NCBI GenBank assembly: GCA_000619965.1
Contig: JHVD01000002.1
Location: forward strand, 186,001 to 250,000
Direction of reading: 5' to 3'
Length of the DNA stretch: 64,000 nt
From: Propionibacteriaceae bacterium P6A17
Lineage (GTDB): Bacteria > Actinomycetota > Actinomycetes > Propionibacteriales > Propionibacteriaceae
Positions 1-64,000 of the stretch are shown piece after piece. Position 1 is the stretch's first letter; every line of letters starts with the position of its first letter. The notes beneath the pieces were generated by a model. It did no database searches and was not told the DNA's origin. It saw nothing but the letters and a program-made list of their open reading frames with translations. The position numbers were made by a program, and so were the translations under genes.

Positions 1-114
1 ACGCGCGACGGGCACCCTTGCGGAAACCGTGCGAGCGGGGCTTGCCCACAGGCGTGGGCGCGACGCATGTCGTAGCGGGGCCGAGGGCGTTCGTCGGGGG
101 CCTCGCGATGCGTG

Positions 115-158
115 GGGTGGAGGATCTCACACCGTCGACGGTGGCACATCCTCCACCC
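115..158. terminator. Hairpin with nested palindrome at the left edge
   Basis: Arms GGGTGGAGGAT (115-125) and ATCCTCCACCC (148-158) are perfect 11-bp inverted repeats. The loop contains a second perfect palindrome, ACCGTCGACGGT (131-142). It lies just past the 3' end of the minus-strand monooxygenase gene, so a terminator is the simplest reading; no U-tract follows. Bases 1-114 hold nothing I can support as a gene. Confidence 0.45.
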
Positions 159-174
159 AAGCGACGACGAGGCG

Positions 175-495
175 TCAGTCGATCTTGAGCTCGCCCATGT
201 CGTCCCAGCCCTCGCCCTGGATCATGCGCGAGACGATCTTCGGGGTGGCCGCCAACAGGGGGCGCATGGCGTCGAGACCGGCCTGGAAGTGCGGCGAGGA
301 GACGTGCGCGGCGCCGGCGTCGTCCTTGAAGGCCTCGACGAGGACGAACTCGTTGGGGTCCTCGACGCTGCGCGACCACTCGAACCACAGGTTGCCCGGC
401 TCCGCGCGGGTGGCTTCGGTGAAGGGCGCGACGGCGTCCATCCACTGCTCGGCGGCTTCAGGCTTCACTTGATACTTCACGACGATGAAAATCAT
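175..495 (-). CDS. Antibiotic biosynthesis monooxygenase (ABM/YgiN-like) domain protein
   Basis: This 106-residue cytoplasmic protein has the size and pattern of single-domain ABM proteins, which form dimeric ferredoxin-like barrels. It starts MIFIVVKYQVKPE, has the typical central segment with W-F-E-W-S followed by an F-V-L-V-E-A-F-K-D strand, and then A-H-V-S-S-P-H-F, where the histidine is conserved in YgiN-type quinol monooxygenases. Members act on quinols, haem or small aromatics, or have no known substrate; nothing nearby points to one. The ATG is chosen because a -10-like TAGGCT lies six bases upstream, so the message is probably leaderless. Confidence 0.8.
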   Translation of the reverse strand: MIFIVVKYQVKPEAAEQWMDAVAPFTEATRAEPGNLWFEWSRSVEDPNEFVLVEAFKDDAGAAHVSSPHFQAGLDAMRPLLAATPKIVSRMIQGEGWDDMGELKID

Positions 496-501
496 GGCTC
501 C

Positions 502-507
502 AGCCTA
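502..507 (-). promoter_or_regulatory. Leaderless-type -10 (TAGGCT) for the ABM gene
   Basis: Read on the minus strand, TAGGCT ends six bases before the ATG at 495. A TANNNT hexamer at this distance places the transcription start at or next to the start codon. There is no Shine-Dalgarno sequence between the two. Confidence 0.6.
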
Positions 508-531
508 GGCCGTCGGCCGTCGGGGCCGCAC

Positions 532-1131
532 TCAGTCGAGCAAGGACCACATGAGCCACCAGTTGGGTTGCTGGGCGCTCTCTCGTTCATAGGCCCACTG
601 GCGCTGCAGTGCGAGGAAGCCCGCGACGATGGCCGCGCGGTGATGGGCGGGCGCCCGAGGGTCGATGTCGACGGCCGACGCGAGCAGTCCCGACGGCGAG
701 GCCCCCGGCTGCCGGTGGTCGCCGCGGGCGATCTGGGTGCCATTCCACTTGAACGTCACCGCCTGCCGGGTGCCTGCGACGGCGAAGCTGGTGCCGTCGG
801 CGAGGCTTCCCGTCGCAGACCAGTTGCCGATGCCGGAGCGAGGCGTGAGGTAGGCCAGCGGGGAGCCGTCGCCCCAGAAACAGCCCAGGGGCATGCCGCG
901 TCGAGGCGGGTCGCACACGCGCAGGACGTCACCGGTGGCGTCGCTCAGGGTGATGACCGCGGGGCGGCGCTCAAGCGTCGGGCCGAGCTCGGCGCCGAAG
1001 GAGGAAACCGATCCGACGAGGCGCGAGCGGGCGTCGAGGACGGGCAGCGCACGCATGTCGCGGGTATAGAGGTGCGGCAGCAGCAGCCATGCGTGATCGA
1101 GGACGGACTCGGCGCGCGGGGTCTCCGACAT
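532..1131 (-). CDS. Hypothetical protein, 199 residues
   Basis: I do not recognise a family with confidence. The protein is soluble, with no signal peptide or membrane segment. Its N-terminal part alternates short hydrophobic strands with glycines and has a central W-S-A-T-G-S and V-T-F-K-W-N-G segment, which looks like an all-beta scramblase/LURP-one type fold. The C-terminal 45 residues are helical and rich in His, Arg and Trp. The fold idea is inference from pattern only. The gene stands alone, diverges from the PTS operon, and has a leaderless-type promoter six bases before its ATG. Confidence 0.7.
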   Translation of the reverse strand: MSETPRAESVLDHAWLLLPHLYTRDMRALPVLDARSRLVGSVSSFGAELGPTLERRPAVITLSDATGDVLRVCDPPRRGMPLGCFWGDGSPLAYLTPRSGIGNWSATGSLADGTSFAVAGTRQAVTFKWNGTQIARGDHRQPGASPSGLLASAVDIDPRAPAHHRAAIVAGFLALQRQWAYERESAQQPNWWLMWSLLD

Positions 1132-1137
1132 GACGCC

Positions 1138-1143
1138 ACCCTA
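1138..1143 (-). promoter_or_regulatory. Leaderless-type -10 (TAGGGT) for the 199-residue gene
   Basis: On the minus strand TAGGGT ends six bases before the ATG at 1131. It lies beside the A/T-rich operator region of the divergent PTS operon, so a repressor bound there could affect both genes. Confidence 0.5.
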
Positions 1144-1173
1144 GTCGCCGGACGGAGCGCAGCCGCCCACCCC

Positions 1174-1236
1174 ACATAAACAAACCAAAACAAATCTTTG
1201 TTTACTCTTGCTTTTGTTTGTTTTGGGGGCTAGTCT
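1174..1236 (+). promoter_or_regulatory. Promoter and probable DeoR operator of the PTS operon
   Basis: A strikingly A/T-rich island stands out in this GC-rich DNA. It carries a perfect 10-bp inverted repeat, CCAAAACAAA (1185-1194) and TTTGTTTTGG (1217-1226). A sigma-70 type promoter overlaps it: TTGCTT (1208-1213), a 17-bp spacer, then TAGTCT (1231-1236). One arm therefore sits in the spacer, where a bound repressor would block polymerase. DeoR/GlpR-family regulators often bind TTTG/CAAA-rich sites, and such a gene lies in the operon at 4271; that this protein binds here is inference. Confidence 0.7.
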
Positions 1237-1317
1237 GATGACAACGGACCCAATCCAGGGCCAACGGACACAACTCCCAACTCATCATCAGACGCAGTCG
1301 TCGGAAAGGAGGGCGCG

Positions 1318-2766
1318 ATGTCGCTCCCTGATGCAACGGTGAACAAGAACCTCTCGGGCAACGGTGCCCGAGCCCGAATCCAGCGCTTCGGCGGCCAACT
1401 CGCAGGCATGATCATGCCCAACATCGGCGCCTTCATCGCCTGGGGCCTGCTCACAGCGCTGTTCATCCCCGATGGCTGGCTCCCCAACGCGGCTCTGGCC
1501 GAAATGGTCAGCCCCACCATCCGCTTCCTGCTGCCCATCCTCATCGGCTACACGGGTGGCCGCATGGTCCACGGCCAGCGCGGCGCCGTCATCGGCGCGA
1601 TCGCGACCATGGGCGTCGTGATGAGTGCCGACATCCCGATGTTCCTGGGAGCAATGATCATGGGCCCGCTGGCCGCGTGGGTGCTCAAGGCCTTCGACAA
1701 GGCCATCGAGGGCAAGATCCGCGCTGGCTTCGAGATGCTCGTCGACAACTTCTCACTCGGCATCATCGGCATGCTGCTGGCGATCGTCGGGCGCCTCGCG
1801 ATGGGCCCGGTCGTCGAGTTCCTCGTCAGCCTGCTTGGCAGGGGAGTCGAATGGCTCGTGAATCTCCATCTACTCCCGCTCGCCTCGATCGTCGTCGAGC
1901 CTGCGAAGGTGCTCTTCCTCAACAACGCCATCAACCACGGTGTGCTTTCGCCGCTGGGCGCCACCGAGGCCGAGCAGATCGGTCGTTCCATCCTGTTCAT
2001 GGTGGAGTCCAACCCCGGCCCCGGCCTCGGCATCCTTCTGGCGACGTGGTTCTTCGGCACCCAAGCCCTGCGCGCCACCGCCCCCGGCGCGATAATTATC
2101 CACTTCCTGGGCGGCATCCATGAAATCTACTTCCCCTACGTCCTTGCCCGTCCGCAGCTCATCCTCGCGGCCATGGCAGGCGGCGCCGGCGGGTTGCTCG
2201 TGGGTGGATTCCTCAACGCCGGCCTTGTAGGCCCCGCATCCCCCGGGAGCATCCTTGCGTACTTCGCAGTGACCCCGCGCGACGGCTATGGCGCGATGCT
2301 CCTGAGCGTGGCGACTGCCACCGCTGTGAGTTTCCTCGTCTCGGTGCCGTTGCTGACGATTGGGCACAAGCAGACCGACGACGCGCCGGCCCCGACGGTC
2401 CCCGTCGACGCGCCGCAGGTTGAGGCGCCTGTTGCGGCCAAGCATGGATCCGCGGCTGTGGCACGCTCCATCAATGGCCGCGACGTGCACCGGCTCACCA
2501 TCGCCTGTGATGCGGGCATGGGCTCGAGCGTGATGGTCGCCGGTGCCTTGCGCAAGAAGCTCGCCCCCTACGGCGTCGAGGTGGTACACAGTCCCATCAA
2601 TGAAGTGCCCGCCGACGCCGAGCTCATCATGTGCCAGTCCGGACTCGCGGACCGCGCTCGGGCTGTTGCGCCGGAAGCCGTCGTCGTCACCTTCGAACAA
2701 TTCCTCGGAGACCCGGCATTCGTTCGGGTCGAGAACGCCATCAAGAACGGAGAGACCATTGAGTGA
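1318..2766 (+). CDS. mtlA: PTS mannitol-type transporter, fused IIC and IIB domains
   Basis: The 482-residue protein imports and phosphorylates a hexitol, probably mannitol, at the cytoplasmic membrane. Residues 1-355 form the multi-helix IIC channel, starting with the typical R-I-Q-R-F-G-G-Q-L-A-G-M-I-M-P-N-I-G-A-F run. A linker rich in Ala and Pro leads to a IIB domain at about 388-482 with the phosphocysteine motif CDAGMGSS (Cys397). The IIA domain found at the C-terminus of E. coli MtlA is absent and is encoded by the next gene. AAGGAGG precedes the ATG. The dehydrogenase downstream is not of the MtlD type, so another hexitol remains possible as substrate. Confidence 0.93.
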   Translation: MSLPDATVNKNLSGNGARARIQRFGGQLAGMIMPNIGAFIAWGLLTALFIPDGWLPNAALAEMVSPTIRFLLPILIGYTGGRMVHGQRGAVIGAIATMGVVMSADIPMFLGAMIMGPLAAWVLKAFDKAIEGKIRAGFEMLVDNFSLGIIGMLLAIVGRLAMGPVVEFLVSLLGRGVEWLVNLHLLPLASIVVEPAKVLFLNNAINHGVLSPLGATEAEQIGRSILFMVESNPGPGLGILLATWFFGTQALRATAPGAIIIHFLGGIHEIYFPYVLARPQLILAAMAGGAGGLLVGGFLNAGLVGPASPGSILAYFAVTPRDGYGAMLLSVATATAVSFLVSVPLLTIGHKQTDDAPAPTVPVDAPQVEAPVAAKHGSAAVARSINGRDVHRLTIACDAGMGSSVMVAGALRKKLAPYGVEVVHSPINEVPADAELIMCQSGLADRARAVAPEAVVVTFEQFLGDPAFVRVENAIKNGETIE

Positions 2767-3190
2767 GATCCTCGGGCTCGGCGAGATTCGCCTGGGCCTC
2801 AGCGCAAGTGACAAGTCCGACGCCCTCCGGCAATGCGGAGCCCTGCTGGTGGCCGCAGGGGCCGCCACGCAGGCCTACGCGGATGCGATGTTCGATCGTG
2901 AGCTTCAAGTGAGCACCTATATGGGAGAGGGAGTCGCCATCCCGCACGGCACCAACGAATCCCGCGATGAGATCATTGCCGCGAAGCTGGGCTTCCTCCA
3001 GTTCCCCGAAGGGGTGGACTGGGACGGGAACATCGTGCACGTCTGCATTCCCATCGCGAGCCGCACCGACGAGCACGTCGACATCCTCGCATCCTTGGCC
3101 GAGGTACTCATGGACCCCGAGGCCGCCGAAACACTCCGCACCACCAACGATCCCGAGGCTGTCCTCCGACTCCTCGGCGCCGTCAACTAG
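2759..3190 (+). CDS. mtlF: PTS mannitol-type IIA component
   Basis: This 143-residue protein passes phosphate from HPr to the IIB cysteine of MtlA. The motif G-V-A-I-P-H-G-T carries the active histidine (His63), and the length is that of free IIA-mtl proteins. The start is the TTG at 2759, overlapping the last codons and stop of mtlA, with GGAGAG about five bases upstream. The reading frame stays open further upstream, but that part lies inside mtlA and is not IIA-like. The overlap implies translational coupling and fixed IICB to IIA stoichiometry. Confidence 0.92.
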   Translation: MSEILGLGEIRLGLSASDKSDALRQCGALLVAAGAATQAYADAMFDRELQVSTYMGEGVAIPHGTNESRDEIIAAKLGFLQFPEGVDWDGNIVHVCIPIASRTDEHVDILASLAEVLMDPEAAETLRTTNDPEAVLRLLGAVN

Positions 3191-3204
3191 CATCAGGAGA
3201 AGTC

Positions 3205-4251
3205 ATGCTGGCACTTCGTTTCTACGCACCCGGAGACCTCCGACTCGAGGACGTCCCCGAACCCGAATGCGGCCCGGATGAGGTCAAGATCCGCGTTCGC
3301 AACTGCTCGACCTGCGGTACCGATGTGAAGATCCGCAAGAACGGGCATGTCAACCTCACTCCGCCGCGCATCATGGGACACGAGGTCGCCGGGGAGATCG
3401 TAGAGGTTGGCCGTGATGTCGTCGGCGATTGGCAGCCGGGCGATCGCGTCCAGGTGATCGCGGCAGTACCTTGCGGGGAGTGCCATGAGTGCCGCAAGGG
3501 CTGGATGGCCGTCTGCCAGCGGCAAACCTCGGTGGGTTACCAGTATGACGGTGGGTTCGCCGAATACATGATCGTGCCCTCGCAGGTGCTGAAAGTCGAT
3601 GGTTTGAACCGCATCCCCGATGGTGTGGGCTTCGCCGAGGCCTCTGCTGCCGAGCCGTTTGCGTGCGCCATCAATGCCCAGGAGCAGCTCGGCATCGAGG
3701 AGGGGGACACCGTCGTCGTCTTCGGCGCTGGCCCGATCGGGTGCATGCACGTGCGCATCGCGCGCGGTGTTCACAAGGCCGGACGGATCATCATGGTCGA
3801 CATCAACGCGGACCGGCTCGCGATGTCGGCACAGGCAGTCAACCCGGACGTCGTCGTCAATGCATCCGAGGTGGACGTCGTGGACGAGATCATGCGGCTC
3901 ACGGATGGCCGCGGCGCGGACGTCGTCATCACCGCGACTCCTGCCAACGTGACTCAGGAGCAGGCCGTGGCAATGGCTGCCCGCAATGGCAGGATCAGCT
4001 TCTTCGGGGGCCTGCCCAAGACGGACCCGACGATCACCCTCGACTCCAATCTGGTGCACTATCGGCAGCTCCACATTCACGGCGCCAACGGGTCGGCCCC
4101 CGAGCACAACCGCCGGGCGTTGGCGTACATCGCGAGCGGTGAAGTGCCCGTCAAGGACCTCATCACGTGCACTGTGCCGCTCAAGGACGTCATGGACGTC
4201 TTCGGCATCGTGGAAAGCGGCCGGGCCATCAAGGTCACGGTTGAACCCTGA
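3205..4251 (+). CDS. Zinc-dependent medium-chain dehydrogenase, probable hexitol-phosphate dehydrogenase
   Basis: The protein is 348 residues long. Catalytic zinc ligands are visible as Cys37 (in T-C-G-T-D) and His59-Glu60 (in M-G-H-E). A structural zinc site is formed by Cys90, Cys93, Cys96 and Cys104. The Rossmann motif G-A-G-P-I-G is near residue 176. Position directly after the PTS genes indicates that it oxidises the imported polyol phosphate to a keto sugar phosphate with NAD(P). The classic mannitol-1-phosphate dehydrogenase MtlD belongs to a different superfamily, whereas galactitol-1-phosphate dehydrogenase GatD and some pentitol-phosphate dehydrogenases are of this zinc type. The exact substrate is therefore open. 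AGGAGA precedes the ATG. Confidence 0.88.
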   Translation: MLALRFYAPGDLRLEDVPEPECGPDEVKIRVRNCSTCGTDVKIRKNGHVNLTPPRIMGHEVAGEIVEVGRDVVGDWQPGDRVQVIAAVPCGECHECRKGWMAVCQRQTSVGYQYDGGFAEYMIVPSQVLKVDGLNRIPDGVGFAEASAAEPFACAINAQEQLGIEEGDTVVVFGAGPIGCMHVRIARGVHKAGRIIMVDINADRLAMSAQAVNPDVVVNASEVDVVDEIMRLTDGRGADVVITATPANVTQEQAVAMAARNGRISFFGGLPKTDPTITLDSNLVHYRQLHIHGANGSAPEHNRRALAYIASGEVPVKDLITCTVPLKDVMDVFGIVESGRAIKVTVEP

Positions 4252-4270
4252 GGTCGGAAGGCGTAATCAG

Positions 4271-5059
4271 ATGAGCAACGATCCGGTGCCGCGCACCCTG
4301 TATGCGGCCCAGCGGCAAAGCGAGATCCTCCGTGAGGCGATCGAGCGGGGAAGGGTCGACGTTGCCACGCTCTCGGATCGGCTCGGGGTGACGCCGGAGA
4401 CCGTCCGCCGAGACCTGACGGTGCTCGAGCAGCACGGTCTTGTGCGGCGTGTCCACGGCGGGGCCCTGCCGGTCACACCTGGGGAGCGGGAACCCAGCAT
4501 CCTTGACCGTCTTCAGCGCGGGGAGACGGAGAAAACGCGTATCGCCCAGCGTGCCGTGGAGGAACTGCCCAGCCACGGCACGATCCTGCTGGACTCGGGG
4601 AGCACCACGATGGCCTTGGCCAAGCTGCTCCCCGCCGGTCTCGACTTGGGGGTCGTCACGAATTCGGTGGCGATCGCCGCCATCCTGGCCAACCGTCAGG
4701 ATCTGCACTTGCACCTGCTCGGTGGCACGGTCCGGGAAGTCACTGGCGCCGCAGTGGGCAGTTGGGCGCTCAACGCCCTGGCCGACACGCGGGTGGACGT
4801 TGCATTCCTCGGCACCAACGGATTCTCAGTCGAGCGAGGACTGACCACACCCGACCTCGCCGAAGCTGACGTCAAGCGAGCGATGGTGGCCTGCGCGCGT
4901 CGCCCCATCGTTCTCGCAGAATCGTTGAAGGCCGGGCGGAGCCAGTTTCAACGGTTTGCGCGGTTGGAGGAGATGGCGATGCTCATCACCGACCAAGGCC
5001 TCGACGATGAAACGGTCGAAGAGCTCGAAAGGCAGGGCATCGAGGTGGCGAGGGCATGA
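4271..5059 (+). CDS. DeoR/GlpR-family transcriptional regulator of the PTS operon
   Basis: The 262-residue regulator has an N-terminal DeoR winged helix (residues about 15-70, with L-S-D-R-L-G-V-T-P-E-T-V-R-R-D-L and the R-R-V-H-G-G-A wing). It also has a C-terminal sugar-phosphate sensor domain with the family motif L-L-D-S-G-S-T-T near residue 108. Proteins of this type usually repress phosphosugar operons and release DNA when a phosphorylated intermediate binds. Its gene lies inside the operon, between dehydrogenase and kinase, and overlaps the kinase start by ATGA. The inverted repeat at 1185-1226 is the obvious candidate operator. The start is the ATG at 4271, with GGAAGG about nine bases upstream. 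Confidence 0.88.
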   Translation: MSNDPVPRTLYAAQRQSEILREAIERGRVDVATLSDRLGVTPETVRRDLTVLEQHGLVRRVHGGALPVTPGEREPSILDRLQRGETEKTRIAQRAVEELPSHGTILLDSGSTTMALAKLLPAGLDLGVVTNSVAIAAILANRQDLHLHLLGGTVREVTGAAVGSWALNALADTRVDVAFLGTNGFSVERGLTTPDLAEADVKRAMVACARRPIVLAESLKAGRSQFQRFARLEEMAMLITDQGLDDETVEELERQGIEVARA

Positions 5060-5985
5060 TCGTCACCGTCACTCCGAATCCGAGCGTCGATCGGACGATC
5101 AGCGTCACCAAGCTGGTCCCCGGGGCCGTGCACCGCGCGAGTGCGACGCGCACCGATCCGGGAGGCAAGGGCGTCAACGTGGCGCGCGCGCTGGTGCGCA
5201 ACGGCGCCGAGGCGATGGCCGTGCTCCCGCTCGGGGGCGACGACGGCGAATGGGTGTCCAGGGCCCTCACCCGCGAACGGGTGGCGCACAGGGTGGTGCC
5301 CGTCGACGGCGCCACCCGCACGAACGTCGCCATCGTCGACGAGGGCGGCCGCACGACGAAGGTCAACGAGCCCGGGCCGAGCCTGCCCCCCGGAGTGCTC
5401 GAAGCATTCGTCGCCGCCATCGACGACGAAGCGTCGCACGTCGCGCTGTGCGGGAGCCTGCCTGCCGGCGCGGACCCGGAGTTGTTCGCCGAACTGGTGC
5501 GACGCTACCGCGGGCGGTGCGTCGTCGACACCTCCGGCATCCCGTTCGCTCGCGCGGTCGCGGCCGGCCCCAGCCTCATCAAACCCAACGTGCAGGAGCT
5601 CGCCGAACTCGTCGGCACCCCGCTGCCGCGCCTCGGGGACGTCGTCGACGCCGCGCGCACGCTCGTCGACGCTGGCGTCGGGGTGGTCGTGGCATCGCTG
5701 GGCGCCGACGGGGCCCTGTGGGTCTCCGACGACACCCTCGCCTTCGCCGCGGCGCGGGCGGTGCGGCCCCGGTCGACGGTCGGTGCTGGCGACTGCCTCC
5801 TCGCAGGAGTGCTCGCCGCGCTCGACGAGGGAGCAACCCCCGAACTGGCGCTGGCACAGGGTGTGGCGTGGGGAGCCGCGAGCGTCTCGCTGCCCGGCAG
5901 CGCCGTCCCCGGCCCCGATGACATTGCGCCGATCGTCGTGCACTCCACCACCACCCCTGATCTCTCCACCCCTCTCAGCGACTGA
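5056..5985 (+). CDS. PfkB-family hexose-phosphate kinase (1-phosphofructokinase / tagatose-6-phosphate kinase type)
   Basis: This 309-residue ribokinase-fold enzyme begins M-I-V-T-V-T-P-N-P-S-V-D, the signature start of FruK/LacC. It has the D-P-G-G-K-G-V-N-V-A-R loop at about 35-45 and the G-A-G-D anion hole with the catalytic Asp near residue 240. FruK makes fructose-1,6-bisphosphate from fructose-1-phosphate; LacC phosphorylates tagatose-6-phosphate. In this operon it probably acts on the keto product of the dehydrogenase, since no fructose PTS permease is present. Sequence alone cannot separate the two activities. Its ATG overlaps the regulator stop. Confidence 0.88.
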   Translation: MIVTVTPNPSVDRTISVTKLVPGAVHRASATRTDPGGKGVNVARALVRNGAEAMAVLPLGGDDGEWVSRALTRERVAHRVVPVDGATRTNVAIVDEGGRTTKVNEPGPSLPPGVLEAFVAAIDDEASHVALCGSLPAGADPELFAELVRRYRGRCVVDTSGIPFARAVAAGPSLIKPNVQELAELVGTPLPRLGDVVDAARTLVDAGVGVVVASLGADGALWVSDDTLAFAAARAVRPRSTVGAGDCLLAGVLAALDEGATPELALAQGVAWGAASVSLPGSAVPGPDDIAPIVVHSTTTPDLSTPLSD

Positions 5986-6001
5986 ACGGACAAGGATCGT
6001 C

Positions 6002-6271
6002 ATGGAAACTCGGATCGTCACCATCGCCTCCGCCGTGGGGCTGCACGCTCGACCGGCCGCGCTGTTCGTCGCGGAGGTCAAGCGACACGGAATTCCCATC
6101 ACCATCGGACGTCCCGGTTCGAAGGCCGTCAACGCCGCGTCCCTCCTAGGCGTCATGTCGCTCGGACTGAAGCATGGCGAGCAGGCGGAGCTGTCGAGCG
6201 AAGCCGAAGGAGCCACCGGCGCCCTCGACGAGCTCGTCGCATTCTTGGAGGTGGATCATGACGCCAAGTGA
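6002..6271 (+). CDS. Phosphocarrier protein HPr (operon copy)
   Basis: The protein has 89 residues, the normal HPr size. The active site V-G-L-H-A-R-P-A-A puts the phosphorylated histidine at position 15. The regulatory-serine region N-A-A-S-L-L-G has Ser47. HPr moves phosphate from enzyme I to IIA domains, here MtlF and probably DhaM. The end overlaps the enzyme I start by 14 bases, so the two are coupled. A second free HPr is encoded at 56.9-57.1 kb; which of the two is the general one cannot be read from sequence. Confidence 0.93.
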   Translation: METRIVTIASAVGLHARPAALFVAEVKRHGIPITIGRPGSKAVNAASLLGVMSLGLKHGEQAELSSEAEGATGALDELVAFLEVDHDAK

Positions 6272-7931
6272 GCGAGTATTGCAGGGCATCGGGGTGAGCG
6301 CTGGGGGCGCGGTCGGGCCGGTGGCGCTGGTCGTCCCACCGGAGCCGCTGCCCGACGAGCCCCGGCCGGAGGACCCCGCGGCGGCCAAGGCTAGCATCGT
6401 CGCGGCGCTCGACGCGGCGGCCCGCGGCCTGGAGGAGCGGGCCGCGCGGCTGGAGGGGGATGCCGCGGAAATGGTGCTCATGGCCGCGGGGATGGCCCGG
6501 GACCCGGGTCTCGTCGAGGGTGTCGACGAGCAGCTCGCGAAGGGCTTCGGGCCGGCTCGCGCCCTGCACCAGGCGTTCGAGGTGTTCATCGACCAGCTCC
6601 TGGCGCTGGGCGGCTACTTCGCCGAACGTGTCTCGGATGTGCGCGACGTGTCGGCACGCGCCGAGGCGATCCTGCTGGGACGACCGCTGCCGGGGGTGCC
6701 GGAGCTGACGGAGCCGTCGATCGTCGTCGCGCGAGATTTGGCGCCCGCCGAGACTGCACTGTTGGACCCTGCGCTCGTGTTGGGCATTGTGACGGCCGAC
6801 GGCGGGCGCACGAGCCACACCGCGATCCTGGCCGCGCAACGCGGCATTCCCGCGGCAGTGCGCGTCGACGGCGCCCTCGACCTGGCCGCAGGCACGCTGT
6901 TGGCCCTCGACGGCGAGTCGGGCCGGGTCACCGTCTGGCCGACGTCGGACACCGTCGAGGCGCTGCAGCGCAGGGCCGCCCTGCGGGCCCACGTGGCGAC
7001 GCTGTCTGGCCCGGGACGCACCGCCTGCGGGCACCCGGTGGCGTTGCTCGCCAACATCGGTGACGTCTCCGATCTGCCGGTGGGCGTCGAAGTGGAGGGC
7101 GTGGGCCTGTTCCGCACCGAGGTGGTGTTCCTGTCCGCCCAGCATGCACCGAGCGTCGACGAGCAGGTGGCGCTGTACGAGGAGGTGTTTGCGCACTTCG
7201 AGGGACGCCCCGTCACGGTGCGCACCCTCGACGCGGGAGCCGACAAACCCTTGGCGTTCGCGAACCTCGGCGAGGAGCCCAATCCTGCGCTCGGTCGTCG
7301 CGGATACCGGCTCGGAGTACGCATTCCTGCGCTGCTCGCCGATCAGCTCGAGGCGTTGTCGATCGCCAGCCGCAACTGCGGCGCGCTCGTGAAGGTCATG
7401 GCGCCGATGGTGGCGACCCCCGCGGAGGCGAGGGACTTCGTCGACGCCGCCCACGCCGTCGGCCTGCAGCAGGCGGGGGTGATGATCGAAGTGCCGGCGC
7501 TGGCGCTGCGCGCCCACGACCTGTTTGCCCACGCCGACTTCGCAAGCCTCGGCACGAACGACTTGGCGCAGTACACGATGGCTGCGGACCGCATGCTCGG
7601 CGACTTGTCCGACCTCCTCGACCCGTTCCAGCCGGCGGTGCTCGACCTCGTGGCCCATGCCTGCGAGGGGGCGGCCAGCCGGGGCACGCCGATCGGCGTC
7701 TGCGGCGAGTCGGCAGGCGATCCGCTCATGGCGCTGGTCCTGACGGGGCTGGGGGTGACGAGTCTGTCGATGGCGCCGTCGCGGGTGGCGATGGTGCGTC
7801 ACGCCCTCCGCGAGCATTCGCTCGACACGTGCCGGGCCATGGCCGACGCGGCGCGCGCAGCCCAAGACGCGACGTCGGCGCGGGGGGCGGTCGCGGCGCT
7901 GGCCAGCCCGGCGTTGCTGGAACTGCTGTGA
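6258..7931 (+). CDS. ptsI: PTS enzyme I (phosphoenolpyruvate-protein phosphotransferase)
   Basis: The 557-residue cytoplasmic enzyme starts the PTS cascade by taking phosphate from PEP. The phospho-swivel motif G-G-R-T-S-H-T-A-I-L carries the active His187. The C-terminal PEP-binding barrel is seen from the G-L-F-R-T-E segment near residue 285, G-T-N-D-L-A-Q-Y near 434, and a cysteine in I-G-V-C-G-E near residue 482. The start is the ATG at 6258 with GGAGGTGG upstream and a 14-base overlap with the HPr gene. Having enzyme I inside a polyol operon suggests that general PTS capacity is co-induced with this substrate, or that an upstream promoter keeps it on. Confidence 0.95.
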   Translation: MTPSERVLQGIGVSAGGAVGPVALVVPPEPLPDEPRPEDPAAAKASIVAALDAAARGLEERAARLEGDAAEMVLMAAGMARDPGLVEGVDEQLAKGFGPARALHQAFEVFIDQLLALGGYFAERVSDVRDVSARAEAILLGRPLPGVPELTEPSIVVARDLAPAETALLDPALVLGIVTADGGRTSHTAILAAQRGIPAAVRVDGALDLAAGTLLALDGESGRVTVWPTSDTVEALQRRAALRAHVATLSGPGRTACGHPVALLANIGDVSDLPVGVEVEGVGLFRTEVVFLSAQHAPSVDEQVALYEEVFAHFEGRPVTVRTLDAGADKPLAFANLGEEPNPALGRRGYRLGVRIPALLADQLEALSIASRNCGALVKVMAPMVATPAEARDFVDAAHAVGLQQAGVMIEVPALALRAHDLFAHADFASLGTNDLAQYTMAADRMLGDLSDLLDPFQPAVLDLVAHACEGAASRGTPIGVCGESAGDPLMALVLTGLGVTSLSMAPSRVAMVRHALREHSLDTCRAMADAARAAQDATSARGAVAALASPALLELL

Positions 7932-7932
7932 G

Positions 7933-8811
7933 TCAGAGCCCGGCGAAGGCCCGCAGCGCCGCCGCTTCGCGCCTGCCCTGCTCGAGCCCCTGCTCGTAGA
8001 CGCGGGCCAGCTTCGTGACGTTGCGTTCCTGATTGGTTACCGGCATCCGCTCGGGCGCGATGAGGTAGGCGTCGCCGTCGCGCTCGAGGTCGAGGAGCTC
8101 CTCACGAGTGCGGTTGTAGTTGGCTGGGCGTGCCATGAGTCCGTCGGCGACGGCAGGGTAGCGGCGGAGCGCCGCACGCATGGCCCTGGACGCACGCTGT
8201 GGACGTTTGACGTAGTCGCGCGTACGCGTCATCACGACGATGAACCGCCGGTATCCCGCGGCGCGGGCCGCGTCGAGCGCGAACCCGCCCGTCGGGCCGA
8301 GCGCGCCGTCGCAGTGGTCGACGCCGTCGATGCTGGTCCAAGGCATCAGCAGGGGCATCGTCGACGATGCCCGCACGCGTCGCATCAGGTCGAGCATCGA
8401 GCCGATGTCGGAGCGGTCCCAGTAGATCATCTTGCCGTCGGTGCAGCGCACGGCGCCGATCGCGAAGCGGGTGGGGTTGTCGACGAAGCGCTGGTAGTCG
8501 AACGGGAGGGGCTCCTCGGGGCCGCTGGTGTGTTCGTAGATCCACTCCGCGTTGAAGAGGCCCTTGCCGCGTAGCCAGTGGGAAAGGCCGCCGAACTGGT
8601 CCTCGCTGGCGAAGTCGGTGAACGACTTCCGGGCACGCTCCGCGTCGCGGACGAGGTAGTTGGCGGTGCAGCTTGAGCCGGCGGAGATGCCGCCGACCCA
8701 ACCCGTGAACACTTCTGTCTCCATGAGCGCGTTGAGGACGCCTGACGAGTACGCGGCGCGCATGCCGCCGCCTTCGAAGATGAGTGCGACGTCGGGTGCG
8801 TTGACGATCAC
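7933..8811 (-). CDS. Patatin-like phospholipase
   Basis: The 292-residue protein has the bacterial patatin Ser-Asp dyad: the oxyanion-hole motif E-G-G-G-M-R-A-A (13-20), the nucleophile elbow G-I-S-A-G (Ser43) and the dyad Asp168 in D-G-A. Such enzymes are acyl hydrolases of phospholipids or lysophospholipids. There is no signal peptide, so it probably acts in the cytoplasm or at the inner membrane face. The GTG at 8811 is chosen because it overlaps the stop of the DUF3151 gene as GTGA; the frame continues upstream but that stretch is low-complexity shadow. It converges with ptsI with one base between the genes. Confidence 0.88.
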   Translation of the reverse strand: MIVNAPDVALIFEGGGMRAAYSSGVLNALMETEVFTGWVGGISAGSSCTANYLVRDAERARKSFTDFASEDQFGGLSHWLRGKGLFNAEWIYEHTSGPEEPLPFDYQRFVDNPTRFAIGAVRCTDGKMIYWDRSDIGSMLDLMRRVRASSTMPLLMPWTSIDGVDHCDGALGPTGGFALDAARAAGYRRFIVVMTRTRDYVKRPQRASRAMRAALRRYPAVADGLMARPANYNRTREELLDLERDGDAYLIAPERMPVTNQERNVTKLARVYEQGLEQGRREAAALRAFAGL

Positions 8812-9239
8812 CGGGCGAGCGCCTCGAATGCGGTCTCCGATGAGTCGCGCAGGAACTGTGCGCACCGCTCCTGTTCCGCTGTCTCGCCGATGCGGCCTGC
8901 GGCGACGCTCAGCGTCCAGAGGGCGCGGAGGAAACCGCGGTTGGGGGTGTGCTCCCAGGGCACGTGGCCGGAGCCCTTCCAGCCGTTTCGGCGAAGTGCG
9001 TCGAGTCCTCGGTGATAGCCGGTGCGGGCGTAGGCGTAGGCGGTGATGGACGACGCGAGTGACTCGTCGCGCAGGCACGCTTCCGCGAGCAGCGCCCAGA
9101 CGAGCGATGACTCCGGGTACTTCGCGACGACGTCCAAGAACCCCTCCTTGCCCGCGGCGCGGATGGCGTCGACGGCCGGGTCTTCCGGGAGTTCAACCCG
9201 TATGTCGGAGGCCAGCAGGTTGGGATGCGTGTTCGTCAT
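8808..9239 (-). CDS. DUF3151 family protein
   Basis: This 143-residue protein matches the actinobacterial DUF3151 pattern: an N-terminal L-P-E-D-P-A-V stretch, then A-K-Y-P-E-S-S-L-V-W-A-L-L-A-E, then R-T-G-Y-H-R-G-L-D-A-L-R-R-N-G-W-K-G-S-G, and W-E-H-T-P-N-R-G-F-L-R-A-L. The predicted structure is all-helical and TPR-like. No function is known for the family. It is translationally coupled to the patatin gene and preceded by a leaderless-type promoter. Confidence 0.87.
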   Translation of the reverse strand: MTNTHPNLLASDIRVELPEDPAVDAIRAAGKEGFLDVVAKYPESSLVWALLAEACLRDESLASSITAYAYARTGYHRGLDALRRNGWKGSGHVPWEHTPNRGFLRALWTLSVAAGRIGETAEQERCAQFLRDSSETAFEALAR

Positions 9240-9246
9240 GATGTCC

Positions 9247-9252
9247 AGCGTA
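9247..9252 (-). promoter_or_regulatory. Leaderless-type -10 (TACGCT) for the DUF3151-patatin pair
   Basis: On the minus strand TACGCT ends seven bases before the ATG at 9239, with no Shine-Dalgarno sequence between. Confidence 0.5.
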
Positions 9253-9395
9253 GTCGGCTGGCGCGGCCGCAGTGGTGGTCACGATTGCATAACAATGTGG
9301 GGGGGGGAGTGCTTGTGCTTGCGCCCCCATTCCCAGAAGATGGACCCCAACTGAGGCCGGCGACGGTGCTGGTGTTTCAAGCGAGAGGTTGGACC

Positions 9396-9503
9396 ATGAG
9401 GTTTGGTCGTGTCGTTGGCGCCGCGTTGGGTGTCTCCGCGTGGTTGGCTGGTAGTGCTGTCTCCTCAGCGGTTGCCGCGTCGAGCGCTGGGTGCAAGGCG
9501 TGA
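9396..9503 (+). CDS. Small 35-residue signal-peptide-like peptide
   Basis: The peptide begins M-R-F-G-R-V-V-G, continues with a hydrophobic core rich in Ala, Val and Leu, and ends with S-S-A-G-C-K-A. It looks like an export signal with almost no mature part. GAGAGG lies about eight bases before the ATG, and its stop overlaps the candidate GTG start of the lipoprotein (GTGA). It may be a translated leader peptide, a very small secreted peptide, or the remnant of a longer precursor. Loci with a PG-binding adaptor and a MacB-like exporter sometimes encode lactococcin-972-type bacteriocins, but no such mature domain is visible here. Confidence 0.45.
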   Translation: MRFGRVVGAALGVSAWLAGSAVSSAVAASSAGCKA

Positions 9504-10216
9504 GGCGCATGCCACCGCGACCGTCATGCGTGTTCGGGGCAATCAGCGTCGTGACGATGTTGTGCGTTGCAGGATGTGCGCCTGCGTCGCAGGAGTCCAG
9601 CGCTGCGACGCCGTCTGCCTCGTCGAGCGCGCAAATGTCAACGGGTGCTTCAGGCGCGCCTGCGGACGTCGACAGCGACGTCCAGATGCCTGCCGATGAG
9701 CCGTTCATGACACGCGAGCAGTGGTTGGCACCCAAGTGGCACGGCGACGGTCCGTCGCCGACACCGCTGCCCGTGATTCGTGAGGTCACCCGCGCGGAGA
9801 GCCTGCGCGTGTGGATCTCTTGCATGGAGGAGGCGGGCTTTCCCAACGAGTCCCAAGGCGACGACTACGTGACCACGATTCCGGAGGGCCAGCAGCAGGC
9901 GCATGATATTGCCTCGTTCCAGTGTGATGCGCAGTACCCGTTGGAGCCGAAGTACTACCAGCTCTACAACGCGTGTCAACTGAAGGCGTTGTACGAGTAT
10001 CAGACCGGTCCGTTGACGGACTGCTTGCGCGCACACGGGTGGACGCCCGATGCCCCTCCGAGCTTGGAGAAGTTCGCAGCCGATTACCGGGCGGATGTCT
10101 CGCCCAGATGGTGGCCCTACGACAACGTGCCCGAGGACGAACGCGGAGGGGATCGTTTGGAGAAGATGTGCCCGTTGGAGCCGGAGGGCTTCTTCGATCT
10201 GGCGACGGTGCAGTGA
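9500..10216 (+). CDS. Lipoprotein of unknown function in the ABC efflux cluster
   Basis: The 238-residue protein has a lipobox V-A-G-C (lipid-modified Cys26 from the GTG start) followed by a Ser/Ala/Thr-rich linker to about residue 60. The folded part begins with R-V-W-I-S-C-M-E-E-A-G-F-P and contains five further cysteines (F-Q-C-D, N-A-C-Q, T-D-C-L-R-A-H-G-W, M-C-P-L). I recognise no family. It is probably anchored on the outer face of the membrane, where it could bind the substrate or product of the adjacent exporter. The GTG at 9500 overlaps the upstream peptide stop; the ATG at 9509 is an alternative start. Confidence 0.75.
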   Translation: MRRMPPRPSCVFGAISVVTMLCVAGCAPASQESSAATPSASSSAQMSTGASGAPADVDSDVQMPADEPFMTREQWLAPKWHGDGPSPTPLPVIREVTRAESLRVWISCMEEAGFPNESQGDDYVTTIPEGQQQAHDIASFQCDAQYPLEPKYYQLYNACQLKALYEYQTGPLTDCLRAHGWTPDAPPSLEKFAADYRADVSPRWWPYDNVPEDERGGDRLEKMCPLEPEGFFDLATVQ

Positions 10217-10233
10217 TCAGAGGAGGTGGTGTC

Positions 10234-11323
10234 GTGGCGACTCGGCGTCGGTGGACTGGTTGGCTGGTGGCGTTGCTCGCCATCGCGCTCGCGGGTGGGG
10301 CCGGTTGGTGGGCGGGTCGTGCGACCGTGCCGCCGCCAGCGGAGGAGGGCCAAGAGGCCGCCCAGCCGGTGTGGGCTGAGGTGGTGAACGCCGCGGTCGG
10401 GCGCACGCTGCCCTACCCGACGACGCTGCGCCAGCCGTCGCTGCCCGTGGCCTACAACGGGCTGTCGGGGGTGGTCACGAAGGCATCGGCTGGCATGAAG
10501 GACGTTGCCGACGAGCTGTACCGGGTGGGCAACGTGCCCGTGCGCCCCAACCGATCTGGCGGGACCTGGCGCGGGACGCGTCGGGTGATGATGTCCGCGC
10601 CCTGCAGGAATTGCTCGTCAAGCTCGGCCACTACGACGGCGAACCCTCCGGCAAGTTCGGGGCCGGCACCGAGGCCGCGGTGAAGCGCTGGCAGAAGGCC
10701 GAGGGGCGGGCTGAGACCGGCACCGTGGCGCGCGGGGAGCTCGTTGCGTTCTCGAAGCTGCCGGTACAGGTGTCGCTTGGCGAGGCGATCGCCCCCGGAA
10801 AGGTCGTCTCCGGCGGCGAGGAAGCGATACGGGCGCCCACCGGGGAGCGGGAGTTCGTCGTCGCGGTGTCCCAGGAGCAGTCGCGGCAGGTGCCTGCCGA
10901 GGCCACCGTCGAGGTGACGTTCGACAAGTTCGTCTGGTCCGCGGGGATCATCGAGACGCGCCAGAACGAGCACGGGGGGTCGACCTCGTGCTGGGCGGGC
11001 CAGACGGCGGTGAGGTGTGTGGCAAGGACTGCGCCGCTCTGCCGCTGGATGCCGAGACCACACTGCGGTCGAAGGTGATCGTCGTGCCGCAGATCAAGGG
11101 GCTGGGCGTGCCTGCTGCGGCCGTACAGGCAGCCGGCGACGGCACGACGTACGTCGAGACCGAGGCTGGGCGCGTCGACGTGAAGGTGCTCGGCTCGGGC
11201 CAGGGGTTGGCGATCGTCGAGGGCGTGGCCGTGGGCGACAAGGTCAGGGTGGGGCTCGGGACGCCGAAGGACGCCCAGACTGCGCCGCAGCCTTCGCCGA
11301 CGGCGTCGCAGTCGGAGTGCTGA
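10234..11323 (+). pseudogene. Peptidoglycan-binding efflux adaptor (HlyD/MacA-like), broken by two frameshifts
   Basis: Three reading frames join into one recognisable protein. Frame one, from GTG 10234 with GAGGAGGTGG upstream, gives an N-terminal membrane anchor and the start of the adaptor up to N-V-P-V-R. Frame two, from about 10548, gives I-W-R-D-L-A-R-D-A-S-G-D-D-V-R-A-L-Q-E-L and a peptidoglycan-binding-1 domain (G-H-Y-D-G ... A-V-K-R-W-Q). Frame three, from about 10979, gives V-D-L-V-L-G-G-P-D-G and a C-terminal barrel to the stop at 11323. Both shifts behave as loss of one base modulo three. The second lies in a run of six G (10974-10979), where a seventh G would restore the frame. 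True decay, sequencing error and phase variation cannot be told apart here. Confidence 0.8.
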
Positions 11324-11324
11324 G

Positions 11325-11958
11325 ATGCTCGGGGTGAGGGACCTGTCCTTCGCGTACCGCCGCGGTGGGGAGGAACTGTTCGGCGGTCTCAGTCACGACT
11401 TCCGCGAAGGGGCGATGACGGCAGTCACCGGTCCGTCCGGACGCGGCAAGTCGACCCTGCTGTACGTGCTGGGGCTGATGCTCACCCCCAGTGCAGGCGA
11501 AGTGGTGCTCGACGGTGTGGCGGTCTCCCGCCAGCCTGACCACCAGCGCAGCCGGGTGAGGGCAGAGGCCATCGGATTCGTCTTCCAGGACGCGGCGCTC
11601 GACGCGTCGCGGAAGGTGCTCGACTCCGTCGTCGAGCCTGCACTCTACGCAGGCTGGCGGCCGCGGGCGCCGAGCGGCGGGCGAGGGAGCTGATGGATCG
11701 CATGGGCGTCGGCCAGCGCGCCGACCACCGTCCAGGGGAGGTGTCCGGCGGGCAGGCGCAGCGCGTCGCGGTGTGCCGCGCGCTGGTGACCGACCCCGCC
11801 GTCGTGCTCGCGGACGAACCCACCGGCAACCTGGACCGTGCCAATGCCGCCGAGGTGCTCGACGCGCTGTCTGCGGCCGCAGACGGGACCCGTACCGTCG
11901 TCATCGCCACCCAGGACCCGTTCGTGCTCGAACACGCCGACGAGTGCTGGCGCTGTGA
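11325..11958 (+). pseudogene. ABC exporter ATP-binding protein (MacB/LolD-like), frameshifted
   Basis: Frame one (ATG 11325) carries Walker A G-P-S-G-R-G-K-S-T and the Q-loop V-F-Q-D. Frame two, from about 11656, carries the signature V-S-G-G-Q-A-Q-R, Walker B V-V-L-A-D-E-P-T and the switch region I-A-T-Q-D-P, where His is usual and Gln is present. One missing base between 11655 and 11660 explains the break. A further shift near 11945 would give a stop at 11956-11958, just before the permease; otherwise the frame overruns into the permease to 12277. All conserved motifs survive across the breaks, so decay is recent or the reads are faulty. Confidence 0.8.
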
Positions 11959-11960
11959 GA

Positions 11961-13052
11961 ATGTGGGTGCTGTGGCGCGAGGCCCTCGCCACGACGTGGG
12001 CCAACAAGGTGCCGTCGGTGTTGGTGACGCTGCTCGTCGCAGTGATGGTGACAGCCACCCTCTCGACGGTCGGGCGCACCGCAGCCGCCGAGCAGCAACT
12101 GGCGCAGCGCCTCGACGACGCGGGCGCTCGCGTGCTCACGGTGACGGACCTGCGCTCGAGAGGGCTGCTGTCGCCGTCGATCATCGGGGCGGCCGGGGCG
12201 CTGTCGGTGGCCGAGCGAGCCGTCGGCATCACCCTCACCGTCGACATGGTGGCCGGACACGTCGGACGCGGCGGTGAACGCGTGCCGGCATGGGGGATCG
12301 TCGGCGACATCAACGACGTCGCGACGATCACCGCGGGCCGAGCACCGGGCCCGGGGGAGGGGATCGTCTCCGAGGAAGGGATGCGCAAGCTCGGTCTCCA
12401 AGACCCGTACGGCTGGGCGCTCGAGGCGGCGCAGCAAGGCTCGCAGGAGGCGACCATCGTCGGAGCGTTCCGGCCCAAGGCGCCCTTCGAGGAGTTTGAC
12501 GCGGGCATCGCCTACAACGCCAGCGACGCCGACGCGTTGACCTTGTCGGTCATCATCGACGACTCCCGGCATGCGGCCTCGGCCCAACGCGCGGTACTGG
12601 GGCTGATCGCGCCGCCGGACCCCAGCGAGATCCAAGTGGAATCCCCCGTCGGAATCGCAGAATTGCGCCGACAAGTGCTGGGTGACTTCGGCAACTTCGG
12701 GCGCACCCTCATGCTCGGGGTCCTCGGTGGCGGCGCGCTGCTCACTGGGATCGTCGTGCTCTCCGACGTGCTGGTGCGCCGCAAGGATCTCGGCCGACGG
12801 CGGGCCCTCGGCGCGACGCGTGCGACGATCGTCGCGATCGTGACATGCCGGACGCTGTTGCCCGCGCTGATCGGGGTCGCGCTCGGCGTGGCAGTCGGCG
12901 TCGGAGTGACCGGGCGGCTGGGGGCAGTGCCGCCGACGGACTTCGTCGGGGCCGTGGCGGTGCTGGCGGTGCTGGCGGCGACGATCAGTGCCGTGCCGCC
13001 GGCGCTGTTCGCCGCCACCCGGGACCCGGTGGCGGTGCTGCGGACGCCGTGA
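11961..13052 (+). CDS. ABC exporter permease, FtsX/MacB-like
   Basis: The 363-residue membrane protein has one N-terminal transmembrane helix (about 16-38), a roughly 190-residue extracytoplasmic domain, and three C-terminal helices (about 245-350), the FtsX/MacB topology. The loop R-R-R-A-L-G-A-T-R follows the second helix, and the end [11 protein letters not shown] is typical for the family. It should work with the adjacent ATPase and adaptor as a tripartite-like exporter or mechanotransducer. The ATG at 11961 is used; GTG 11955 is an alternative start. This gene is intact although its two partners are broken. Confidence 0.8.
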
Positions 13053-13757
13053 TCAGTCGCCCATCCCGGAGCGGATGAAGTCGGCGACGGCGGCCAGCGC
13101 CTCGGCAGCCTGCGGCCCGTCGGCCTCGACGTGGAGCCAGTCGCCCTTCGCAGCGCCCAGCGCCATGAGGCGCATGGTCGACTTCGCATTGACCGGCTCC
13201 TTCTCGTCGAGGCTGATCTTCACCTCGGCATCGAACTTGCTGGCCAGCGCTGCGAGCCTAGCGGCAGGGCGGGCGTGGAGGCCCACCTCGTTGACGAGCT
13301 GCACGTCGGAGCAGGGGGCGCCCGGGTCCACGTCGCGGGGCGTCGGCTGTGCCTCGAGCCCGAGTGCCTCGAGCTTCGCGCCCATCGCGCCCTCGGCCGC
13401 CTCGACGACGTCCGCCAGGCTTCCGCCCGTCGCGGCCCGGACGAGCCCGGCGACGAGCCCCTCGACGAACGGCGCCGCGGCGATGCGCACGCTGTCGCCG
13501 GCGTCGAGCAGGTCGATGGCCGTCTCCGTGCTCAGCACCGCGGAGCCCATGTCGACGAAGACCACGACGCCCTCCTCACCGCGGACGGTCTCGATGGCCT
13601 CCATGATCGCCGTCGCATCCGTGCCGAACTCGCCGCCGGCCAGGCCGGCAGCGATCGCCACCGGCGGGCGGTCGTCGTGCACCATGATCCATGCCAAGTC
13701 CACGGCGGATTGGGCGAGCGCCTCCGAATGGGAGACGACGACGATGCCGACCGCCAT
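13053..13757 (-). CDS. dhaM: PTS-dependent dihydroxyacetone kinase phosphotransfer subunit DhaM
   Basis: The 234-residue protein has two domains. An EIIA-man-like domain begins G-I-V-V-V-S-H-S with the phospho-histidine His10. An HPr-like domain has the site E-V-G-L-H-A-R-P-A-A-R, with His161. The enzyme-I-like third domain of E. coli DhaM is absent. It re-phosphorylates the ADP bound to DhaL, using phosphate from enzyme I and HPr, both encoded at 6.0-7.9 kb. It is the last gene of dhaKLM and overlaps dhaL by one base. It converges with the permease with no gap. Confidence 0.93.
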   Translation of the reverse strand: MAVGIVVVSHSEALAQSAVDLAWIMVHDDRPPVAIAAGLAGGEFGTDATAIMEAIETVRGEEGVVVFVDMGSAVLSTETAIDLLDAGDSVRIAAAPFVEGLVAGLVRAATGGSLADVVEAAEGAMGAKLEALGLEAQPTPRDVDPGAPCSDVQLVNEVGLHARPAARLAALASKFDAEVKISLDEKEPVNAKSTMRLMALGAAKGDWLHVEADGPQAAEALAAVADFIRSGMGD

Positions 13758-14379
13758 CAGGCCACCTCCTCCAGCGCGCGCACCAGCAGCGCCGACGACG
13801 CCGCCCCCGGATCCATGTGACCCACCGACCGCTCACCCAGATACGAGGCGCGCCCCTTGCGGGCGATCATGGCGACGGTGTCGTCGCGCCCCTGCTCGGC
13901 CGCCCGCCGCGCCGCCGCGAGCGCCGCAGCGAACTCGTCGCCCGCGTGGATGCGCTCGGTGAGGGTGTTGAGCGCGGGGGAGAGCGCGTCGACCATGGTC
14001 TTGTCCTCGAGGTTGGTGCGGCCGCGCAGCACGAGCGCGTTGAGGCCAGCGCGCAACGCCTCGGCGAACGCTTTCGCGTCGACCTCCTCGACGTCGGCGA
14101 GCGCCTTCCCGAACGACATGAACAGGGTGCCGTAGAGCGGTCCGCTCGTGCCGCCCACCTTCGACAGCATCGCCATGCCAGCCTGCTTGGCGAGGGCCGG
14201 GATGTCGTCGTCGGGGTGCGCCGCGAAGGCGTCGACGACGGCCCGTGTGCCGCGGACCATGTTGGCGCCGTGGTCGGCATCCCCGATGGCGGAGTCGAGC
14301 TCGGTGAGTTCCTTCTCGTGCTCGGCGACGAGCTCGGCGAAGCGGCCCATCCAGGAGCGGAGCAAATCAGTGCCGATCA

Positions 14380-14380
<1 letters not shown>
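13757..14380 (-). CDS. dhaL: Dihydroxyacetone kinase subunit DhaL
   Basis: The 207-residue helical-barrel subunit holds ADP/ATP and magnesium. The ligand motif D-S-A-I-G-D-A-D-H-G (Asp29, Asp34, Asp36, His37) is intact. In the PTS-dependent system the nucleotide is a permanent cofactor that shuttles phosphate from DhaM to dihydroxyacetone on DhaK. One-base TGATG overlaps at both ends couple it to dhaK and dhaM. Confidence 0.93.
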
Positions 14381-15375
<995 letters not shown>

Positions 15376-15407
15376 TGGAGTTCCTTTCGCGAGGGACGAT
15401 CAGATTC

Positions 15408-15413
15408 AGACTA
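15408..15413 (-). promoter_or_regulatory. Possible -10 (TAGTCT) of dhaKLM
   Basis: On the minus strand TAGTCT lies about 32 bases before the dhaK ATG, leaving room for a short leader with the AAAGGAAC ribosome site. No convincing -35 is seen. Confidence 0.35.
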
Positions 15414-15839
15414 CGACTCCACCGTGCGCCCGGGGGATGAATGGCCGTTCGTTCGTCGGATCGCCGACGGATGAACGTCGCGGACGTCTCGGGATCCGAG
15501 GCAGGGCGGCACACGGACCGACGTGGCGCCCGTGCGGTGGCGCTGACAGCGTGTTGGTCGACGCTGGATGCCGAGCCGGCGGCGACTTCGGTCACTGCCG
15601 GCCACAGCAGTGCCCCAGCCGGCGACGGAGGCCGCTCACCGTCGGCCGCAGGATCTGTCGGGGGTGGCCAAGCTGGAGTTCGCACGCGACTCCCAGGCGC
15701 CCACGGGCTGCTGACCAGCTCCGTCAGCGCAGTTGTGGCGCAGTATGCCAGGTGCGGGCGTTGGGGGAACCCTCGGTCAAGCCCCTGGCCCGCCGGAGCG
15801 ACCACGTCGTGTCCGCGTACGACTAGGCCGCGCGCGTCG
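15414..15839. other. Intergenic stretch with no supportable gene
   Basis: Between dhaK and purA lie about 430 bases in which several frames stay open in both directions. None has a plausible start with ribosome site or promoter, and none gives a recognisable protein; the translations are Arg/Ala/Pro-rich. It may be a decayed gene, but nothing identifies it. Confidence 0.5.
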
Positions 15840-17190
<1,351 letters not shown>

Positions 17191-17193
17191 CCC

Positions 17194-17460
17194 GTGCGTC
17201 GCGCAGGCGTCACGCTGGTGGCGCTCATCGTCTGCTTCATGGTGGGGACGGTGGTGCTCGCGGTGTTCGGCGAACAGCTCGGCTGGGGATGGTGGTGGAC
17301 CCTCCCGCTCGGGCTGGGATTCGTGCTCGTGATCCTCGCATTTCGGCTGCTCGTCCAGCGCATCGCCGAGCGAGGCCGGCAGATCGACGAGCAACTCGAC
17401 GCCCTCGAGCGCGCGCGGCCCGGGCACCCGACCGAGCCCGAACTTGGACCTCGCGCATAG
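17194..17460 (+). CDS. Small two-helix membrane protein
   Basis: The 88-residue protein has two predicted transmembrane helices (about 4-24 and 33-53), with a W-G-W-W-W turn between them. A charged, helical C-terminal tail R-I-A-E-R-G-R-Q-I-D-E-Q-L follows. The GTG start lies three bases after the purA stop, so translation is probably coupled to purA. I do not recognise a family. Confidence 0.65.
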   Translation: MRRAGVTLVALIVCFMVGTVVLAVFGEQLGWGWWWTLPLGLGFVLVILAFRLLVQRIAERGRQIDEQLDALERARPGHPTEPELGPRA

Positions 17461-17463
17461 CAT
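17458..17463 (+). promoter_or_regulatory. Leaderless-type -10 (TAGCAT) for the 69-residue gene
   Basis: TAGCAT overlaps the stop of the upstream gene and ends six bases before the ATG at 17470. Confidence 0.45.
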
Positions 17464-17469
17464 CGAAGC

Positions 17470-17679
17470 ATGAGCCGAGCCGCCACCCCACAGTGCCCCC
17501 TGCGCCCGGGGGACCCGTGCTCGCTGTGCGTACCCGGCGCCCACGGCCCCCACGACTGCCAGACGGTGCGGCTCGTGATGGAGGACCCGGACCTGCGCGA
17601 ACTCCTGCGCGAGAAACAGGCGCAGTGGAAGGCACGGCGGCAAGCTGAGCAGGAGGCATTGGGCCGGACTGCGTCGTAG
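17470..17679 (+). CDS. Small cysteine-containing actinobacterial protein
   Basis: The 69-residue protein opens with C-P-L-R-P-G-D-P-C-S-L-C-V-P-G-A-H-G-P-H-D-C, four cysteines that could bind a metal. V-M-E-D-P-D-L-R-E-L-L and a basic helix follow. The pattern matches a widespread small actinobacterial family of unknown function whose formal name I am not sure of. It is separately promoted from the upstream gene and ends at the start of a repeat array. Confidence 0.7.
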   Translation: MSRAATPQCPLRPGDPCSLCVPGAHGPHDCQTVRLVMEDPDLRELLREKQAQWKARRQAEQEALGRTAS

Positions 17680-18110
17680 GCACGTTTCGATACGTGGGCT
17701 TCGTCGGCACGTTTCGATACGCCGACTTCGTCGGCTACTCAACGAACGGGGGTAGGGCGGTGTTGGTCCGTCGGCACGTTTCGATACGCCGACTGCGTCG
17801 GCTACTCAACGAACGGGGGTAGGGCGGTGTTGGTCCGTCGGCACGTTTCGATACGCCGACTGCGTCGGCTACTCAACGAACGGGGGTAGGGCGGTGTTGG
17901 TCCGTCGGCACGTTTCGATACGCCGACTGCGTCGGCTACTCAACGAGCGGGGGTGGGGCGGTTCGGTTCGTCGGCACGTTTCGATACGCCGACTGCGTCG
18001 GCTACTCAACGAACGGGGGTGGGGCGGTGTCGGCTACTCAACGATCAGGGGGTGGGGCGGCGTCGGCTACTCGACGAGCGGGGGTGGGGCGGTGTCGGCT
18101 GGTGGACGAC
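17680..18110. repeat. 67-bp tandem repeat array of a REP-like element
   Basis: The segment starting GGCACGTTTCGATACG recurs at 17680 (partial), 17706, 17773, 17840, 17907 and 17973. The spacing is 67, 67, 67 and 66 bases after the first partial unit. Each full unit carries the hairpin GCCGAC-TGC-GTCGGC (TTC loop in the first) and then CTACTCAACGA. From about 18029 two shorter derivatives of about 33 bases repeat only the GTCGGCTACTC...GGGGTGGGGCGG half. The core resembles interspersed palindromic repeats common between actinobacterial genes. Open frames across it are not genes. No protein gene lies in 17680-18141. Confidence 0.9.
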
Positions 18111-18128
18111 CACCGGGCGTGGGAGCGG

Positions 18129-18134
18129 TAGGCT
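18129..18134 (+). promoter_or_regulatory. Leaderless-type -10 (TAGGCT) of purD
   Basis: TAGGCT ends seven bases before the GTG at 18142. The last derivative of the repeat array ends about 20 bases upstream, so the -35 region is repeat-derived. Confidence 0.6.
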
Positions 18135-18141
18135 TCGGCGC

Positions 18142-19362
18142 GTGAGGATCCTGCTGCTTGGAACTGGTGGACGTGAACACGCCTTGGGACGCGCACTCGT
18201 TGCCGACGGGAGCGAGCTGCACGTCGCGCCCGGCAACCCGGGGCTGACCCGCCTCGGCACCCTGCACGACGTCGACATCACCGACGGCCCGGCCGTCGTC
18301 GCGCTCGCTCGGGACATCGACGCGGAGCTGGTGGTCGTCGGCCCCGAAGCCCCGCTGGTGGCGGGCGTGGCCGACGAGCTGCGTCGGGCCGGATACGACG
18401 TATTCGGCCCATCCGCGCAGGCAGCCGCTCTGGAAGGATCGAAAGCGTTCGCCAAGGACATCATGGCCGCCGCCGGCGTACCCACCGCAGGGCACCGGGT
18501 CTGCACCACCGCCGACGAAGCCGCCGCCGCGCTCGACTGCTTCGGCGCACCCCACGTCGTCAAGGACGACGGACTCGCGGCGGGCAAGGGCGTCGTCGTC
18601 ACCGACGACCGCGACGCCGCACTCGCCCACGCCGCCTCAAGCGGCACCGTCGTGATCGAGGAATACCTCGACGGACCCGAGGTGTCGCTGTTTGCCATCT
18701 GCGACGGCACCACCGCCCGCCCCCTACTGCCCGCCCAGGACTTCAAGCGCGTCGGCGACGGCGACTTGGGCCCCAACACCGGCGGCATGGGCGCCTACTG
18801 CCCGCTGCCGTGGGCACCGCAGGGCCTCGTCGACGAGATCATGCGCGACGTCGTCCAACCCACCGTCGACGAAATGGCCCGCAGGGGCACACCATTCGTC
18901 GGGCTGCTGTACGCGGGGCTGGCGTTGACGCGGCGCGGCCTACGGGTCGTCGAATTCAACGTGCGCTTCGGGGACCCCGAAACGCAAGCCGTGCTGTCGC
19001 TGCTGGAGACCCCGCTCGCCCCCGTGCTGCGCGCAGCCGCCCGCGGCGAACTCGACGCCCTCCCCGAGCTGACCTGGCGCGACGGCGCGGCGGTCGTCGT
19101 CGTCGAAGCCGCACAGGGCTACCCGGGCACCCCGAAGAAGGGAGGCCCAATCTCCCTGCCCGAGGACACCGACGACGCCTACGTCCTGCACGCCGGCACC
19201 GCACTCACCGACGGCCACCTCGTCGCCGCAGGAGGACGGGTGCTCGGCATCGTCGGGCGCGGAGCCGACCTCGAGGCCGCCCGCGCGACCGCCTACCAGC
19301 ACCTGGAGCGGGTGGTCTTCCCGGACGGCTTCCACCGCAACGACATCGGCATCCCGCACTGA
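18142..19362 (+). CDS. purD: Phosphoribosylamine-glycine ligase
   Basis: The 406-residue ATP-grasp enzyme makes glycinamide ribonucleotide, the second step of purine synthesis. It begins V-R-I-L-L-L-G-T-G-G-R-E-H-A-L, the family start. It carries G-P-E-A-P-L near residue 70 and the ATP-grasp lysine region V-V-K-D-D-G-L-A-A-G-K-G-V. P-N-T-G-G-M-G-A-Y and V-E-F-N-V-R-F-G-D-P-E-T-Q form the metal and ATP site. The GTG start is fixed by both the family N-terminus and the -10 seven bases upstream. The 3' end runs into a short direct repeat of GACGCCCCGACGACGCACT. Confidence 0.96.
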   Translation: MRILLLGTGGREHALGRALVADGSELHVAPGNPGLTRLGTLHDVDITDGPAVVALARDIDAELVVVGPEAPLVAGVADELRRAGYDVFGPSAQAAALEGSKAFAKDIMAAAGVPTAGHRVCTTADEAAAALDCFGAPHVVKDDGLAAGKGVVVTDDRDAALAHAASSGTVVIEEYLDGPEVSLFAICDGTTARPLLPAQDFKRVGDGDLGPNTGGMGAYCPLPWAPQGLVDEIMRDVVQPTVDEMARRGTPFVGLLYAGLALTRRGLRVVEFNVRFGDPETQAVLSLLETPLAPVLRAAARGELDALPELTWRDGAAVVVVEAAQGYPGTPKKGGPISLPEDTDDAYVLHAGTALTDGHLVAAGGRVLGIVGRGADLEAARATAYQHLERVVFPDGFHRNDIGIPH

Positions 19363-19439
19363 CGCCCCGACGACGCACTGACGCCCCGACGACGCACTGA
19401 GGCCCCACCCTCGCCGCGCTGGACAGCGCGCCACGAACG

Positions 19440-19477
19440 CCAGTGGGGCGCCCGGATCGCTCCGAGCGCCCCACTGG
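19440..19477. terminator. Bidirectional hairpin between purD and the S8 protease gene
   Basis: CCAGTGGGGCGC (19440-19451) and GCGCCCCACTGG (19466-19477) are perfect 12-bp arms, and the loop adds an inner CGGA/TCCG pairing. It lies between two converging genes and probably ends both transcripts; there is no clear U-tract. Confidence 0.7.
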
Positions 19478-19500
19478 GGGTTAGGCGGGGGAATCCCCGA

Positions 19501-22500
19501 TCAGTTTCCGGTGCGCGGCATGCCGGGCGGGTTCACCGGGTGGCCGGGACGGTGCCCGTCGATCGGCTGCTTGCCCTCGGGCAGGGCCCCGATCCGGTAG
19601 ATCGCCTTCGAGCTGGACTCGAGGGTGATCGTGCCCTTCCCGGCCTCGAACTCCACCCGACGAAGCACCTTGCCCTTGTCGTCGAGCAGGTACACGGGCG
19701 AGCCGGTGACCGTGAGGGTCAGAGTGCCGGTGACGGCGATGCCCTTGTTCTGGACGTTCACGATCACGCTGCCATCGGCCTGCTTGGTGCAGGTGATGCT
19801 GATCGAGTCGCCCTTGGCGAAACGGGCAGTCATCGAGCCGCACTCGCCGCCGAGAGTGGTCAGCGGACGCTCGAGGGTGATCGTCACCACGCGTTCGGTC
19901 ACCTTGCCGGAGGCGTCGACGGCGACCAGCGTCACCTTGGTGGGCTGGTCCAACACGAGACCGTCGACGTCCACCTGGACCTGGAGATCCTCGTCCACGT
20001 CATCCGTGACCGTGTAGGCGTCACGGATCTGGGCGAGGACGTCACCGTCCGGGTCGACGCTGAGGGCATCGGGGCCATCGATGACAGGCGCCGCGGCGTC
20101 CACGACGAACGTGACCGCCTCCACCGTGCTGCGACCCGCCTTGTCGACACCGACGGCCTCCAGGACGTGCCTGCCAGCAGCCAGGCCCGTGACCTCGACG
20201 ACCAGCTCGGTCTCGAGCGGGGTGCCGTCGCTGGCGTCGAGCGCATCGAGCTGCGGCTCCCCGTTGAGGAACGGCACCACGTACGCATCCGGGTGCATGC
20301 GCGCCTCCACGACCTTGCCGACGTACTCCTTGCCGTCGACCAGGACCGTGACCGACTTCACGTTCGGGTCAGTCGCCCGGACCGTGATCCGGTGCGAGCC
20401 GTCGAGAACGTCGCCGTCCTTCACACCGGAGATGGCGACGGACGGGGCCGCCTCGTCGAGGACGAACGGGATGGCCCGCTCCACGCCGTTGGCGATCTGG
20501 TCGGAAAGGCTCACCCGCATGGTCTCGCCGCCCTTGCCCGTGACCTTCGTCTCGAACTCGCGACGGTTCTGCGTGGCGCCCGGATCCCAGAGGTTGTCGA
20601 ACTCCTTCACGGTGCTGCCGTTGATCGCGAGCTCGTAGCCGAACTCGTCGTCCCAGACGGCGCCCTCGACGGACACCTCCTGACCGTCGGAGGTCAGGTA
20701 GATGGCGCCATCGGCGTCGATACCCGGCACCGTGACCATCTCATAGCCGGGCAGGTTGCGATCCCAGAAGAAGCGCCACGAGCCCATGATCGCGCGGTTG
20801 CCATTGGCGTCGACGACCTCGAAGCCGACGTGGTTGATGCCGCCGTTGAGCGTGATCGGCACGTCGAAGTGGAGCTTGTCGTCGATGGCGACTTCCTTGC
20901 CCGCGACGATGAACTTGCCGGGGCGCGCGTTGAAGGTGCCCTTGAGGCGCAACTGCGCCGTCGTGCCCGAGATCGTGAGGTTCTCGAACGACGGGTCGAC
21001 GATCGTCGCGAACTCACCGAAGCGAGCGTCCTCGTCGACCGGCTGCAGACGCGGATCGTCGTACGTGATCCGAAGCTGCGAGGCGGCAGCGGTACGACCG
21101 GCGATCGGCCACGCCTGCGAGGTGTAGTTGAGCCTGCCCGAGTGGTCGACCGCGGCGAGCGTCACCGTGATCTGATCGGGACCCGGCGTCGTCTCGTAGG
21201 TGAAGTTGCCCTGCGCGTCGGGCATCAGGATGTTCGAGGCGGCGTCGAAGCCGATCAGCGACCAATCGGACGTCTTCGACACGTTGTCGGTGAGCTTGCC
21301 CTTGATCGTGATCTTGCCCTGCGCGTCGGGCACCAGCTCGCCGCTCGCGTTGAGCGGTAGGTCGGTGAACTCGAACACCGGCGCCACGTCGTCAAGGCCG
21401 AGCCAGTTCGTCGTGCGGCCCACCTCGGAGCCGTCGGCCGCGAAGCCGATGATCTCGAAGTCGTTGCGGCCCGCAGTGACGGGGACGTCGATGCTGCCGA
21501 AGCCGTCCTTCATGGTGACCTCAGCCCCGTTGACCGTGGCGTGGGTCACGTTCGGGCTGCCCGTGACGGTCAGGTGCACCTTGCCGTCCTTCACCAGCTG
21601 GTCGTTGTCGGTGACGTCGTACTTCCACGAGTTGACCCAGCGGTCGTAGCGCCACTCGTGGAAGAGCTGCACGGCGTCGCGGCCCTGGAAATCGGTGACG
21701 CGGGTCACGTTGCCGGCGTTGTCCATCACCTGCACGTCGAGGTACTCGCCGGGACCGACCTGATCGGCCGGCACCGTGATGGTGACGGTGCCCGTCGCCT
21801 CGTCGATCACCCGGTCATGCTGGACCTGGGTGGTGCCGCGGACCGTGGTGAGCGCCCGCCAGAAGATGCCCGACGCGTCGTCCGACGTCTTCAGGGTGTA
21901 GGTGAGCGAGCCGTCGGCGTTCTGCACGCGCGTCAGCGACTCGACGGTGGGGGCCACGCGGTCGAGGCCGAACTCCAAGTCGGTGTGCTGCCACGCGAAC
22001 TCGGCGCCGAGGCGAGCCTTGATCCGCAGCGTGTACTTGCCGTCGGGTGCGTCGACGAACGTATCCGACGACGGATCGTACACTCGCCCGTCCCACTTCT
22101 GGGCGGACGCGACGTGTGCCGCGCTGCCCAGCGTGCCCAGGATGTCGCCGATGGTGAGGCGCTGCACGTCGCGGTCGGAGCCGAGCGACTTCAGCACCTT
22201 GCCGTCGCTCAGGATCTCGTACTCGAGGTCGCTCGCCGAACGCAGCATCGACACCGACGGGAACACCTCGTCGTAGATGCCGTCGCCGTTGGGGGAGAAC
22301 CACGTGCGCGGCACCGCGCCGACGATCGGGAAGTTGCCGAGCAACGTCGTCGCGGTCTCGTGGTCGGCGCCGATGAGCTGGTCGAGCAGCGGCTCTCCGC
22401 CGACACGCGGGGCGTCGACGATGGGCTCGGCGTTCCAGTCGCCCGCGAATCCGAGGTACGGCAGCGCGAGATCCGGCTGCGCGCCGTCGGCCGACTTGAA

Positions 22501-24642
22501 CGAGGCCCAACCCTGCAGCCAGTGGTCGCCGGAGCCGGGAGTGACGGTGAAGTCCACCGTGGCCTTGCCGCCGGCGGGGACGGTGACCTTGCTCGTCGCG
22601 GACTTGATCGAGTCGATCGTGGAGCACGCCGTGGTGTTGCCGGCCGGGTCCTGCGACTCGGCCACCGAGCACGTACCGCCGACGGTGAACGTCCGGTCGG
22701 TGCCGCCCCGGTTCTCCAGCGTCACGGTGAACTGCTTCGGGCCGCGCACCTCGCGCAGCGCGATGGTCGGGGAGCCGTCCACCGTCGCGAACACGTCGGT
22801 GCTGAGGGCCGACTTCGTCTGGATCAGACCAGCACCCATCTGGCGCGGAGCGTAGGGGACGCCGTCGTGCTCCAGAATCTTCGCCGTGTTGGAGAACGCG
22901 ACGCGCAGCAGCGCATTGCGGTCCTTGGCCGAAAGATCCGGGAAGCGCTCGGCGAACTTCTGCGCGCCCAGCGCGAAGGCGCCGGCGACGTGCGGCGCCG
23001 CCATCGAGGTGCCGGAGTTGTCTGCGTACTCGTCGTCGTTGTTCGTCGAGTACACCGAGCCGCCGATGCCCGCGAGCTGCGGCTTGAAGTCGAGCTCCGG
23101 CGTCGCACCCCACGAGGTGAACGACGACGGCGCCACCGGCTCCGACGTCGGCAGCGCCACGCGGCCGTCGGTGAGGGTGATGGTGGTCTCGCCGGCGGCG
23201 ATCTTCGCCTTCAGCGCGAGCCCGGCCGTGCGATGCAGGAACAGGCCCGGGATCGTGATGTGGTCGAGGCCGCCCATGCCTGCGAACGTGTCGCCACCGG
23301 CGGCGCTGTTGAACACGACGACGCCCACCGCGCCCTTGGCGATGGCGTTGTTGAACTTGTCCGCGAACGAGATCTCGCCGCGCTCCACCAGGACGTAGTT
23401 GCCCTTCGCCGTGGCGGGGATCTGATCCGGCTTGCCGAGGCCGCCGTCGACGATCACGTGCGCGGCATCGTCGGCCACCCCGGTCTGGAGCTGGTAGGCG
23501 ATGTCCTCGGAGGTGCCACCCTGGGCGATCTTGGCCACTGTCGCGATCGACGCCGTGTTGTTCACGGACGCGACGGCGAGCGCCTCCTTCGTCGAGGCGG
23601 GGCTGCCCATGGTGCCGTCGTCGAGCATGTCGAAGACGTCGTCGAGGGTGCCGCCCGGGGAGCCGTTGTGGCCCTCGTTGCCGGCCGCGACGATGACCTG
23701 CACGCCAGCCGCCTGCGCGTTGGCGATGGCCCGGCCCTCACCGACCGACGACTGGTTCGTGCCATTGGGGGAACCCAGCGACATGTTGATGATGTTCGCG
23801 CCGCGCTCCACCGACTCCTCGATGGCGGCGATGATGTCGTCCTCGTAGGCGCCGCGGATGGCGGGATCGTTGGAGAAGACCTTCATCGCCAGCAACTGCG
23901 CGTTGGGGGCGATGCCGCGAATGCGGCCGTTCGCGATGACGTCGGCGTCCGCCCCGCCGTTGGCGGCGACGATGCCGGCCACGTGCATGCCGTGCTCGCT
24001 GCCAGTGTCGTAGACGTCGGCGTTGTCGTCGGCGAAGTTCCAGCCGTAGGGGACCTTCTCGGTGAAGCCCTCGGCGGCGGGGAGCCGGCCCTGCACGTCG
24101 TCATCCAGGCGCATGTCCTGATGCTTGACGTCGATGCCGGAGTCGATGACGGACACGACGAGCCCCCGCCCGTCGACGCCGAGATCCTCACGCGCGGCTA
24201 CCGACTGCGTGAGCTCACCGGCGGTCTGCATCGACTGGTAGAAGACCTTGAGGGGCTTCACCGAGGCGACGTCCGGGTCTGCGGCGAGGCTCGCGATCTG
24301 GCTCTGCGGCAGCGTCGCGGAGAAGCCGCGCACGAGCATGCCGAACTTGCGATCGACCTTGAATCCGTCCTTGTCCTTCCAGCGGCCGAGCACCCGGTCG
24401 ACGGCAGCGAGCCCCTCCGACTCGTTGCCCTTGCCCGTGGGCTGTTCCTTGAGGAGCACCATCACGCGGCGCGGCTCGTCGACGGGGCCCTGGAAGGCGT
24501 CGTCGACGGTGGGCCGGCCCGCGCGAGGCGCCTCGGCGAGCGTGTCGGGGTTGGGCAGCGGCGAGGCGTACGCCCCCGTGACCGCGAGCCCGCCCGTCAA
24601 CGCCAGCGTCATCGCCATCAGCGAGGCGGTAGTTTTCTTCAT
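19501..24642 (-). CDS. Giant secreted subtilisin-like (S8) serine protease with Ig-like modules and LPxTG-like C-terminus
   Basis: The 1713-residue protein has a signal peptide (about 1-27), an I9-type propeptide (about 55-135) and a subtilase domain with Asp167, His217 (H-G-M-H-V-A-G) and Ser546 (G-T-S-M-A-A-P-H). A PA-type insert lies at about 375-470. The next thousand residues are beta-rich repeats of the Fn3/Ig-like kind seen in lactocepin and C5a-peptidase relatives. A short Pro/Gly spacer ends in P-P-G-M-P-R-T-G-N, the last residues. An LPxTG-type sorting signal would need a hydrophobic helix and basic tail after this motif, and both are missing. It probably degrades proteins outside the cell. 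GGAGAGGG precedes the ATG. Confidence 0.92.
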   Translation of the reverse strand: MKKTTASLMAMTLALTGGLAVTGAYASPLPNPDTLAEAPRAGRPTVDDAFQGPVDEPRRVMVLLKEQPTGKGNESEGLAAVDRVLGRWKDKDGFKVDRKFGMLVRGFSATLPQSQIASLAADPDVASVKPLKVFYQSMQTAGELTQSVAAREDLGVDGRGLVVSVIDSGIDVKHQDMRLDDDVQGRLPAAEGFTEKVPYGWNFADDNADVYDTGSEHGMHVAGIVAANGGADADVIANGRIRGIAPNAQLLAMKVFSNDPAIRGAYEDDIIAAIEESVERGANIINMSLGSPNGTNQSSVGEGRAIANAQAAGVQVIVAAGNEGHNGSPGGTLDDVFDMLDDGTMGSPASTKEALAVASVNNTASIATVAKIAQGGTSEDIAYQLQTGVADDAAHVIVDGGLGKPDQIPATAKGNYVLVERGEISFADKFNNAIAKGAVGVVVFNSAAGGDTFAGMGGLDHITIPGLFLHRTAGLALKAKIAAGETTITLTDGRVALPTSEPVAPSSFTSWGATPELDFKPQLAGIGGSVYSTNNDDEYADNSGTSMAAPHVAGAFALGAQKFAERFPDLSAKDRNALLRVAFSNTAKILEHDGVPYAPRQMGAGLIQTKSALSTDVFATVDGSPTIALREVRGPKQFTVTLENRGGTDRTFTVGGTCSVAESQDPAGNTTACSTIDSIKSATSKVTVPAGGKATVDFTVTPGSGDHWLQGWASFKSADGAQPDLALPYLGFAGDWNAEPIVDAPRVGGEPLLDQLIGADHETATTLLGNFPIVGAVPRTWFSPNGDGIYDEVFPSVSMLRSASDLEYEILSDGKVLKSLGSDRDVQRLTIGDILGTLGSAAHVASAQKWDGRVYDPSSDTFVDAPDGKYTLRIKARLGAEFAWQHTDLEFGLDRVAPTVESLTRVQNADGSLTYTLKTSDDASGIFWRALTTVRGTTQVQHDRVIDEATGTVTITVPADQVGPGEYLDVQVMDNAGNVTRVTDFQGRDAVQLFHEWRYDRWVNSWKYDVTDNDQLVKDGKVHLTVTGSPNVTHATVNGAEVTMKDGFGSIDVPVTAGRNDFEIIGFAADGSEVGRTTNWLGLDDVAPVFEFTDLPLNASGELVPDAQGKITIKGKLTDNVSKTSDWSLIGFDAASNILMPDAQGNFTYETTPGPDQITVTLAAVDHSGRLNYTSQAWPIAGRTAAASQLRITYDDPRLQPVDEDARFGEFATIVDPSFENLTISGTTAQLRLKGTFNARPGKFIVAGKEVAIDDKLHFDVPITLNGGINHVGFEVVDANGNRAIMGSWRFFWDRNLPGYEMVTVPGIDADGAIYLTSDGQEVSVEGAVWDDEFGYELAINGSTVKEFDNLWDPGATQNRREFETKVTGKGGETMRVSLSDQIANGVERAIPFVLDEAAPSVAISGVKDGDVLDGSHRITVRATDPNVKSVTVLVDGKEYVGKVVEARMHPDAYVVPFLNGEPQLDALDASDGTPLETELVVEVTGLAAGRHVLEAVGVDKAGRSTVEAVTFVVDAAAPVIDGPDALSVDPDGDVLAQIRDAYTVTDDVDEDLQVQVDVDGLVLDQPTKVTLVAVDASGKVTERVVTITLERPLTTLGGECGSMTARFAKGDSISITCTKQADGSVIVNVQNKGIAVTGTLTLTVTGSPVYLLDDKGKVLRRVEFEAGKGTITLESSSKAIYRIGALPEGKQPIDGHRPGHPVNPPGMPRTGN

Positions 24643-24750
24643 TCCCTCTCCAACGATTGCATTCGTCAGGCGGGCCGGATCGCCCGCAATGCTGGCAACC
24701 TACCGCGTGAGGGGGTCGTCGGGAGGGGAGGGAAACAATCCTCGAGACGA

Positions 24751-25983
24751 TCAGCGCAGACGACGCCCGTCGGCCAGATCGAACAGGTGCCGGAGCACGT
24801 CGCCGCCGCCGGCCCGCAGCCCGTTGTGCTCGTGCTCGCTGGTGATCCACGTGCGGATGCCGGGGACGTGCTCGGCGGCCTCCAGCGAGTACTCCAGCGG
24901 CACGTAGGCGTCGTGGAAGTAGATCGCGGCGGCACCGTGCGCCTCGCAGCGGGCCAGACGATCCTCGTGGTAGAGCTTCGGCCACGGCACGTCGGCGACG
25001 GCGTTCGCCACGTCGGACCACGGGCGGAAATCGGAGAGTTCGTCGAACCACTGCGGCATCAGGTGCTCGCCGGTGAGCAGCAGCGGATTCTCGTCGAACT
25101 CGTCCGGGCGCACCCGCGCCGCCGCCCAGCAGGTGGCGACGCCGTCGGCCATCGACGACTCGTGGATGACCGCGTAGAGCGGACTGCGCATCGAGAAGGG
25201 CAGCGAGGCCGCAAGATCGTGGCGGAAGGCATTGCCCAGCGGGTCGTGCTCGAGGAGCCAGTGGAGCCGCTCGGCCCCGCCCGAGGCGCCGAGGAGGTGC
25301 CCGAGGCTCTGGAGCAGTGACGGCGACACCACGTCGCCGTTGGGGAGCGTGAGGCGCCCGTCGGCGGCGAGATCGTGCGCGCGACGCATCCGCTCCGCGT
25401 CCGCCGGGAACCAGCGGAAGTAGCGCTCGGAGTGCGTGACCATCTTGTCGTAGGTGAGCGCGTAGATCTCCTCGGCCGAGCGGCCGATCGGCGGCAGGCC
25501 ACCGGTGAAGTACGCCCGCTCGACCGCCTCCGGATGCGTGGACAGGTAGTGCATGGCGGTGAACCCGCCGAAGGACTGGCCCAGCAGGCTCCACCGCTCC
25601 ACACCGAGCTGCTCGCGCAGCGCCTCACAGTCGCGCACGATGGCATCCGCGCGCAGATTTGTCAGCACGCGCACCGCCTCGTTGGTGCCGCGCTCCAGCA
25701 GGCGATCGTCGACGGGGCTGCTGAGGCCCGTGCCACGCTGATCCAACAGCACGACCCGGTGACGCTCCAGCGCGACCCCCAGCCAGGCCGGGTCGGTCGT
25801 CGTCGGACGCGGCGACTCCCCGCCGGGGCCGCCCTGCAGGAACACCAGGTACGGCAGGTCCTCACCGCCTGGGCGGGCCACGATGCGCGCGAACACCTCG
25901 ATCGTGTCGCCAGCGGTGTCCGACCAGTCGAGCGGCACCTCACAGGTGACCGGCTCCATGCGCAGGGAAGTCCAATTGCTCAT
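24751..25983 (-). CDS. Proline iminopeptidase-like alpha/beta hydrolase (S33)
   Basis: The 410-residue enzyme resembles prolyl aminopeptidases: the oxyanion motif Q-G-G-P-G-G (50-55), the D-Q-R-G-T-G strand (81-86), and the nucleophile elbow G-Q-S-F-G-G (Ser137). A C-terminal E-H-E-H-N-G probably supplies the catalytic His. It lacks a signal peptide and should remove N-terminal proline or similar residues from peptides inside the cell, possibly peptides released by the neighbouring secreted protease. The start at 25983 is chosen because homology-like sequence begins there; the frame continues upstream into the TetR gene without meaning. Confidence 0.85.
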   Translation of the reverse strand: MSNWTSLRMEPVTCEVPLDWSDTAGDTIEVFARIVARPGGEDLPYLVFLQGGPGGESPRPTTTDPAWLGVALERHRVVLLDQRGTGLSSPVDDRLLERGTNEAVRVLTNLRADAIVRDCEALREQLGVERWSLLGQSFGGFTAMHYLSTHPEAVERAYFTGGLPPIGRSAEEIYALTYDKMVTHSERYFRWFPADAERMRRAHDLAADGRLTLPNGDVVSPSLLQSLGHLLGASGGAERLHWLLEHDPLGNAFRHDLAASLPFSMRSPLYAVIHESSMADGVATCWAAARVRPDEFDENPLLLTGEHLMPQWFDELSDFRPWSDVANAVADVPWPKLYHEDRLARCEAHGAAAIYFHDAYVPLEYSLEAAEHVPGIRTWITSEHEHNGLRAGGGDVLRHLFDLADGRRLR

Positions 25984-26038
25984 GGGCCCATCTTGCACCA
26001 AGCGGGCAACGCGGGCACCGCAGGCCGTCGTCGGGCAG

Positions 26039-26686
26039 CTACGCGGGGGAGCGTCGCAGCGCGGTGCGCGCGTGCTCGAAGGCAGGCGCGAACAGGGCGT
26101 CGATGTAGTCGACCACCTCCGGGCGGGGCCGACGCAGGTGCGTGATGATCCAGCGGTCCGCCGTCGCCCAGGTGAAACCGACGATCCCGTGGCCCCAGAT
26201 GTTGGCCGGCTCCGTGTCCAGGTCGTTGGCCTCAAGCCAGGCGCGCATCATCTCCGAGACGCGGTTGCCGATCCGGGTGGTGATGCCCAGCACCGACGAA
26301 TCGGCCCCGGCCTCGCCGATGGGACGGCTGATGACGAACTGGTAGACCTCCGGGTCGTTCTCCACGAGCGTCAGGTACGTGTCCGCCAAGCAACGCACCA
26401 GCTCGCGGGGCTCCGTCGGAGGCACGCTTCCCGGCTCGTCGAAGCCGAGGCTGGTCCAGATGAAGTTGTTCACGTGGTCGACGACGGCTTGGTACAGGCC
26501 CGCCTTGTCCTGGAAATGGCGGTAGATGACCGGCTTCGACGTGCCGGCCTCCGTCGCGATGTCGTCCATGCCGAGGGTGTGCCCGTGGCGGCGGATGGCC
26601 CGCAACGTGGCGCCGAGCAGCTCCTGCCGGCGCTCTGCATTGTGCGCCTCCCAGCGGGTTGCCCGACCGTCCTTGCCGTCCATCAT
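26039..26686 (-). CDS. TetR-family transcriptional regulator
   Basis: The 215-residue protein has a TetR helix-turn-helix at about residues 20-65 (T-L-G-M-D-D-I-A-T-E-A-G-T-S-K-P-V-I-Y-R-H-F-Q-D-K) and a helical ligand domain. It lies upstream of the aminopeptidase gene on the same strand, with a 55-base gap, and diverges from purB. Target and ligand are unknown; self-regulation and control of the peptidase are the usual expectation. Confidence 0.88.
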   Translation of the reverse strand: MMDGKDGRATRWEAHNAERRQELLGATLRAIRRHGHTLGMDDIATEAGTSKPVIYRHFQDKAGLYQAVVDHVNNFIWTSLGFDEPGSVPPTEPRELVRCLADTYLTLVENDPEVYQFVISRPIGEAGADSSVLGITTRIGNRVSEMMRAWLEANDLDTEPANIWGHGIVGFTWATADRWIITHLRRPRPEVVDYIDALFAPAFEHARTALRRSPA

Positions 26687-26692
26687 GGGGGC

Positions 26693-26698
26693 AGGATA
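26693..26698 (-). promoter_or_regulatory. Leaderless-type -10 (TATCCT) of the TetR gene
   Basis: On the minus strand TATCCT ends six bases before the ATG at 26686. Confidence 0.5.
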
Positions 26699-26767
26699 CC
26701 CCAGCCCCCGAGTACCGACTACGGCGGGTAGCAGGTCCTCGCAGGAGCGCGTCGGGGACGAAACAAC

Positions 26768-26773
26768 TAGGCT
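26768..26773 (+). promoter_or_regulatory. Leaderless-type -10 (TAGGCT) of purB
   Basis: TAGGCT ends six bases before the ATG at 26780. This spacing favours that ATG over the in-frame GTG at 26774. Confidence 0.6.
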
Positions 26774-26779
26774 GTGGCC

Positions 26780-28225
26780 ATGACCGCTGCTCTAGCCTTC
26801 GTCCCGAACGTCCTTGCCACCCGCTACGCCTCGGCCGCCATGCGCGACATCTGGGCACCGGAATCCAAGGTGATCGCCGAGCGTCGGCTGTGGCTGGCCG
26901 TCCTGCGCGCCCAGCGCGACCTCGGCGTCGACTTCGGCGGCGCGGACCCCGACGCAGTCATCGCCGCCTACGAGGGCGTCGCCGAGCAGGTGGACCTCGA
27001 CTCCATCGCCCGACGCGAGCGCGTCACCCGCCACGACGTCAAGGCGCGCATCGAGGAATTCAACGCCCTCGCCGGCCACGAACACGTCCACAAGGGCATG
27101 ACGTCGCGCGACCTGACGGAGAACATCGAGCAGCTCCAGACCCTCCAGTCCCTGCGCCTGGTGCGCGCACGCGTCGTCACCGTCCTGGCGCAACTCGCGC
27201 GGCTCTCCGTCGAGTACCGCGACCGGGCCATGACCGGCCGCTCCCACAACGTCGCCGCCCAGATCACCACCCTGGGCAAGCGGTTCGCCACCGCCGCCGA
27301 CGAACTGCTCGTGGCGCTCCAGCGCCTCGACGAGCTCATCGCCCGCTACCCGGCGCGCGGCATCAAGGGCCCCATGGGCACCGCCCAGGACATGCTCGAC
27401 CTGCTCGGCGGCGACGCCCAGCGCCTCGCCGAGCTGGAGCGCCGCGTCGCCGAAGGGCTGGGCTTCCACGCCGTGTTCACCGCGACGGGGCAGGTCTACC
27501 CGCGCAGCCTCGACTACGACGTCGTCACCACCCTCGCCCAGATCGCCGCCGCGCCCAGCAACGTCGCGACGACGATCCGCCTCATGGCCGGCCTCGAGCT
27601 CGTCACCGAAGGGTTCAAGGAGGGGCAGGTGGGCTCCTCGGCGATGCCCCACAAGATGAACACCCGCTCCTGTGAGCGCGTGAACGGCATGGCCGTCATC
27701 CTGCGCGGCCACGTCTCGATGATCGGCGAGCTCGCGGGAGACCAGTGGAATGAGGGCGACGTCTCCTGCTCCGTCGTGCGCCGCGTCGCCCTCCCCGACG
27801 CCTTCTTCACCATCGACGGCATGTTCGAGACCTTCCTCACCGTCCTGCAGGACTTCGGCGCCTTCCCCGCCGTCATCGAGGCGGAGCTGCAGCGCTACCT
27901 GCCGTTCCTCACGACGACGAAGGTGCTCATGGCCGCCGTCCGCAAGGGCGTCGGCCGCGAGGAAGCACATGAGGCCATCAAGGAGCACGCGGTCGCCGTC
28001 GCCCTCGAGATGCGCGAAGGACTCAAGACCAACGACCTCCTCGACCGCCTCGCCGCCGACGAGCGCCTGAGGCTCAACCGCGACGAGCTGGGCGCCCTCG
28101 TGTCCGCGCCCCTCGAGCTGGCCGGCACCGCGCAGCAGCAGGTGGACGAAGTCGCGGCCAAGGTGGGCGAGATCGTCGCAGCCGACCCGGAGGCGGCCGC
28201 CTACCGCCCGGGCGCGGTGCTCTGA
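26780..28225 (+). CDS. purB: Adenylosuccinate lyase
   Basis: The 481-residue member of the fumarase/aspartase superfamily cleaves both SAICAR and adenylosuccinate in purine synthesis. The superfamily signature reads G-S-S-A-M-P-H-K-M-N near residue 288. It is preceded by H-K-G-M-T-S-R-D-L-T-E-N (near 109), with the conserved Thr-Ser of the active site, and by M-T-G-R-S-H-N near 152. The protein starts M-T-A-A-L-A-F-V-P-N-V-L-A-T-R-Y-A-S. Length is normal. It converges on the ABC permease gene. Confidence 0.96.
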   Translation: MTAALAFVPNVLATRYASAAMRDIWAPESKVIAERRLWLAVLRAQRDLGVDFGGADPDAVIAAYEGVAEQVDLDSIARRERVTRHDVKARIEEFNALAGHEHVHKGMTSRDLTENIEQLQTLQSLRLVRARVVTVLAQLARLSVEYRDRAMTGRSHNVAAQITTLGKRFATAADELLVALQRLDELIARYPARGIKGPMGTAQDMLDLLGGDAQRLAELERRVAEGLGFHAVFTATGQVYPRSLDYDVVTTLAQIAAAPSNVATTIRLMAGLELVTEGFKEGQVGSSAMPHKMNTRSCERVNGMAVILRGHVSMIGELAGDQWNEGDVSCSVVRRVALPDAFFTIDGMFETFLTVLQDFGAFPAVIEAELQRYLPFLTTTKVLMAAVRKGVGREEAHEAIKEHAVAVALEMREGLKTNDLLDRLAADERLRLNRDELGALVSAPLELAGTAQQQVDEVAAKVGEIVAADPEAAAYRPGAVL

Positions 28226-28307
28226 CCCCCCCCGGACACGCCGCGGCCGGCACGTCCCCCGAGCGGGTGGACGGGCCGGCCACAGGCAGTCAGGGCCGCG
28301 CAGGCGC

Positions 28308-29429
28308 TCAGGCTTCGGCCTTCAGCCCTTCGCGCCACTTCATCGGCTTGCCAGTGCGCAGCAGGCCGTTGTCGTAGATCTTCGCGGAAACCAGGATGAT
28401 GACTGCGGTGGTCACCGCGAGCAGCAGCGCCGAGACGACGGGCTCCCACGCCGCGGACTGGCCCAGGAAGACCCGCATCGGCACGGCCACCGGGGCCGAG
28501 AACGGCACGTAGCTCATGATCGTCAGCGCCAGCGGGTTGTTGCTGAGGAAGATGATGAGCATGTAGGGGATCATGATGATCCACATGATCGGCTGCTGCA
28601 CGTTGGCGAGATCCTCGGAGCGCGAGACCAGCGCAGCCGCGGCTGCGTACAGGGAGGCCACCATCACGAAGCCGATCAGGAACAGGATGATGAACCAGAT
28701 GACGGGCCACGTGAGGTTGCCGACGGGCATCGTCGTCCCGTTGTAGGCGAGGCCGCCCGCGACCACCAGCACGATCGCGAGGATCTGCACGAGCGCCGCA
28801 GCCGAGTTGCCGACGATCTTCCCGGTCAGCAGCGCCCTCGACGAGACCGTCGCCAGCAGGATCTCGACGATGCGCGTCTGCTTCTCCTCCACGACGGAGT
28901 TGGCGATGCTCATGCCGAACGTGATCGCCGACATCATCCACAGCAGGCCAAAGCCCATGCCCATGAGATTGGCGATCCACGACGCCTGCGCGCTCGGCGC
29001 CAGCAGCTCCACCTCCGGCACGATGGCCAAGGCGTTGACGAGGCCCTGCGGCTCCGTGTCGAGGCCCAGCACCTTCACCCCCGCCGGCGACGACGGGTCG
29101 ACGACCAGCGCCGCATCCGCGGTCTCCGACTCGACGGCGGCCCGGGCCGCGGCGTCGTCGGGCACCTCCATCCACTCGACGCCCTCCAGCGACGAGTGGG
29201 CACTGGCCACCTCGGAGGTGGCGGCGACCCTGGTGGTGCCCCCGTCGAACAGGTCGCCCAGACGCGGGACCAGCACGATGGCGGCCAGGATCACGACCAG
29301 CGTGATGGCCGTCGAGATGATGAACGACTTCGACAGGAATCGCTGGACGATCTCGCGCTTGGCGACGATGCCGACGGTGTCCCAAAAGGACTGGCGCGGC
29401 GTGAGCGGGGGGGTCTGGGTGGTGGTCAC
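28308..29429 (-). CDS. ABC-2 type exporter permease (NatB-like)
   Basis: The 373-residue membrane protein has one helix near residues 36-54, a large extracytoplasmic loop to about 165, and five or six C-terminal helices. This is the arrangement of NatB/YhaP-type ABC-2 permeases. It overlaps the ATPase gene upstream by four bases (ATGA), so the two are made together. Substrate is unknown; such pairs export sodium, antibiotics or peptides, and the adjacent two-component system suggests envelope-stress control. Confidence 0.88.
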   Translation of the reverse strand: MTTTQTPPLTPRQSFWDTVGIVAKREIVQRFLSKSFIISTAITLVVILAAIVLVPRLGDLFDGGTTRVAATSEVASAHSSLEGVEWMEVPDDAAARAAVESETADAALVVDPSSPAGVKVLGLDTEPQGLVNALAIVPEVELLAPSAQASWIANLMGMGFGLLWMMSAITFGMSIANSVVEEKQTRIVEILLATVSSRALLTGKIVGNSAAALVQILAIVLVVAGGLAYNGTTMPVGNLTWPVIWFIILFLIGFVMVASLYAAAAALVSRSEDLANVQQPIMWIIMIPYMLIIFLSNNPLALTIMSYVPFSAPVAVPMRVFLGQSAAWEPVVSALLLAVTTAVIILVSAKIYDNGLLRTGKPMKWREGLKAEA

Positions 29430-30304
29430 TGTGCCAACTCCTTGTAGATCTCGTGCAGGTTGCGGCGGACGCGGCCGAACTGCTCGACCCGCCCGCGCTG
29501 GGTGGCGGCAGTGAGCACGCGCTGGGCGTCGTCCTCGCTCGCCTGGAACTTCACGTAGCCGCCGTCGAACTCGACGACGTGCACGCCCGCATCACGCACC
29601 CAGCCGGTGTCGGCCGTCGTCACCAGCTCCCAGTCGTTGCCCAGCTCGGCGGCGAGCAGTTCAGCGCGCGTCCCGTTGGCGCGGATCGTGCCGCCGGCGA
29701 TGATGACCAGCTCGTCGCAGAGGCGCTCGACGACGTCGAGCTGGTGCGACGAGAACAGCACCGGCGCGCCGGTGGCGGCGGTGTCGCGCAGGACCTCCAC
29801 CGTCGTGTCCACCGCCGACGGATCCAAGCCGGAGAACGGCTCGTCGAGGATGAGCGCCACCGGCTCGTGGATCAGGGCCGCAGCGATCTGGGCCCGCTGC
29901 TGGTTGCCGAGCGACAGCGACTCGAGGGTGTCCGTCGGGTCGCCATTGAGCTGGAGCCGCTCCAGCAGCTCGAGGCCGCGGCGACGCGACGCCTCCGCCG
30001 AATGGCCGTGGAGCTGCCCCAAGTAGACGAGCTGGTCGATCACCTTCATCTTCGGGTAGAGGCCGCGCTCCTCCGGCATGTAGCCGATGTTGGCGCGATA
30101 CTGCGCGGACATCGGCTGGCCGTCGACGAGCACCTCGCCCTGCTGCGCCGCCAGGACGCCCAGGATGATGCGCATCGTCGTCGTCTTGCCGGCGCCGTTG
30201 CCGCCGACGAAGCCCGTCATCAGGCCGGGCTTGATGTCGAAGGACACGTCGTCGAGGACGTGCTTGTCACCGAAGAATCGGTGCAGATTTCTCACGCTGA
30301 TCAT
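29426..30304 (-). CDS. ABC exporter ATP-binding protein (NatA-like)
   Basis: The 292-residue ATPase has Walker A G-G-N-G-A-G-K-T-T near residue 34 and the signature region L-S-L-G-N-Q-Q-R (Asn-Gln in place of Gly-Gly). Walker B is L-I-L-D-E-P-F-S-G-L-D-P and the H-loop is F-S-S-H-Q. A C-terminal extension of about 80 residues is typical of drug/NatA subfamilies (DUF4162-like). The ATG at 30304 is supported by homology and by a -10 seven bases upstream. Confidence 0.9.
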   Translation of the reverse strand: MISVRNLHRFFGDKHVLDDVSFDIKPGLMTGFVGGNGAGKTTTMRIILGVLAAQQGEVLVDGQPMSAQYRANIGYMPEERGLYPKMKVIDQLVYLGQLHGHSAEASRRRGLELLERLQLNGDPTDTLESLSLGNQQRAQIAAALIHEPVALILDEPFSGLDPSAVDTTVEVLRDTAATGAPVLFSSHQLDVVERLCDELVIIAGGTIRANGTRAELLAAELGNDWELVTTADTGWVRDAGVHVVEFDGGYVKFQASEDDAQRVLTAATQRGRVEQFGRVRRNLHEIYKELAQ

Positions 30305-30311
30305 GGCTTCC

Positions 30312-30317
30312 ACGCTA
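30312..30317 (-). promoter_or_regulatory. Leaderless-type -10 (TAGCGT) of the ABC exporter operon
   Basis: On the minus strand TAGCGT ends seven bases before the ATG at 30304. It gives the exporter its own transcript in the 81-base gap after the response regulator, where the regulator could act. Confidence 0.45.
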
Positions 30318-30385
30318 CGGGCCGACGGTGCCATCGGGCTTCCCGCGAGCGAGGGAAATCCCCGCATCCCCCGACCGGGGGAGGC

Positions 30386-31039
30386 CTACCCGTCGCGCCC
30401 GACGAGTCCGCGTTCGTAGGCCCAGATGACCGCCGCGATCCGGTCGCGCAACCCCAGCTTCATGAGGATGTTCGACACGTGCGTCTTCACCGTCTCCGGG
30501 CTCACGAACAGCTCGTCGGCGATCTCCGCGTTGGTGAGTCCGCGCGCCAGCGCAAGGAGAGTCTCGTGCTCGCGCGCCGTGAGCTGCTCGGCCGCGACGT
30601 CGGGCGCCGACGGGGGCCGGGTGGCTGCGAAACGCGCGATGACCCGTCGGGTGACCTGCGGCGACAGCAGCCCCTCGCCGCGCCCGAGCACCTGCACGGC
30701 CTCGATCAGCTCCTCCGCCTCGGCGGTCTTCAACATGAAGCCGGCCGCCCCCGCCTGCAGGGTCTCGAACAGGAAGTCGTCGCGGTCGAAGGTGGTGAGG
30801 ATCAGCACACTCGAGCGGGCCCCGGCCTCGTGCAGGCGCCGCGTCGCCTCGATGCCGTCCATCACCGGCATCTGCACGTCCATGCAGACCACGTCCGGCT
30901 CCAACTCGAGCGCCAGCCGCACGCCCTCCGCGCCGTTGGAGGCCTGGCCCACCACCTCGATCCCCGGCTCGGTGCCGAGGATGGTGGCGAAGCCGGCGCG
31001 GATCAGGGACTGGTCGTCGACGAGCAGGACGCGGATCAT
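30386..31039 (-). CDS. NarL/LuxR-type response regulator
   Basis: The 217-residue regulator has a receiver domain with acidic pocket D-D (8-9) and phospho-acceptor Asp54 (C-M-D-V-Q-M-P), then a linker. A LuxR helix-turn-helix follows at about 150-205 (L-T-N-A-E-I-A-D-E-L-F-V-S-P-E-T-V-K-T-H). Its ATG overlaps the kinase stop by four bases, making one unit. It probably controls the ABC exporter directly downstream. The frame stays open far upstream, but that part is a shadow of the kinase. Confidence 0.93.
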   Translation of the reverse strand: MIRVLLVDDQSLIRAGFATILGTEPGIEVVGQASNGAEGVRLALELEPDVVCMDVQMPVMDGIEATRRLHEAGARSSVLILTTFDRDDFLFETLQAGAAGFMLKTAEAEELIEAVQVLGRGEGLLSPQVTRRVIARFAATRPPSAPDVAAEQLTAREHETLLALARGLTNAEIADELFVSPETVKTHVSNILMKLGLRDRIAAVIWAYERGLVGRDG

Positions 31040-32253
31040 GCGGGCGCCACCGTCGGCAGTTCGACGCGGACCCGGTAGCCGCCGCGGGGTTTCGGACCGG
31101 CCTCGACGGTGCCGCCGACGGCCGCCACCCGCTCGCGCATACCCTGCAGGCCGGTGCCGCTGCCCGGCGTCGACGAGCTGAGGCCGTGCCCGTCGTCGGA
31201 GATCTCCAGCTCCACTCCGTTGGGACGTGTGCGCAGGCGTACCGCGACATTCGCCGTCCGGCCCGCGTGCTTCGCGGCGTTCGTGAGGCCCTCCTGGACG
31301 ACGCGGTAGAGCGTGAGCTGGGCGGCGGGGGTGAGGCCGTGCGGCTCGTCGACGACCTCGTAGGTGACCCGTTGCCCGCCGTCCACCGCGCGCTGGATGA
31401 GCGCGGGCACGTCGTCGAGCATGGGCAGATGACCGGCCGGCTCGTCTGCGGAGCGGAGCGTGAGCACCAGCCTGCGCAGGTCCTGCACGGCCGAGCGCGC
31501 GCTCGACTCGACCGACTTCAGCGCCTCCGCCGCCGCGTCGACGTCGCGATCGAGGAGACGGCGCGCGGCCGCTGCCTGCACCGACATCGCGGTGACGTGG
31601 TGCGCGACCACGTCGTGCAGCTCCCGCGCGACCCTCAGGCGCTCCTGCTCCACGGCCTCGTCGATGAGCTCGGCCTGCAGCGCGACGATCCGCTCGTTCG
31701 CGGCTTGCAGCTCCACCTTCTCGACGGCCCGCTGCCAGTCTTTGTCGCCGAAGATCCAGGCGGCGGTGAAGTAGGCGAGGTTGATCGTCGAGTTGATGGC
31801 GAGCCAGGCGAGGAAGACGGACACGTCCACCGCCTGCGCGGACGCCTCCTCCGGAGCCTTCAGCGTGCCCACCACGAGGGACAACGCCATGACCACGACG
31901 ACGGCCCCGCGCGCGGCGACCGACCGTCCCCGATCGCTGCTCCACGCACCCATCGAGTAGAAGCCGAGGAACAGGCTGACCTGCGACGCGTACACGTCCA
32001 TGCCGCTGGCCAGCGAGGCCACCGAGTAGGCCACGGACTGCACCAGCCCTGAGACGAGCGGACGTCGTCGGCGCCACACCAGCGGCAATGCGACGGCGAG
32101 CGAGCCCAGCATCTGGAGCCACAGCGGCGTCGAGAAGACGGAGACCCCGGCGACCGTCGCCAACCAGGCGAGGGCGGCTCCGACGGCGGCCAGCGCGACG
32201 GCGGTGAACACGTCGGTGCGCAACCAGCGGGCGGGGAGCGGACGGGTCGGCAT
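31036..32253 (-). CDS. Sensor histidine kinase (HisKA_3, NarL-partner type)
   Basis: The 405-residue kinase has five or so N-terminal membrane helices (about 13-165) with almost no external loop, so it is an intramembrane-type sensor. A dimerisation and phospho-acceptor domain has His213 in R-E-L-H-D-V-V-A-H-H. A short HATPase domain has N-A-A-K-H-A-G and G-T-G-L-Q-G-M-R-E-R. Intramembrane NarL-type kinases often sense envelope stress or the state of a linked transporter. The start at 32253 is supported by a -10 six bases upstream. Confidence 0.92.
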   Translation of the reverse strand: MPTRPLPARWLRTDVFTAVALAAVGAALAWLATVAGVSVFSTPLWLQMLGSLAVALPLVWRRRRPLVSGLVQSVAYSVASLASGMDVYASQVSLFLGFYSMGAWSSDRGRSVAARGAVVVVMALSLVVGTLKAPEEASAQAVDVSVFLAWLAINSTINLAYFTAAWIFGDKDWQRAVEKVELQAANERIVALQAELIDEAVEQERLRVARELHDVVAHHVTAMSVQAAAARRLLDRDVDAAAEALKSVESSARSAVQDLRRLVLTLRSADEPAGHLPMLDDVPALIQRAVDGGQRVTYEVVDEPHGLTPAAQLTLYRVVQEGLTNAAKHAGRTANVAVRLRTRPNGVELEISDDGHGLSSSTPGSGTGLQGMRERVAAVGGTVEAGPKPRGGYRVRVELPTVAPA

Positions 32254-32259
32254 GGGGTG

Positions 32260-32265
32260 ATCGTA
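32260..32265 (-). promoter_or_regulatory. Leaderless-type -10 (TACGAT) of the two-component operon
   Basis: On the minus strand TACGAT ends six bases before the ATG at 32253. Confidence 0.45.
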
Positions 32266-32400
32266 GCCTTGTGCGCCATCCGTGCGACTCCCTCGCGCGG
32301 GGGAGGGCCTGTCGCAGCGGCGTTGCCCTCCCCAAAGGGACGCTGTGTGTTCCCTCGCGCGGGGGGCGCCGCACGACAGCCCCGCGCGGGAGGTGGCACG

Positions 32401-33624
32401 ATGGGGCGGGTGAGGACGAGGGAATCGATGCCGCCGACGGTGTGGGTGCTGCTGGCCGCGGCGTTCGTGATCGCCATGGGCTTCGGACTGATCGCCCCGG
32501 TCCTGCCGCAATTCGCCGAGGACATGGCCGCGGCCGTGTTCCCCCAGGCCACCGTGACCGCGACGAGCGTCGTGATCTCCGCCTTCGCGCTGTTCAGGCT
32601 CCTGTGGGCAACCCCGGCAGGCTCCCTCGTCGCCCGGCTCGGGGAGAAGGCGACGTACATCGCGGGCGTGTTCATCGTCGCCATCTCGACAGCCCTGACC
32701 GCGTTCGCGCAGGACTATTGGCAACTGCTCGCGTTCCGCTCGCTGGGCGGCATCGGCTCGGTGATGTTCACCGTGGCGGCCATGGGGCTGCTCATCCGTA
32801 TCTCTCCTGCGCACATGCGCGGCCGAATCTCGGCGATGTACGGCGCCATGTTCATGATCGGCAACATGCTCGGTCCGGTGTTCGGTGGCACTCTCGCCGA
32901 GTTTGGGGTGGCCGTGCCGTTCCTCATCTAAGCGGCAGCGCTCATCGTCGCGGGGATCATCATGTGGGCTCGGATGCCCGAGACCCGCGTCGTCAGCGGC
33001 GAGGGGGTGTCGGCGGGGCCTGCGCCGATGACGCTCGCGGAGGCGCTGCGGGACCGCGCATTCGTCGCGAACCTGCCCGGGTTGTTCGCCCACGGGTGGG
33101 CCAACTTCGGGGTGCGCACGGCGCTGGTGCCGTTGTTCATCGGTGCTGTCATCTCGCCGAATGCCTGGGTGGCGGGGACCGCGCTCGCGCTGTTCGCGGT
33201 GGGCAACGCGCTGGCGCTGCCGTTCGCGTCGCGCTACGCCGATCGGGTGGGGCGCAAGCCGATGGTGGTGTGGGGGCTGGCCGCAGGGGGCGTGTTCACG
33301 GCGATGCTCGGGCTCACGTCCGCCGCGCTCGCGGCGTGGGCGGTGTGCCTGCTCGCCGGGATCGGGGTGGGCATGTTCAACCCGGCCTCCCAGGCGGTGA
33401 TCGCCGACGTGGTCGGCCGAGAGCGCTCGGCCGGAAAGGTCGTGGCCACCACCCAGATGGTGGCCGATGTGGGCTCGATCGTGGGGCCGCTGGCGGCCGG
33501 CGCGATCGCGGACGCGGTGGGCTACGGCTGGGCATTCGGGGTGACGGGCGGGATCCTGCTCGTCGGAGCGCTCGCGTGGACGGGGACGCCGGACACGATC
33601 GCTCGCACGCGCGCCCGCGACTGA
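32401..33624 (+). pseudogene. MFS drug-type efflux transporter with an in-frame ochre stop
   Basis: The full frame would encode about 407 residues with twelve membrane helices. The N-terminal half has G-F-G-L-I-A-P-V-L-P-Q-F and R-L-G-E-K. The C-terminal half has R-Y-A-D-R-V-G-R-K-P, the usual loop of DHA1-type exporters. TAA at 32929-32931 (codon 177) interrupts helix 6 in F-L-I-stop-A-A-A-L-I-V, and the frame resumes without shift to the normal end. A Tyr codon would differ by one base. Nothing else is damaged, so this is a fresh nonsense mutation, a base-call error, or readthrough. ATG 32428 is an alternative start. Confidence 0.8.
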
Positions 33625-33638
33625 CCGTTTCCGGCGCC

Positions 33639-33722
33639 AGGCGTGACTGGTTGCGATCCAGCGCGTCCCGGACCGGCGTGTCGGGGCCCCTGGAGGCAAC
33701 TGGATCGCAACCAGTCACGCCT
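33639..33722. repeat. Perfect 23-bp inverted repeat
   Basis: The arms at 33639-33661 (beginning AGGCGTGACTGGTTGCGATC) and 33700-33722 are exact reverse complements separated by 38 bases. The loop contains GGGGCCCC. The element fills the gap between the transporter end and the purC promoter. It could fold into a long hairpin that ends transcription, or be a small non-autonomous repeat. No target-site duplication or transposase is visible. Confidence 0.85.
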
Positions 33723-33772
33723 CGGCCCGGGGACCGGCCGCCCAGCACGGTCGGCAGCGCGGGCGCGGGGAC

Positions 33773-33778
33773 TAGGAT
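33773..33778 (+). promoter_or_regulatory. Leaderless-type -10 (TAGGAT) of purC
   Basis: TAGGAT ends seven bases before the GTG at 33786. The in-frame ATG at 33777 lies inside this hexamer, so it is unlikely to be the start. Confidence 0.55.
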
Positions 33779-33785
33779 GCCAGTC

Positions 33786-34652
33786 GTGAGCCAGTTCCAA
33801 TCCGTCCTCGGCCTGCCGCTTCGCCACGCAGGCAAGGTCCGCGAGTTGTTCGATGTGCAGTACGAGGGCCAACCAGCCTTCCTGATGGTCGCCACCGACA
33901 ACATCTCGGCGTTCGACCACGTCCTCCCGACGCACATCCCCGACAAGGGGGCGGTGCTCACCCAGCTCAGCACGTGGTGGTTCGAGCAGCTCGGCGTGCC
34001 CAACCACCTGCTCTCGACGGACGTGCCCGAGCCTGTGCGTGGGCGCGCGGTGATCGTCGAACGCCTCGACATGGTGCCGGTGGAGTGCGTCGCCCGCGGC
34101 TACCTCACCGGCTCCGGCTGGGCGGAATACCAGTCGAGCGGGACGGTGTGCGGGATCCGGCTGCCCGCAGGCCTGCGCGACGGCGACAAGCTCCCCGAGC
34201 CGATCTTCACCCCCGCGATCAAGGCCCAACTGGGCGAGCACGACGAGAACGTCGACTTCGCCACCATCGCGCGCCTCCACGGCGAAGACCTCGCCGCGCG
34301 CCTGCGCGATGAAACCCTCGCCATCTACACCCGCGCCGCGGACATGGCCGCCGCGCGCGGCATCCTGCTGGCCGACACCAAGTTCGAGTTCGGACTCCGC
34401 GACGGCGAGCTGGTGCTGGCCGATGAGGTCCTCACCCCAGACTCGTCGCGCTTCTGGGACGCGCAACTGTGGCGCCCCGGCGAGTCGCTGCCGAGCTTCG
34501 ACAAGCAGTTCGTGCGCGACTGGCTGGCACACGACTCGGGCTGGGACCGCGACGGCACACCCCCGGCGCTGCCGGAGGACGTCGTCGCGGCCACCCGTAA
34601 GCGCTACCTCGAGGCCTTCCGCAGGCTCACGGGGAGGGCATTCGGGGCCTGA
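33786..34652 (+). CDS. purC: SAICAR synthetase
   Basis: The 288-residue enzyme joins aspartate to CAIR. Family landmarks are G-K-V-R-E-L-F-D-V near residue 15, A-T-D-N-I-S-A-F-D-H, and E-C-V-A-R-G-Y-L-T-G-S-G near residue 100. L-A-D-T-K-F-E-F-G and L-A-D-E-V-L-T-P-D-S-S-R-F near 195-225 are also present. The length fits the longer actinobacterial form. GTG 33786 is preferred over ATG 33777 because of the promoter position. It is followed after seven bases by the converging PfkB gene. Confidence 0.95.
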   Translation: MSQFQSVLGLPLRHAGKVRELFDVQYEGQPAFLMVATDNISAFDHVLPTHIPDKGAVLTQLSTWWFEQLGVPNHLLSTDVPEPVRGRAVIVERLDMVPVECVARGYLTGSGWAEYQSSGTVCGIRLPAGLRDGDKLPEPIFTPAIKAQLGEHDENVDFATIARLHGEDLAARLRDETLAIYTRAADMAAARGILLADTKFEFGLRDGELVLADEVLTPDSSRFWDAQLWRPGESLPSFDKQFVRDWLAHDSGWDRDGTPPALPEDVVAATRKRYLEAFRRLTGRAFGA

Positions 34653-34659
34653 GCGGGAC

Positions 34660-35784
34660 TCAGTCCAGGTCGGAGTGGACGGCGAACGTGGCCTGCGCGC
34701 GGCGCACGCCATGCACCGAGTGCCTGGGCACGATGTCGTCGAGGAAGGCGTAGTCCTTCCGCACGTACTCAGCGCGCAGGTCCCCGGCCTCGGCGCGTGA
34801 CCTGGTGACGCGCCACCAGTCGCTGATGTCGCCCCAGCCGGGCGCGGCGAGCGACCCGCCGAACTGCTGCACCGCCAGCGAGGCGCACAGCGACGCGAAC
34901 CGGAGCCGTTGCTCCAGCGGCCAGCCCGCGAGCGTGCCGAGCACGATCGCCGAGGCGAACACGTCGCCGGCGCCGGTGGCGTCGGTCGGTTCGACGGCCA
35001 CCGCCGGGCAGTACGCCTCCTCGCCGGTGGACTGGTCGATTGCGTAGGAGCCCGCCACGCCGTCGGTGACGACGGCGAAGGGCACCAGCTCGGCGAGCTT
35101 GCGCACGGCCTGGGTGGGGGAGTCGGTGCGCGTGTAGTGCATGGCCTCGACGGCGTTCGGGGTGAAGCCGTGGCAGTGCTCGAGCGGCTGGAGCACTGCG
35201 GGGTCCCAGCGTCCCGTCTCGTCATAGCCGATGTCGGCGAACAACCTGGTGCCGCGCGCGGCGAGGGTCCGCCACCACGATGTTTCGCCGGCCAGGTCCA
35301 GGACCGCAGCCCGGGCGTGCGGGGCGGCCAGGATGTACGGCTCGAGCGGGGAGGGCAGCTCGTGCATGTGCGTGACCATGGCGCGATCGCCGTCGACGGT
35401 CATCGCGACGGTCGTCGCCGAGTGGAAGTTCTCGAAGCGCGGGCACGACGACAAATCGATGCGTTCGCCCTGCTCGAGGGTCTCCCACATCCAGTCGGCG
35501 TAGGCGTCGTCGCCGAAGCCCGCGACGAGGCCGGTGCGCAGCCCGAGCCGGGCGAGCGCCGTCGCAAGGTTGGCGATGCCGCCGGGGCAGGATCCCATGC
35601 CGGTGGTGTAGAGCTCCTCGCCCGGCTGCGGCATGCGGGAGAGGCCGGTGAAGATGAGGTCGAAGAAGACGGTGCCGGTGCTCAGCACATCCAGCGGCGG
35701 GTCGTCGTCGGTGCGCTGCGCCTTCAGCGGGTCCCAGTACCAGCAGGACTCGCAGCGCACCTCGTCGTGCTCGTGGTCGGTCAT
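34660..35784 (-). CDS. PfkB-family carbohydrate kinase of the sugar ABC operon
   Basis: The 374-residue kinase starts with an unusual hydrophilic extension containing C-E-S-C-W-Y-W-D-P. A ribokinase fold follows: the G-G-I-A-N-L-A-T-A-L-A-R-L-G glycine-rich segment near residue 69, and T-D-A-T-G-A-G-D-V-F near residue 280 with the catalytic Asp. It should phosphorylate a sugar brought in by the ABC importer encoded upstream. Its ATG overlaps the second permease stop by four bases. The substrate is unknown; the linked GH4 enzyme suggests a glycoside or its phosphate. Confidence 0.85.
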   Translation of the reverse strand: MTDHEHDEVRCESCWYWDPLKAQRTDDDPPLDVLSTGTVFFDLIFTGLSRMPQPGEELYTTGMGSCPGGIANLATALARLGLRTGLVAGFGDDAYADWMWETLEQGERIDLSSCPRFENFHSATTVAMTVDGDRAMVTHMHELPSPLEPYILAAPHARAAVLDLAGETSWWRTLAARGTRLFADIGYDETGRWDPAVLQPLEHCHGFTPNAVEAMHYTRTDSPTQAVRKLAELVPFAVVTDGVAGSYAIDQSTGEEAYCPAVAVEPTDATGAGDVFASAIVLGTLAGWPLEQRLRFASLCASLAVQQFGGSLAAPGWGDISDWWRVTRSRAEAGDLRAEYVRKDYAFLDDIVPRHSVHGVRRAQATFAVHSDLD

Positions 35785-36590
35785 TCCTTCGCCGCTCCTT
35801 CCAGCATGCCGTTGATGAAGTAGCGCTGCAGGATCAGGAACATGACGACGATCGGAGCAGCGATGATGAGTCCCGCGGCGGCCATGAGTGCGCCGTCGGC
35901 GGTGTATTGACCCTTGAACAGGGAGAGCCCGAGCGGGGCGGTGCGCCACTGTCCGGTCGGGGACATGACCAGCGGGATGAGGAACTCGTTCCACGTCCAC
36001 ATGAACATCAGCACCCCGACAGTGGCCAGGGCGGGCCGAAGCGGCGGCACGAGGATGCGGCGCAGCGTCGAGAAGCTGCCGCATCCGTCGATGGCGGCAG
36101 CCTCGACGAGGTTCGGCGGCAGCGCTCGGAACTGGGTGCGCATCCAGTACGTGCCGAACGCGATCGACTGCGCGACCTGCGGCATCGCGACGGCGACGAG
36201 CGTGTCGGTGAGGTTGAGGGTGCGCAGGTCGTAGAACAGGGGCACGATGATGGCCTCGGCGGGCACCATGAGGCCGAACAGGAAGAGGTAGAAGAGCACC
36301 TCCGAGCCGCGGAAACGCATGGTGCCGAATGCGTAGCCCGCGAGCGTCGAGAGGATGAGCGCGGTGGGGACGACGACGGCAGCCACGACCAGCGAGCGCC
36401 ACAGCGACTCCCCGAATCGGCCCTGCTGCCAGGCGTCGACGACGTTGTGCCAGTGGGGGCCGGGCTCGACGACGCCGAGCTGCGGCCCGAGCGCGGTGAG
36501 CGCGATCGTGATGATCGGGAAGACGGCGAAGAGGGTGGCCAGGATGAGGATGACGTAGTTGATTGCCTGCTCTGCGCGCGACGTCTTCAT
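35781..36590 (-). CDS. Sugar ABC transporter permease (MalG/CUT1 type)
   Basis: The 269-residue inner-membrane protein has six predicted helices and the CUT1 EAA-loop E-A-A-A-I-D-G-C-G near residues 153-161, where the shared ATPase docks. It overlaps both neighbours by four bases. No ATP-binding subunit is encoded in the operon, so a general MsiK-type ATPase elsewhere must power it. Confidence 0.92.
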   Translation of the reverse strand: MKTSRAEQAINYVILILATLFAVFPIITIALTALGPQLGVVEPGPHWHNVVDAWQQGRFGESLWRSLVVAAVVVPTALILSTLAGYAFGTMRFRGSEVLFYLFLFGLMVPAEAIIVPLFYDLRTLNLTDTLVAVAMPQVAQSIAFGTYWMRTQFRALPPNLVEAAAIDGCGSFSTLRRILVPPLRPALATVGVLMFMWTWNEFLIPLVMSPTGQWRTAPLGLSLFKGQYTADGALMAAAGLIIAAPIVVMFLILQRYFINGMLEGAAKE

Positions 36591-37489
36591 CGGAGCGCCC
36601 TCCTCTCCTCGCCGATGCGGCTGACGAAGACGTTGATGGTGAACACGATGAGGGTCAGCACGATGGCGACGGCGGATGCCGAACCCACCTGCTTGAGCTG
36701 GAACGCGCGGTTGTAGACCTCGTAGCTGGGGACCGTCGTGGCGCTGCCCGGGCCGCCGGAGGTGGTCATGTAGACGAGGTCGAAGGTCTTGAGCGCGGCG
36801 ATGATGGTGAGCACGAGCGCGGTGGCGATCTCGCCGCGAACGGCGGGCAGCGTGACGGCGAAGAATTCGGCGACGGGGTTCGCCCCGTCGAGCCGGGCCG
36901 CCTCGTAGAGCTCGTTGGGGATGCGGCCCATGCCCGCGAGCAGCAGGAGCATCACCAGACCGAACTGGACCCAGAAACCGATGACGCCGACAGCGGAGAG
37001 GGCCGTGTCGGGCTCACCGAGCCAGCCGCGGTCCGAGTCGATGCCGAACCAACCGAGGATCTGGTTGAGGGTCCCGCCCGGGGTGTAGATCTGCCGCCAC
37101 GCCACGGCGACGACGACGAGCGCGATCACCTGCGGCATGAAGATGAGCACCCGGAAGAAGCCCATGCCCTTCACCTGCCCGCGACGGAGGATCGCCGCCA
37201 AGACGAGGCCGGCCGCGAGCGGGATGAGGGAGTAGAAGATGATGAGGTAGAGCGAGTGGCCGATCGCGTCGGCGAACCGACGGTCTCCGACCAGGCCCGC
37301 GTAGTTGTCGAGCCCGACGAACGTCGCCGGCCCGAACCCGCTCCAGTCGTAGAGCGAGAACTGCGCCGTGCGCACGACGGGGAAGAGGAGGAAGGTGCCG
37401 TAGACGAGGAGGGCCGGGAGCAGGTAAAGGTAAGGCGTCATCCTTCCCCGTACCACTGCCGACGGCCGCTCCCGACCCTGCTTCGTCAT
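36587..37489 (-). CDS. Sugar ABC transporter permease (MalF/CUT1 type)
   Basis: The 300-residue permease has six helices, a Y-L-Y-L-L-P-A-L-L-V-Y-G first helix, and an EAA-type loop E-A-A-R-L-D-G-A-N near residues 196-204. It pairs with the downstream MalG-type permease. It follows the binding-protein gene after three bases. Confidence 0.92.
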   Translation of the reverse strand: MTKQGRERPSAVVRGRMTPYLYLLPALLVYGTFLLFPVVRTAQFSLYDWSGFGPATFVGLDNYAGLVGDRRFADAIGHSLYLIIFYSLIPLAAGLVLAAILRRGQVKGMGFFRVLIFMPQVIALVVVAVAWRQIYTPGGTLNQILGWFGIDSDRGWLGEPDTALSAVGVIGFWVQFGLVMLLLLAGMGRIPNELYEAARLDGANPVAEFFAVTLPAVRGEIATALVLTIIAALKTFDLVYMTTSGGPGSATTVPSYEVYNRAFQLKQVGSASAVAIVLTLIVFTINVFVSRIGEERRALR

Positions 37490-37492
37490 CGG

Positions 37493-38854
37493 TCACTCAC
37501 CCACGAACCGACCGTAGTCGTCCTGGAAGGCCTGGAGTACCTCCTCCGGCGAGCGCTGCCCGCCCAACGCTTCCTGGAAGCCCTGGCCTGCCGTGTCGGC
37601 GAAGCTCGGGGTGGCGTAGTCGAGGTACGGCAGCAGCGTGCCCTCGTTCGACACCTTGTCGAAGGCCTCGTAGATCTCCTTGTTGACGCCGGAGGCGGGC
37701 GCGAGCTCGGCCGCGTTGTTGACCGGGAAGCCGCCGTTGTCGGCGATGATCTTCATCGCCTCGTCGGTGGTGATGAAGTCGAGGTATGCGGCGGCCACGT
37801 CGGGATTCTTGGCCTTGGCCGGGATGGCGAAGGGGATGCCGGTACCACCGGTGGTGGCGAGTTGCCCGTCGAGGCCGGCCGGCGGGGCCATGAAGCCCAG
37901 GTCGTCACCCATGATGGCCTCGAGGTCGGCGCCCACCCAGCTTCCGGCGGGCAGGAAGACGCCCGTGCCCTTCCCGAACTCGGCCCAGGCCGGGTCGTAG
38001 TCGGTGCCGTTGGGCGAGGAGCCGAAGTAGCCCTCGGTGCCCCACTTGGCGAACTGCGTCATGGCATCGACGTTGCCTTGCGCCATCCAGTCGGCGCCGG
38101 CGTTGCCCATGCCAAGCTTGACGATGTCGTCGGCGGGGACGTAGTTGGCCTGGAGGGGGCCGAAGACGTGGAAGGCCGGCCACTTCTCGATGTTGCCGAG
38201 CACCATCGGCTGCTCGCCGGCGGCCTTGGCCTTGTCGAGGATGGCGAAGTAGTCCGTCCACGTGGCCGGGAGTTCGGCGCCGAGGGCCTCGAGCTTGCTC
38301 TTGGAGTAGAAGAGCCCGACGATCTCGCCGGTCTGCGGCAGGCCGTAGAGGTTGCCCTCGCCGAAGGTCTTGCCGTCGGAGGAGTAGCGCACCTTCGCGA
38401 GGACCGAGTCGGAGAAGCGGTCTGACCAGCCGTAGGCCTTGGCGTAGGGCTCAAGGTCGACGAGCTGACCTGCGGCGACGTACTGTCCCATGTCGCCGCG
38501 GGCGTTGTTGACCTGGGCGACGTCGGGCACGTCGTCGCCGGAGAGCGCCAACTGGAGCTGCTGCTGCAGGTCGTCGTTGGACTGCTTGACTCGCTTGATC
38601 GTGACGTTGGGGTACTTGTCCTGGAAGGCCTTGTTGAGGGATTCGAGCGCGTCATTCTGGGAGCCGCGGACCTCCTGGTCCCAGACGGTGAGCTCGACGT
38701 CGCCCAGCGACGCGATGTCGGTGGTGACCTCGCCGCTGCTGGCGGGGCCGTTGGTGGGTTGGGCGCCGCCGCTGTCGCCGGGCGCGCACGCTGCGAGCGC
38801 GCCGAGGGCGAGTGCGGAAGCGATGCCTGTGGCGATGAGTCTGCGACGACGCAT
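37493..38854 (-). CDS. Sugar ABC transporter substrate-binding lipoprotein
   Basis: The 453-residue protein has an N-terminal signal with lipobox L-A-A-C (Cys23), then a Gly/Ser linker. The CUT1 binding-protein fold starts with V-E-L-T-V-W-D-Q-E, followed by F-Q-D-K-Y-P-N-V-T-I-K. It sits on the outer membrane face and delivers an oligosaccharide or glycoside to the permeases. GAAGGAGA precedes the ATG. It is the first gene of the five-part uptake locus and faces the divergent DeoR gene. Confidence 0.92.
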   Translation of the reverse strand: MRRRRLIATGIASALALGALAACAPGDSGGAQPTNGPASSGEVTTDIASLGDVELTVWDQEVRGSQNDALESLNKAFQDKYPNVTIKRVKQSNDDLQQQLQLALSGDDVPDVAQVNNARGDMGQYVAAGQLVDLEPYAKAYGWSDRFSDSVLAKVRYSSDGKTFGEGNLYGLPQTGEIVGLFYSKSKLEALGAELPATWTDYFAILDKAKAAGEQPMVLGNIEKWPAFHVFGPLQANYVPADDIVKLGMGNAGADWMAQGNVDAMTQFAKWGTEGYFGSSPNGTDYDPAWAEFGKGTGVFLPAGSWVGADLEAIMGDDLGFMAPPAGLDGQLATTGGTGIPFAIPAKAKNPDVAAAYLDFITTDEAMKIIADNGGFPVNNAAELAPASGVNKEIYEAFDKVSNEGTLLPYLDYATPSFADTAGQGFQEALGGQRSPEEVLQAFQDDYGRFVGE

Positions 38855-38881
38855 GGGTCTCCTTCGGTAGCAGTATCGGCA

Positions 38882-38938
38882 TTGGTACCAAGGCCCATCA
38901 TGTCAGAACATGACGGCTTTCGCCAGCAATCTGGCGAA
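38882..38938. promoter_or_regulatory. Operator candidates between the sugar ABC operon and its DeoR regulator
   Basis: Two clear palindromes lie in this 123-base divergent gap. TTGGTACCAA (38882-38891) is a perfect 10-mer close to the binding-protein start. TTCGCCAG-CAAT-CTGGCGAA (38919-38938) is a perfect 8-bp inverted repeat with a four-base centre. Further right, GATCGAAG occurs twice in direct repeat (about 38943-38959). The DeoR protein encoded at 38978, or a global LacI-type regulator, may bind here; which site belongs to which is inference. Confidence 0.55.
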
Positions 38939-38965
38939 TCTGATCGAAGATGATCGAAGTGATGG

Positions 38966-38971
38966 TAGATT
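38966..38971 (+). promoter_or_regulatory. Leaderless-type -10 (TAGATT) of the DeoR-GH4 operon
   Basis: TAGATT ends six bases before the GTG at 38978. Confidence 0.55.
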
Positions 38972-38977
38972 GACGAC

Positions 38978-39739
38978 GTGCTCACCGAAGACCGTCACCT
39001 GCGCATCCTCACCGCCGTGCGTGAGCGGGGTTTCGTCACCGTCGCAGACCTCTGTGCCGCGCTCGACGTCTCCGAAGCCACCGTACGCCGTGACCTCGAT
39101 GCACTGTCGAAGGCCGGCCAACTCCGCAGGCTGCGCGGCGGGGCCGGCGACATCAAGGGCACCATCCAGCCCGAGCGAGACCTGCGCAGCTTCACGGAAG
39201 TGGCCGCCTCGGCGACGGGCGCCAAGGGGGCGATCGGGCGCCGGGCGGCCGAGCTCATCGACGACGGCGACGTCGTCGGCCTGGACAGCGGCACGACGGT
39301 CGCCGCGATGGCCCCGCACCTGGTGGATCGCTCCTTGACGGTGGTGACCGCGTCGCTGGCGGTGGCCCAGATGCTCGAGACGGCCTCGTCGATCGACCTG
39401 ATCGTCGTGGGGGGCCTGCTGCGGCCGAACTACCGCTGCATGGTGGGCACGTGGGCGGAGACGATGATTCGCCAGATCCGAATGGACAAGGTCTTCATCG
39501 GCACCTCTGGCGTGGACCCCGACGGTGCCGTCCTCGATTCGACCCCGAGCGAGGTGCCCATCAAGCGGGCGCTGCTCGACTCGTCGGTGCGGCGCTACCT
39601 GCTGGCCGACGCCGAGAAATTTCCGGGTTCCGGCTTTCTGAAGGTTTGCCCGGTCGACGTATTCGATGCGGTCGTCACCGACGCCGCGGGGGAGCCCCGG
39701 TTCCCCGACGACATGGAAGTTGAGGTGGTTGTCGCATGA
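38978..39739 (+). CDS. DeoR/GlpR-family regulator of the sugar ABC locus
   Basis: The 253-residue protein has a DeoR winged helix (V-A-D-L-C-A-A-L-D-V-S-E-A-T-V-R-R-D-L, then L-R-R-L-R-G-G-A) and a sensor domain with G-L-D-S-G-T-T-V near residue 105. It probably represses the divergent importer and its own operon until a phosphosugar appears. The ATGA overlap couples it to the GH4 gene. It resembles the other DeoR regulator in the window only at family level. Confidence 0.9.
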   Translation: MLTEDRHLRILTAVRERGFVTVADLCAALDVSEATVRRDLDALSKAGQLRRLRGGAGDIKGTIQPERDLRSFTEVAASATGAKGAIGRRAAELIDDGDVVGLDSGTTVAAMAPHLVDRSLTVVTASLAVAQMLETASSIDLIVVGGLLRPNYRCMVGTWAETMIRQIRMDKVFIGTSGVDPDGAVLDSTPSEVPIKRALLDSSVRRYLLADAEKFPGSGFLKVCPVDVFDAVVTDAAGEPRFPDDMEVEVVVA

Positions 39740-41088
39740 GACTCGCAATCCTAGGTGGCGGAGGCTTCCGCACGCCGCTCGTGTACGAGGCCGTGGCGCG
39801 GCAGGTGACCGGCATGGCCGTCGACGAGGTGGTGCTGTTCGACGTCGATCCGGTGCGGTTGCGCGTCATCGAGCGCATCACCCAGGAGATGTCGGCGGCG
39901 CACGGTGACGGCGCCACCGCGGTGCGCTGCACCGACGACCTTGCCGATGCGGTGCGCGGCGCGGACTTCGTCTTCTGCGCGGTGCGTGTGGGAGGGACGG
40001 CGGCGCGAACGGTCGACGAGCGCGTTGCGCTGGAGCTTGGCCTTCTCGGCCAGGAGACCGTCGGCCCGGGCGGATTGGCCTACGCCCTGCGCACCATCCC
40101 CGTGATGCGGCGAATCGCCGAGACGATCCGTCGCGAGGCTCCGGAGGCCTGGGTCATCAACTTCACCAATCCCGCGGGCATCGTCACCGAGGCGATGCAG
40201 CAGGTGCTGGGGCCGCGCGTCGTCGGCATCTGCGACACGCCCATCGGACTGGTCCGCAGGGTCGCGCGCGCCTTCGGCAAGGACGTGGCGGATGTCGACT
40301 ACGACTACCTGGGCCTCAACCATCTCGGTTGGCTGCGACGCGTCTCCATCGACGGCCGGGACCGACTTCCGGAACTCTTGGCCGACGACGGGCTGGTCGA
40401 GGGCATCGAGGAGGCGCGCATCGTCGGGATCGACTACGTACGGCAGATGGGCGCGCTGCCCAACGAATACCTCTACTACTACCTGCACACCGACGACGCC
40501 ATCCGGCGCATCCTCGACGCGGGCGAGACGCGCGGTGAGTTCCTCCAACAGCAGCAGCGCGACTTCTACGACGCCGCCTCCCAGCCCTGCTGCGAGTCGC
40601 CGCTGCGGTTGTGGCGCGACGCCCTGCACACCCGCGAGGCCACGTACATGGCCGAGGGACGCGACGAGGAGCGCCGCGAGGAGGACATCGCCGGTGGCGG
40701 CTACCAAGAGGTGGCGCTCAGGCTGATGACCGCCATCGCGACTGATCGCCCGGAGCGGATGATCCTGAACGTCGCCAACGGCTCGGGCCCCGACGGCCGC
40801 GTGGTGGCCGAACTCCCGGACGACCTGACGGTGGAGGTGGGGTGTCTCGTCGATGGACGCGGCATCCATGCGGCCCCCGTGGCGCCCCCGACGCTGGAGC
40901 AACTGGGACGCATCGCGCGGTTGCGCGGATCGGAACGCTGCATCCTCCAGGCGGCAGTCGGCGGTGACGCGGGCGCGGCGTGGGAAGGGTTTGCGACGCA
41001 TCCGCTGGTCGACTCTCCGACGTTGGGGGCCAAGCTTCTCGACGGCTATCGCCGGCGCTCGTCGGACATCGGCGAGCTGCTTGGCTAA
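39736..41088 (+). CDS. Glycoside hydrolase family 4 (6-phospho-beta-glucosidase-like)
   Basis: The 450-residue enzyme starts with the NAD-binding loop L-A-I-L-G-G-G-G-F-R-T-P. It carries the GH4 metal ligands as Cys in G-I-C-D-T-P-I-G and His in G-L-N-H-L-G-W, with the N-P-A-G substrate loop before them (I-N-F-T-N-P-A-G). GH4 enzymes cleave glycosides by an NAD and manganese redox mechanism, often on 6-phosphorylated sugars. Here the sugar enters by ABC transport and would need the operon's PfkB kinase to be phosphorylated, or the enzyme acts on free glycosides as some GH4 members do. Confidence 0.88.
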   Translation: MRLAILGGGGFRTPLVYEAVARQVTGMAVDEVVLFDVDPVRLRVIERITQEMSAAHGDGATAVRCTDDLADAVRGADFVFCAVRVGGTAARTVDERVALELGLLGQETVGPGGLAYALRTIPVMRRIAETIRREAPEAWVINFTNPAGIVTEAMQQVLGPRVVGICDTPIGLVRRVARAFGKDVADVDYDYLGLNHLGWLRRVSIDGRDRLPELLADDGLVEGIEEARIVGIDYVRQMGALPNEYLYYYLHTDDAIRRILDAGETRGEFLQQQQRDFYDAASQPCCESPLRLWRDALHTREATYMAEGRDEERREEDIAGGGYQEVALRLMTAIATDRPERMILNVANGSGPDGRVVAELPDDLTVEVGCLVDGRGIHAAPVAPPTLEQLGRIARLRGSERCILQAAVGGDAGAAWEGFATHPLVDSPTLGAKLLDGYRRRSSDIGELLG

Positions 41089-41104
41089 TCGATCATTTCC
41101 AATC

Positions 41105-41138
41105 ACGGCAGGGTCCGATTCGGGCCCTGCCGTCCTTT
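41105..41138 (+). terminator. Rho-independent terminator after the GH4 gene
   Basis: ACGGCAGGG (41105-41113) and CCCTGCCGT (41125-41133) form a perfect 9-bp stem followed by CCTTTTT. Confidence 0.9.
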
Positions 41139-41255
41139 TTGCGCCTGATTGCTGGTTGTTTCTGCTCGAAACTGTTCCCATGTGAGCGATTCTCGGCTAC
41201 GCTCCATGATGCACGGTGCCAACGAGGGCACCGAAGATCAACCAACGGAGGATTG

Positions 41256-44200
41256 ATGAAACCCTTGCGCATGCTCACCGCGGGCATCGCCGCGATGGCC
41301 CTCAGCGTCCCAGCGGGCGCACTGGGCGCGCCCGACCCGGCAACGTTGGTCGTCGGGGACCCGCTGGTCTCCAGCCAGTCCAGCCCGTCCAAGATCGACG
41401 TGATGGCGCTCTGGTCACACCCCGACGACGACGCTGCCTTCACCACTCCCTGCGGGGTCTGGGGTGACCTCTATGACATCAAGTGCGGCATCATCATGGT
41501 CACCCGCGGAGAGGGCGGCTCCAACTCCGTCGGCAACGAAGCAGGCCCGGATCTCGGCCTGCGACGCGAGAACGAGGATCGGGCGTCGCACGTCCGCACC
41601 GGCACCGTCGACATCTTCAACATCGACAAGGTGGACTTCTACTACAACACCTCGGCGTCGCTGACCCAGCAAGCCTGGGACGGGGAGGACACATTGCGGC
41701 GCGTCGTGCGCGTGATCCGGGAGACGCGCCCTTCGGTCATGATCGGCTGGCCGCCGAACTTCGACTACGGTCACGGCAACCATCAGTACGCGGGCCGTTT
41801 GGTCTGGGAGGCAGTCGAGGCAGCCGCAGACCCGGAGCGCTTCCCCGAGCAACTGACGGGTGTGGGCGCGGTCGAACCGTGGCAGGTGAAGAAGGTGATC
41901 CAGCAGACGGGCTGGGGATTCAAGTACGGGGGCGAGGGCGCCCGTCAGGCCCCGGACTGCAACGTCGGCTACGTGCCCGACGCCGACAACCCCTTCACGA
42001 TGGTCGGCACCTGGTCCGGCTACGAATCGCCGTACCGGTGGGTGGAGGGCAACACCGCGGGCATCCCCGCGGGCACACCGAAGACCTGGGCGCAGGTCGG
42101 ACGCGAGGGCGGTCGTGCGCATCCCACCCAGGCCCGCGTCATGCAGAAGGACCCCTTCGCGGCGGCGTGCCTGCAGTTCGCCGTGCTCGACTCCTACGTG
42201 CCGATGCAACCAGGCGGTACCGCCGAGGGCGACAAGGACAATGCGTTGTTCTGGGGTGCCGCGGTCGCGGATCCGGGCGGATTCCCGCTCGAGACGCTGT
42301 TTCGCATCACTCCCGACGACTTCTACGTCGCACCGGGCGAAGACTTCCAGGTGAGCGTCGACCTGACTCTCCCGGACGGATCGGTCCCGGCGGGAGCGAT
42401 CTCACTGGATGTCCCGGAGGGATGGTCGACGAGTGAGCCGGTCACCGTCGGCGGCGGCAGGTCGGCCAAGGCAACGTTCACCGTCATCCCGGCGGCGGAC
42501 GCGGCCGACGGCATCGAACGGATCGAGGCCTCCTTCTCGGGCGGTGGCAAGTCCGCGTGGAATGAGACCCGCGTGGGTATCGTGCCCCAAGTCCAGGGCC
42601 TGTTCGCCCGTGGCGGCTCCTCCCAAGAGCTCGACGCGTGGATTGACGCCCATGACGTCCACGTCTACGGCAGGGCTCCGGCGATCGACGACATCGGCGC
42701 GGGTGAATCCAAGACGATCTCCGTCGAGGTGACCAACCGCAGCAGCGAGACCCGCAGCGGCACCGTCGATCTCGCCGTCGACGCGGCCGATGGCCAGGCC
42801 GAGCCCTTCGCATTCGACGCGGCCAGCAAGTCATTCGACGGGCTCGCCCCAGGCGCATCGACGACGGTGGACTTCACCGTCACCCACGCCGATCCCACCT
42901 CAGCCGGCGGGGTGGTGGCCAATCTGGTGGCCACCACCACGGTCGACGAAGAGCGCTCGGCGGAGACCATGCAGCTCTACGTGGTGCCGACGACGGTCAT
43001 CCCCCAGCTTGCCGCCGCGCCCGCGATCGACGGTGCCGCGGACGACGTCTACACCGGTGAGAGGTTGGGCATCGGCCGAAAGTGGGAGGGAGCGGACTGC
43101 GAGCCCGACGGCACCGACTGCGGGGACGGGTCCATCGCCACCGTGGGCTGGCACGAGGATTCGCTCTACGCCCACCTCACCGTGGTGGACGATCGCGCCA
43201 GCGCGGCCGCCACCACCGACCGCTGCTTCGGGCACTGGCTGGTGGACTCCGTCGAGTTCCTCGTGGACCCGCGCGGCAACTCCTCGGACACCTCCACCAC
43301 GTTCAAGCTGGGAATCTTCCCCTTCACGGACGATCCCGACGGTGAGAACGGCAACGGCGTCGACGGCCCGTGCTGGTCGCGCGACGCCGACAACCACCAG
43401 GGCTTCTCGACGGGACCGCTCGCCAATCTCGTGGAGCAGGGGCCGAACGCACCCGGCGTCGAGGTGGCGGTGAGCGCGGCGCGCAACGACGACGGCACCT
43501 TCGACGAAGGCAGGTACACCGTCGAGATCAAGGCCCCGATGTCCAACTTCCCGGCCGCGGTGGGGCCGACGAGCAGCGCACCGACCGGTGATGCGGCCAC
43601 GAACGCAGTGGATCCGCAGTTCATGGGCTTCAACCTCACGCCCTACGATTCGGACAATCAGGACTTCATCGGCGAGACCCGCACCGCTTGGTCGCCGTTC
43701 GGCAGCCAACAGTCCGAGCCGTACCGATGGGGCCATGCGTACCTGGACGGGTACGAACCCCCGTCGGGGAGGGCGACGACCGCGAAGGAGCCGATCATCC
43801 CCGACACGGCGCTGCAGAGTGTGGCTTCTCCGCAGACGGTGTACCAGTCGGCCGCCCGCGGGGTGACCATGGCCGGTGTCCAGCCGTCGGATGGCCTCAC
43901 GATCACGGGGGTGACCATCGACAAGGGCGAGATCGTCGTCTCCTACGATGCCGACGTCGCCGGCACCATCCGGGGCTTCGTGTGGCATGGCGAGACCCGC
44001 TACCGTCCCGTGTGGACCTCGAGCTGCGTGTTGCCGGAGGACTACGTGCTGCCCGGGTTCGACGCCTGCGCGGCGGAGGATGGCAAGGGCGCGCCCTGGG
44101 CCCCGGACATGGGTGGGGCGCTGCTGGCCGACGGTGAAGTCGACGTCCGCGCCGGAGGCGGAGAGTTCCGCTTCCCGGCGAGCGCGAAGGCGCTCGAGAT

Positions 44201-44417
44201 GATGACCGCCGATGCTCAGCTACTGCTGTCTTGGAAGGAGTCGGGCCACGACAACGGCGACGGAGTCGCGGCATGGGCCTACCCGATCGTGGTGGCCGGA
44301 GACGTCGAGCCGCAGCCGGAGCCGACGGTGAACCCGAGCCCGGCACCGTCCGGGCAGTCGACGGCCACGCCTGCTCCCGAACCGGGCCGACCGGGCCTGC
44401 CGCGCACCGGCGCCTGA
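41256..44417 (+). CDS. Secreted PIG-L-type deacetylase with CBM9-like domain and LPxTG-like C-terminus
   Basis: The 1053-residue protein has a signal peptide (about 1-25). Residues about 45-330 form a PIG-L/LmbE fold with the zinc motif S-H-P-D-D-D and a downstream G-H-G-N-H-Q-Y-A-G. Two beta-sandwich segments follow, and then a CBM9-like region (about 585-800) with A-I-D-G-A-A-D-D-V-Y and D-S-V-E-F-L-V-D-P-R-G. The last part is a Pro/Thr/Ser spacer ending L-P-R-T-G-A, with the stop immediately after. It probably deacetylates an amino-sugar glycan outside the cell; the substrate is unknown. CGGAGG lies five bases before the ATG. The missing hydrophobic tail is unusual. Confidence 0.85.
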   Translation: MKPLRMLTAGIAAMALSVPAGALGAPDPATLVVGDPLVSSQSSPSKIDVMALWSHPDDDAAFTTPCGVWGDLYDIKCGIIMVTRGEGGSNSVGNEAGPDLGLRRENEDRASHVRTGTVDIFNIDKVDFYYNTSASLTQQAWDGEDTLRRVVRVIRETRPSVMIGWPPNFDYGHGNHQYAGRLVWEAVEAAADPERFPEQLTGVGAVEPWQVKKVIQQTGWGFKYGGEGARQAPDCNVGYVPDADNPFTMVGTWSGYESPYRWVEGNTAGIPAGTPKTWAQVGREGGRAHPTQARVMQKDPFAAACLQFAVLDSYVPMQPGGTAEGDKDNALFWGAAVADPGGFPLETLFRITPDDFYVAPGEDFQVSVDLTLPDGSVPAGAISLDVPEGWSTSEPVTVGGGRSAKATFTVIPAADAADGIERIEASFSGGGKSAWNETRVGIVPQVQGLFARGGSSQELDAWIDAHDVHVYGRAPAIDDIGAGESKTISVEVTNRSSETRSGTVDLAVDAADGQAEPFAFDAASKSFDGLAPGASTTVDFTVTHADPTSAGGVVANLVATTTVDEERSAETMQLYVVPTTVIPQLAAAPAIDGAADDVYTGERLGIGRKWEGADCEPDGTDCGDGSIATVGWHEDSLYAHLTVVDDRASAAATTDRCFGHWLVDSVEFLVDPRGNSSDTSTTFKLGIFPFTDDPDGENGNGVDGPCWSRDADNHQGFSTGPLANLVEQGPNAPGVEVAVSAARNDDGTFDEGRYTVEIKAPMSNFPAAVGPTSSAPTGDAATNAVDPQFMGFNLTPYDSDNQDFIGETRTAWSPFGSQQSEPYRWGHAYLDGYEPPSGRATTAKEPIIPDTALQSVASPQTVYQSAARGVTMAGVQPSDGLTITGVTIDKGEIVVSYDADVAGTIRGFVWHGETRYRPVWTSSCVLPEDYVLPGFDACAAEDGKGAPWAPDMGGALLADGEVDVRAGGGEFRFPASAKALEMMTADAQLLLSWKESGHDNGDGVAAWAYPIVVAGDVEPQPEPTVNPSPAPSGQSTATPAPEPGRPGLPRTGA

Positions 44418-44432
44418 TTGGGCGACGTCGAT

Positions 44433-44472
44433 GGTGAGGGCCGACACCGCAGGGGGCGGGTCGGCCCTCACC
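44433..44472 (+). terminator. Hairpin terminator after the PIG-L gene
   Basis: GGTGAGGGCCGAC (44433-44445) and GTCGGCCCTCACC (44460-44472) are perfect 13-bp arms with a 14-base loop. No U-tract follows. Confidence 0.75.
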
Positions 44473-44511
44473 TGTGTGGGGCTCGCGTTCCCCCTTCAAG
44501 GGCCGAAACGA

Positions 44512-44517
44512 TAGGCT
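44512..44517 (+). promoter_or_regulatory. Leaderless-type -10 (TAGGCT) of purSQ
   Basis: TAGGCT ends six bases before the ATG at 44524. Confidence 0.6.
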
Positions 44518-44523
44518 GAACCC

Positions 44524-44763
44524 ATGTCACGCGTCGTCGTCAACGTCATGCCGAAGCCCGAGATCCTCGACCCCCAGGGCAAGGCCGTCACTGGCGCCAT
44601 GCAGCGCCTCGGATTCCACGGACTGTCGGTCCGTCAGGGCAAGCGATTCGAGATCGAGGTGGAGGGCGAGGTCACCGACGAGGTCCTCGCCGAGATCCGT
44701 CGGGCTGCGGAGACGCTGCTCGCCAACACCGTGATCGAGACCTTCGAAGTGGTGTCCGAATGA
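44524..44763 (+). CDS. purS: Phosphoribosylformylglycinamidine synthase subunit PurS
   Basis: The 79-residue protein begins [18 protein letters not shown], the standard PurS start. It holds the PurQ and PurL subunits together and helps channel ammonia. It overlaps purQ by four bases. The partner purL is 7 kb away, separated by a protease and the sigma-factor locus. Confidence 0.94.
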
Positions 44764-45428
44764 CGAGGATCGGCGTCGTCACCTTCCCCGGCTCGCTCGA
44801 CGACCACGATGCGCTGCGCGCGGTGCGGCTCAGCGGGGCCGAGCCGGTGCCGCTGTGGCATGCGTCGGACTCGCTCGACGGCGTCGACGCCGTCATCCTG
44901 CCCGGCGGCTTCTCCTATGGCGACTACCTGCGCTGCGGGGCCATCGCCCGTTTCAGCCCGATCATGGGATCCGTGATCGACGCGGCAGGCAAGGGGCTGC
45001 CCGTGCTGGGCATCTGCAACGGCTTCCAGGTCCTCTGCGAGGCGCACCTGCTCGAGGGTGCAATGATCCGCAACGCCGGCCAGCAGTTCATCTGCCGAGA
45101 GGAGCCGCTGCGGGTGGAGACGCGCGACACCGTATGGTCGTGCGCATTCGAGCAGGGGCAGGAGATCGTCATCTCGCTGAAGAACGGGGAGGGCAACTTC
45201 CAGGCCTCGCCCGAGGTGCTGCACAAGCTCGAGGAGAACGACCAGGTGGTGTTCCGCTACCTGGACAACCCGAACGGGTCGGCCAACGACATCGCAGGCA
45301 TCACGAACGAGCGGGGCAACGTCGTCGGGCTGATGCCGCACCCCGAGCACAACGTGGAGGCGCTGACGAGCAGTTCGCTCGACGGGCGGACGTTCTTCGA
45401 GTCCCTCCTGCTCTTCCTCCAGCGCTGA
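44760..45428 (+). CDS. purQ: Phosphoribosylformylglycinamidine synthase glutaminase subunit PurQ
   Basis: This 222-residue class I glutamine amidotransferase has nucleophile Cys86 in G-I-C-N-G-F-Q-V-L and the His-Glu pair in M-P-H-P-E-H-N near the C-terminus. It supplies ammonia to PurL. The start overlaps the purS stop (ATGA). Confidence 0.95.
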
Positions 45429-45468
45429 CCCGTGCGTCCGGGCGAGCGTCGTCACGGCCCGGGCACAC

Positions 45469-45514
45469 ACGGCGAGGGGGCTCGACCGGTTCGCCGGTCG
45501 AGCCCCCTCGCCGT
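45469..45514. terminator. Perfect 21-bp hairpin with TTCG loop between purQ and the S8 gene
   Basis: Arms at 45469-45489 (beginning ACGGCGAGGGGGCTCG) and 45494-45514 are exact reverse complements around a TTCG tetraloop. It lies between converging genes and should stop transcripts from both sides. Confidence 0.85.
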
Positions 45515-45522
45515 TGTGGGGA

Positions 45523-48177
45523 TCAGCCCCGCTTCTTGGACTTCCCAGCGGTCGGGCCATTGCCCGCACCCGTCTCGGCGCCCTCACCGTAGGCGACGGT
45601 GAACGCCGGGGACACCCACTGCTCCCAGTGCTCCGGATTGCTCGGGTCGCCGAGCGCCTTCAGCACGCGGATCTCCAGGACGTAGTCGCCGTCGGCGACA
45701 CGGCGGACCTTGCCGTTCTTGCCGTTGTTGCCCTGGTAGGTGCCGTCCCAGGGCAGCATCGTCGCGGACTTGAGGCGGCCCTGGTCGATGAAGGTGGCGT
45801 AGTTGATGAAGTTGCTGTGCACCTTCTCGCCCTTCTCACCATCGGGGGTGGCCCGGTAGACGTCCATGTAGAACTGCTGCACGGGGAACGTCAGATCGAA
45901 GAAGACGCCGGGGACGTCCTGACCGACCATCGAGAACTTGCGGAACGGTTCGCTGAAGTCGAGGCCGTCGGCCTCGGCGTCGTAGTGCACGAGGTACGCG
46001 TACGGCATCGCGGTGAGCCCTTGGTAGTCGCCCGAGATGCCCGCGAACGGCACGCGCAACTCGTCGCCGTCGCCGCTGAGCGTGACCCAGCCACCGTAGA
46101 TGGCGCCGTCGACGCCGAAGTCCTCACCGATCGTGGCGGTGAACGTGGCCGAGCCACCAGCGGGGACGGTCACCGACTCCGCCGACAGCTGGACATCGCC
46201 TGCGATCGACAAGAACCTCGGGCTCGTCGACGTGGCTCCGTAGGTGGTCAGGCCGTGCTCGCTGTCGAGCGTGTAGGTGCGGTCGCGGTCGGACGAGTTC
46301 GTGATCGTCAGCGTGGTGGTCACGGGACCCGCTTCGCCCTCACCCAGCGAGATCTTCGACTCGGTGACGGCAACGTCGGTCGTCACGGCCTGGGGGATGT
46401 CGATGAGGCCACCGCCCTGACGATGCACGGGCTCGAGCAGCCCCAAGGCGGGGTTTCCGCTCCACACGAACGGGTCGGCCGTGTTGGTGAGCGTGGTGCG
46501 CACGGCGAACGGGTCGAGTCCCGGCTTCGCCTCGAGCAGGAGCGCAACCGCGCCGGAGACGTGCGGGGCAGCCATCGAGGTGCCACCCATGCTCTCGTAG
46601 CCGCCGATCTCCAGGGGCACCGTCGAGTAGATCGATCCGCCGGGGGCCGAGACGTCGGGCTTCAGCGTCAGATCCGCGGCGAGGCCGTAGGAGCTGAAGT
46701 CGGACTGGAGACCGCCGGTCGGGTTCGGGAAGGACTTCACGTCGGTGCCGACGGTGATCGTCGTGGTTGCGTTGGCTTCCAACAGGGCCAGGAGGCGATC
46801 GCCGTCGGCCTTCAGGATGGTGCCCACGGGGATGGTGATCTCGGTGTCGCCCTCCACGGTGGCGTTGATGATGCCGGTGGTGTTGTTGGCGAGTACGACT
46901 GCGGCGTAGCCGGCCTCCTGGGCAGCGACGGCCTTCGCGTGGAAGGTGCAGTCGCCGCGCTGGATCAGCACGGCCTGCCCGGGCGCGGTGGCCGGGGTCA
47001 GCGGCTGGCACGCGTTCAGCGGGGTGCCCTTGACGAGCGGGTACGTCGCACCGGGCTCGAACTCGGGGGAGCCGGTGGCGCCGCTGATCGCGATGGCGCC
47101 GGCCTCCGTCTCGAGGTAGCTCGCCATGTAGTTCGTGTTGTCCACGGAGCCGACGGAGATGACGTTGTGTGCCACGGAAGGTGCGCCGCCGGAGAAGGTG
47201 CCGCCGGTGCCCTCGTTGCCCTGCGAGACGACGACGGTGACGCCGCGCTCGACGAGCTTGTCGGCGGCGACGGCCGTCGGGTAGGAGGGCCACGTCGCGT
47301 ACGAGGCACCCAGCGACATGTTCACGACGTCCATGCCGTCGGCGTAGGCGCGCTCCATCGCCTCGATGATGACCTCCGAGTCCGACGAGCCATCGCAGCC
47401 GAAGACGCGGTACGCGCCGAAGGTGACCTCGGGGGCCACACCGACGATCTCGCCGTTGGCGCCGACGATGCCCGCGACGTGGCTGCCGTGGCCGCCGCAG
47501 TCGTCGGGGAACGCGTCGGGCTTCGGGGTGGACGTGGCATCCTCGCGGCTGTCGTAGGCGTCGCCGACGAGGTCGTAGCCGTACTGCACGCGCTTGCCGG
47601 GGAAGTCCTTGGTCTCGTCATTGACGCCGGAGCCACCGAAGTCGGGGTGGTTGTAGTCGATGCCGGAGTCGATGATGCCGACCTTGATGCCCTTGCCGGT
47701 GAGGCCCAGCTCGCTCTGGGCGACGTCCGCGCCGGTCATCTGCGTGGCGTAGGCCATGGTGGGGGAGGCGTCCTCGACGGGGCGCTCGACGGTGAGCACG
47801 GGGAACACGCCGGCGACGCCGGAGATGCCCGCCAGCTTCTCGACCGAGTTGTCGTCGACGTCGACGGACACACCCTTCCACAGCTTGTCGAACTGCTTGT
47901 TGACCTTGACCTTGACGCCCTGCTGCTGGGCGGACTTCACGAGCTGCTGTCCGGTGATGCCGTTGAGCTGGACGAGCCATCGGTTCGGCAGGACGCGGTC
48001 GCCGTAGGCCGCGAGCTGCTCCTCGATCGACACGGCGGGCGTGTCGACGGCGACTCCGAGGTCCTGATCGGCGGGGGAACCGACTGCGGTGAGCGCCGAG
48101 CTGGCGACAAGCGCTGCGGCGGCGAGCCCTGCGCCGAAGACGCGTCCGCGTCTGCGGTTGGATGCCGGAGAGTGCAT
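45523..48177 (-). CDS. Secreted subtilisin-like (S8) serine protease with PA domain
   Basis: The 884-residue protein has a signal peptide (about 1-34), an I9-type propeptide (about 63-135) and a subtilase domain with Asp170, His230 (G-H-G-S-H-V-A-G) and Ser534 (G-T-S-M-A-A-P-H). A PA-type insert at about 390-470 has the two cysteines of N-A-C-Q and G-D-C-T. A beta-sandwich C-terminal half ends in the basic tail G-K-S-K-K-R-G. It lacks any sorting motif, so it is probably released. GAAGGAGC precedes the ATG. It shares the catalytic architecture of the larger protease at 19.5-24.6 kb but is clearly shorter and distinct. Confidence 0.92.
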   Translation of the reverse strand: MHSPASNRRRGRVFGAGLAAAALVASSALTAVGSPADQDLGVAVDTPAVSIEEQLAAYGDRVLPNRWLVQLNGITGQQLVKSAQQQGVKVKVNKQFDKLWKGVSVDVDDNSVEKLAGISGVAGVFPVLTVERPVEDASPTMAYATQMTGADVAQSELGLTGKGIKVGIIDSGIDYNHPDFGGSGVNDETKDFPGKRVQYGYDLVGDAYDSREDATSTPKPDAFPDDCGGHGSHVAGIVGANGEIVGVAPEVTFGAYRVFGCDGSSDSEVIIEAMERAYADGMDVVNMSLGASYATWPSYPTAVAADKLVERGVTVVVSQGNEGTGGTFSGGAPSVAHNVISVGSVDNTNYMASYLETEAGAIAISGATGSPEFEPGATYPLVKGTPLNACQPLTPATAPGQAVLIQRGDCTFHAKAVAAQEAGYAAVVLANNTTGIINATVEGDTEITIPVGTILKADGDRLLALLEANATTTITVGTDVKSFPNPTGGLQSDFSSYGLAADLTLKPDVSAPGGSIYSTVPLEIGGYESMGGTSMAAPHVSGAVALLLEAKPGLDPFAVRTTLTNTADPFVWSGNPALGLLEPVHRQGGGLIDIPQAVTTDVAVTESKISLGEGEAGPVTTTLTITNSSDRDRTYTLDSEHGLTTYGATSTSPRFLSIAGDVQLSAESVTVPAGGSATFTATIGEDFGVDGAIYGGWVTLSGDGDELRVPFAGISGDYQGLTAMPYAYLVHYDAEADGLDFSEPFRKFSMVGQDVPGVFFDLTFPVQQFYMDVYRATPDGEKGEKVHSNFINYATFIDQGRLKSATMLPWDGTYQGNNGKNGKVRRVADGDYVLEIRVLKALGDPSNPEHWEQWVSPAFTVAYGEGAETGAGNGPTAGKSKKRG

Positions 48178-48417
48178 GTGGGGTGCTCCTTCATTCGGGG
48201 GATTGTTCTGACCGGAGGGTCGAGAATGGCGTCAGTAAACCCGATCGGAGGGGGGTGGTGGGGCGAGTGGACGAAAATTCCTCGAGATGAGACTTGCGTG
48301 CCCGTTCGCGCCACCCATGGTGTACAGGTGCCCGATTCGGGTCTCGGGGGTGCCCGTCGCTGCGCCCGTGCAACGATTCGGATGGGCCACCGCGTGGAAG
48401 GGGCAGGAGGTGTCCAG

Positions 48418-48891
48418 GTGGGCTTCGACGAGTTCGTCACCGGCCGCGGCGAGCGGCTGCTGCGTGCTGCGTGGCTGCTCACGGGCGACCGCCATCGGGC
48501 GGAGGACCTCGTCCAGACCGCGCTCACCAAGTGCTACGCCCGCTACGACGGCGACGACGACCGCTACGAGGCCTACGTGCGCACGACGATGTACCGCACC
48601 TACGTCTCGTGGTGGCGGCGACGCAGTTGGCACGAGCTGCCCGTCGAGCGCCTCCCGGAGACAGGGAGCGGCGACGATGCGCGCGAGGTGCGCGTGGATG
48701 TCGCCCGGGCGCTGTGGACCCTGAACCGCGTCCAGCGCGCCGCGGTGACGCTGCGCTACTTCGACGACCTCAGCGTCTCGCAGGTCGCCGAGGCGTTGGG
48801 CATCCCGCTCGGCACCGCCAAGTCGCACATCCATCGGGGGCTCACCGCGCTGCGCGAGTGCGGACTGATTGAGGAGGAGACGATCCCATGA
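48418..48891 (+). CDS. SigE-family RNA polymerase sigma factor (ECF-like)
   Basis: The 157-residue protein has region 2 (residues about 5-70, with G-D-R-H-R-A-E-D-L-V-Q-T-A-L-T-K-C-Y) and region 4 (about 95-150, with L-S-V-S-Q-V-A-E-A-L-G-I-P-L-G-T-A-K-S-H-I-H-R-G). This is the pattern of the actinobacterial SigE/SigM-type short sigma factors. The GTG at 48418 has GCAGGAGG seven bases upstream; the frame remains open far upstream only as antisense to the protease gene. It overlaps the next gene by ATGA, suggesting that this neighbour is its regulator. Confidence 0.9.
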   Translation: MGFDEFVTGRGERLLRAAWLLTGDRHRAEDLVQTALTKCYARYDGDDDRYEAYVRTTMYRTYVSWWRRRSWHELPVERLPETGSGDDAREVRVDVARALWTLNRVQRAAVTLRYFDDLSVSQVAEALGIPLGTAKSHIHRGLTALRECGLIEEETIP

Positions 48892-49691
48892 ACCTGCACG
48901 AAGCGTTCGACCAAGCCGCCCCGCCCATGTCCACCGACGGTCTCGCCGCGGGTGTCCGTCGACGGCGCCTCGCTCGACGGCGGGCCGCTGCAGGGGCGGG
49001 CGTGGCGTCGCTGGCGGTGATCGCCGTCGCCTTCGGGGCATCGACGATCGCCCGCGGTCCCAGCGCGCTGCCGTCCACGGCCGCGACGAGCGATGCAGTC
49101 CTCGAGCGGGCGGCGACGGAGGACGCCACCGCCTATGAGGCGCCCGACCTGCAGGCGGGCTTCGCGCCCGGCACGCTCGTCGCGGGGCACCTCACGCTGC
49201 TCCAACGCGACGAGACATCGCCGGTGATGCTCTGCCACGAAGTCGCAGCGTCCGATCCGCCCCAGTGCCGGGGGCCGATCGTCGTCGGGGAGATCGACTG
49301 GGAGGCGCTCGACGCCGAGGCCCGAGCGGGCTCCGGACAGCGCGACGCCTTCGCCTGGGTGGTGGGGCGCTTCGACAACGCGACGGGCACCCTCACCCTC
49401 GCCGTGACCCCGACGCTCGACCGCCCCGCGGGTGCGCGCGAACCCGATGCGGAGCAGGCGGTACCCGGCGCGGCCGGCCAAGGAGACCTCGTCGGCGCGG
49501 AGGGCGCCGTGCGCGAGCGTCTCGACGACAGCCTGGTCAGCGCCCACGCGGACGTCGCCGCCGGCGTGCTGCGGGTGAGGGCCTTCGCGGCAGACACCGA
49601 GCTCGTCGCCCGCATCCACGAGGCCACCGACCCGTACGTGGCGAGGGACCACGTCGAGATCTCTTCATTGTTGACACCCATCGGAAAGTGA
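48888..49691 (+). CDS. Membrane-anchored protein coupled to the sigma factor, probable anti-sigma factor
   Basis: The 267-residue protein has a short cytoplasmic N-terminus with an R-R-R-R-L-A-R-R-R patch and one membrane helix (about 36-57). The large extracytoplasmic domain contains L-C-H-E-V-A-A-S-D-P-P-Q-C-R-G-P, a two-cysteine motif, and ends with R-I-H-E-A-T-D-P-Y-V-A-R-D. Topology and ATGA coupling to the sigma gene suggest an anti-sigma role, although no zinc-binding anti-sigma motif is visible. The following gene is a paralogue of the external domain. Confidence 0.7.
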   Translation: MNLHEAFDQAAPPMSTDGLAAGVRRRRLARRRAAAGAGVASLAVIAVAFGASTIARGPSALPSTAATSDAVLERAATEDATAYEAPDLQAGFAPGTLVAGHLTLLQRDETSPVMLCHEVAASDPPQCRGPIVVGEIDWEALDAEARAGSGQRDAFAWVVGRFDNATGTLTLAVTPTLDRPAGAREPDAEQAVPGAAGQGDLVGAEGAVRERLDDSLVSAHADVAAGVLRVRAFAADTELVARIHEATDPYVARDHVEISSLLTPIGK

Positions 49692-49701
49692 GGAACCAAC
49701 C

Positions 49702-50379
49702 ATGCAACACCGCCGTAGGGGCCCCATCGCCGTCGTCGCGGCGCTCCTGACCGTCGCCGTGCTCGTGCTCGGCATGGTCGCATCCCGCAGCGACGCGCAT
49801 TCCCGCCCCGCAGGGGCCATGAAGCCGCTGCCCGCGGGCACGGACGTGGTCACGTGGGCGTCCATCCTGCAGGCCCCGGGGGACGAGCATCCGCAGTTGT
49901 GCCTGGCGCTGATGGAGTCCTACCCGCCGCAGTGCAAGGGTCTGGACATCGTCGGCGACGTGCCCTGGGCCGAGCTCGGGGTCGAGGAGAGCCAGGGCGT
50001 GCGCTGGACGGACTCGGTGTGGCTCGTCGGACGCGTCGACGTCGAGGCGGGCACCCTGACGCTGACCAGGCCCGCGTCCCGCACGCGCCCCGACGACGCC
50101 CCCGCGCCCCGCGAGCCACAGGCGTGGGAGGGTCCGCGACGCCCGGGCGCTCCGTCGCAGGCGACGCTTGACGCGGCAGCCGACGCCGTCCAGGACCACC
50201 CCATGTCCGCCGACCGCCCACCGGTGGTCCTCGCCGCCGCAGGCGCCCCCGACGGCACCCTGCGGCTCACGACGTGGTACGCGGATGCGGCGACGCTGGA
50301 GCGGATCCACGCCGTCACCGACGCATTGGTGCCGAGGGACTTCGTCGTCGTGGAGTCGGCGCTGTGGCCGCTGGAGTGA
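49702..50379 (+). CDS. Paralogous membrane-anchored or secreted two-cysteine protein
   Basis: The 225-residue protein has an N-terminal hydrophobic helix (about 8-26) that may be an anchor or signal. Its external domain matches the previous protein at several places: L-C-L-A-L-M-E-S-Y-P-P-Q-C-K-G, then V-G-D-V-P-W-A-E-L, L-V-G-R-V-D, G-T-L-T-L, and near the C-terminus R-I-H-A-V-T-D-A-L-V-P-R-D. The spacing of these blocks is conserved, so one arose by duplication of the other. GAGG precedes the ATG ten bases after the upstream stop. I know no family for the module. Confidence 0.7.
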   Translation: MQHRRRGPIAVVAALLTVAVLVLGMVASRSDAHSRPAGAMKPLPAGTDVVTWASILQAPGDEHPQLCLALMESYPPQCKGLDIVGDVPWAELGVEESQGVRWTDSVWLVGRVDVEAGTLTLTRPASRTRPDDAPAPREPQAWEGPRRPGAPSQATLDAAADAVQDHPMSADRPPVVLAAAGAPDGTLRLTTWYADAATLERIHAVTDALVPRDFVVVESALWPLE

Positions 50380-50394
50380 GCCCCAAGGCGGCGC

Positions 50395-51540
50395 TCAGCC
50401 GGCGTGCACGACGTCGGTGAGCTGGAGCCAGTCGGCCATGAGCCGCAGCTCGGCGTCGAGCGCCTGTGCGGCGTGGCCGGGCGCGTGGGCCTCCCAGGTG
50501 AGTCGTTGCACGACCAGCCGCGACGAGCGCCGGTCGGCCTTGAGGTCGACGCGCCCGACCATCTGCTCGCCGAGCAGGAAGGGCAGCACGTAGTAGCCGT
50601 GCTGACGTTGCTCCTTCGGGGTGTAGATCCCGATGCGGTAGTGCATGCCGAACAGCGCCAGGAGCCGTTCTCGGTCGAAGACCAGCGGGTCGAACGGTGC
50701 GAGCAGGGCACGCGCCTCCACCCGTCGGGGCCTGCGGCAGTCGGGGTGGAGGTAGCAGGCGCCCCAGCCGTCGACCTCCACCTCGTCGAGTTCGCCGAGC
50801 GCCACGAGGTGCGCAATCGCGGGCCGCGCGACATCGGTGCGCATGCGGAAGTAGTCGGCGAGCGTCTTCGCGGTGGCCACGCCGAGCGCCCGGCTCGCCA
50901 GCCGGATGAGCGCGACGGCAGCCTCGGCTCCCGACGGCGCGGCTGGCAGTGGGCCGAGGACCCGCTCCGGCAGGTCGTAGACGCGCTCGAACTGGGGGTT
51001 GCGTTTGGCGGCGACGAGTTGGCCGGTGGCGAACAGCGCCTCGAGGGCGCGCTTCTCGTCGGACCAGTTCCAGCCCCAGTGCGTCTTCGGCCCGGCGGTG
51101 CGGCCGATCTCCTCGTGGACGCGGGTGGCGGTCATGGGGCCGTGGTCGGCGATGAGCTGCTGCACGCGCCCGACGAGCTGCGGCTGGTCGTCGAGCACCG
51201 CGCGCCAGTGGGGATGGTGCCGGAGCCGGTCCATCCGCCACCGCATCAGATGCCACACCTCCGGGGTGGTCAGCGCGGCCTCGTGGGCCCAGTATTCGAT
51301 CAGGCGCGGGGGCCTGCCCTTGGCGGCCCTGTCGTAGATGCCCATGGGGTAGGGGCCCAGCCGAGCGAAGGCAGGCAGGAAATGTGCGCGGGCAAGGACA
51401 TTGACGGAGTCGATCTGCGTGAGCGCGATGCGGCGGTACATCCCCGTGAGCTCGCGCATGGTCACCTGCTCGGGCCGCGGCTGGGCGAGCCCCTGGGCCG
51501 CGAGGACGATGCGCCGCGCGGCGCCGACGGAGAGCCTCAT
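50395..51540 (-). CDS. YcaQ/AlkZ-like winged-helix DNA glycosylase
   Basis: The 381-residue protein has the HTH_42/AlkZ architecture of tandem winged helices and a C-terminal beta-barrel. The catalytic-position motif is Q-I-D in L-T-Q-I-D-S-V-N near residue 42, which is the Q-x-D form of YcaQ-type enzymes, not the Q-x-Q of AlkZ proper. E. coli YcaQ unhooks DNA interstrand crosslinks; a similar repair role is likely. The start at 51540 is chosen from the family N-terminus M-R-L-S-V-G-A-A-R-R-I and an upstream -10. Confidence 0.88.
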   Translation of the reverse strand: MRLSVGAARRIVLAAQGLAQPRPEQVTMRELTGMYRRIALTQIDSVNVLARAHFLPAFARLGPYPMGIYDRAAKGRPPRLIEYWAHEAALTTPEVWHLMRWRMDRLRHHPHWRAVLDDQPQLVGRVQQLIADHGPMTATRVHEEIGRTAGPKTHWGWNWSDEKRALEALFATGQLVAAKRNPQFERVYDLPERVLGPLPAAPSGAEAAVALIRLASRALGVATAKTLADYFRMRTDVARPAIAHLVALGELDEVEVDGWGACYLHPDCRRPRRVEARALLAPFDPLVFDRERLLALFGMHYRIGIYTPKEQRQHGYYVLPFLLGEQMVGRVDLKADRRSSRLVVQRLTWEAHAPGHAAQALDAELRLMADWLQLTDVVHAG

Positions 51541-51548
51541 GCCCCAGC

Positions 51549-51554
51549 ACCCTA
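51549..51554 (-). promoter_or_regulatory. Possible leaderless-type -10 (TAGGGT) of the glycosylase gene
   Basis: On the minus strand TAGGGT ends eight bases before the ATG at 51540. Confidence 0.4.
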
Positions 51555-51652
51555 CCGACCGGCCGTGCGGCCGGGGGACGGGCGTGAGCAACTCGCCCGC
51601 AGGAAGGAGCGCGACCTTGCCGGGGTGGCTGAGCCAGCCAGGCGAAACCCGG

Positions 51653-51658
51653 TAGATT
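51653..51658 (+). promoter_or_regulatory. Leaderless-type -10 (TAGATT) of purL
   Basis: TAGATT ends six bases before the GTG at 51665. Confidence 0.6.
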
Positions 51659-51664
51659 GGCCCC

Positions 51665-53920
51665 GTGGTTGACACGGTTTCCAACGCGATGAACACCCCC
51701 GACGCGGTCCAGCCGTATGCGGCGCTGGGCGTCAAGGACGACGAGTACGCGCGCATCCGGGAGATCCTGGGGCGTCGCCCCACCTCCGGGGAGTTGGCGA
51801 TGTATTCGGTGATGTGGTCCGAACACTGCTCCTACAAGTCCTCGAAGGTGCACCTGCGCAAGTTCGGCGAGCTCAGCCAGACGACCCCGCGCGGGCCACT
51901 GCTCGCGGGCATCGGCGAGCAGGCGGGTGTCGTCGACATCGGTCAGGGATGGGCGGTCACGTTCAAGGCGGAGTCGCACAACCACCCGAGCTACGTCGAG
52001 CCCTACCAGGGCGCCGCCACCGGCGTGGGCGGCATCGTGCGCGACATCCTCGCCATGGGCGCGCGACCGATCGCCGTCATGGATTCGTTGCGCTTCGGCC
52101 CGCTGGATGCGGCCGACACCAAGCGGGTGCTGCCGGGGGTCGTCGCGGGCGTGGGCGGCTACGGCAACTGCCTCGGGCTGCCCAACGTGGGTGGCGAAGT
52201 GCAGTTCCACTCGACGTACCTCGCGAACCCGCTGGTCAACGCGTTCTGCGTGGGCCTCCTGCGGCACGAGGACCTTCACTTGGCATTCGCCTCCGGCGTG
52301 GGCAACAAGGTGGTCCTCTTCGGGGCGGCCACCGGCGGCGACGGCATCGGCGGCGCGTCCATCCTGGCGTCGGAGGCGTTCGACGAGGACGGCCCGGCCA
52401 AGCGTCCCAGCGTGCAGGTGGGCGACCCGTTCATGGAGAAGCTGCTCATCGAATGCACGCTCGAGCTGTTCCAGGCGGGTCTGATCTCCGGGATCCAGGA
52501 TCTGGGGGCGGCAGGCATCTCCTGCGGCACGTCCGAGCTGGCGTCAGCAGGCGACGGGGGCATGCGCGTCGAGCTCGACCGCGTGCCGCTGCGCGACCCG
52601 TCGCTGCAGCCGGAGGAGATCCTCATGAGCGAGTCGCAGGAACGCATGATGGCCGTCGTCGAGCCGGGCAACGTCGACGCGTTCATGGCGATCTGCGCGA
52701 AGTGGGACGTGCAGGCCACCGTGATCGGCGAGGTCATCGACGGAGACCGGCTGATCATCGACTGGCACGGCGAGACGATCGTCGACGTCGACCCCCGCAC
52801 CGTCGCCCACGACGGCCCGGTCTACGAGCGCCCCTACTGGCGCCCGGGCTGGCTCGACGAGGTCAACGCCCACCGCGCCGAGGACCTGCCGCGCGACAAC
52901 TCCGAGGAAGGGCTGCGCAGCGCGCTGCTCGGCGTGCTCGCCCACGGGAACATCTGCGACAAGACGTGGGTGACGAGGCAGTACGACCGCTTCGTGCGCG
53001 GCAACACGGTGCTCGCGCAGCCCGACGACGCCGGCATGGTGCGCGTCGACGAGGAGTCGGGGCTCGGCATCGCGATGTCCATGGACGCCAACTCGCGCTT
53101 CACCTACCTCAACCCGTACCTGGGCGCGCAGCACTCGCTGGCCGAGTCCTACCGCAACGTGGCGGTGAGCGGGGCGGAACCCGTCGCCATCACCGACTGC
53201 CTCAACTACGGCTCGCCGGAGGATCCCGAGGTAATGTGGCAGTTCGCCGAGACCGTGCTGGGGCTCGTCGACGGCTGCCGCGAGCTGGGCACGCCCGTCA
53301 CCGGCGGCAACGTCTCGCTCTACAACCAGACGGGCACGACGGCCATCCTGCCGACCCCCACGATCGGCGTATTGGGGGTGATCGACGACGTCGCCCGGCG
53401 CATCAAGGGAGCCTTCGCGCACCCGGGCGATGCGATCCTCCTGCTGGGCGACACCGACGACGAACTCTCCGGCTCGATCTGGGCCGACGTGGTCCACGAC
53501 GGGCACCTGGGCGGCATGCCGCCGAAGGTGCGGCTCGCCGAGGAGAAGGCGCTCGCCGCGGTGTTCCGCGTCGCGGCCGAACGTGGACTGTTGAGCTCCT
53601 CGCACGACCTGTCCGAGGGTGGCCTCGCGGTCGCGCTGGCCGAGTCGGCGTTGCAGGGCGGGCTGGGCTTCGCGGTCACGCTGCCTGGGGAGTGCCCGAC
53701 GGCGGCGCTGTTCAGCGAGTCGGCGGCCCGCGCCATCGTGTCCCTCTCGGGCGCGGACGTTGCGCAGTTCGAGCAGCTCTGCGCGGAGCACAACGTCCCC
53801 GTCGCGCGCATCGGCGAGGTCACGGGTGAGGATGCGATGGAGTTCGTCGGGCGATTCGCCGTCGGTCTCGACGAGGCCCGCGCGGCGTGGACGGCACCGA
53901 TTCCGGCGGCGATGGGCTGA
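51665..53920 (+). CDS. purL: Phosphoribosylformylglycinamidine synthase subunit PurL
   Basis: The 751-residue small-type PurL is the ATP-dependent synthetase that works with PurS and PurQ. Landmarks are [12 protein letters not shown] near residue 57, K-A-E-S-H-N-H-P-S near 100, G-A-A-T-G-V-G-G, the G-G-D-G-I-G-G-A loop near 220, and D-L-G-A-A-G-I-S-C in the middle. Length is normal for the three-subunit system. The GTG start is supported by the -10 position and by the family N-terminus. Confidence 0.96.
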
Positions 53921-53977
53921 CGGGCGCCGCCTGCAACCCATTGCCGCGGTCTCGCCACGGTGCCCGAAGCCGGCCGT

Positions 53978-53983
53978 TAGGCT
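53978..53983 (+). promoter_or_regulatory. Leaderless-type -10 (TAGGCT) of the M20 peptidase-aspartase operon
   Basis: TAGGCT ends six bases before the GTG at 53990. Confidence 0.6.
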
Positions 53984-53989
53984 TGCCGG

Positions 53990-55324
53990 GTGACCACACG
54001 AACCAACGTTGAACAAGTCCTTCCCGGCGTCCTCGACGACCTGCGTCGACTCGTCGCGATCCCTTCCGTGTCCTCGCTGACGGAGCATGACGACGACGTG
54101 CTCGCCGCAGCCGACGAGGTCGCGCGCCTCCTGCAGGAGGTGGGCGCCCCCGAGGTCCGCCTGATCGAGGCGGGCGGCAAGCCCGCGGTGTATGCGCACT
54201 TCCCGGCGCCCGCTGGCCAGCCGACGGTGCTGCTGTATTCGCACTACGACGTCCAGCCCACCGGCCCGCGCGACCAGTGGGCGACGGACCCGTTCGTCGC
54301 CACCGAGCGCGACGGCCGGCTGCGTGGCCGTGGCACCGCCGACGACAAGGGCGGCGTCGCGGTGCACCTGGCTGCTCTGCGGGCCTTCGACGGCAAGCCG
54401 CCGGTGGGCGTGAAGCTGCTCATCGAGGGCGAGGAGGAGGTCGGCTCTCCGACGATGCACGACCTGCTCGACCGCTACGCCGACGAGCTGGCCGCGGACG
54501 TCTTCATCATCGCCGACGGCACCAACTGGGACGTCGGCGTGCCCGCGCTCACGACGATGCTGCGCGGCGTCATCGACTGCCGCGTGACGTTGCAGACGCT
54601 CGAGACGCCGATGCACTCCGGGGCCTTCGGAGGCCCCGCGCCCGATGCACTCACCGCGATGTGTCGGCTCATGGCGACGCTGCACGACGAGCACGGCAAC
54701 GTCGCCGTCGAGGGCCTCGACGCCTCCGACGAGGTACCCGTCGACTATCCCGAAGAGCGGTTCCGTGCCGAGTCTGGGATGCTCGAGGGAGTCGAGCTCC
54801 TGGGCGAGGGCCCCATCGCAGCCCGCCTGTGGACGAAGCCGACGGCGACGGTGCTGGCCATGGATGCCACGCCGGTGAAGGATGTGTCCAACATCCTGCA
54901 CTCGAGCTGCCGGGCCGTCGTCTCGTGCCGGATCTCGCCCACCGACGATCCGGTCCGGGCCACGGAGGCCCTGCGTCGCCACCTGCTTGCCAACGTGCCC
55001 TGGGGTGCGCGCGTGGAGCTCGATTTCGGGCGGCACAGCGGCGGCAGCCTCGTCGAGCTCACCGATGCCCGGGCGCAGGCGGTCGTCGAGGCCTTCCGGG
55101 AGTCCTTCGGCGTCGACCCGGTGGCGGCCGGCACCGGCGGCTCGATCCCGATCGTGGGCGAGTTCGTCCGCCGCAACGAGGGTGCCCTCGTGCTGGTGTC
55201 GGCCGTCGTCGACCCGTACTCGCGCATGCACGGCATCGACGAGTCGCTCGGCCTCGACGACTTCCGCAAGGCGTGCCTCGCGGAGGCGCTCATGCTCGAG
55301 AAGCTGGCGGAGGGGGCACGCTGA
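53990..55324 (+). CDS. M20-family metallopeptidase (dipeptidase)
   Basis: The 444-residue cytoplasmic di-zinc enzyme has the first metal ligand in Y-S-H-Y-D-V-Q (about residue 85), the bridging Asp in G-R-G-T-A-D-D-K-G, and the catalytic Glu pair in I-E-G-E-E-E-V-G-S. A dimerisation insert follows, and the last ligand His lies in R-M-H-G-I-D-E. It probably hydrolyses dipeptides. One base of overlap (TGATG) links it to aspartase, so amino acids from peptides could feed directly into deamination. Confidence 0.92.
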   Translation: MTTRTNVEQVLPGVLDDLRRLVAIPSVSSLTEHDDDVLAAADEVARLLQEVGAPEVRLIEAGGKPAVYAHFPAPAGQPTVLLYSHYDVQPTGPRDQWATDPFVATERDGRLRGRGTADDKGGVAVHLAALRAFDGKPPVGVKLLIEGEEEVGSPTMHDLLDRYADELAADVFIIADGTNWDVGVPALTTMLRGVIDCRVTLQTLETPMHSGAFGGPAPDALTAMCRLMATLHDEHGNVAVEGLDASDEVPVDYPEERFRAESGMLEGVELLGEGPIAARLWTKPTATVLAMDATPVKDVSNILHSSCRAVVSCRISPTDDPVRATEALRRHLLANVPWGARVELDFGRHSGGSLVELTDARAQAVVEAFRESFGVDPVAAGTGGSIPIVGEFVRRNEGALVLVSAVVDPYSRMHGIDESLGLDDFRKACLAEALMLEKLAEGAR

Positions 55325-56808
55325 TGCGCACCCGCACCGAACGCGACTCGCTCGGCGAGCTGGAGATTCCCGTCGACGCCTACTGGGGCGTGCACACGGC
55401 CCGGGCGGTGGAGAACTTCCCGATCAGCCGCCGCACCATCGGCATCTACCCGGAGCTGGTGCGGGCATTCGCGCAGATCAAGCAGGCCGCGGCCCGCGCC
55501 AACGCGGATCTGGGAGAGCTCGACGACGAGCGCGCCGGCTACATCGATCGCGCCTGCCAGGACATCATCGACGGCAACCTGCACGACCAGTTCGTCGTCG
55601 GGGTCATCCAGGGTGGGGCGGGCACGAGCTCCAACATGAACGCGAACGAGGTCATCGCCAACCGTGCCCTGGAGCTGGCGGGCAGGGACAAGGGCGACTA
55701 CTCCTACATCCACCCGATCGACCACGTGAACCGGGCGCAGTCCACCAACGACACCTACCCGTCGGCGGTGAAGCTCGCCATCGCCCAGGGGCTGCGCAAG
55801 CACATCGCCGAGTTGCAGTTGCTCCAGTATTCGTTCCACAAGAAGTCGCGCGAGTTCCGCGACGTGCTGAAGATCGGCCGCACGCAGTTGCAGGACGCGG
55901 TGCCGATGACGCTCGGGCAGGAGTTCCACGGCTTCTCGTCGACGCTCGGCGAGGACATCGAGCGCATGCAGCAACATCTGCCGTTGCTGTTCGAGCTCAA
56001 TCTCGGCGCGACCGCCATCGGCACGGGCATCACGGCCCATCCCGACTACGCGCCGGCCGTGATGCAGCACCTGCGCGAGATCACCGGCGAGTCCGGCCTC
56101 AGCACCGCCCGGGACCTCATCGAGGCGACGAGCGACACCGGCGTGTTCATGTCGACGTCGTCGGTGCTGCGCCGCAACGCGATGAAGATCTCGAAGATCT
56201 GCAACGACCTGCGCCTGTTGTCTTCGGGCCCGCAGGCAGGCCTGGGCGAGATCCGCCTGCCTGCGAGACAGGCGGGCTCGTCGATCATGCCCGGCAAGGT
56301 CAATCCGGTCATTCCCGAGGCGGTCACGCAGGTGGCCTACATCATCGCGGGCTCTGACGTGACCGTCGCGATGGCCTCCGAGGGTGGTCAGCTGCAGCTC
56401 AATGCCTTCGAGCCGGTGATGGCGCACGTGATCCTCCAGAACCTCACCTGGCTTCGTCGTTCGATCCGTACGCTGCGGATCAACTGCGTCGACGGCATCA
56501 CCGCCGACCGGGAGCGGCTGGCGGAGATGGTGGGCTCGTCGGTGGGCGTGGTGACCGCGCTCTCGCCGGCCATCGGCTACCAGAATGCCGCCGACGTCGC
56601 CAAGGCTGCGCTGCGCGGGGAGGGTACGGTGCGGGAGCTCGTCGTCCAGCGGGGCCTGCTCACCGCGGGCCAGGTGGAGGAGCTGCTCAACCCGGCGAGC
56701 CTGTCCAATCAGGGGCCGGAGACGCAGTCGATGCCGAAGCTCACTCCGGAGCTGATCGCCGCGATCGAGAGCGACCTCGACGTGGCGGACGCGCACGAAC
56801 ACTTCTGA
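55324..56808 (+). CDS. aspA: Aspartate ammonia-lyase
   Basis: The 494-residue superfamily member converts aspartate to fumarate and ammonia. The signature G-S-S-I-M-P-G-K-V-N-P-V-I-P-E is near residue 319, with G-G-A-G-T-S-S-N-M-N near 97 and Q-S-T-N-D-T-Y-P near 140. The M-R-T-R-T-E-R-D-S-L-G start and the G-x-G-T-S-x-N-M-N-x-N-E-V-I-A-N run fit both aspartase and fumarase C. The P-G-K-V-N-P-V-I-P-E form and the pairing with a dipeptidase favour aspartase. Confidence 0.9.
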   Translation: MRTRTERDSLGELEIPVDAYWGVHTARAVENFPISRRTIGIYPELVRAFAQIKQAAARANADLGELDDERAGYIDRACQDIIDGNLHDQFVVGVIQGGAGTSSNMNANEVIANRALELAGRDKGDYSYIHPIDHVNRAQSTNDTYPSAVKLAIAQGLRKHIAELQLLQYSFHKKSREFRDVLKIGRTQLQDAVPMTLGQEFHGFSSTLGEDIERMQQHLPLLFELNLGATAIGTGITAHPDYAPAVMQHLREITGESGLSTARDLIEATSDTGVFMSTSSVLRRNAMKISKICNDLRLLSSGPQAGLGEIRLPARQAGSSIMPGKVNPVIPEAVTQVAYIIAGSDVTVAMASEGGQLQLNAFEPVMAHVILQNLTWLRRSIRTLRINCVDGITADRERLAEMVGSSVGVVTALSPAIGYQNAADVAKAALRGEGTVRELVVQRGLLTAGQVEELLNPASLSNQGPETQSMPKLTPELIAAIESDLDVADAHEHF

Positions 56809-56817
56809 CGGCACCAC

Positions 56818-56855
56818 GCCGGCGGTGGGGTCCGGCGTCGGGCCCCACCGCCGGC
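56818..56855. terminator. Hairpin terminator between aspA and the HPr gene
   Basis: GCCGGCGGTGGGG (56818-56830) and CCCCACCGCCGGC (56843-56855) are perfect 13-bp arms between converging genes. Confidence 0.8.
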
Positions 56856-56862
56856 GGGTGCG

Positions 56863-57114
56863 CTAGTCGAGGTTGGAGGCGATGAGTTCGGCGATGCGCT
56901 CGACGGCGGCCTCGTCGTCGCCGCTGACGGTGACCTCCGCGCCGTGCTCGGCTCCCAACGACATGATCATGAGCGGAGACGACGCGACGACCGACTGCCC
57001 GTTGCAGCGCAACACCACCTGCCCCGGCAGGGCCTGCGCGGCCTGGGCGATGAGTCGAGCCGGTCGTGCGTGCAACCCGATCATCGATCCCACGCGGATC
57101 GTCCTGTCGGCCAA
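56863..57114 (-). CDS. ptsH: Phosphocarrier protein HPr (stand-alone copy)
   Basis: The 83-residue protein has the canonical HPr layout: M-I-G-L-H-A-R-P-A-R with His15, and A-S-S-P-L-M-I-M-S-L with Ser46. The start is the TTG at 57114, because AAGGGAG lies six bases upstream and the resulting length is exactly that of HPr; the frame continues upstream but encodes nothing HPr-like. It is monocistronic and far from enzyme I. Being outside a substrate operon, it is the better candidate for the general HPr. Confidence 0.88.
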   Translation of the reverse strand: MADRTIRVGSMIGLHARPARLIAQAAQALPGQVVLRCNGQSVVASSPLMIMSLGAEHGAEVTVSGDDEAAVERIAELIASNLD

Positions 57115-57280
57115 CGCTGGCTCCCTTCTCGCTCTCGGGCGCACGTGCGTCCGCGACCATGTGCACGCTGGGCGCCCACCTACATCTATACACGACGGTG
57201 CCAAGCGCGTGCCATGGAGGGTGTCACAACCGTGGTCGGCCCCCGTGGCGGGCCCCGAGTTGGAGTATGCCGCAGCAGTG

Positions 57281-57295
57281 AATACCATCGGTATT
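57281..57295 (+). promoter_or_regulatory. Palindromic operator candidate before the TetR-ATPase-YhgE operon
   Basis: AATACC-ATC-GGTATT is a perfect 6-bp inverted repeat with a three-base centre, 25 bases before the TetR start. Its size and position suit autorepression by the TetR protein. It also lies in the divergent region upstream of the HPr gene. Confidence 0.55.
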
Positions 57296-57320
57296 GAAGA
57301 CCAACGGTTTTGGAGGGGAT

Positions 57321-57923
57321 GTGGCGAGCAGACCGGCACGAGGCGCCGTGCACAGCGGGCTGATGGACGCGGCCAGGGAGGTGTTCGCTGCGCGCGGCTA
57401 CGAGCGCGCCAGCCTCCAGCAGATCGCGGACCGGGCGGGCTTCACCAAGGGGGCCGTCTACTCCAACTTCGCCTCAAAGCCGGACCTGTTCGTCGCGGCC
57501 TACCAGCGCCGCATCGAGGAATGGGTCGACGACGTCGAACCGCGGCTGACCGAGGCTCTCGCCGCGGCTGAGTCGCTGGACGTCGTCGCTGAACGCCTCG
57601 CCGAGACCCTGACAGCGGAGGTCGACAGCGGGCCGAGCCAGCAGCTCGCGCTCGCCGAGTTTCGCCTCCTGGCCGTCCGGTCCGACGAGGTGCGCGCCGC
57701 CTACGAACGCCTCCTTGAGCAACGCGTCGCGCTGATCGCCGACGCCCTGGCCCGGCACCCGCTGACCGCGGGCCGGCCCGTCGAGGGCAACCGGGCCATC
57801 GCATTCGCGGCGCTGGCGCTCGTCGGCGCGCTGACGCTCGAGCGCTCCGCCGCTCCCGGGATGGTGGACGACGACCTGGTGCGCGAGGCGATCGCGGGCT
57901 GCCTGAAGGGATTGCTGGCATGA
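57321..57923 (+). CDS. TetR-family regulator of the YhgE exporter operon
   Basis: The 200-residue regulator has a TetR helix-turn-helix at about 12-58 (A-S-L-Q-Q-I-A-D-R-A-G-F-T-K-G-A-V-Y-S-N-F-A-S-K). Its TetR_C-like helical domain has L-A-L-A-E-F-R-L-L-A. The GTG at 57321 follows GGAGGGG closely; an in-frame TTG at 57294 lies over the palindrome and is less likely. The ATGA overlap with the ATPase gene makes this the first gene of a three-gene operon it probably controls. Confidence 0.87.
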   Translation: MASRPARGAVHSGLMDAAREVFAARGYERASLQQIADRAGFTKGAVYSNFASKPDLFVAAYQRRIEEWVDDVEPRLTEALAAAESLDVVAERLAETLTAEVDSGPSQQLALAEFRLLAVRSDEVRAAYERLLEQRVALIADALARHPLTAGRPVEGNRAIAFAALALVGALTLERSAAPGMVDDDLVREAIAGCLKGLLA

Positions 57924-58720
57924 GTGTGGTGTTGCAGGCCACGGGGCTGGAGGCCGAGGGCAGGGAGGGGCGCATCTTCGGCCCCCTCGACCTCACGTTG
58001 CACGAGGGCGACGTGTGCCTCGTGCACGGCGAACAAGGCAGCGGCAAGTCGTCGCTGCTGCTGGCGCTCGTCGGGCGGCTGCGCGAATCCCACGGCACCC
58101 TGCTGATCGACGGCATCGACGCCATGGCGAACCCCCGCGAGGCGATGGCGCGCACGACCGTGGCCCGCATCGGCGACTACGTCGTGCCGGAGGACCGGCT
58201 CACGCTGCGCGAATCCATCTACGAACGCTGCTTCATCGACGGCATCCCCGTCGCCAACGGGGCCAAGCGCATGGACCAGCTCGAACGCCTGCTGGGTTTC
58301 CGCTTCGACCGCTCCATGGAGATGGCGCAGTTCACGCCCCTGGAGCGCACCGTCGCCTCCGTCCTGCTCGCGCTGCTGCGTCCGGCACGGGTCGTCGTCC
58401 TCGACGACGCCGACGTGCTGGTCCCGCACGAGCAGCTCGGGCTCATGTTCGAGCTGCTGCGCCGGGTGCTCGCGCTCGACGGGGCGGTGCTCGTCGCCAC
58501 CACCCTCAACGACGAGATCCCCGGACCCGGCATCGTCGAGCTGGCACTGCCACCCAAGCCGCGCCGCGCCACCACCCCCATCGAGGACGAGGCGGTGCGC
58601 GTCACCCGCGGCGACGACACGCCCGCGGTGCTGGACCGCGACGTCCTCTACGACGCGGTTCGCCACGCAGCGCCCCTGCCGAGCGGGGATGACGACGACG
58701 ATGAGGAGCCCGAAACATGA
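57920..58720 (+). CDS. ABC-type ATPase with degenerate signature motif
   Basis: The 266-residue protein has an intact Walker A (G-E-Q-G-S-G-K-S, 37-44). At the place of the LSGGQ signature it has F-T-P-L-E-R (138-143), and Walker B ends V-V-V-L-D-D-A-D with Asp163 instead of the catalytic Glu. The H-loop His is replaced as well (A-T-T-L-N-D). The C-terminal tail is acidic (D-D-D-D-D-E-E). Such changes should give slow or no hydrolysis as a normal ABC dimer. It overlaps the YhgE gene by four bases, so it is probably the cytoplasmic partner of that membrane protein. Confidence 0.8.
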   Translation: MSVVLQATGLEAEGREGRIFGPLDLTLHEGDVCLVHGEQGSGKSSLLLALVGRLRESHGTLLIDGIDAMANPREAMARTTVARIGDYVVPEDRLTLRESIYERCFIDGIPVANGAKRMDQLERLLGFRFDRSMEMAQFTPLERTVASVLLALLRPARVVVLDDADVLVPHEQLGLMFELLRRVLALDGAVLVATTLNDEIPGPGIVELALPPKPRRATTPIEDEAVRVTRGDDTPAVLDRDVLYDAVRHAAPLPSGDDDDDEEPET

Positions 58721-60897
58721 GCCACGTGACACACTTCCTGCGCTACGAGTTTCGCCGCTTCAAGGGGCGCTCGCGCATCGCGCTCGTGTTCATCCTGCTG
58801 GTGCCCCTGCTGTACGCGGGGCTCTACCTCGGTGCCAATTGGGACCTCTACGGCCACATCGACGACATCAAGGTCGCCGTCGTGAACCAGGACGAGCCCG
58901 TGGACTACCAAGGGCAGACGGTCGACGCGGGGGCGCAGTTCGTCGAAGCGTTGAAGGACCGCCCGGTGTTCGACTGGCAGTTCCTCGACACACCTCAGGA
59001 GGCGGCCGACGGGCTGCGGGAGGGCACCTACTTCATGACCATCACCGTGCCGAAGGACTTCTCCTCCCGCCTGGTGAGCGCCGGCAGCCTTCGCCCCGAA
59101 CGCGCCGTCATCCAGATGCGCCGCGACGACGCAAACGGCTTCGTCATCGGCTCGCTGACGAGCAAGGCCGAGGATGCGCTCGCCAAGACCCTGGATTCCA
59201 CCGTCGCCGACGCCTACTTCAGGGCCATGTTCGGCTCCCTCGAGGAGATCCGCCAGGGCATGATTGCTGCCGCCGACGGCGCGAAGCAGCTCGACGACGG
59301 GCTCGCCCAGGTCGCCTCCGGGGTGTCGCAGATGCACGACGAGGTCCAGAAGGCAGCCGCCGGCACCGACGAGCTGCAGGCCGCGGTCCAGCAGATCGAC
59401 CAGTCCATGGCGGGGCTGGAGGGCTCCGTCGTGACGCTGACGACGGGCACCCAGCAGGTCCGACGTGGCCTGACGCAGGTGGGGACCGCCAGCGCCGCCG
59501 TCGTCGGCGACCTGCGCACCGCCGACGCGCAGGTCCAGCAGCTCACCGACCACGCCCTCACCACCCTGCCGCGCATGCGTGCCCAGGTGGGCGAGCTGGT
59601 CGACGCGCAGGAGCAGATCCGCGGCGACGGCAAGGGCATCGTCGAGGACATGGACCATCGCGTGGGGCTCGCCCTGGCCGCGGTGGACGCCGTCGTCGCG
59701 GCGCATCCCGAGTTGGGCAACGACGCCGACATCCGGTCGTTGCGTGAGCGCCTCGCGGCGATCCGCGGGCTCCAGACGGACCTCGCGACGCAGACGGCCA
59801 ACGTGTCCGAGCTCGCCGCCACGCTGAGGGCCGAGCTCGACGGGGCCAACCTCGACACGAGCGCCAAGGCGGTGCGGCAGTCGATGGCCGACGCGCGCGA
59901 ATCCGCCGGTGGGGTAGCCGACGGCGTGCAGTCGGTCTCGTCGGGGATCGACACCATCGACTCGGCCGTGCAGCAGGGCCAGGAGGCGATGGCCGGTGCC
60001 GGGGCGTCGCTGCGCACCCTGCTCGGCACCGCTCCCGGCATGCTCGAGGGCGTGGTGCGGCTGAGCGACGCGCTGGGGCAGCTCAACACCGCCATGCCGC
60101 AGCTTTCCGACGGCGCCCACCAGCTCGCGACGGGCCTCGACGAGGGCCTCCAGCGGCTTCCCCAGCTCACCGACGAGGAGCGCGACAATCTGGCCGTGGC
60201 GATGAGCCAGCCGGTCGACTTCGACCAGCAGGTCGACAACGACGCGGGCGTCTACGGGCGCGGCGTCGCGCCCATGTTCCTGGCGATGGGCATGTGGATC
60301 GTTACGGTGTCCGGCTTCCTCGTGGTGCGCACCATCTCCGGGCGCGCGCTGACGGGCCGGGGCAATCCGCTGCGCATCACCGCGACGGGGCTCGGCCCGA
60401 TCTCGGCCGTGGCGCTCGCCGGCGCGTGGGTGATGGGGCTCGGCGTGTGGGGGCTGCTCGGGCTCGACCCGGTGCATCCGTTCCTGTTCCTGCTGCTCAT
60501 CACCGTCGCGTCGCTGTCGTTCATTGCGCTGGGCTACGTCTTCCGGCTGCTCATGGGATCGCCACAAACGGCCGTGTTCCTCGTGTGGTTGATCCTGCAG
60601 CTACCGTCCTCGGGCGGTACGTTCCCGCCGCAGATGCTCCCCGAGGCCTTCCAGGCGTTGACCGTGGTGTCGCCGATGTACTACGCCGTGTGCGCGTTCC
60701 GCGTGGCCATCTCGGGCGGGCAGTTCACCACCTACTGGATGTGTATCGCGGTGCTGCTGGGCATCCTGATCGTCTCGGTGATCGGGTCGGTGCTGCTGGT
60801 GCGTCGCCGCCAGCGGTTCCGCATGCGCGATCTCCACCCGCCGATGGTCACCTCGGAGTCGACGGCGGACTTCGCCTTCTCCGTACGCCCCCGCTGA
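58717..60897 (+). CDS. YhgE/Pip-type ABC-2 membrane protein
   Basis: The 726-residue protein has one N-terminal helix (about 20-40) and a very long external region of about 470 residues with coiled-coil heptads, in which short G-A-x-Q-L-x-x-G-L motifs recur. Five or six C-terminal helices (from about 520) end in V-R-R-R-Q-R. This is the arrangement of YhgE/phage-infection proteins, relatives of MmpL/ABC-2 exporters and of the EsaA type VII secretion factor. The substrate is unknown. Coupling to an unusual ATPase and a TetR regulator points to inducible export. Confidence 0.88.
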   Translation: MSHVTHFLRYEFRRFKGRSRIALVFILLVPLLYAGLYLGANWDLYGHIDDIKVAVVNQDEPVDYQGQTVDAGAQFVEALKDRPVFDWQFLDTPQEAADGLREGTYFMTITVPKDFSSRLVSAGSLRPERAVIQMRRDDANGFVIGSLTSKAEDALAKTLDSTVADAYFRAMFGSLEEIRQGMIAAADGAKQLDDGLAQVASGVSQMHDEVQKAAAGTDELQAAVQQIDQSMAGLEGSVVTLTTGTQQVRRGLTQVGTASAAVVGDLRTADAQVQQLTDHALTTLPRMRAQVGELVDAQEQIRGDGKGIVEDMDHRVGLALAAVDAVVAAHPELGNDADIRSLRERLAAIRGLQTDLATQTANVSELAATLRAELDGANLDTSAKAVRQSMADARESAGGVADGVQSVSSGIDTIDSAVQQGQEAMAGAGASLRTLLGTAPGMLEGVVRLSDALGQLNTAMPQLSDGAHQLATGLDEGLQRLPQLTDEERDNLAVAMSQPVDFDQQVDNDAGVYGRGVAPMFLAMGMWIVTVSGFLVVRTISGRALTGRGNPLRITATGLGPISAVALAGAWVMGLGVWGLLGLDPVHPFLFLLLITVASLSFIALGYVFRLLMGSPQTAVFLVWLILQLPSSGGTFPPQMLPEAFQALTVVSPMYYAVCAFRVAISGGQFTTYWMCIAVLLGILIVSVIGSVLLVRRRQRFRMRDLHPPMVTSESTADFAFSVRPR

Positions 60898-60979
60898 GCC
60901 GGGCGGACGTCGTCGCCGCCTGCGAGCCCGGGCCCACGAGGCCAAAGGGGCGGGGCGACGTCGTCGGCGTGGCTCAGCG
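60892..60979. terminator. Possible bidirectional hairpin at the YhgE / alpha-glucosidase junction
   Basis: CGCTGAGCC (60892-60900) and GGCTCAGCG (60971-60979) are perfect 9-bp arms that overlap the 3' ends of the two converging genes. The intervening loop is long and GC-rich. Confidence 0.35.
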
Positions 60980-62593
60980 CAGCCAGACTGCCGCGTCCTT
61001 GGGGAGCGTGGCCCCGAGGGGCTCGCTCGAGGTCAGCACCTCGCGGTCTGCGGGCAGCGGCAGCGGGGCGCCGGAGACGTTGACGATCACCAGTACGCCG
61101 GCGTTCTCGTAGGCGAGGACCCCGTCGCCGAAGTCGTCCCGCCAGGTGAGGGTGCCCTGCCCGAGGCCGAGGTCACGGCGAAGCCGCAGCCACCGTCGGT
61201 ACAGCTCAAGCGTCGACCCCTCGACGCCGGACTGCGCGTCGACGGCGAGTGCCCGGTAACTGCCGGGCTGGGGCAGCCACGTGCGACCCGTCGGGGAGAA
61301 GCCAAGGCCCGGCGCGTCGGCCTCCCAGGGCAGCGGAATGCGGCAGCCGTCGCGGCCGATCTCCTCGTGCCCCGATTGGAACCACGCGGGGTCCTGCCGG
61401 TATTCGTGCGGCAGCGTCGTGTGGTCGGGGAGGCCGAGCTCCTCGCCTTGGTACAGGTAGGCCGAGCCGGGCAGTGACAGCTCCATCATCGTCGCCGCGC
61501 GGGCGCGGCGCAGGCCGAGGGCGTGGTCGGGCTGCTCGTCGTCGGGCCCGATGAAGGCCTCGTGCACGCCGGGGCGTTCGCGGCGGCCGAGCCTGGAGAC
61601 GTGGCGCATGGCGTCGTGGTTGGACAGCACCCACGTCGTCGGGGCGCCGACGGCCTCGTCGGCGTCGAGCGAGTGCGTGATGCACTCCCGGTAGGCGTCG
61701 GCGTCCCACTCGCTCGCGAGGAAGCGGAAGTTGAAGGCCGTGTGCATCTCGTCGGGGCGCAGGTACAGGGCGAGTCGTTCGGGCACGTCCACCCAGGCTT
61801 CCGCGACGAGGATGCGCTCGCCGGAGTATTCGTCGAGGATGCGTCGCCACCGCCGGTAGATGTCGTGCACCCCGTCCTGATCCCACATCGGGCCTTGTCC
61901 GCCAGCGATCATGCGGTAGTCGGCGTCGTCGTCGGGCAGGCCTGGGGCCTTCACGAGCGAGTGGGCGACGTCGACTCGGAAGCCGTCCACGCCGCGGTCC
62001 AGCCAGAAGCGCAGGATGTCGTCGAAGCCCTGACGCACGCGCTCGTCGTCCCAGTTGAGGTCGGGCTGGGTGACGTCGAAGAGGTGGAGATACCACTGCT
62101 CGGGGTTGCCGTCGGCGTCGACGAGGCGCGTCCAGCCCTTGCCGCCGAAGATCGAGGTCCAGTTGTTGGGCGGCAGCTCGCCGTGCTCGCCGCGGCCGTC
62201 GGCAAAGTGGTACATCGCGCGCTCGGGGGAGCCGGGCGCGGCGGCCAGGGCGGCCTTGAACCAGGCGTGCTGCGAGCTCGTGTGGTTGGGCACCAGATCG
62301 ACGATCAGCTTCAGCCCGCGCGCGTGGCAGGCCTCGACGAGCGCTTCGGCGTCGGCGAGCGTGCCGAACAGCGGGTCGATGGACTGGTAGTCGGAGACGT
62401 CGTAGCCGGCGTCCTTCATGGGGGAGGCATAGAACGGCGAGCACCAGATCGCGTCGACGCCCAAGTCCTTCACGTGGTCGAGCCGGGCGATGATGCCGGG
62501 GATGTCGCCGTAGCCGTCGCCGTCGGCGTCGGAGAACGAGCGAGGGTAGATCTGGTAGATGACGGCGTCGCGCCACCAGGGTGCTTGGGTCAC
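60974..62593 (-). CDS. Alpha-glucosidase, glycoside hydrolase family 13
   Basis: The 539-residue enzyme starts V-T-Q-A-P-W-W-R-D-A-V-I-Y-Q-I-Y-P-R-S-F. It has the GH13 regions: D-L-V-P-N-H-T, the nucleophile Asp in G-F-R-V-D-V-A-H, the acid Glu in V-A-E-A-W-V, and the stabilising Asp in L-S-N-H-D. The Y-Q-I-Y-P-R-S-F-x-D-x-x-G-D-G-x-G-D-x-x-G-I start is that of oligo-1,6/alpha-1,4-glucosidases. There is no signal peptide, so it acts on sugars imported by the divergent ABC system. The GTG overlaps the LacI stop (GTGA). Confidence 0.92.
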   Translation of the reverse strand: MTQAPWWRDAVIYQIYPRSFSDADGDGYGDIPGIIARLDHVKDLGVDAIWCSPFYASPMKDAGYDVSDYQSIDPLFGTLADAEALVEACHARGLKLIVDLVPNHTSSQHAWFKAALAAAPGSPERAMYHFADGRGEHGELPPNNWTSIFGGKGWTRLVDADGNPEQWYLHLFDVTQPDLNWDDERVRQGFDDILRFWLDRGVDGFRVDVAHSLVKAPGLPDDDADYRMIAGGQGPMWDQDGVHDIYRRWRRILDEYSGERILVAEAWVDVPERLALYLRPDEMHTAFNFRFLASEWDADAYRECITHSLDADEAVGAPTTWVLSNHDAMRHVSRLGRRERPGVHEAFIGPDDEQPDHALGLRRARAATMMELSLPGSAYLYQGEELGLPDHTTLPHEYRQDPAWFQSGHEEIGRDGCRIPLPWEADAPGLGFSPTGRTWLPQPGSYRALAVDAQSGVEGSTLELYRRWLRLRRDLGLGQGTLTWRDDFGDGVLAYENAGVLVIVNVSGAPLPLPADREVLTSSEPLGATLPKDAAVWLR

Positions 62594-63564
62594 AGGGGTC
62601 CTGTCGTTGCGCGGATGGTCAGATCGGGGTCGAAGAGAAGCTCGACGTTCGGCACGGTCTCGCCCTGGATCAGCGCCAGCAGGGCGCTGGTGGCGGCTTC
62701 GCTGATCGACTTCACGGGCTGACGCACCGTCGTGAGATTCGTGATGCGCATGATGGGGGAGTCGTCGTAGCCGATGACGCTGAAGTCCTTCGGGGCGGAC
62801 AAGCCGCTGCGTTCGGCCTCCCGGACGAGGCCCAGCGCCATGACGTCGGACCCGCAGATGATCGCTGTGTGGCCGCTGGCGAGCAGGCGACGGCCCCCGC
62901 GCGCCCCTCCGTCGGCCGTGTATTCGGTGCTGGCGACGTCGTCGGCCTCGGAGAAGCCCATGTCGAGGAAGGCCTTCGTCTTGCGCTGGGTGGGCAGGTA
63001 GCGGGGCTGCCCGACGGCGAGCCCGATACGGGTGTGGCCCAGCGCGCGCAGGTGTTCGACGGCGAGTCGGATGCCGGCGGCGTCGTCGGTGCAGAAGAAG
63101 GGTGCGTCGATGTGCTCGTTGGAGCCATTGATGTAGACGGTGGCGACGTTGGCGTCGAGGAGTCGCTGGTAGGGGGCCTTGGAGGCGAGCGAGTCGGCCG
63201 AGGCGCCGGAGACGGAGACGATCCCGCTGATGTCGGACTCGAGCAGCGTGTCGAGGTACTGGATCTCGCTCGAACCGCCCTGGCTGACGGGGCAGATGAT
63301 GGCGGAGTAGCCGGCGGCGAACAGGACCAGCGTGAGCTCCTGCGCAAACTGCGGGAACGACGGGTTGGAGAGCTCGGGGACGAGGATGGCGATGAGGTTC
63401 TTCGACAGATTCGCCGGGGGCTCGTAGCCGGCCGCCTCGAGAGCGCGCATGACCGTCTCGCGGGTCGAATCCTTGACTCCCGGCTTCTGGTTCATCACCC
63501 GGGAGACCGTGGCGGTCGAGACACCGGCAGCGGCCGCGATGTCGGCAAGCGTCTGTGTGATCAC
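62590..63564 (-). CDS. LacI-family regulator of the alpha-glucoside locus
   Basis: The 324-residue protein begins with the LacI helix-turn-helix T-L-A-D-I-A-A-A-A-G-V-S-T-A-T-V-S-R-V-M-N, followed by the hinge and a periplasmic-binding-type sensor. The GTG at 63564 is preferred to the ATG at 63594 because GGAGGAACAAC directly precedes it and it gives the normal family N-terminus. It should repress the glucosidase operon and the divergent binding-protein gene until an alpha-glucoside binds. Confidence 0.92.
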   Translation of the reverse strand: MITQTLADIAAAAGVSTATVSRVMNQKPGVKDSTRETVMRALEAAGYEPPANLSKNLIAILVPELSNPSFPQFAQELTLVLFAAGYSAIICPVSQGGSSEIQYLDTLLESDISGIVSVSGASADSLASKAPYQRLLDANVATVYINGSNEHIDAPFFCTDDAAGIRLAVEHLRALGHTRIGLAVGQPRYLPTQRKTKAFLDMGFSEADDVASTEYTADGGARGGRRLLASGHTAIICGSDVMALGLVREAERSGLSAPKDFSVIGYDDSPIMRITNLTTVRQPVKSISEAATSALLALIQGETVPNVELLFDPDLTIRATTGPL

Positions 63565-63638
63565 CGTTGTTCCTCCGTAGCTCGTTGTGGTCACACGCTA
63601 CTCCTTGTGAAACGGCCGCGCAAGAGAATGTAACGATT

Positions 63639-63688
63639 CTGCAAACAACTGCAATTCCCTTGCGAAGTCGCTGCGGGGTCGCTAGTGT
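63639..63688 (+). promoter_or_regulatory. Promoter and operator region of the alpha-glucoside ABC operon
   Basis: TTGCGA (63660-63665), a 17-base spacer and TAGTGT (63683-63688) form a good sigma-70 type promoter for the binding-protein gene. CTGCAA occurs twice ten bases apart just upstream (63639-63644 and 63649-63654), giving the inverted pair TGCA-AACAAC-TGCA. CCTTGCGA and TCGCAAGG also face each other across the promoter (about 63658 and 63707). These are the likely LacI sites. Confidence 0.6.
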
Positions 63689-63753
63689 GTGGTCTACGAC
63701 AGGGCGTCGCAAGGAATGCGGGCCCGCTAGTGAAAGTCAAAGGAGATCGTTCC

Positions 63754-64000
63754 ATGCGCAAGAGCCTCATCGCACTTGCCGCGGGCCTGACCGTCGCGCT
63801 GACGGCCTGCGGCGGCGGCACCACCGGCACCAGCTCCACCGAGCCCTCCCAGTCCACGGACCCGTCGGCCTCGCAGTCCGAGGCTCCGGCCGCCAGCGGC
63901 TCGCTGACCCTCTGGGCCGACGAGACCCGCATCGAGGCCTTCAAGCAGCTCGGCGAGGCGTTTGCCGAGGAGTCGGGCGTCACTCTCGACGTCGTGCAGA
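63754..64000 (+). CDS. Sugar-binding lipoprotein of an ABC importer (5' part only)
   Basis: The visible 82 residues give a signal with lipobox L-T-A-C (Cys19), a Gly/Thr/Ser linker to about residue 50, and the start of a CUT1 binding-protein fold, S-L-T-L-W-A-D-E-T-R-I-E-A-F. AAAGGAGA lies eight bases before the ATG. The window ends inside the gene. Position beside a LacI regulator and an alpha-glucosidase suggests a maltose or alpha-glucoside importer whose permeases lie beyond the edge. Confidence 0.88.
   Translation, partial: MRKSLIALAAGLTVALTACGGGTTGTSSTEPSQSTDPSASQSEAPAASGSLTLWADETRIEAFKQLGEAFAEESGVTLDVVQ

Follow-up and report, generated by a model that had tools for sequence, protein, structure and literature searches.

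Bare C-terminal LPxTG tags on exported proteins of Propionibacteriaceae: a candidate tailless sortase signal

In the canonical LPXTG system (PF00746), exported surface proteins carry the LPXTG pentapeptide near the C-terminus, after a Pro/Ser/Thr-rich spacer, and the pentapeptide is followed by a hydrophobic membrane-spanning helix and a basic tail. The proteins described here have the same pentapeptide and the same kind of spacer, but lack both the helix and the basic tail and end exactly one residue past the Gly. Such a bare tag therefore misses two of the three features that define the canonical signal, but may still be sortase-signal-like in its working, since the tagged proteins have an N-terminal export signal and the genome encodes a sortase with a putative cognate role. 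Tailed actinobacterial signals of the LAxTG type occupy the equivalent site in 5'-nucleotidase orthologues, but combine an LA motif (LADTG or LARTG) with a membrane tail and occur in genera that do not have the sortase SrtF considered below. The GlyGly-CTERM/rhombosortase system is similar in that one tag is shared by many unrelated exported proteins and served by one processing enzyme family. Tags of that type include a transmembrane segment, whereas the bare LPxTG-x tag does not.

Engineered sortase tags such as LPETGG and LPXTG-amide peptides have established that a short C-terminal LPXTG suffices in vitro and enters the S. aureus wall (PMC3490390, PMC4723074, PMC9026250); in comparison, the tags considered here occur naturally, on many proteins, and form the encoded C-terminus itself. 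S. aureus SrtA puts exogenous tailless LPXTG peptides into the wall by a route other than the one its natural substrates take (PMC9026250, PMC4723074), and on this route the effect of bacitracin differs from that seen with natural substrates (PMC9026250). Against a role for bare motifs, however, S. aureus SrtA makes poor use of soluble LPXTG peptides in vivo, and a basic extension brings a 20-fold gain (PMC4723074).

The “LPXTG-anchored” proteins of C. acnes (DsA1 and a sialidase), together with its class F sortase, very probably represent the same system as the one reported here, although they have been described as ordinary LPXTG proteins and, among the literature found, DsA1 alone is noted as tailless (PMC5527093). 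DsA1 is reported to have an LPXTG motif with neither a membrane span nor a charged tail, and perhaps to occur at the surface as well as in secreted form (PMC5527093), as would suit a substrate without membrane retention. For the “cell wall anchored” sialidase of C. acnes, the published reverse primer decodes to SLPHTGD (PMC2212713), and a peptide of this sialidase, VVELSDGTLMLNSR, is closely similar to KVVELSDGTVMLNSRR in the sialidase of our genome (L103). Very likely, therefore, C. acnes has the same tag, which has been treated there as an ordinary LPXTG signal. Each skin Propionibacterium species has been credited with 12–18 “C-terminal LPXTG” proteins, and missing tails are not mentioned in the passages covered (PMC3848858). 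Two reports, with reference to Di Girolamo 2019, state that the class F sortase of C. acnes recognises LPXTG (PMC7913060, PMC13257024). In the literature covered, which lay outside the primary class F sortase paper, we found no treatment, as a class of its own, of a tailless tag with one residue after the Gly.

The window analysed here is a 64-kb stretch (64,000 nucleotides) of Propionibacteriaceae bacterium P6A17, whose genome comprises 2.73 Mb in 48 contigs. Two reading frames within it, and no others, have such an ending (Table 1). One encodes an exported protein with matches to PIG-L (6.6e-13), CBM9_1 (7.2e-11) and NPCBM_assoc (1.3e-7); it starts with an ATG preceded by a ribosome-binding-like GGAGG, and its N-terminus, MKPLRMLTAGIAAMALSVPAGALGA, is signal-peptide-like. 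The initial annotation had placed the stop codon of this gene one residue after LPRTG, and this is what is read in frame at 44397-44417 (+), where the protein ends APEPGRPGLPRTGA-stop; the longer C-terminal stretch, VEPQPEPTVNPSPAPSGQSTATPAPEPGRPGLPRTGA-stop, includes RPGLPRTGA. It had also ascribed the same type of ending to a giant protease at 19.5 kb, and indeed the S8 subtilase (Peptidase_S8, 9.7e-42) terminates on the minus strand in VNPPGMPRTGN-stop (19521-19501), the longer stretch being KQPIDGHRPGHPVNPPGMPRTGN-stop. The terminator proposed at 44433 fared less well: a strong inverted repeat (GGTGAGGGCCGAC..GTCGGCCCTCACC) is found at 44432-44472, 3' of the PIG-L/CBM9 gene, but it has no T-run and the terminator scan makes no call.

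Table 1. Features of the two tagged proteins of the window, and the class E-like sortase frame located elsewhere in the genome.
Feature	Position	Strand	Remark
Exported PIG-L / NPCBM-associated / CBM9 protein, 1053 aa, bare tag	41256..44417	+	Pfam
Pro/Ser/Thr-rich spacer EPQPEPTVNPSPAPSGQSTATPAPEPGRPG, ahead of the PIG-L/CBM9 tag	44307..44396	+	
Bare tag LPRTG-A (candidate sorting signal), PIG-L/CBM9 protein	44397..44414	+	stop codon 44415-44417
S8 subtilase, 1713 aa, PA + fn3_5 + I9 domains, same tag type	19501..24642	-	
Bare tag MPRTG-N (candidate sorting signal), S8 protease	19504..19521	-	stop codon 19503-19501
P0002 (L111), class E-like sortase ORF of intact length, Cys and Arg replaced (LTLTAEQDLIPTDDLA)	G000:C6:128906-129244		outside the window

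Genome-wide counts were obtained by pattern searches. The pattern HTGCCNNNNACNGGNNNNTGA ([L/M]-P-x-T-G-x-TGA) has 16 matches in the whole genome against 1 for the reversed-pattern control. The ending is thus a pattern and not an accident, as had been supposed from the two proteins of the window, and its extent, in this genome as in relatives, goes beyond what was then envisaged. At least 14 of the matches terminate long exported ORFs, all with a Pro/Ser/Thr-rich spacer ahead of the tag; three further matches (L097, L108 and L113) lie in short or broken frames and were dropped as tagged genes. When the gap between motif and stop was allowed to vary, all in-frame matches (12/12) had exactly one residue behind TG, and endings with 0 or 2–8 residues behind the Gly were not found in this genome, which rules out a variable tail length here. 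Relatives show a few +2, +3 and +4 endings (LPKTGNN-stop, LPRTGAGLR-stop and LPATGEA-stop). No tailed LPXTG protein (PF00746) was detected in the genome, and no Pfam or NCBIfam model matched the bare tag itself.

The tagged proteins comprise a GH101 endo-GalNAcase, a phytase-like/choice-of-anchor I protein, PhoX, an ExeM/NucH nuclease, an F5/8-type C protein, a BNR sialidase, a GH10 xylanase, two choice-of-anchor M proteins, two nucleotidases, an SCO2322-like protein and the two proteins of the window. Their domains are mutually unrelated. Most have signal-peptide-like N-termini, as judged by eye and not with a dedicated predictor, and PhoX carries a Tat signal (TIGR01409).

C-terminal LPxTG followed by a single residue forms a true class of tag. 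Among 55 ORF-verified endings from four genomes (our own, G105, G111 and G035), P, T and G are invariant (55/55), L is found in 54/55, and x is K, R, S, A or H in 50/55. The residues ahead of the motif are mostly [R/K]-P-G, and the final position differs from ending to ending (V 19, A 9, R 8, N 6, C 4, and others). The initial annotation had seen no hydrophobic helix or basic tail downstream of the PIG-L/CBM9 gene in any frame, and this extends to the class: of 54 genes tested in the four genomes, none acquires a hydrophobic tail by read-through or by a +/-1 frameshift. A hidden tail past the stop codon was therefore rejected; two apparent matches in this test resemble a signal peptide belonging to the gene that follows.

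In a survey of 147 genomes of the family, our own genus gave 121 tag matches against 25 for the control (14 genomes) and genus g14, which is probably Cutibacterium, 108 against 22 (9 genomes), while the excess over control is weaker in g20, g29 and g17. Within our own genus the count spans from none (G095) to 19 (G105), and the matches of sister genomes, when read as proteins, are of the same kind. Across 394 genomes of the class, no genome outside Propionibacteriaceae stands clear of the control; the highest count outside the family was 10 against 5 for the control, in an 8.8-Mb genome, and a wider spread in the class was rejected. Genome G024, with six matches and no SrtF, was discarded as a true carrier, the loci examined being short or repeated frames that are not genes.

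The C-termini of 5'-nucleotidase orthologues, compared across the family by reading, consist of several exchangeable modules. A bare LPxTGx end is present in our own genus, in g14, in g20 and in one g2 genome. Tailed ends, with LARTG, LADTG or LPGTG followed by a hydrophobic helix and a basic end, are found in g23, g5, g3, g22 and g16 (the g16 sequence is cut by a contig end), and modules assigned by eye as LGFP-like repeats in g15 and g10 and as SLH-like in g12. Since orthologues carry other anchor modules at the same place, the bare tag occupies the anchor position. The tailed versions were seen only in other genera, without this SrtF, and with other motifs (LADTG, LARTG, LPGTG). As for the PIG-L protein, its nearest orthologue (L019, on a contig of an uncultured Propionibacteriaceae) ends KPGLPDTGY-stop, the spacer having diverged and the tag having been kept. 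The initial annotation would have been overturned by normal-tailed orthologues indicating truncation in this strain only; what is found instead is a bare-tagged PIG-L orthologue and bare-tagged 5'-nucleotidases in many species of two genera.

Two variants were noticed in passing. In four species of our own genus the 5'-nucleotidase has an undescribed Cys-rich repeat module instead of the tag; this C-terminal module of about 140 aa, seen in L169, L170, L174 and L184 and also in the PIG-L protein of G084 (L196), consists of two Cys-containing repeats (NGRQWKTACEAYSQTERC..W.FNNLTYLP and GRMWRTECDTA.TG..GCRSY..W.FNNIVLF), has no match in Pfam or NCBIfam, and is possibly an undescribed surface-attachment domain. 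The 5'-nucleotidase L186 (G071, g15) ends in a bare GGLAKTGTNA-stop, i.e., a tailless LAxTG followed by three residues.

A Pfam search of the genome for sortases returned two proteins, P0002 (class E-like) and P0003 (class F-like, here SrtF), and a homology search added a paralogue of SrtF on contig C17, which brings SrtF to two copies. The gene of P0003 lies between polA and rpsA. Its best model is the NCBIfam class F family NF033748 (50.6 bits, E 1.6e-13), yet the cut-off of 166 is not reached, and P0003 is best viewed as a divergent, class F-like sortase that is predicted to be membrane-anchored. The arrangement characteristic of class F, a membrane anchor ahead of an extracellular domain, is recognisable, by inspection, from an N-terminal hydrophobic helix. 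His134, Cys206 and Arg224 are invariant in 31/31 homologues and, in a profile of ten homologues, the stretch containing the Cys and the Arg aligns to S. aureus sortase A (E 0.0036); a search with the single sequence matched no solved structure. P0002 (NF033747) has kept the His, but LTLTAEQDLIPTDDLA stands in place of the TLTTC..R of class E enzymes. It is probably inactive because the catalytic Cys and Arg are replaced, and may be a pseudo-sortase.

Homologues of SrtF are present in every sampled genome of our own genus and of g14, and were not found in g5, g7, g8, g9, g12, g18, g19, g22 and g23 at a threshold of E 1e-15. A tag excess of at least 4 is seen in 21/53 genomes with SrtF versus 2/94 without it (Fisher p 3e-9, uncorrected for phylogeny); the two without SrtF include G024, where the loci are the non-gene frames mentioned above. 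SrtF also occurs without an excess of bare tags in g4, g15, g28, g26 and g27. Some of these genera hold tailed substrates, and g27 has 14 PF00746 matches. SrtF thus goes together with the tag without being sufficient for it. In one g14 genome (G083:C1:843610-844258), srtF is apparently split into two frames while the tag-bearing genes persist.

We consider it probable, from comparison of sequences, that C-terminal LPxTG-x is a functional tailless sortase signal, and that SrtF cleaves it between Thr and Gly and joins the protein to the wall. A sorting route using a bare C-terminal motif, one of two possibilities raised at the outset, is favoured by the genome-wide occurrence of the motif, its strict position, its sharing among species and genera, its place in the anchor position and its co-occurrence with a sortase. 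The link between SrtF and the tag is correlative, and covalent anchoring is what we infer. The sequences show that the proteins are exported by their N-terminal signals (Sec, and Tat for one of them), that they have no hydrophobic stop-transfer segment to hold them in the membrane, and that the tag is carried on the Pro/Ser/Thr spacer. SrtF would then recognise [R/K]-P-G-L-P-x-T-G-x and cut between Thr and Gly, the leaving group being the dipeptide Gly-X, and an amino group of peptidoglycan or of its precursor would resolve the acyl-enzyme into a covalently anchored protein. Since the membrane does not retain the substrate, some of it should escape, and mixed wall-bound and secreted pools are to be expected. 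The single obligatory residue may reflect the need for a peptide bond, and not a free carboxylate, after the Gly. We know of no sortase tag that is used with Gly as the free C-terminus; avoidance of such an end would explain the one residue. A point against anchoring is that few LPXTG proteins were detected in a Propionibacterium surface proteome (PMC3848858).

More tentatively, and short of what we would call probable, the sortase might capture proteins that are fully released, and even folded when exported by Tat, by means of their terminal tag, in a lineage that dispenses with membrane retention. If this held, anchoring would be uncoupled from the translocon; mature peptidoglycan might serve as acceptor in place of lipid II, or proteins might be recaptured from the medium. 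Predictors that demand a hydrophobic tail miss surface proteins of the bare-tagged class. This probably holds also for Cutibacterium, the human skin genus, in which such proteins have been used as vaccine antigens and are assumed to be ordinarily wall-anchored. Should a natural sortase act on the bare tag, the textbook requirement for membrane retention would not be universal; what class F sortases do physiologically, called unknown in recent literature, would become testable, and SrtF could be considered as a natural ligase for substrates that have no tail.

Could the tag be a selected signal whose reader is no catalytic sortase? A dead class E-like receptor, or a C-terminal processing protease, might bind it and bring about non-covalent display. 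The genome does keep an intact class E-like sortase ORF that has its His and lacks the catalytic Cys and Arg, bare tags do not provide the membrane retention that a sortase is believed to need, and several genera have SrtF without a tag excess. However, the motif matches the classical sortase pentapeptide exactly, T and G being invariant, and the genera with a verified tag excess carry a sortase with a full catalytic triad, so that we think such a reader unlikely. It is quite improbable that anchoring is the work of a sortase other than SrtF, for example a class E or pilus-type enzyme: beyond the dead class E-like protein, the Pfam and homology searches of our genome turned up SrtF and its paralogue only, and the tailed LAxTG-type substrates sit in genera without SrtF. 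This has to be set against the few tailed substrates of some tag-rich species, which suggest further sortases, and the proposal that the housekeeping enzyme of Propionibacterium is a protein with a sortase E domain (PMC3848858).

The second possibility raised at the outset was a remnant that still serves as a recognition tag. A related reading takes the tags as ordinary signals that have lost their tail, on proteins that are now simply secreted. Tailed signals do exist elsewhere in the family, and the 5'-nucleotidase orthologues of other genera are tailed. But about 14 unrelated genes per genome end at exactly the same residue, the downstream sequence holds no tail relic in any frame, P, T and G do not vary in the 55 endings, and the motif persists where the spacer has diverged, across species and in two genera; decay of this kind is very improbable. 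The preferred reading, a tailless signal used by SrtF, also faces the objection that the matches are due to chance, annotation or assembly, for a few of them, as mentioned, are short or broken frames. The probability of such an artefact is practically negligible, since it is refuted by the count over the control and by the same class being found in independent genomes.

Two of the discarded frames deserve a brief description. L108/L238 (G000:C16, about 29000-30000) is an exported ORF resembling thioester proteins, with two in-frame stops before the tag LPKTGA, and looks like a pseudogene or an assembly error. L113 (G000:C8:75772) is a short frame ending WPRPGLPSTGY-stop that adjoins an IS3-like transposase, and looks like a tagged gene disrupted by insertion.
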